The notes below the pieces were generated by a model. The model saw only the letters and a list, made by a program, of their open reading frames with translations. It made no database searches and was not told the DNA's origin. Positions 1 through 11,662 of a stretch of DNA of 11,662 nucleotides are shown here, in pieces; within the stretch, counting starts at the first letter, position 1, and each line of letters begins with the position of its first letter. Origin of the DNA: Candidatus Uhrbacteria bacterium (GTDB lineage: Bacteria > Patescibacteriota > Patescibacteriia > UBA9934 > UBA10169); assembly GCA_003505155.1 (NCBI GenBank), contig DNYJ01000030.1, positions 39,374-51,035 of the forward strand, in the 5' to 3' direction. Both the position numbers and the translations under genes were made by a program.

Positions 1-1878
1 TATGAAATGAAATCCGTGGAGGCGGCTGGGCTCGTCAAAATGGATTTCTTGGGCATCAGGAACCTCTCGATTTTGGGTGACGCAATTGCCATTGTGAAGC
101 GCACGAAGGGTTTGGATATCAATATTGAAAACGTGGCTTTGGACGATGCCAAGACGTTCGAGCTTCTGGCGAGGGGAGACACGATGGGCGTCTTTCAGCT
201 TGGAGGAGACGGCATGACGAAGTATCTGACGGAGCTGAAGCCGACACGCATCGAAGACATCATGGTTATGGTGGCTTTGTATCGTCCGGGCCCCATCGAA
301 TCCATTCCGGAATATATCCGCCGCAAGCATCACCCAGAGACCGTTTCGTATCTGGATTCGCGCATGGAGGGCATCTTGGACCAGTCTTACGGCGTTATCG
401 TCTATCAGGACGACGTCATGCTCATCGCCATTCACCTTGCCGGTTACTCGTGGCTCGAGGCGGACAAACTGCGCAAAGCGATGGGGAAGAAAATTCCCGA
501 GGAAATGCAGAAGCAGAAGGAGAAACTTCTGGAAGGGTTCGTGGAACACGGTCTTTCAAAGGCGAAGGCGGTCGAGCTTTGGCGTCTCATTGAACCTTTT
601 GCGGCTTACGGATTCAACAAAGCGCACGCGGCCTCTTACGGCATGGTGGCCTACCAGACGGCATACATGAAGGCGAATTATCCGGCGGAGTACATGACGG
701 CGTTTATGACGGCCGAGTTCGGCGATCTCGACAAAATTGCGGCGGCGGTGAACGAGTGCCGGCGCATGGGGATCGCGGTGCTTCCACCCGACATCAACGA
801 ATCGTACAAAAATTTTACTCATGTCGACGACCGGACGATTCGCTTCGGACTCGTGGTCATTAAAGGGATCGGTCCCGAAATCGTCGAGTCGCTGATTACC
901 GAGCGCAAGGCCCGCGGACCGTTTATGGATTTAGCGGATATGGCCGGACGGATCAGCCATCGAGCCTTTAACAAGAAGTCGCTGGAAGCTCTCATCAAAG
1001 CTGGCGCGCTTGATCTGTTTGGAGAACGGCGGACGCTTCTTGAAAATGTTGATCAGATTCTCTCGTACAATAAGAAGGCTCTCGCCGCCAAGGAACAGCA
1101 TCAGGTGTCGCTGTTTGATTTGAGCCCCGACTTGAGCCGTGAGAAGTTGAAACTGCATCCGGCAGAAGGCTCTGCTTCGCGCTCTGAAAAGCTCTCTTGG
1201 GAAAAGGAGCTTCTCGGTCTCTTTGTTACGTCGCATCCGTGGAAGGAAGTGGCGGAGAAGTTTCAGAACCATGTCGTTGCGATCGAAGATCTCGCTTCTC
1301 AAAAACTCGAGAGCTTCGTGCGTGTCGGGGGGGTGCTGGGAGACATCTCCGTCATCACGACAAAGAAGGGCGACGAGATGGCATTTGCCCAATTGAATGA
1401 CGGACATGCCGGCATCGAGCTGATTATATTCCCGAAGGTCTACCAGGAGGTTCGTCCGTTTTTGGAAGAAGGCTCTGTCTGTCTCGTTTCCGCCAAGCTG
1501 TCGGAGCGCGCAGGAGAAGACCGGAAGCTCATGGTGAACAGTATCATTCCCGTGCGCGACGAATCGGTGAATGAGGTTGTGGCGATGCTTGGCGAGGGCA
1601 TGTGGAGTGCGCCTCCCGCCGTTTCGGACACCGCCGCTTCGTCTGCTCCCGCGAAACAAACACTCACGCTTTCTTTGCGAGGCCGTCCCGAACGGGAGTT
1701 TATTGCCGCCCTGCGCGAGGTGTTGAAAAAAGAATCCGGACCCGTTGGCGTTGTCCTGCGTATCGAATCCGCCGACCGTTGGCGGGTTGTAGAGACGGAT
1801 TATTTGGTCTCTCCCACGGAGGCGATTCTCAAAGAACTCCGTGGCCTTTTGGGGGAGGAGAATATTGTGCTATCCTAG
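1..1878 (+). CDS. dnaE: DNA polymerase III subunit alpha, C-terminal 625 residues (5' end outside window)
   Basis: This is the catalytic subunit of the replicative polymerase. The reading frame is open from base 1, so the gene starts upstream; the ATG at 7 is internal. The window opens about 14 residues before KMDFLGIRNL, whose Asp (codon 15) matches the third catalytic aspartate of the palm. The PHP domain and the first two aspartates are therefore outside. Next come the fingers region (GVFQLGG, ALYRPGPIE, YQDDVM, FNKAHAASYG), a helix-hairpin-helix segment (KGIGPEIVES, about residues 288-297), a clamp-binding motif QVSLF (residues 368-372, bases 1102-1116), and an OB fold (about residues 440-520). 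A short C-terminal tail follows. A full-length protein would be near the usual 1,150 residues. The stop lies 7 bases before the next gene, so this is probably the start of an operon with it and thrS. The family call is very secure. Confidence 0.97.
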   Translation, partial: YEMKSVEAAGLVKMDFLGIRNLSILGDAIAIVKRTKGLDINIENVALDDAKTFELLARGDTMGVFQLGGDGMTKYLTELKPTRIEDIMVMVALYRPGPIESIPEYIRRKHHPETVSYLDSRMEGILDQSYGVIVYQDDVMLIAIHLAGYSWLEADKLRKAMGKKIPEEMQKQKEKLLEGFVEHGLSKAKAVELWRLIEPFAAYGFNKAHAASYGMVAYQTAYMKANYPAEYMTAFMTAEFGDLDKIAAAVNECRRMGIAVLPPDINESYKNFTHVDDRTIRFGLVVIKGIGPEIVESLITERKARGPFMDLADMAGRISHRAFNKKSLEALIKAGALDLFGERRTLLENVDQILSYNKKALAAKEQHQVSLFDLSPDLSREKLKLHPAEGSASRSEKLSWEKELLGLFVTSHPWKEVAEKFQNHVVAIEDLASQKLESFVRVGGVLGDISVITTKKGDEMAFAQLNDGHAGIELIIFPKVYQEVRPFLEEGSVCLVSAKLSERAGEDRKLMVNSIIPVRDESVNEVVAMLGEGMWSAPPAVSDTAASSAPAKQTLTLSLRGRPEREFIAALREVLKKESGPVGVVLRIESADRWRVVETDYLVSPTEAILKELRGLLGEENIVLS

Positions 1879-1885
1879 AGGGACT

Positions 1886-2992
1886 ATGAAATTATATCGT
1901 CGCATCGCTCTGGGATTCGTGGGGGTTACAGCGTTGGTGCTCGTGGCGGTCATTTACGCTTCGCTGGTTCGGGCGGAGATTCGTATCACGCCGCTTGAAC
2001 AAGAAATTTCGTCATCATTTATCGTGGATGTCGCTCTTCGTCCGATCGAGGAAACTCAAGTGCGCGGCCGCGTCGTCAGTCGCGACGTTGAGTTTTCCGA
2101 CACATTCACCGTCTCTCCGGCTGAAAATACCGAGCCGGTGGAAGGCAAGTCGTCCGGCGCCGTGACGGTTTACAACCAGCGTTCGTCGGCACAGCCTTTG
2201 GTGGAGAAGACGCGATTTCTTTCTTCCGAAGGCGTGCTCTTTCGCCTTGACAAGGGCGTTACGGTTCCTGCCCTCGGAAGCATCGAAGCTCGTATGACAG
2301 CCGACGCGTCGGGAGCGGGGGGCGACGTGGGACCTGGCCGCTTTACCATCCCCGGTCTCTCGGAGTCTCTTCAGACGCTGGTGTATGGAGAAACGACGGA
2401 GCCCATGACGGGAGGACTGCGCTATGTGCAGATGCTCACGCAGACGGATTTCGACGCGGCGCTCGAGAGTCTCCGGCAAGAAGCGATGGCGTCGGCCGAG
2501 GCGGCTTTAGAAGAAGAAGTCGGCGTGTTTGAAGGCCGAGCTCTCATGGTTGAGGATCTCTTGACGGCATCCGACACGGAAGTGGGAGAGGAGACGGATC
2601 GGTTCGGCATCAAGGCGGAGTTCCGCGTTGTGGGCGTCTTCTTTGACGAGGAAGAACTCTATCGTCTGGCTGAGTCGTCTTTATATCAGGATATCGGTGA
2701 GGGTTTGCGTCCGGTGGGAGTCAGCTCCGATGCGCTCGACTTCACGATTGATCGCTACAGCCTTGAGGAAGAAACCGCCACGCTCAAAGTTGAACTCACC
2801 GGATCGGCCATTCCCTCCGCCGCCCACCGAGCGCTCTCTCGCGGAGTCTTTGCCGGCATGACGGCGCAGGAAGTCGTAGCTTACTTCGAGGAAAATCATC
2901 TCGCCAAAACTGTCGAAGTCAACATTCGCCCGTCATGGAAAAATCGCATTCCTCGCTCGCCCAATAAAATAAAATTGCTGATTAACGAATGA
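1886..2992 (+). CDS. Single-pass membrane protein, baseplate-J-like (CPR-type hypothetical)
   Basis: This 368-residue protein has a basic N-terminus (MKLYRR) and one hydrophobic helix (about residues 7-27). That predicts a membrane anchor with a large exported domain. The middle carries VTVYNQRSSAQPLV (from residue 93), then TRFLSSEGVLFRL, GVTVPA, and PMTGG (from residue 173). An acidic Ala/Glu-rich helix follows, and the C-terminus has a W-x3-IP motif. From memory, this motif order recurs in hypothetical proteins of Patescibacteria that are sometimes labelled baseplate J/gp47-like. I see no phage genes nearby, so a tail role is not implied, and the function is unknown. I chose the ATG at 1886 because it gives a clean signal-anchor and has a weak GAGGGA three bases upstream. 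An in-frame ATG at 1841 would overlap dnaE and add a non-hydrophobic leader. The stop overlaps the thrS start in ATGA, implying translational coupling. Confidence 0.75.
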   Translation: MKLYRRIALGFVGVTALVLVAVIYASLVRAEIRITPLEQEISSSFIVDVALRPIEETQVRGRVVSRDVEFSDTFTVSPAENTEPVEGKSSGAVTVYNQRSSAQPLVEKTRFLSSEGVLFRLDKGVTVPALGSIEARMTADASGAGGDVGPGRFTIPGLSESLQTLVYGETTEPMTGGLRYVQMLTQTDFDAALESLRQEAMASAEAALEEEVGVFEGRALMVEDLLTASDTEVGEETDRFGIKAEFRVVGVFFDEEELYRLAESSLYQDIGEGLRPVGVSSDALDFTIDRYSLEEETATLKVELTGSAIPSAAHRALSRGVFAGMTAQEVVAYFEENHLAKTVEVNIRPSWKNRIPRSPNKIKLLINE

Positions 2993-4830
2993 TGCACCTC
3001 CTTTTGCTTATGTCTTCCACGGATTATCTTCACGCCATGCGGCATTCCGCGGCTCATGTGCTGGCCGCCGCCGTGCAACATCTCTATCCCGACGTCAAGC
3101 TCGGCGTCGGTCCTGTCATTGAAAACGGATTCTTTTACGACGTCATGATTCCGAGCCACACGCTCGTAGAAGAGGATCTCAAGGCCATTCAAAAAGAGAT
3201 GCAGAGGATCATCAACAAGGCTGTTGATTTTCGTCGAGAGGAAATGTCGCTTGACGAGGCGATGGCGTTTTTCGGCGAGCGCGGGCAGACGTTTAAGGTT
3301 GAGCTCTTAAAGGATCTTAAGGAACGAGGCACGACAAAAATTTCTGCCGAGGAGCTTCAAGACGTCGGCCCTTCGGCAGATTCGACAGGCTCACTGCAGG
3401 CAAGCTCAGGACAGGTGGAAACGATCTCGATCTATCACACGGGAGATTTTGTTGATCTGTGTCGGGGTCCTCATGTGGCAAACAGCAGGGAGATCGGCGC
3501 GGTGAGGCTCACAAAGTTGGCCGGAGCGTACTGGCGCGGGAAGGCGGAGAACGAACAGATGCAGCGCATTTATGGATTGGCTTTTGAGACGAAGGAGGAG
3601 CTTGACGCGTATCTCAAGATGCTTGAGGAAGCGAAAAAGCGCGATCATCGAAAGTTGGGTGCCGAGCTTGATCTCTTTGCTTTCTCCGATCTTGTCGGCC
3701 CGGGCCTCCCCCTCTTTACCCCCAAAGGGACAGTGATTCGTCACCTACTCGAGGATTTTGTCTGGTCACTCATGAAGCCCTACGGCTATAGCCGCGTGAA
3801 TATTCCTCACATGGCCAAGGCTGACCTCTACAAGACAAGCGGGCACTGGGACAAGTTTGCTGACGATATCTTTCACATCTCGAGCAAGAAGAGTGATGAT
3901 GCCTTTGTCATGAAGCCGATGAACTGCCCGCATCACACGCAGATCTACGCCTCACGTCCGCGTTCCTACCGTGATCTTCCTCTGCGGTATTCCGAGGTCA
4001 CGACGGTGTACCGCGACGAGAATACGGGCCAGCTTCAAGGTCTCTCCCGCGTGCGTTCGATCACGCAGGATGACGCGCATGTGTTTTGCCGTCCCGATCA
4101 GGTTATGGACGAGTGCCGCGCGATTTATGAAATCATCAAGGCGTTTTACGCGAAGTTCGGCATGCCTTTGAACGCTCGACTTTCGCTTTCGGATTCGGCA
4201 CAACCGGAAAAATATCTCGGCGGGCGGGAAGTCTGGGAGAGGTCGGAAGAAATCTTGCGAGGCCTCTTGAAGGAGTTTGGTCTTGCGTATGCGGAGGCGG
4301 TTGGCGAGGCGGCATTCTACGGTCCCAAGATTGATTTTATTGCCAAAGATGCGATCGGACGCGAGTGGCAACTTGCCACCATTCAGCTCGACTTTAACTT
4401 GCCGGAGCGCTTCAAGCTCGAGTATGCCAATTCCGACGGAGAAAAGAAACGGCCGGTGATGATCCATCGCGCGATCTCGGGTTCGCTCGAGCGGTTCATG
4501 GGCGTGTTGATCGAGCATTACGCCGGAGCGTTCCCTCTCTGGCTTGCTCCCGTGCAGGTTATCTTGGCTTCCGTTGGGGAAAACCACATGAAGTTTGTCG
4601 AGCATCTTGCTCGAGAGCTTTCGGAAGCAGGCGTGCGCGTGGAAGCTGACGTGTCAAGCGACACGATCGGCGCGAAAGTGCGCAAGGCGGCGAAGCAAAA
4701 GATTCCGTGGACGATTGTTGTGGGAGATAAGGAAATAGGAGGCGAGGACTTTCAGGTGAACGTGTTCGGCGCGCAGGAAAAGCTCTCGCTTTCAAAATCC
4801 GAACTCATCCGTCAATCTCTTGAATCTTGA
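2989..4830 (+). CDS. thrS: Threonyl-tRNA synthetase lacking the TGS domain
   Basis: This enzyme charges tRNA-Thr with threonine in the cytoplasm (class II synthetase). The editing domain is present: HSAAH (His18, His22) and CRGPH (Cys158, His162) match the HxxxH and CxxxH editing-site pairs. The catalytic core has class II motif 2 (YRDENTG, Arg342) and the zinc ligands Cys313 (MNCPHH), His364 (DDAHVFC) and His493 (MIHRAI), spaced much as in E. coli. The anticodon-binding domain (WLAPVQV to the end) is complete. The N-terminal TGS domain of about 60 residues is missing: the protein begins almost directly at the editing domain. There are 613 residues from the ATG at 2989, which overlaps the upstream stop by 4 bp. 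The ATG at 3010 (MSSTDYLH) is an equally plausible start, because the extra MMHLLLL is unlike the family. No Shine-Dalgarno sequence is seen. About a dozen extra residues (around 128-142) come from a repeat-like insertion. Confidence 0.96.
   Translation: MMHLLLLMSSTDYLHAMRHSAAHVLAAAVQHLYPDVKLGVGPVIENGFFYDVMIPSHTLVEEDLKAIQKEMQRIINKAVDFRREEMSLDEAMAFFGERGQTFKVELLKDLKERGTTKISAEELQDVGPSADSTGSLQASSGQVETISIYHTGDFVDLCRGPHVANSREIGAVRLTKLAGAYWRGKAENEQMQRIYGLAFETKEELDAYLKMLEEAKKRDHRKLGAELDLFAFSDLVGPGLPLFTPKGTVIRHLLEDFVWSLMKPYGYSRVNIPHMAKADLYKTSGHWDKFADDIFHISSKKSDDAFVMKPMNCPHHTQIYASRPRSYRDLPLRYSEVTTVYRDENTGQLQGLSRVRSITQDDAHVFCRPDQVMDECRAIYEIIKAFYAKFGMPLNARLSLSDSAQPEKYLGGREVWERSEEILRGLLKEFGLAYAEAVGEAAFYGPKIDFIAKDAIGREWQLATIQLDFNLPERFKLEYANSDGEKKRPVMIHRAISGSLERFMGVLIEHYAGAFPLWLAPVQVILASVGENHMKFVEHLARELSEAGVRVEADVSSDTIGAKVRKAAKQKIPWTIVVGDKEIGGEDFQVNVFGAQEKLSLSKSELIRQSLES
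3371..3415 (+). repeat. Repeat-like segment inserted in frame within thrS
   Basis: Within thrS, between the conserved KVELLKDL and YHTGDFVDLCRGPH blocks, the DNA reads as overlapping variants of one motif: CTTCGGCAGA, TTCGACAGGCTCA, then AAGCTCAGGACAGG. From memory, the strings TTCGACAGGCTCA and AAGCTCAGGACAGG belong to short interspersed repeats found in intergenic DNA of many bacteria. Here they are translated as a Ser/Gly/Ala-rich stretch (SADSTGSLQASSGQ) in a place where relatives have a short linker. The insertion boundaries and repeat identity are inferred. Confidence 0.5.
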
Positions 4831-4832
4831 AC

Positions 4833-4884
4833 CCTGAACGAATGACAAAACTACCCGATCGGGTAGTTTTGTCATTCGTTCAGG
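4833..4884. terminator. 52-bp perfect palindrome, bidirectional terminator between convergent genes
   Basis: Bases 4833-4858 are exactly complementary to 4859-4884, centred on CCCGA|TCGGG, and the pairing stops at both ends (C against C). The inner hairpin CTACCC-GATC-GGGTAG is followed by TTTTG on both strands, as expected of an intrinsic terminator working in both directions. It starts 2 bases after the thrS stop, and the stop of the convergent minus-strand gene (4880-4882) lies inside the right arm. The perfect 26-bp arms are longer than a terminator needs. Confidence 0.85.
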
Positions 4885-6154
4885 CCGCGCGTTTCAGGCC
4901 GATTTCTTCCTGATCTTCCACCTCCTCTGCCGGAGCCTCGACGATTTCATCTCCTGATACTTGTTCCAAGTCCGTCGGTGCTTGACCTGACATGAGGCTG
5001 TTGATGAGCTCTTGATTTGCCAACATGGCTTCCTCGAGCTGGTGTTTGCGTTCCCGTTTCGCTCGGCTGAACCATGTGAATCCCAAAGAGCCGTATTCTG
5101 AACGCAATCGTTGCAGGCGATCCTCGATGTCAGTCAGCCGCCGCTCTCGAAAGTTCTCCATACTTACATTCTCGACGCTAGCTTTCGGATGAGCTTTTTG
5201 CATGAGGCTACTTCGAGCTCCATGGATGATCTCTTCTTGTTCCGGAGTGTGCTTTGGTGGCTCGTTCAACCGGCGCGCTTCACGATCTGCCATGCGTTGT
5301 TTGACTTCCGCGACGATGCGGTCGTGCTCGGTTCCGTATCCTTCCGGAGCCTGTGCAAGTGCAATGACATTGCGGTCGGAGAGCAATTCCTCATCGCTTA
5401 ACTCGCTTCTGTGAGCTATGAGCCGCTCTTCGTCGAGATCCATGTCCGTAAGATCGAATCGTCTTGGCGGAGCGCCAGACTTTGTGCCAGCCTCGCTCAA
5501 TCGGGATGGTTCAAGAGATGGGATTTCATCGTGCACTGGCGGTGGACCTTCTTCCAAAGATCCGATGGCGGAGTCAGGAAGCGGTTCAATCCCGTTCTCG
5601 AGTCGGAGAGGTGGTTTTAGCCGCGCTTGATGGGTCGCTTTTGGCAAAGGCTTTTCTTCTTGGGAGAGTTTTGGCGTTGTCCCAAATGGCTTGCCTTTCC
5701 AGAAATCTGATGGATTAAATGCTTCAGGGACGATGCCGCGAATTGATTGCGTCGTTTCAGCGGATTTTGTGCTGTCGTACTGATAGTCTTTTGCCGGATT
5801 GAGAGGTTCCGCTTTTGCTTCGTCGAGAGCGACTTGATACCGGCCGAGGAGCGCTTCCGCGGCGGCAAGCGCTTTGCGTCCGGCGTAGAGATCCTCCGGC
5901 GTGCCCGACTTGGTAAGGCCGCGCGCCGCGAAGACGAACCGCAGGAGCTCTTTGCCTTGTGCTCGAAGCATCTCCGGCTGGGCTTTGTTGGGATCAAGAC
6001 TTTGGGAAAACGGTTTGAGAAGCTCGGCGAGGTTCTTGTCTGCTTGAGTTTCGGCTTCTCGGGCTCGGGTTTCGGCATTCGGAGGGAACAGGTCTATTTG
6101 AGCCGGCGACGGGTGAGCGGTGCCGGCATCAGGGTTTATTCCTCGTCGGAACAT
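4880..6154 (-). CDS. Hypothetical charged, low-complexity protein (424 aa)
   Basis: I do not recognise this protein. It has no signal peptide or membrane segment and is rich in Glu, Arg, Pro, Ala and Leu. The N-terminal third (about residues 20-110) looks helical (ETRAREAETQADKNLAELL, AEALLGRYQVALDEAK). The middle (about residues 110-240) is Pro-rich and probably disordered. The region around 235-390 is charged and helical, with RRFDLTDMDLDEERL, the repeated-looking RSELSDEELL, and a possible coiled coil at FRERRLTDIEDRLQRLRSEY. The tail is acidic (EAPAEEVEDQEE). I chose the ATG at 6154 because the upstream extension to 6397 runs across the miaA start and looks unlike protein. The start is 22 bp from the divergent miaA start. 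No Shine-Dalgarno sequence or clear -10 box is seen. The gene ends in the shared terminator palindrome. A scaffold or cell-cycle role is conceivable but unsupported. Confidence 0.72.
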   Translation of the reverse strand: MFRRGINPDAGTAHPSPAQIDLFPPNAETRAREAETQADKNLAELLKPFSQSLDPNKAQPEMLRAQGKELLRFVFAARGLTKSGTPEDLYAGRKALAAAEALLGRYQVALDEAKAEPLNPAKDYQYDSTKSAETTQSIRGIVPEAFNPSDFWKGKPFGTTPKLSQEEKPLPKATHQARLKPPLRLENGIEPLPDSAIGSLEEGPPPVHDEIPSLEPSRLSEAGTKSGAPPRRFDLTDMDLDEERLIAHRSELSDEELLSDRNVIALAQAPEGYGTEHDRIVAEVKQRMADREARRLNEPPKHTPEQEEIIHGARSSLMQKAHPKASVENVSMENFRERRLTDIEDRLQRLRSEYGSLGFTWFSRAKRERKHQLEEAMLANQELINSLMSGQAPTDLEQVSGDEIVEAPAEEVEDQEEIGLKRAA

Positions 6155-6157
6155 GTA

Positions 6158-6166
6158 TGCTATGAT
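6158..6166 (+). promoter_or_regulatory. Extended -10 promoter element of miaA
   Basis: TGCTATGAT fits the extended -10 consensus TGnTATnAT. It ends 10 bases before the miaA ATG at 6177, so transcription would start about 3-5 bases before the ATG and give an almost leaderless mRNA. The box fills most of the 22-bp gap to the divergent gene. Any -35 region would lie inside that gene's first codons. The same geometry is seen at dut. Confidence 0.6.
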
Positions 6167-6176
6167 TTCGAGCGTT

Positions 6177-7151
6177 ATGGATTTGCTTAAGATTATCGCA
6201 ATTGTGGGTCCTACTGCAAGCGGGAAGAGCGTGTGCGGGGTTAAGATTGCACGAGCGTTCAATGGCGAGGTGATTTGCGTGGACTCGCGGACGGTGTACA
6301 AAGGGATGGATATCGGAACAGCGAAGGTTAGAAACTCCGAACCCAAGCACTGGGGCGTTGATCTTGCAAGCCCCGACGAGGAGTACACGGTGGCCATGTT
6401 TCAGGAATATGCGCAGAAGAAAATTGAGGAGATTGCAAAGCGAGGAAAATTGCCGGTGCTTGTAGGCGGGACGGGGCTTTGGATGGATGCGGTTGTTGAT
6501 AATCTCTCGTTTCCCAACGTGCCGCCGGACGATCGCATTCGATCTGAACTTGAGGCGCGCGAGGTGGATGATCTCGCGCGGGAGTATCTAAAGCGTGATC
6601 CGGAAGGTGCCGATTTCGTTGACATAAAAAACAAGCGCCGGTTAATCCGAGCTCTTGAAGTGTGTCGTGTGACAGGAAAGACTTTCTCGGAGCTTCGTCA
6701 GAAAGGCCATGCGCTCTACGATGCGCTTTGGATCGGCATGTCCGGCAAAGCCGGATCCGGCTCTGCCGGAGACGTTTCGCGCGAGGAGCTCGACAAGAGG
6801 ATTGATAACCGGGTCGATGAGATGATCGCAGACGGTCTCGTCGAAGAAGTTCGTCGGCTCAAAGATCTGTACGGTTGCGATATTCCCTCAATGTCGGGCA
6901 TCGGGTATCGAGAGCTCTGTACCTTTTTCGATAAAATTAGTAACGACGTTACTGAATCTTCAATAATTACAGGGGTTTATAGTAACGTCGTTACTGGTAT
7001 GGGAATGTGTGAGGTGATTGAGATGATCAAAACAAACACCCGCCGCTTTGCTCGTCGTCAGAGACGCTGGTTCAAGCGGCGGGAGGAAATCGTGTGGGTG
7101 AAAGATTGTGGAGAGGCGATGGCGGCGGTTCGGTTATTTTTGTCGTCGTGA
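6177..7151 (+). CDS. miaA: tRNA dimethylallyltransferase with two in-frame insertions
   Basis: MiaA adds a dimethylallyl group to N6 of adenosine 37 in tRNAs that read UNN codons. The P-loop is GPTASGKS (residues 11-18), followed by VDSRTVYKGMDIGTAK (Asp36), LVGGTGLWMDAVVD, NKRRLIRALEVCRVTGK, SREELDKRIDNRVDEMI, SGIGYREL and TRRFARRQRRWFKR, in the family order. The length is 324 residues. Two segments are absent from relatives: residues 189-198, encoded by a 30-bp palindrome, and residues 255-273, encoded by a 57-bp nested-palindrome element. Without them the protein would be 295 residues and the local spacing normal. Both lie away from the P-loop, so the enzyme is probably active. The ATG at 6177 fits MDLLKIIAIVGPT and the -10 box; the ATG at 6162 is less likely. 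The 3' end overlaps convergent gatB by 18 bp. Confidence 0.95.
   Translation: MDLLKIIAIVGPTASGKSVCGVKIARAFNGEVICVDSRTVYKGMDIGTAKVRNSEPKHWGVDLASPDEEYTVAMFQEYAQKKIEEIAKRGKLPVLVGGTGLWMDAVVDNLSFPNVPPDDRIRSELEAREVDDLAREYLKRDPEGADFVDIKNKRRLIRALEVCRVTGKTFSELRQKGHALYDALWIGMSGKAGSGSAGDVSREELDKRIDNRVDEMIADGLVEEVRRLKDLYGCDIPSMSGIGYRELCTFFDKISNDVTESSIITGVYSNVVTGMGMCEVIEMIKTNTRRFARRQRRWFKRREEIVWVKDCGEAMAAVRLFLSS
6741..6770. repeat. 30-bp near-perfect palindrome inserted in frame in miaA
   Basis: Two tandem 15-nt units of the form TCCGGC-nnn-GCCGGA (centres AAA and TCT) together make a 30-bp palindrome in which 14 of 15 base pairs match. The exception is A6748 against C6763. The segment starts exactly on a codon boundary of miaA and spans 10 codons (SGKAGSGSAG). 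Removing it joins LWIGM to DVSREELDKRI, which is the ordinary MiaA sequence pattern. Confidence 0.8.
6939..6995. repeat. Nested-palindrome element, copy A (inside miaA)
   Basis: The left arm AGTAACGACGTTACT (6939-6953) and right arm AGTAACGTCGTTACT (6981-6995) are exact reverse complements. Each is also a perfect palindrome around a single central base (A on the left, T on the right). The 27-nt loop contains TCAATaaTTAcAGGGGTT, which matches the loop of the element at 11567-11627 at 15 of 18 positions. The element is 57 nt, begins on a miaA codon boundary and adds 19 residues (255-273). Without it, the stretch from GYREL to TRR is 21 residues; from memory it is about 20 in E. coli MiaA. Confidence 0.8.
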
Positions 7152-8699
7152 TTCAATCTCTACGGAAATGAGATTTTGCACGAGTCCTGGGTCGGCTCTC
7201 CCCTCGGTCTCTTTCATCACGATACCCATCAGGAACTTGAGGATCTTCTCTTCGCCCGCGAGGTACCTCTTCACTTCGTCTGGATGTGCGTCGAGCGTCT
7301 TGCCGACAAGGCTGGCGAGCTGTGCCTCGTCTTTCATCTTTCCGAACCCGCGCTCTTCCATGACGTGATTCGGATCCGCTCCCGTCTCTGTCATCACCTC
7401 GAGCATTTTAAGCGCATTCGCACTCGTGACGCCGCCTTCCATGAGGATAAGCATGAGCTCGGCGAAATTTTCTGCAGAAATTTTTCGCTCTCCGACACAT
7501 TCTTTGCGCGCAGAGAGAACTCCGACCCACTTGTTGAGGAGCCATGTGCCCACAAGACGCGCCATCTGCGACGTCTTGGCCTCGACTTCTTCCTCGGAGA
7601 GATCCGGACGTCGAGCCTCAAGCCATGCGTGAAGCTCGGAGAACAGATCTTCCGTGTAGCCGGCCAATTCCGGATCCTCGACGACCATCCTCACGTCTTC
7701 TTCGGAGAGCTTGTATTCTTCTTTGAACCGCAGGCGCTTTTGTGCGGGAAGCTCCGGGAGCGCGCGTTTTGCCTCCTCCGACATCTGTGTCAGATCGAGT
7801 CTTGGCAAATCTGGGTCGGGGAAGTACCGGTAGTCTGCGGAATCTTCCTTGACGCGCTGGAGAACCGTGACGCCTTTTGCATCGTCCCATCCGCGCGTGG
7901 TCGTCTCCAAAGGCGGCGTGTGAGATTCCCAAAGCTTCTTCTGACGGTCAATCTCATGCCTCAAAGCGCGCTCCACCATCCGGAAGGAGTTGAGGTTTTT
8001 AATCTCCGTCTTTGGATTGAACAGCTCGCCCTCGATCGTGCCGTCGTCGTTCAGCCGGCGGAGGGAAATATTGGCATCGCATCGCAAGTGCCCCTTCTCC
8101 ATATCTGCGTCCGACACGCCGAGCGTGCGTGCGATGAGGCGAACTTCTTGGAGGTACGCCTTCGCTTCTTCGCTCGTTCGCAGATCGGGTTTGGAGACAA
8201 GTTCGATTAAGGGTACGCCCGCGCGGTTGTAATCCACGAGCGTCTTCGGCGCCGGAGCTTGCCCGTCCGTAGCCTCTGGCGAAGGCGGGTGGATATTCTT
8301 TGCGGCGTCTTCTTCGAGGTGGAGGCGTTCGATGCCGATGCGAATGACATTGCGTTCGCCCTGCGCGTTCGGCGTCTCGATCACGATCTCGCCTCCCGAA
8401 CCGACTGGCAAATCAAATTGTGAGATCTGGTAGCCCTTGGGAAGATCTGGGTAGAAGTAGTTTTTTCGATCGAACTTCGAGTGCGTGTTGATGGTGCATC
8501 CAAGAGCCGTGGCCATGCGAACGGCCATTTCGATCGCACGCTTGTTGGGTACGGGGAGCGTTCCCGGATGGCCGAGGGAGACAGGAGAAATGTGACGATT
8601 CGGCGCATCTGTTTCCGCGCTTCCTTCGGGAGCGAACATCTTGGACGCAGTTTTCAGCTGAATGTGGACTTCGAGTCCGATGACGGGTTCGTATCTCAT
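7134..8699 (-). CDS. gatB: Aspartyl/glutamyl-tRNA(Asn/Gln) amidotransferase subunit B
   Basis: GatB is the kinase and tRNA-binding subunit of GatCAB, which converts Glu-tRNA-Gln and Asp-tRNA-Asn to the amidated forms. MRYEPVIGLEVHIQL starts the protein. FDRKNYFYPDLPKGYQISQ, DYNRAGVPLIELVSKPDL and NSFRMVERALRHE are family signatures. A C-terminal YqeY-like tail domain follows (about residues 430-521). The length is 521 residues. The CxC and CxxC zinc cysteines found in many GatB proteins are missing (KMFAPEG, ISPVSLG). Extra residues at about 136-148 (PPSPEATDGQAPAP) come from a repeat-like segment. The ATG at 8699 overlaps the stop of the upstream membrane-protein gene in ATGA, so translation is probably coupled. 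A longer in-frame extension to 8825 is rejected because it crosses that gene. No gatA or gatC is in the window. The 3' end overlaps miaA by 18 bp. Confidence 0.96.
   Translation of the reverse strand: MRYEPVIGLEVHIQLKTASKMFAPEGSAETDAPNRHISPVSLGHPGTLPVPNKRAIEMAVRMATALGCTINTHSKFDRKNYFYPDLPKGYQISQFDLPVGSGGEIVIETPNAQGERNVIRIGIERLHLEEDAAKNIHPPSPEATDGQAPAPKTLVDYNRAGVPLIELVSKPDLRTSEEAKAYLQEVRLIARTLGVSDADMEKGHLRCDANISLRRLNDDGTIEGELFNPKTEIKNLNSFRMVERALRHEIDRQKKLWESHTPPLETTTRGWDDAKGVTVLQRVKEDSADYRYFPDPDLPRLDLTQMSEEAKRALPELPAQKRLRFKEEYKLSEEDVRMVVEDPELAGYTEDLFSELHAWLEARRPDLSEEEVEAKTSQMARLVGTWLLNKWVGVLSARKECVGERKISAENFAELMLILMEGGVTSANALKMLEVMTETGADPNHVMEERGFGKMKDEAQLASLVGKTLDAHPDEVKRYLAGEEKILKFLMGIVMKETEGRADPGLVQNLISVEIESRRQK
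8257..8293. repeat. REP-like imperfect palindrome in frame within gatB
   Basis: The plus strand reads GCTTGCCCG, then TCCGTAGCC, TCT, GGCGAAGG and CGGGTGGA. It can fold as CCCG/CGGG outside and CC..GCC/GGC..GG inside around the TCT loop, with internal mismatches. From memory, GTAGCC-n-GGCGAAGG and the flanking GCTTGCCCG occur in intergenic repeats of CPR genomes. Here the segment encodes an additional Pro/Ala-rich stretch in GatB between the DAAKNIH and LVDYNRAG blocks, where relatives have a short linker. Confidence 0.5.
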
Positions 8700-9433
8700 A
8701 CAAGCTGTTCTTTTGCAGAAATCCCTTTGCGCGAATCGTGAAGATCCAGATAGACGAGCGTCGAGTAAATGACGAAGAGCGGAAGCGCGAGCATGTCGAG
8801 AATGCTCGCAATCACTTCTTGCCACAGCGTCGGTTGGGCGATCAGCGCGGCTTCAGGAGATACCGTGAAGAGCGTTGTTGCGATGAGGATTGCCACAATG
8901 AAGACATAGCCCAAAAGGAGGATGACGGGTCCGGCCACCAAGCGCCAAGCTACTGGCCAAAAGCGGCCGTGCACCAACGTTTGCGAAGCGGCGAGCGCCT
9001 GCCAGCCTCGCTTTTTGTGAAGGACGACTTCCATCTGGGAAAAACCGTACCAAACGGAGAAGATGAGGCCGGGGATGAGAAGGAGGAGCAAGCCTCCGAG
9101 AATGATGAGAGTGTTTAAGACGGCCACAACGATGACGGGTGGAACAAGGCGCCAAGCTTTGCCTCCGAGGACGTCGAGCTTGATCTCTTTTTTGCGAATG
9201 GCGGCAAACGTCACCACGATCATGGCATTCGTCGCCCAGACGATGAGGAGGATTTGCAAGAGGTACAGAATCGTCTGGACAGCCGTCTCTATTCCGGACG
9301 GGATGGGAGTCATCTCGACGACGATCAGGAAAATATACGGAACAAGAATCCATGCGCTGTATCCCAAAAGAAGAGACACGTTTTCTTTGTACAGCCTCCA
9401 AGTCAATTGCAGAAGCGCTAGAACAGAAGGCAT
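8696..9433 (-). CDS. Polytopic membrane protein, paralogue of the upstream gene
   Basis: This 245-residue protein has roughly six hydrophobic segments (about residues 22-40, 52-76, 98-128, 167-187 and 205-230, the third probably two helices). Its core pattern, LLLIPGLIFSVWYGF followed by ALAASQTLVHGRFWPVAWRL (about residues 117-164), resembles the loose group of membrane proteins annotated as DUF975, YciC or GPDP-phosphodiesterase membrane domain. There are no catalytic motifs, and the role is unknown. It shares LVHGxFW and flanking features with its neighbour at 9438-10313, which suggests an old tandem duplication. The start is 4 bases after the upstream stop (TAA-AATT-ATG) without a Shine-Dalgarno sequence, and the end overlaps gatB in ATGA. 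It is therefore co-transcribed with both. Confidence 0.8.
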   Translation of the reverse strand: MPSVLALLQLTWRLYKENVSLLLGYSAWILVPYIFLIVVEMTPIPSGIETAVQTILYLLQILLIVWATNAMIVVTFAAIRKKEIKLDVLGGKAWRLVPPVIVVAVLNTLIILGGLLLLLIPGLIFSVWYGFSQMEVVLHKKRGWQALAASQTLVHGRFWPVAWRLVAGPVILLLGYVFIVAILIATTLFTVSPEAALIAQPTLWQEVIASILDMLALPLFVIYSTLVYLDLHDSRKGISAKEQLV

Positions 9434-9437
9434 AATT

Positions 9438-10313
9438 TTAACGGGTCATGTCTTTGTAGATCAAATAATCAGTAATGAGAATGATGGGGTTGATGAGGAC
9501 GGTTTGAATCAAGACGAGGACGCCGGTGACGATCGTCGTCAAACGCACTTGGAGATCAATGTTGAGTCCGGCGGCGCCCGAAATGACCATACTCGCGATT
9601 GTGTTGACGATAAACAGTCCAAAGGCAAAGACGATGAAGAACAGCGCTTTTGGAAGAACGAGGCGAACGAGGATCTCCCAAAAGTTTCCATGAACCAATC
9701 GGTAGCTTGCCTTAAGGGCGGTGCGTCCGCGGTGTCCGTCCACGAGGAGCGTGTATGTTGAAAAGAAGAAACGGACGCCCCAAAGGATCGCCATGACGGC
9801 GGAAAGCACGATGCCGATGATAAGGAGGAGTGCGCCGATCATGGCCACCAAGGTTCCCATGCCGGAGAGACCTCTTCCCACGAGAGTGAAGAAGATGCCG
9901 GGGAGGAGGAAGAGCATGGTCGCCAGGATGACGAGGCTGAAGAGAACGCTCACGAGAAGGAACGGCCAAAAGAATTTTCTCCCGTCCTTCATCACAGTCT
10001 TAAGCGACTTTTGAGAGCCGGAGACGATCGTGTCAATCAAGCGAACGAGCGTCGCGGTGATCCAGATGCCCAACAGCGGAGCGACGAGGAAATTGTTAAG
10101 GATGAGGAGGATTGTGCCGAATGTCTCCGCCGCGCCGTAGGGACGTGCACTTAAGACGACGGTGGCGGAGGGGTAAAGGGCAAGGGCGACGATGTTCAAC
10201 ACGGCGACCGCGAGAAGCCAGCCGGAGACGCTCATGAATTCTCCAAAATGTTGTTTGTAGATGTGCCAGCTTTTGTCGATGATTTCACCGACGGAAATGG
10301 TTGGTTTTGCCAT
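9438..10313 (-). CDS. Polytopic membrane protein, first of a tandem pair
   Basis: This 291-residue protein starts with an amphipathic segment (SVGEIIDKSWHIYKQHFGEF) typical of the YciC/DUF975-like group. About six hydrophobic stretches follow, near residues 30-52, 66-95, 115-142, 152-190, 219-247 and 258-285. The shared core is ALKASYRLVHGNFWEILVRL (about residues 200-219), which matches the downstream paralogue. No enzymatic motif is seen. A role in membrane organisation or lipid handling is only a guess. I chose the ATG at 10313 because the extension to 10364 would overlap tmk and reads as low-complexity sequence. The gap to tmk is 37 bp and holds a C-rich tract rather than a ribosome binding site. 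Confidence 0.8.
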   Translation of the reverse strand: MAKPTISVGEIIDKSWHIYKQHFGEFMSVSGWLLAVAVLNIVALALYPSATVVLSARPYGAAETFGTILLILNNFLVAPLLGIWITATLVRLIDTIVSGSQKSLKTVMKDGRKFFWPFLLVSVLFSLVILATMLFLLPGIFFTLVGRGLSGMGTLVAMIGALLLIIGIVLSAVMAILWGVRFFFSTYTLLVDGHRGRTALKASYRLVHGNFWEILVRLVLPKALFFIVFAFGLFIVNTIASMVISGAAGLNIDLQVRLTTIVTGVLVLIQTVLINPIILITDYLIYKDMTR

Positions 10314-10350
10314 AGGAGTGGAGTTAGGGAGTAGGGGGTATGGGAAATGG
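10314..10350 (-). other. C-rich, G-poor leader between tmk and the membrane-protein gene
   Basis: On the coding strand this 37-base gap is nearly all C and T, with runs CCC, CCCCC and CCC and no AGGAGG-like site or -10 box. The plus strand has GGG-AGTA-GGGGG-TAT-GGG. It may be an unstructured leader or a spacer of decayed low-complexity DNA. Confidence 0.35.
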
Positions 10351-11067
10351 TTAGAGAAGAGCATGAGCTAAGAACGTGCGGGTTTTTTGTTGAGTTTCTT
10401 CCGTGGTCGTGTGCGTGGTGTCGATGAGCTCGATTGCGGTGCCGCGGCTCTCGAACATCTTTCTGAACCACTCCGATCGGTAGCGTTCGTCTACCTGTGC
10501 GATGAAGGCGTGTTTCTCGAACACGGCATCGTCCTTCTTCTCGCGCGCTTCAAGTCGGCGCAAGCTTTCGTCCGGATCAACGAGATATACCGCCATCGCG
10601 TCAATCTTCGTCTCAAGCGCAAGCCGTTGCCCCGGAAGCGCCATAAGCTCGTCAAGCGGAATCGGATCGGGCTTGGTGATGGGCTGATACACCAGGGAGG
10701 AGGCCACCGAACGGTCAGAGAAAACGGTGAGACCCATCTCAAGCGCAGGGCGAATGACGCGGCGATAGAGGATCAAGCGGTCAAGCGCCCAAGCTTCTCC
10801 CATTTCCCGTCCGCTGTACGTTCTCTCGGATTGTTTTACCATCTCCTCGCGAATCGCCTTGCCGATCCATGCAGGGGAAGGCTCTTGGGAGAGGAGGGCA
10901 TCATAGCCCTTGAGCTCCTCAGGTGCGGGTAGACGAGACTCCTGCTCGGCGAACAGGATGAGATCGAAGAGCTTTTTCTTTTCTCGCGCCGCCCAGGCTC
11001 TTACCTCGGCTAAGAAAAAACTTTTGCCGGCCCCCTCGTTTCCTTCCGCGACAATGAATTTGGACAT
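10351..11067 (-). CDS. tmk: Thymidylate kinase-like protein (divergent dTMP kinase)
   Basis: The likely reaction is phosphorylation of dTMP to dTDP. The P-loop is GNEGAGKS (residues 9-16), in the family's EGxxGAGKS position but followed by FF instead of TT or TQ. EPSPAWIGKAIREEM (from residue 62) corresponds to the REPGGTxxGExIR block, and ALDRLILYRRVIRPAL to the ADR block. FSDRSVASSLVYQ (Asp118-Arg119) matches the DRY-x-SS-x-AYQ motif. LVDPDESLRRLEAREKKDD covers the LID region. The length is 238 residues, somewhat above the usual 205-215. The neighbouring dut makes dUMP, the precursor of dTMP, which supports the call. A broader deoxynucleoside or deoxynucleotide kinase specificity remains possible. 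I chose the ATG at 11067 because it places the P-loop at residue 9. The ATG at 11100 sits inside a -10 box. Confidence 0.85.
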   Translation of the reverse strand: MSKFIVAEGNEGAGKSFFLAEVRAWAAREKKKLFDLILFAEQESRLPAPEELKGYDALLSQEPSPAWIGKAIREEMVKQSERTYSGREMGEAWALDRLILYRRVIRPALEMGLTVFSDRSVASSLVYQPITKPDPIPLDELMALPGQRLALETKIDAMAVYLVDPDESLRRLEAREKKDDAVFEKHAFIAQVDERYRSEWFRKMFESRGTAIELIDTTHTTTEETQQKTRTFLAHALL

Positions 11068-11098
11068 AGGGGATAGGCGGTAGTCTACTACTCCCTGC

Positions 11099-11104
11099 AT
11101 TATA
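11099..11104 (-). promoter_or_regulatory. Possible internal -10 box for tmk
   Basis: TATAAT on the minus strand lies 2 bases beyond the dut stop and 31 bases before the tmk ATG. There is no TG extension and only a poor -35 match (TTCGGC at 17-bp spacing). It could give tmk and the genes behind it their own transcript with a leader of about 25 nt. Confidence 0.4.
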
Positions 11105-11106
11105 CC

Positions 11107-11544
11107 TCATGATCCCGTTGTGCCGAAACCGCCGCGGTTGGTGGCTTCGAGTTCGGCGACTTCTTCGAATATGGCTTTCGCGATGGGGACGATGAGACCT
11201 TGCATCACACGTTCGCCCTTCAAGACGGTATAAGGCTCGGAACCGATATTGTAGAGGTAGGCGTAGAGCTGGTCGTTCGGTCCGCAGTAATCTTGATCAA
11301 TCACGCCGACGCCGTTCCCAAGCTGGAGGCCTTTTTTGGCGTTGCTCGATCGAGGGAAGAGGAGGAGCGTATGGCCGTCCGGAACGCAGACGACAAGGCC
11401 GGTTGCAAAGGCTCGACGTTCTCCTGGTGCGAGCGTCCCGTCCTCGATGACCGCAACGTCAAATGCGCACGCGCCTTGTGTTTTGTATTCCGGCATGGGA
11501 ACGTCGGGAGAGAGGCGTTTGAATCGGACAGGGAGGTTGGGCAT
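11107..11544 (-). CDS. dut: dUTP diphosphatase (trimeric dUTPase)
   Basis: Dut hydrolyses dUTP to dUMP and diphosphate. This keeps uracil out of DNA and supplies the dTMP precursor. All five trimeric-family motifs are in order: I ACAFDV (residues 25-30), II PRSSNAKKGL (64-73), III NGVGVIDQDYCG (77-88, with the catalytic Asp83 and Tyr86), IV GERVMQGLIVP (110-120) and V RGGFGTTG (137-144). The length of 145 residues is typical. Motif III continues PNDQL instead of the usual EIxV, a modest deviation. I chose the ATG at 11544 because it sits 9 bases after an extended -10 box and gives MPNLPVRFKRL. The extension to 11574 would include the promoter. It is the first visible gene of the minus-strand train dut, tmk, two membrane genes, gatB. 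Confidence 0.96.
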   Translation of the reverse strand: MPNLPVRFKRLSPDVPMPEYKTQGACAFDVAVIEDGTLAPGERRAFATGLVVCVPDGHTLLLFPRSSNAKKGLQLGNGVGVIDQDYCGPNDQLYAYLYNIGSEPYTVLKGERVMQGLIVPIAKAIFEEVAELEATNRGGFGTTGS

Positions 11545-11553
11545 AACGGGAAG

Positions 11554-11562
11554 ATTATACCA
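11554..11562 (-). promoter_or_regulatory. Extended -10 promoter element of dut
   Basis: The minus strand reads TGGTATAAT, a full match to TGnTATAAT. It ends 9 bases before the dut ATG, so the transcript would begin about 2-3 bases ahead of the start codon. At 17-bp spacing the -35 position reads AGCACC, which is no match. That position lies inside the nearer arm of the inverted repeat at 11567-11627. Confidence 0.7.
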
Positions 11563-11566
11563 GATT

Positions 11567-11627
11567 TCCACCACCAGGTGCTGGATAAATCAATGTTTAT
11601 AGGGGTTCTCCAGCACCTGGTGGTGGA
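11567..11627. repeat. Nested-palindrome element, copy B (upstream of dut)
   Basis: The left arm TCCACCACCAGGTGCTGGA (11567-11585) and right arm TCCAGCACCTGGTGGTGGA (11609-11627) are exact reverse complements over 19 nt. Each arm is itself a palindrome around its central base (A left, T right) with a single C/C or G/G mismatch. The 23-nt loop carries TCAATgtTTAtAGGGGTT, sharing 15 of 18 positions with the loop at 6939-6995 although the arms are unrelated. No T-run follows on either strand, so it is not a standard terminator. Its edge is 4 bases from the dut extended -10 box. Confidence 0.8.
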
Positions 11628-11645
11628 GAAGCTCTGAAAGAAGGG

Positions 11646-11662
11646 AAAAAAGAAGGCCTCGC
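11646..11662 (-). terminator. Possible 3' half of a terminator at the window edge
   Basis: On the minus strand the window begins GCGAGGCCTTC followed by six Ts (11646-11651). This is what the descending arm and U-tract of an intrinsic terminator for a gene to the right would look like. The other arm would be outside the window, so it cannot be confirmed. Confidence 0.25.

What the first reader, a model, noticed from the sequence alone, without database searches (positions are those of the whole stretch)
6939..6995. Two-copy element with variable, self-palindromic arms and a conserved loop (copy A in miaA, copy B at 11567-11627)
Both copies consist of two exactly complementary arms around a loop with TCAATnnTTAnAGGGGTT (15 of 18 positions identical). 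The arms differ completely between copies (AGTAACG-centred against CACCAGGTG-centred), yet pairing is perfect in both, and every arm is also a palindrome about one central base (A in the left arm, T in the right). Stem sequence varies while pairing is kept and loop sequence is kept, which is the signature of selection on a folded ssDNA or RNA shape or on protein recognition of the loop. The arms could fold as one long hairpin or as two small ones, giving two alternative states. I know of no named family with this exact plan. A non-autonomous mobile element is one reading, a target for a hairpin-binding protein another.
Basis: partly seen in the sequence, partly recalled or inferred. Interest (0 to 1): 0.88.

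Follow-up and report, generated by a model that had tools for sequence, protein, structure and literature searches.

The report
Paired-hairpin mobile repeats with swapped arms
In a small bacterium of the Uhrbacteria group, a short DNA element made of two hairpins around a nearly fixed linker is scattered over the genome and is probably moved by single-strand transposase-like enzymes, each with its own hairpin sequence; one copy sits in frame inside a tRNA-modification gene and gives that protein about 20 extra amino acids.

Summary
The source genome holds 19 full-length ones: two short palindromes, centres 42 nt apart, around a linker TCAATGTTTATAGG (exact in 14 of 19). Arms fall into classes. 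Each class matches the palindromes on both sides of one of the genome's RAYT-like Y1 transposase genes (6 of 6; at C15 the 5' side is rearranged). The predicted fold of a relative best matches REP-bound RAYT, 4er8.

It is a REPIN/BIME-like, non-autonomous single-strand transposon system without the defining GT[AG]G foot (0 of 38 feet), conserved 'inside out': linker kept, palindromes variable. Four of 19 copies have arms of two classes, so two small hairpins fit better than one long one.

Copy A encodes about 20 MiaA residues that none of 19 order relatives has. A sister-lineage MiaA (P0004) has an equally long insert at the same place; its peptide fits the same linker with other palindromic arms. 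Cleavage and transposition are inferred, not shown.

The parts
6939..6953 (+). Copy A, left palindromic arm (7+A+7), the class that flanks the RAYT gene of contig C9
   Evidence: same class at C9:3799-3859 and 4578-4638
6954..6980 (+). Copy A, linker; six differences from the C9 copies of its class, none in the arms
6981..6995 (+). Copy A, right palindromic arm (7+T+7)
6174..7151 (+). miaA (IPP transferase, PF01715), open across copy A; residues about 257-276 (window 6942-7001) have no counterpart in the 19 order relatives aligned
11567..11585 (+). Copy B, left arm, the class that flanks the RAYT gene of contig C33
11586..11608 (+). Copy B, linker with TCAATGTTTATAGGGG
11609..11627 (+). Copy B, right arm
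11107..11544 (-). dut-like ORF; copy B lies just upstream of its likely ATG start (ORF, start and the name dut by my reading, not by a family search)

Best explanation
Copies A and B are non-autonomous REPIN/BIME-like elements of a RAYT (TnpA-REP-related, Y1/HuH) system in a Patescibacterium of the order that holds Candidatus Uhrbacteria. Each element is two inverted copies of a short palindrome around a nearly fixed linker. SHOWN by sequence: many dispersed copies; arm classes; each RAYT-like gene flanked by its own class; one linker across four paralogous RAYTs and their arm classes; mixed-arm copies; an in-frame copy in miaA absent from the relatives aligned. INFERRED: when the DNA is single-stranded each palindrome folds into a hairpin bound by its cognate RAYT; the linker, or a base pairing with it, sets where strands are cut and joined; copies spread by strand transfer into single-stranded DNA; arm exchange happens at the linker. 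Copy A was tolerated because it falls in a loop of MiaA that accepts inserts and is a multiple of three with an open frame.
For: 19 full copies by pattern and covariance model (the model was built from those 19). Six of 6 RAYT-like genes in the genome are flanked by their own arm class (C35, C9, C33, C2 twice, C15 with a rearranged 5' side). Four of these RAYTs form a 100/100 clade, each has an exact TCAATGTTTATAGG on at least one side, and their arms differ. Exact TCAATGTTTRYAGG lies by RAYTs in 6 of 124 distinct loci against 0.004 expected from composition. In genus g13 closely similar linkers sit beside two other arm classes. All 35 named relatives in A3 match NF047646 REP_Tyr_transpos at E up to 0.01. 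The AlphaFold model of the L085 RAYT (pLDDT 86.7) best matches 4er8, RAYT bound to a REP hairpin (Foldseek E 2e-5, probability 1.00, TM 0.49 by query and 0.66 by target). Pair counts on A2: two-hairpin structure 94.0% paired, covariation 0.655 against 0.261 in shuffles. MiaA insert coincides with copy A.
Against: No movement or cleavage was observed, and no empty site at DNA level: the genus has one genome. The GT[AG]G foot of REPs is absent. NF047646 scores are 18-35 bits for 4 of the 5 own RAYTs scanned and none for the fifth, against a cut-off of 80. The linker is not general: G001, same family, has RAYTs but no model match, and the linker label needs 7 changes on the RAYT tree, though that label allowed 2 mismatches and includes likely chance matches. 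One pair measure, further pair types, is lower than in shuffles for the two-hairpin structure (18 against 20.4). Some copies (C20, C34, C12:27021) have decayed arms. Several class-1 copies share longer flanks with a duplicated gene family, so part of the copy number may be gene duplication.
Confidence: 0.82

Rival explanations
1. The hairpins are RNA-level elements (terminators, mRNA stabilisers or attenuators) kept for gene expression, unrelated to transposition.
For: Strong folding; many copies lie near gene ends, as REPs of other bacteria do.
Against: Copies lie upstream as well as downstream of genes; one copy lies inside a coding sequence; each RAYT-like gene carries its own arm class on both sides, and the linker is kept across classes.
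Confidence: 0.08
2. The elements are site-specific recombination sites (attC- or Xer-like) that shuffle genes, such as the repeated ~575-aa gene family beside class-1 copies.
For: Variable stems with a conserved short core resemble attC in kind (recalled); class-1 copies lie between or beside tandem paralogues.
Against: Arm classes go with Y1 transposase genes; the class-2 and class-3 copies are not next to that gene family. A tyrosine-recombinase integrase was not searched for.
Confidence: 0.05
3. Copies are fossils of a domesticated RAYT system; the elements no longer move, and copy A is a neutral relic.
For: Only about 20 copies; six linker differences in copy A; decayed copies at C20 and C34.
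Against: 94.0% of arm cells still pair; five own RAYT ORFs aligned keep the HuH and Y residues; arms of copy A have 0 changes in 30 nt against 6 in 27 in its linker, compared with the C9 copies (Fisher p 0.008).
Confidence: 0.25
4. P0004 and the window acquired their MiaA inserts independently at the same tolerant loop, so no arm replacement took place.
For: The loop takes other inserts: 19 of the 120 listed homologues besides these two have longer segments, and the one checked at DNA level (L057) shows no palindrome there. Three other peptide windows of 35,975 score as palindromic as P0004's, two of them in inserts of this same loop (P0036, P0037).
Against: Same insert length (20 aa), same linker offset and frame, and the two proteins are sisters (88/80; 89% of bootstrap trees).
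Confidence: 0.4

Closest known systems
REPIN / BIME (REP doublets) with RAYT, as in Pseudomonas fluorescens SBW25 and E. coli
   Same: Two inverted palindromes with a short spacer, dispersed, next to RAYT genes; each RAYT with its own palindrome class; Y1/HuH fold
   Different: No GT[AG]G foot; spacer conserved and palindromes variable between classes, the reverse of SBW25 REPINs, where passages of PMC3116915 say the spacer is less conserved than the REPs
TIRtron / TIRYT (RAYT-like genes flanked by inverted repeats without GTAG; PMC3733652 passages)
   Same: RAYT-like gene flanked by non-GTAG, partly self-complementary inverted repeats that also occur as dimers elsewhere
   Different: No copy in A2 fits the GGGGWSAS motif by inspection; fixed 42-nt spacing and a shared linker
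TnpAY1 subclass 2.6 systems (mostly Bacteroidetes; PMC6006769 sections)
   Same: Atypical flanking hairpins without GT[AG]G, with copies elsewhere in the genome
   Different: Other phylum; placement against subclass 2.6 proteins not tested here
Rickettsia palindromic elements and REPs inside genes (PMC3733652, PMC6006769 passages)
   Same: Palindromic element read in frame within a protein gene, 20-30 residues
   Different: Here tied to cognate RAYT paralogues and a conserved linker

Membership tests
REPIN/BIME of a REPtron | Two palindromic units in inverted orientation with a short spacer | tested here: met
   A2, 19 copies, arm centres 42 nt apart
REPIN/BIME of a REPtron | RAYT gene flanked by its own palindrome class | tested here: met
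   6 of 6 RAYT-like genes of the genome, C15 with a rearranged 5' side. Wider set: 125 of 133 RAYT loci share an element between their flanks above the 99th percentile (29) of 599 cross-locus controls, whose maximum was 47; the 133 include repeated records of the same genomes, and some shared stretches are plain duplications, not palindromes
REPIN/BIME of a REPtron | 5' GT[AG]G tetranucleotide at the hairpin foot | tested here: not met
   0 of 38 feet in own copies; 8 of 428 feet at 124 RAYT loci, about 10 expected
REPIN/BIME of a REPtron | Dispersed, mostly extragenic copies | tested here: inconclusive
   1 of 19 lies in an identified gene (miaA); the other 18 I judged to lie at or between ends of genes from the ORF listing only; ORFs spanning some of them were judged spurious, without a family search
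REPIN/BIME of a REPtron | Cleavage and strand transfer by the cognate RAYT | not testable with these tools
   needs biochemistry
RAYT (TnpA-REP) | Y1/HuH fold with conserved HxH and tyrosine | tested here: met
   Invariant H85, H87, Y145, N149 in the 35 relatives of A3; best fold match of the L085 model 4er8. Own RAYTs were not modelled
RAYT (TnpA-REP) | Score above the curated NF047646 cut-off (80 bits) | tested here: not met
   18-35 bits for 4 of 5 own proteins, no hit for the fifth; L085 25.8 bits, and 35 of 35 relatives match at E up to 0.01, other bit scores not shown
IS200/IS605 insertion sequence | Transposase and both subterminal hairpins move as one unit with guide sequences | tested here: inconclusive
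   RAYTs are flanked by elements, but the elements also occur alone; no guide pairing identified
TIRtron | Flanking TIRs with GGGGWSAS motif | tested here: not met
   By inspection of A2, none of 19 copies fits; the motif is from PMC3733652 passages, which also list TIRs without it
Integron attC site | Integron integrase and RYYYAAC/GTTRRRY core sites | not tested
   integrase not searched; motif recalled

The most novel reading that the evidence does not exclude
The arms are exchangeable specificity cassettes around a fixed catalytic linker. RAYT paralogues diverge in the hairpin they read while the cutting and joining site in the linker stays the same, so arms can be swapped in place, giving the mixed-arm copies and an arm replacement inside miaA between sister lineages, with reading frame kept.
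Probability: 0.35. Interest if true: 0.78.

Novelty: new variant of a known kind. Interest (0 to 1): 0.6.

Why it matters
In the REP systems described in the papers seen, palindromes define the class and a GT[AG]G foot guides cutting. Here is a lineage of reduced genomes where that foot is missing, the linker is kept, and six RAYT genes in one genome each have their own palindrome. That makes two open points testable: what replaces GT[AG]G as the guide, and how new REP classes arise. The miaA copy gives a natural experiment on one locus: an in-frame insert whose gain can be placed on a tree.

Tried and rejected
Two-copy element: rejected, 19 copies. One long hairpin as the only selected shape: weakened by mixed-arm copies. 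Monophyly of the linker on the RAYT tree: not found (its label allowed 2 mismatches and caught likely chance matches such as L137, L143, L134, L026; exact matches are only L158/L010, L011, L009, L192, L167/L085, L205). Sequence-only PDB search with the 5 own RAYTs: 0 hits at E up to 1; with 35 relatives: 4er8 first, at a non-significant E 0.09. TTATCCACA (DnaA-box-like, consensus from PMC6006769 passages) as part of the system: enriched by RAYT genes in noncoding DNA, 11 of 17,264 against 4 of 29,948 positions, p 0.005, but present in only 13 of 124 loci; left open. GTAACG-type palindromes at C6:30938 and C6:33572 look like repeated coding sequence without linker and were not counted. A single class-1 arm at C23:11152 without linker was not counted. 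Other MiaA loop inserts (P0036, P0037) score palindromic at peptide level; no DNA; not claimed. The L057 insert is not palindromic.

Limits: pair counts use copies found partly by their palindromes, so they lean towards the structure. One search used stricter filters because of the number of genomes; its weak matches in G022, G047 and G051 lack a full two-arm element as far as I read them. The control compares different loci and does not correct for base composition within a locus. One search scored 8000 candidates and listed 120 of 430 proteins; searches use 12 and 120 of these, and the tree uses 24. One search aligned 19 of the 37 other genomes with a MiaA match (only 20 loci were fetched, one of them the window's own). 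A3 holds 35 of the 62 complete named RAYTs listed.

Full report
WHAT IS THERE. Both copies are as described. Copy A: 15-nt arms 6939-6953 and 6981-6995, 27-nt loop. Copy B: 19-nt arms 11567-11585 and 11609-11627, 23-nt loop. Each folds far better than shuffles as ssDNA (z -5.4 and -7.2; 0 of 200). Perfect arms of 13 nt or more at such spacing appear in 1 of 300 shuffles of the window. Copy B's arms are exact complements of each other but each is an imperfect palindrome.

HOW MANY COPIES. The window is G000:C12:39374-51035 of a 976-kb genome in 43 contigs. A pattern search gave 30 hits at up to 3 mismatches, against 17 for the reversed control. In the stretches I fetched, 19 places have the linker with an arm on each side; the weak hits outside those stretches were checked only through the model. 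A covariance model built from those 19 finds all 19 at E < 1e-9 over the whole genome. Its other 14 matches there are 10 reverse-strand echoes of the same copies, three places of a sixth arm class at C6 and C15, and a degenerate copy at the end of C43; a fourth class-6 copy is at C15:5258. All 19 have arm centres 42 nt apart.

ARM CLASSES AND RAYT GENES. Class names here are mine: 1 TTGTCACG[A/T]CGTGACAA, 2 CCAGCACC[A/T]GGTGCTGG, 3 AGTAACG[A/T]CGTTACT, 4 GCAGGAGCT[A/T]AGCTCCTGC, 5 CGTTAGCT[A/T]AGCTAACG, 6 TACGTATCTAGGATAAGTATT. A Y1_Tnp search found 8 places in the genome and a RAYT profile 9. Six are RAYT-like genes of about 230-245 aa at C35, C9, C33, C2 (two) and C15, and each is flanked on both sides by its own class: 1, 3, 2, 4, 5 and 6; at C15 the 5' side is a rearranged array of class-6 pieces. 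The remaining three, at C32, C5 and C20, match Y1_Tnp better and the RAYT profile only in part; they were not studied. Copy A has the C9 class, copy B the C33 class.

LINKER. Columns 24-37 of alignment A2 read TCAATGTTTATAGG exactly in 14 of 19 copies while the arms change class; copy A is among the five exceptions. The C33, C15, C35 and C9 RAYTs form a clade with 100/100 support, and each has this linker exactly on at least one side, beside different arms. The two C2 RAYTs belong elsewhere on the tree and their dimer has another linker. Outside this genome the linker (as TCAATGTTTACAGG) lies by the RAYT of G013 (the same protein as named record L085, Candidatus Uhrbacteria) with arms CCCGGCTCT[G/C]AGAGCCGGG, with one more copy on another contig (C29), and by the RAYTs of G028 exactly and G069 with 2 mismatches, with arms GGACGACG.... 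In genus g13 other genomes (G033, G064, G065) carry similar linkers (TCAATGTTTACGG, TCAATGTTCACAGG or AAGG, TCAATGTTTTCGG) with arms CCCCGCCACTTAGTGGCGGGG, the two G064 copies with one arm only. Exact TCAATGTTTRYAGG occurs in 6 of 124 distinct RAYT loci, 0.004 expected. Against generality: the model matched in 8 of 72 genomes of the order at E up to 0.1, some of these weak, and not in G001 of the same family; the other 118 of 124 RAYT loci lack the exact linker, and many have single palindromes.

TWO HAIRPINS OR ONE. On A2 (18 distinct rows) the two-hairpin structure pairs in 94.0% of cells, covariation 0.655 (shuffled 0.261); the long hairpin pairs in 86.4%, covariation 0.544 (shuffled 0.245). 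Further pair types were 18 against 20.4 in shuffles for the first and 29 against 25.3 for the second, so that one measure favours the long hairpin. The difference in pairing comes mainly from four copies with arms of two classes: C33:11310, C15:3411, C34:13950 (left arm decayed) and C12:27021. In the C15 copy a linker variant shared with a class-1 copy (C42) stays with the class-1 arm, so the switch there lies to its right, near AGGG; that is one case only.

THE PROTEIN. 35 of 35 named relatives in A3 match NF047646 REP_Tyr_transpos; the scores shown, for L085 and own proteins, are below the curated cut-off. N84, H85, H87, Y145 and N149 are invariant. The AlphaFold model of the L085 RAYT (mean pLDDT 86.7) best matches 4er8, the RAYT on a REP hairpin (Foldseek E 2.1e-5, probability 1.00, TM 0.49 by query, 0.66 by target), then IS608 and ISDra2 transposases. 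Own-genome RAYTs were not modelled. The GT[AG]G foot of classical REPs is absent: 0 of 38 feet in own copies, and 8 of 428 feet (about 10 expected) at 124 RAYT loci.

WIDER SET. Of 133 RAYT loci with both flanks, 125 share an element between 5' and 3' flank above the 99th percentile of 599 cross-locus comparisons. These 133 include repeated records of the same genome (124 distinct proteins), and some shared stretches are duplicated gene pieces. In 106 of 124 a palindrome with stem of 8 or more lies in the flanks (no shuffled control for that count).

COPY A IN miaA. Aligned with MiaA of 19 order relatives, the window's protein has 20 extra residues (257-276 of 325) where copy A lies; 18 relatives have nothing there and one (L057) a shorter unrelated insert. 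In a protein search 430 homologues passed, 120 listed; 92 of 120 have the short form, 7 a still shorter stretch, and 21 including the window's own have longer forms. Among these, P0004 has an insert of equal length with SMFMG at the place where the class-3 element codes for SMFIG, flanked by GVDDT and GDVDT, which fit palindromic arms of another sequence with one base off (the back-translation is mine). By best codon choice P0004's window pairs at 14 of 15 and 13 of 14 positions; 5 of 35,975 windows in the 120 proteins do as well on both: the window's, P0004's, two in inserts of the same loop (P0036, P0037) and one elsewhere (P0057). P0001 and P0004 are sisters to the exclusion of insert-free P0002 with 88/80 support. 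Copy A's arms are identical to the C9 copies while its linker differs at 6 of 27 positions (Fisher p 0.008), as expected if arms are younger than linker; selection on the arms would give the same picture. The DNA of P0004 was not available, so arm replacement is a proposal.

MECHANISM. Best reading: RAYT paralogues bind their palindrome as a hairpin in single-stranded DNA and cut and join at or near the linker, spreading the dimer and sometimes joining halves of different classes. The enzymatic basis is taken from work on E. coli, Stenotrophomonas and Marinomonas TnpA-REP (PMC8266576, abstract, outline and passages seen). Nothing here shows activity.

LITERATURE. Seen: PMC6006769 (abstract, outline, sections 12, 13, 25, passages), PMC8266576 (abstract, outline, passages), PMC3733652 (passages), PMC3686654 (passages), PMC3116915 (passages). 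Searches joining Patescibacteria, candidate phyla radiation, Uhrbacteria or Parcubacteria with REPIN, RAYT, REPtron, BIME, repetitive extragenic palindromic, palindromic transposase or tyrosine transposase listed no paper that by title and abstract describes such a system there (the listings of 38 and 94 show 20 of 36 and 15 of 34 papers); subscription journals are mostly not held. PMC3116915 describes SBW25 REPINs with conserved REPs and a less conserved spacer; here the reverse holds between classes.

VERDICT. A real, structured, multi-copy element; a new variant of a known kind (RAYT-linked palindrome dimers), with a kept linker, variable arms, no GT[AG]G foot and one in-frame copy in miaA.

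Noticed in passing
window 6741-6770: Second palindromic in-frame insert in the same miaA: TCCGGCAAAGCCGGA followed by TCCGGCTCTGCCGGA, read SGKAGSGSAG, absent from the 11 MiaA relatives aligned. TCCGGCNNNGCCGGA occurs 16 times in the genome, 0 for the reversed control, four times as adjacent pairs; a gatA-like ORF (L011:6347-7834) carries a similar peptide.
   Followed up: partly
L010, L013, L015, L016: Class-1 elements lie just upstream of, or between, members of a ~575-aa gene family (MSKTPNYD...), so element and gene may duplicate together.
   Followed up: no
L010, next to 3846-3906, and RAYT flanks in other genomes: TTATCCACA (DnaA-box-like) abuts class-1 arms and is enriched beside RAYT genes in noncoding DNA (11 of 17,264 against 4 of 29,948 positions, p 0.005).
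   Followed up: partly
L026:3640-5480: Two RAYT genes in tandem, each with its own palindrome class; the stretch between them repeats the 3' end of the neighbouring gene, as if the unit had duplicated with host DNA.
   Followed up: no
MiaA homologues P0003 and P0007: Shorter insert SPVTGE at the same MiaA loop; its codons could also spell one palindrome. DNA not seen.
   Followed up: no
window 4833-4884: 26-nt perfect inverted repeat without loop just after the thrS-like ORF, facing a minus-strand ORF; probably a terminator.
   Followed up: no
window about 3378-3415: Repeat-like stretch CTTCGGCAGATTCGACAGGCTCACTGCAGGCAAGCTCAGGACAGG within the thrS-like ORF; it resembles a repeat I recall from other MAGs; not tested.
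   Followed up: no
G019 C9:8189 and C24:55080 (L074, L076): TCAATGTTTACAGGG preceded by a single GACTTAGACA...TGTCTAAGTC hairpin and followed by a T run: half-elements in another family of the order.
   Followed up: no
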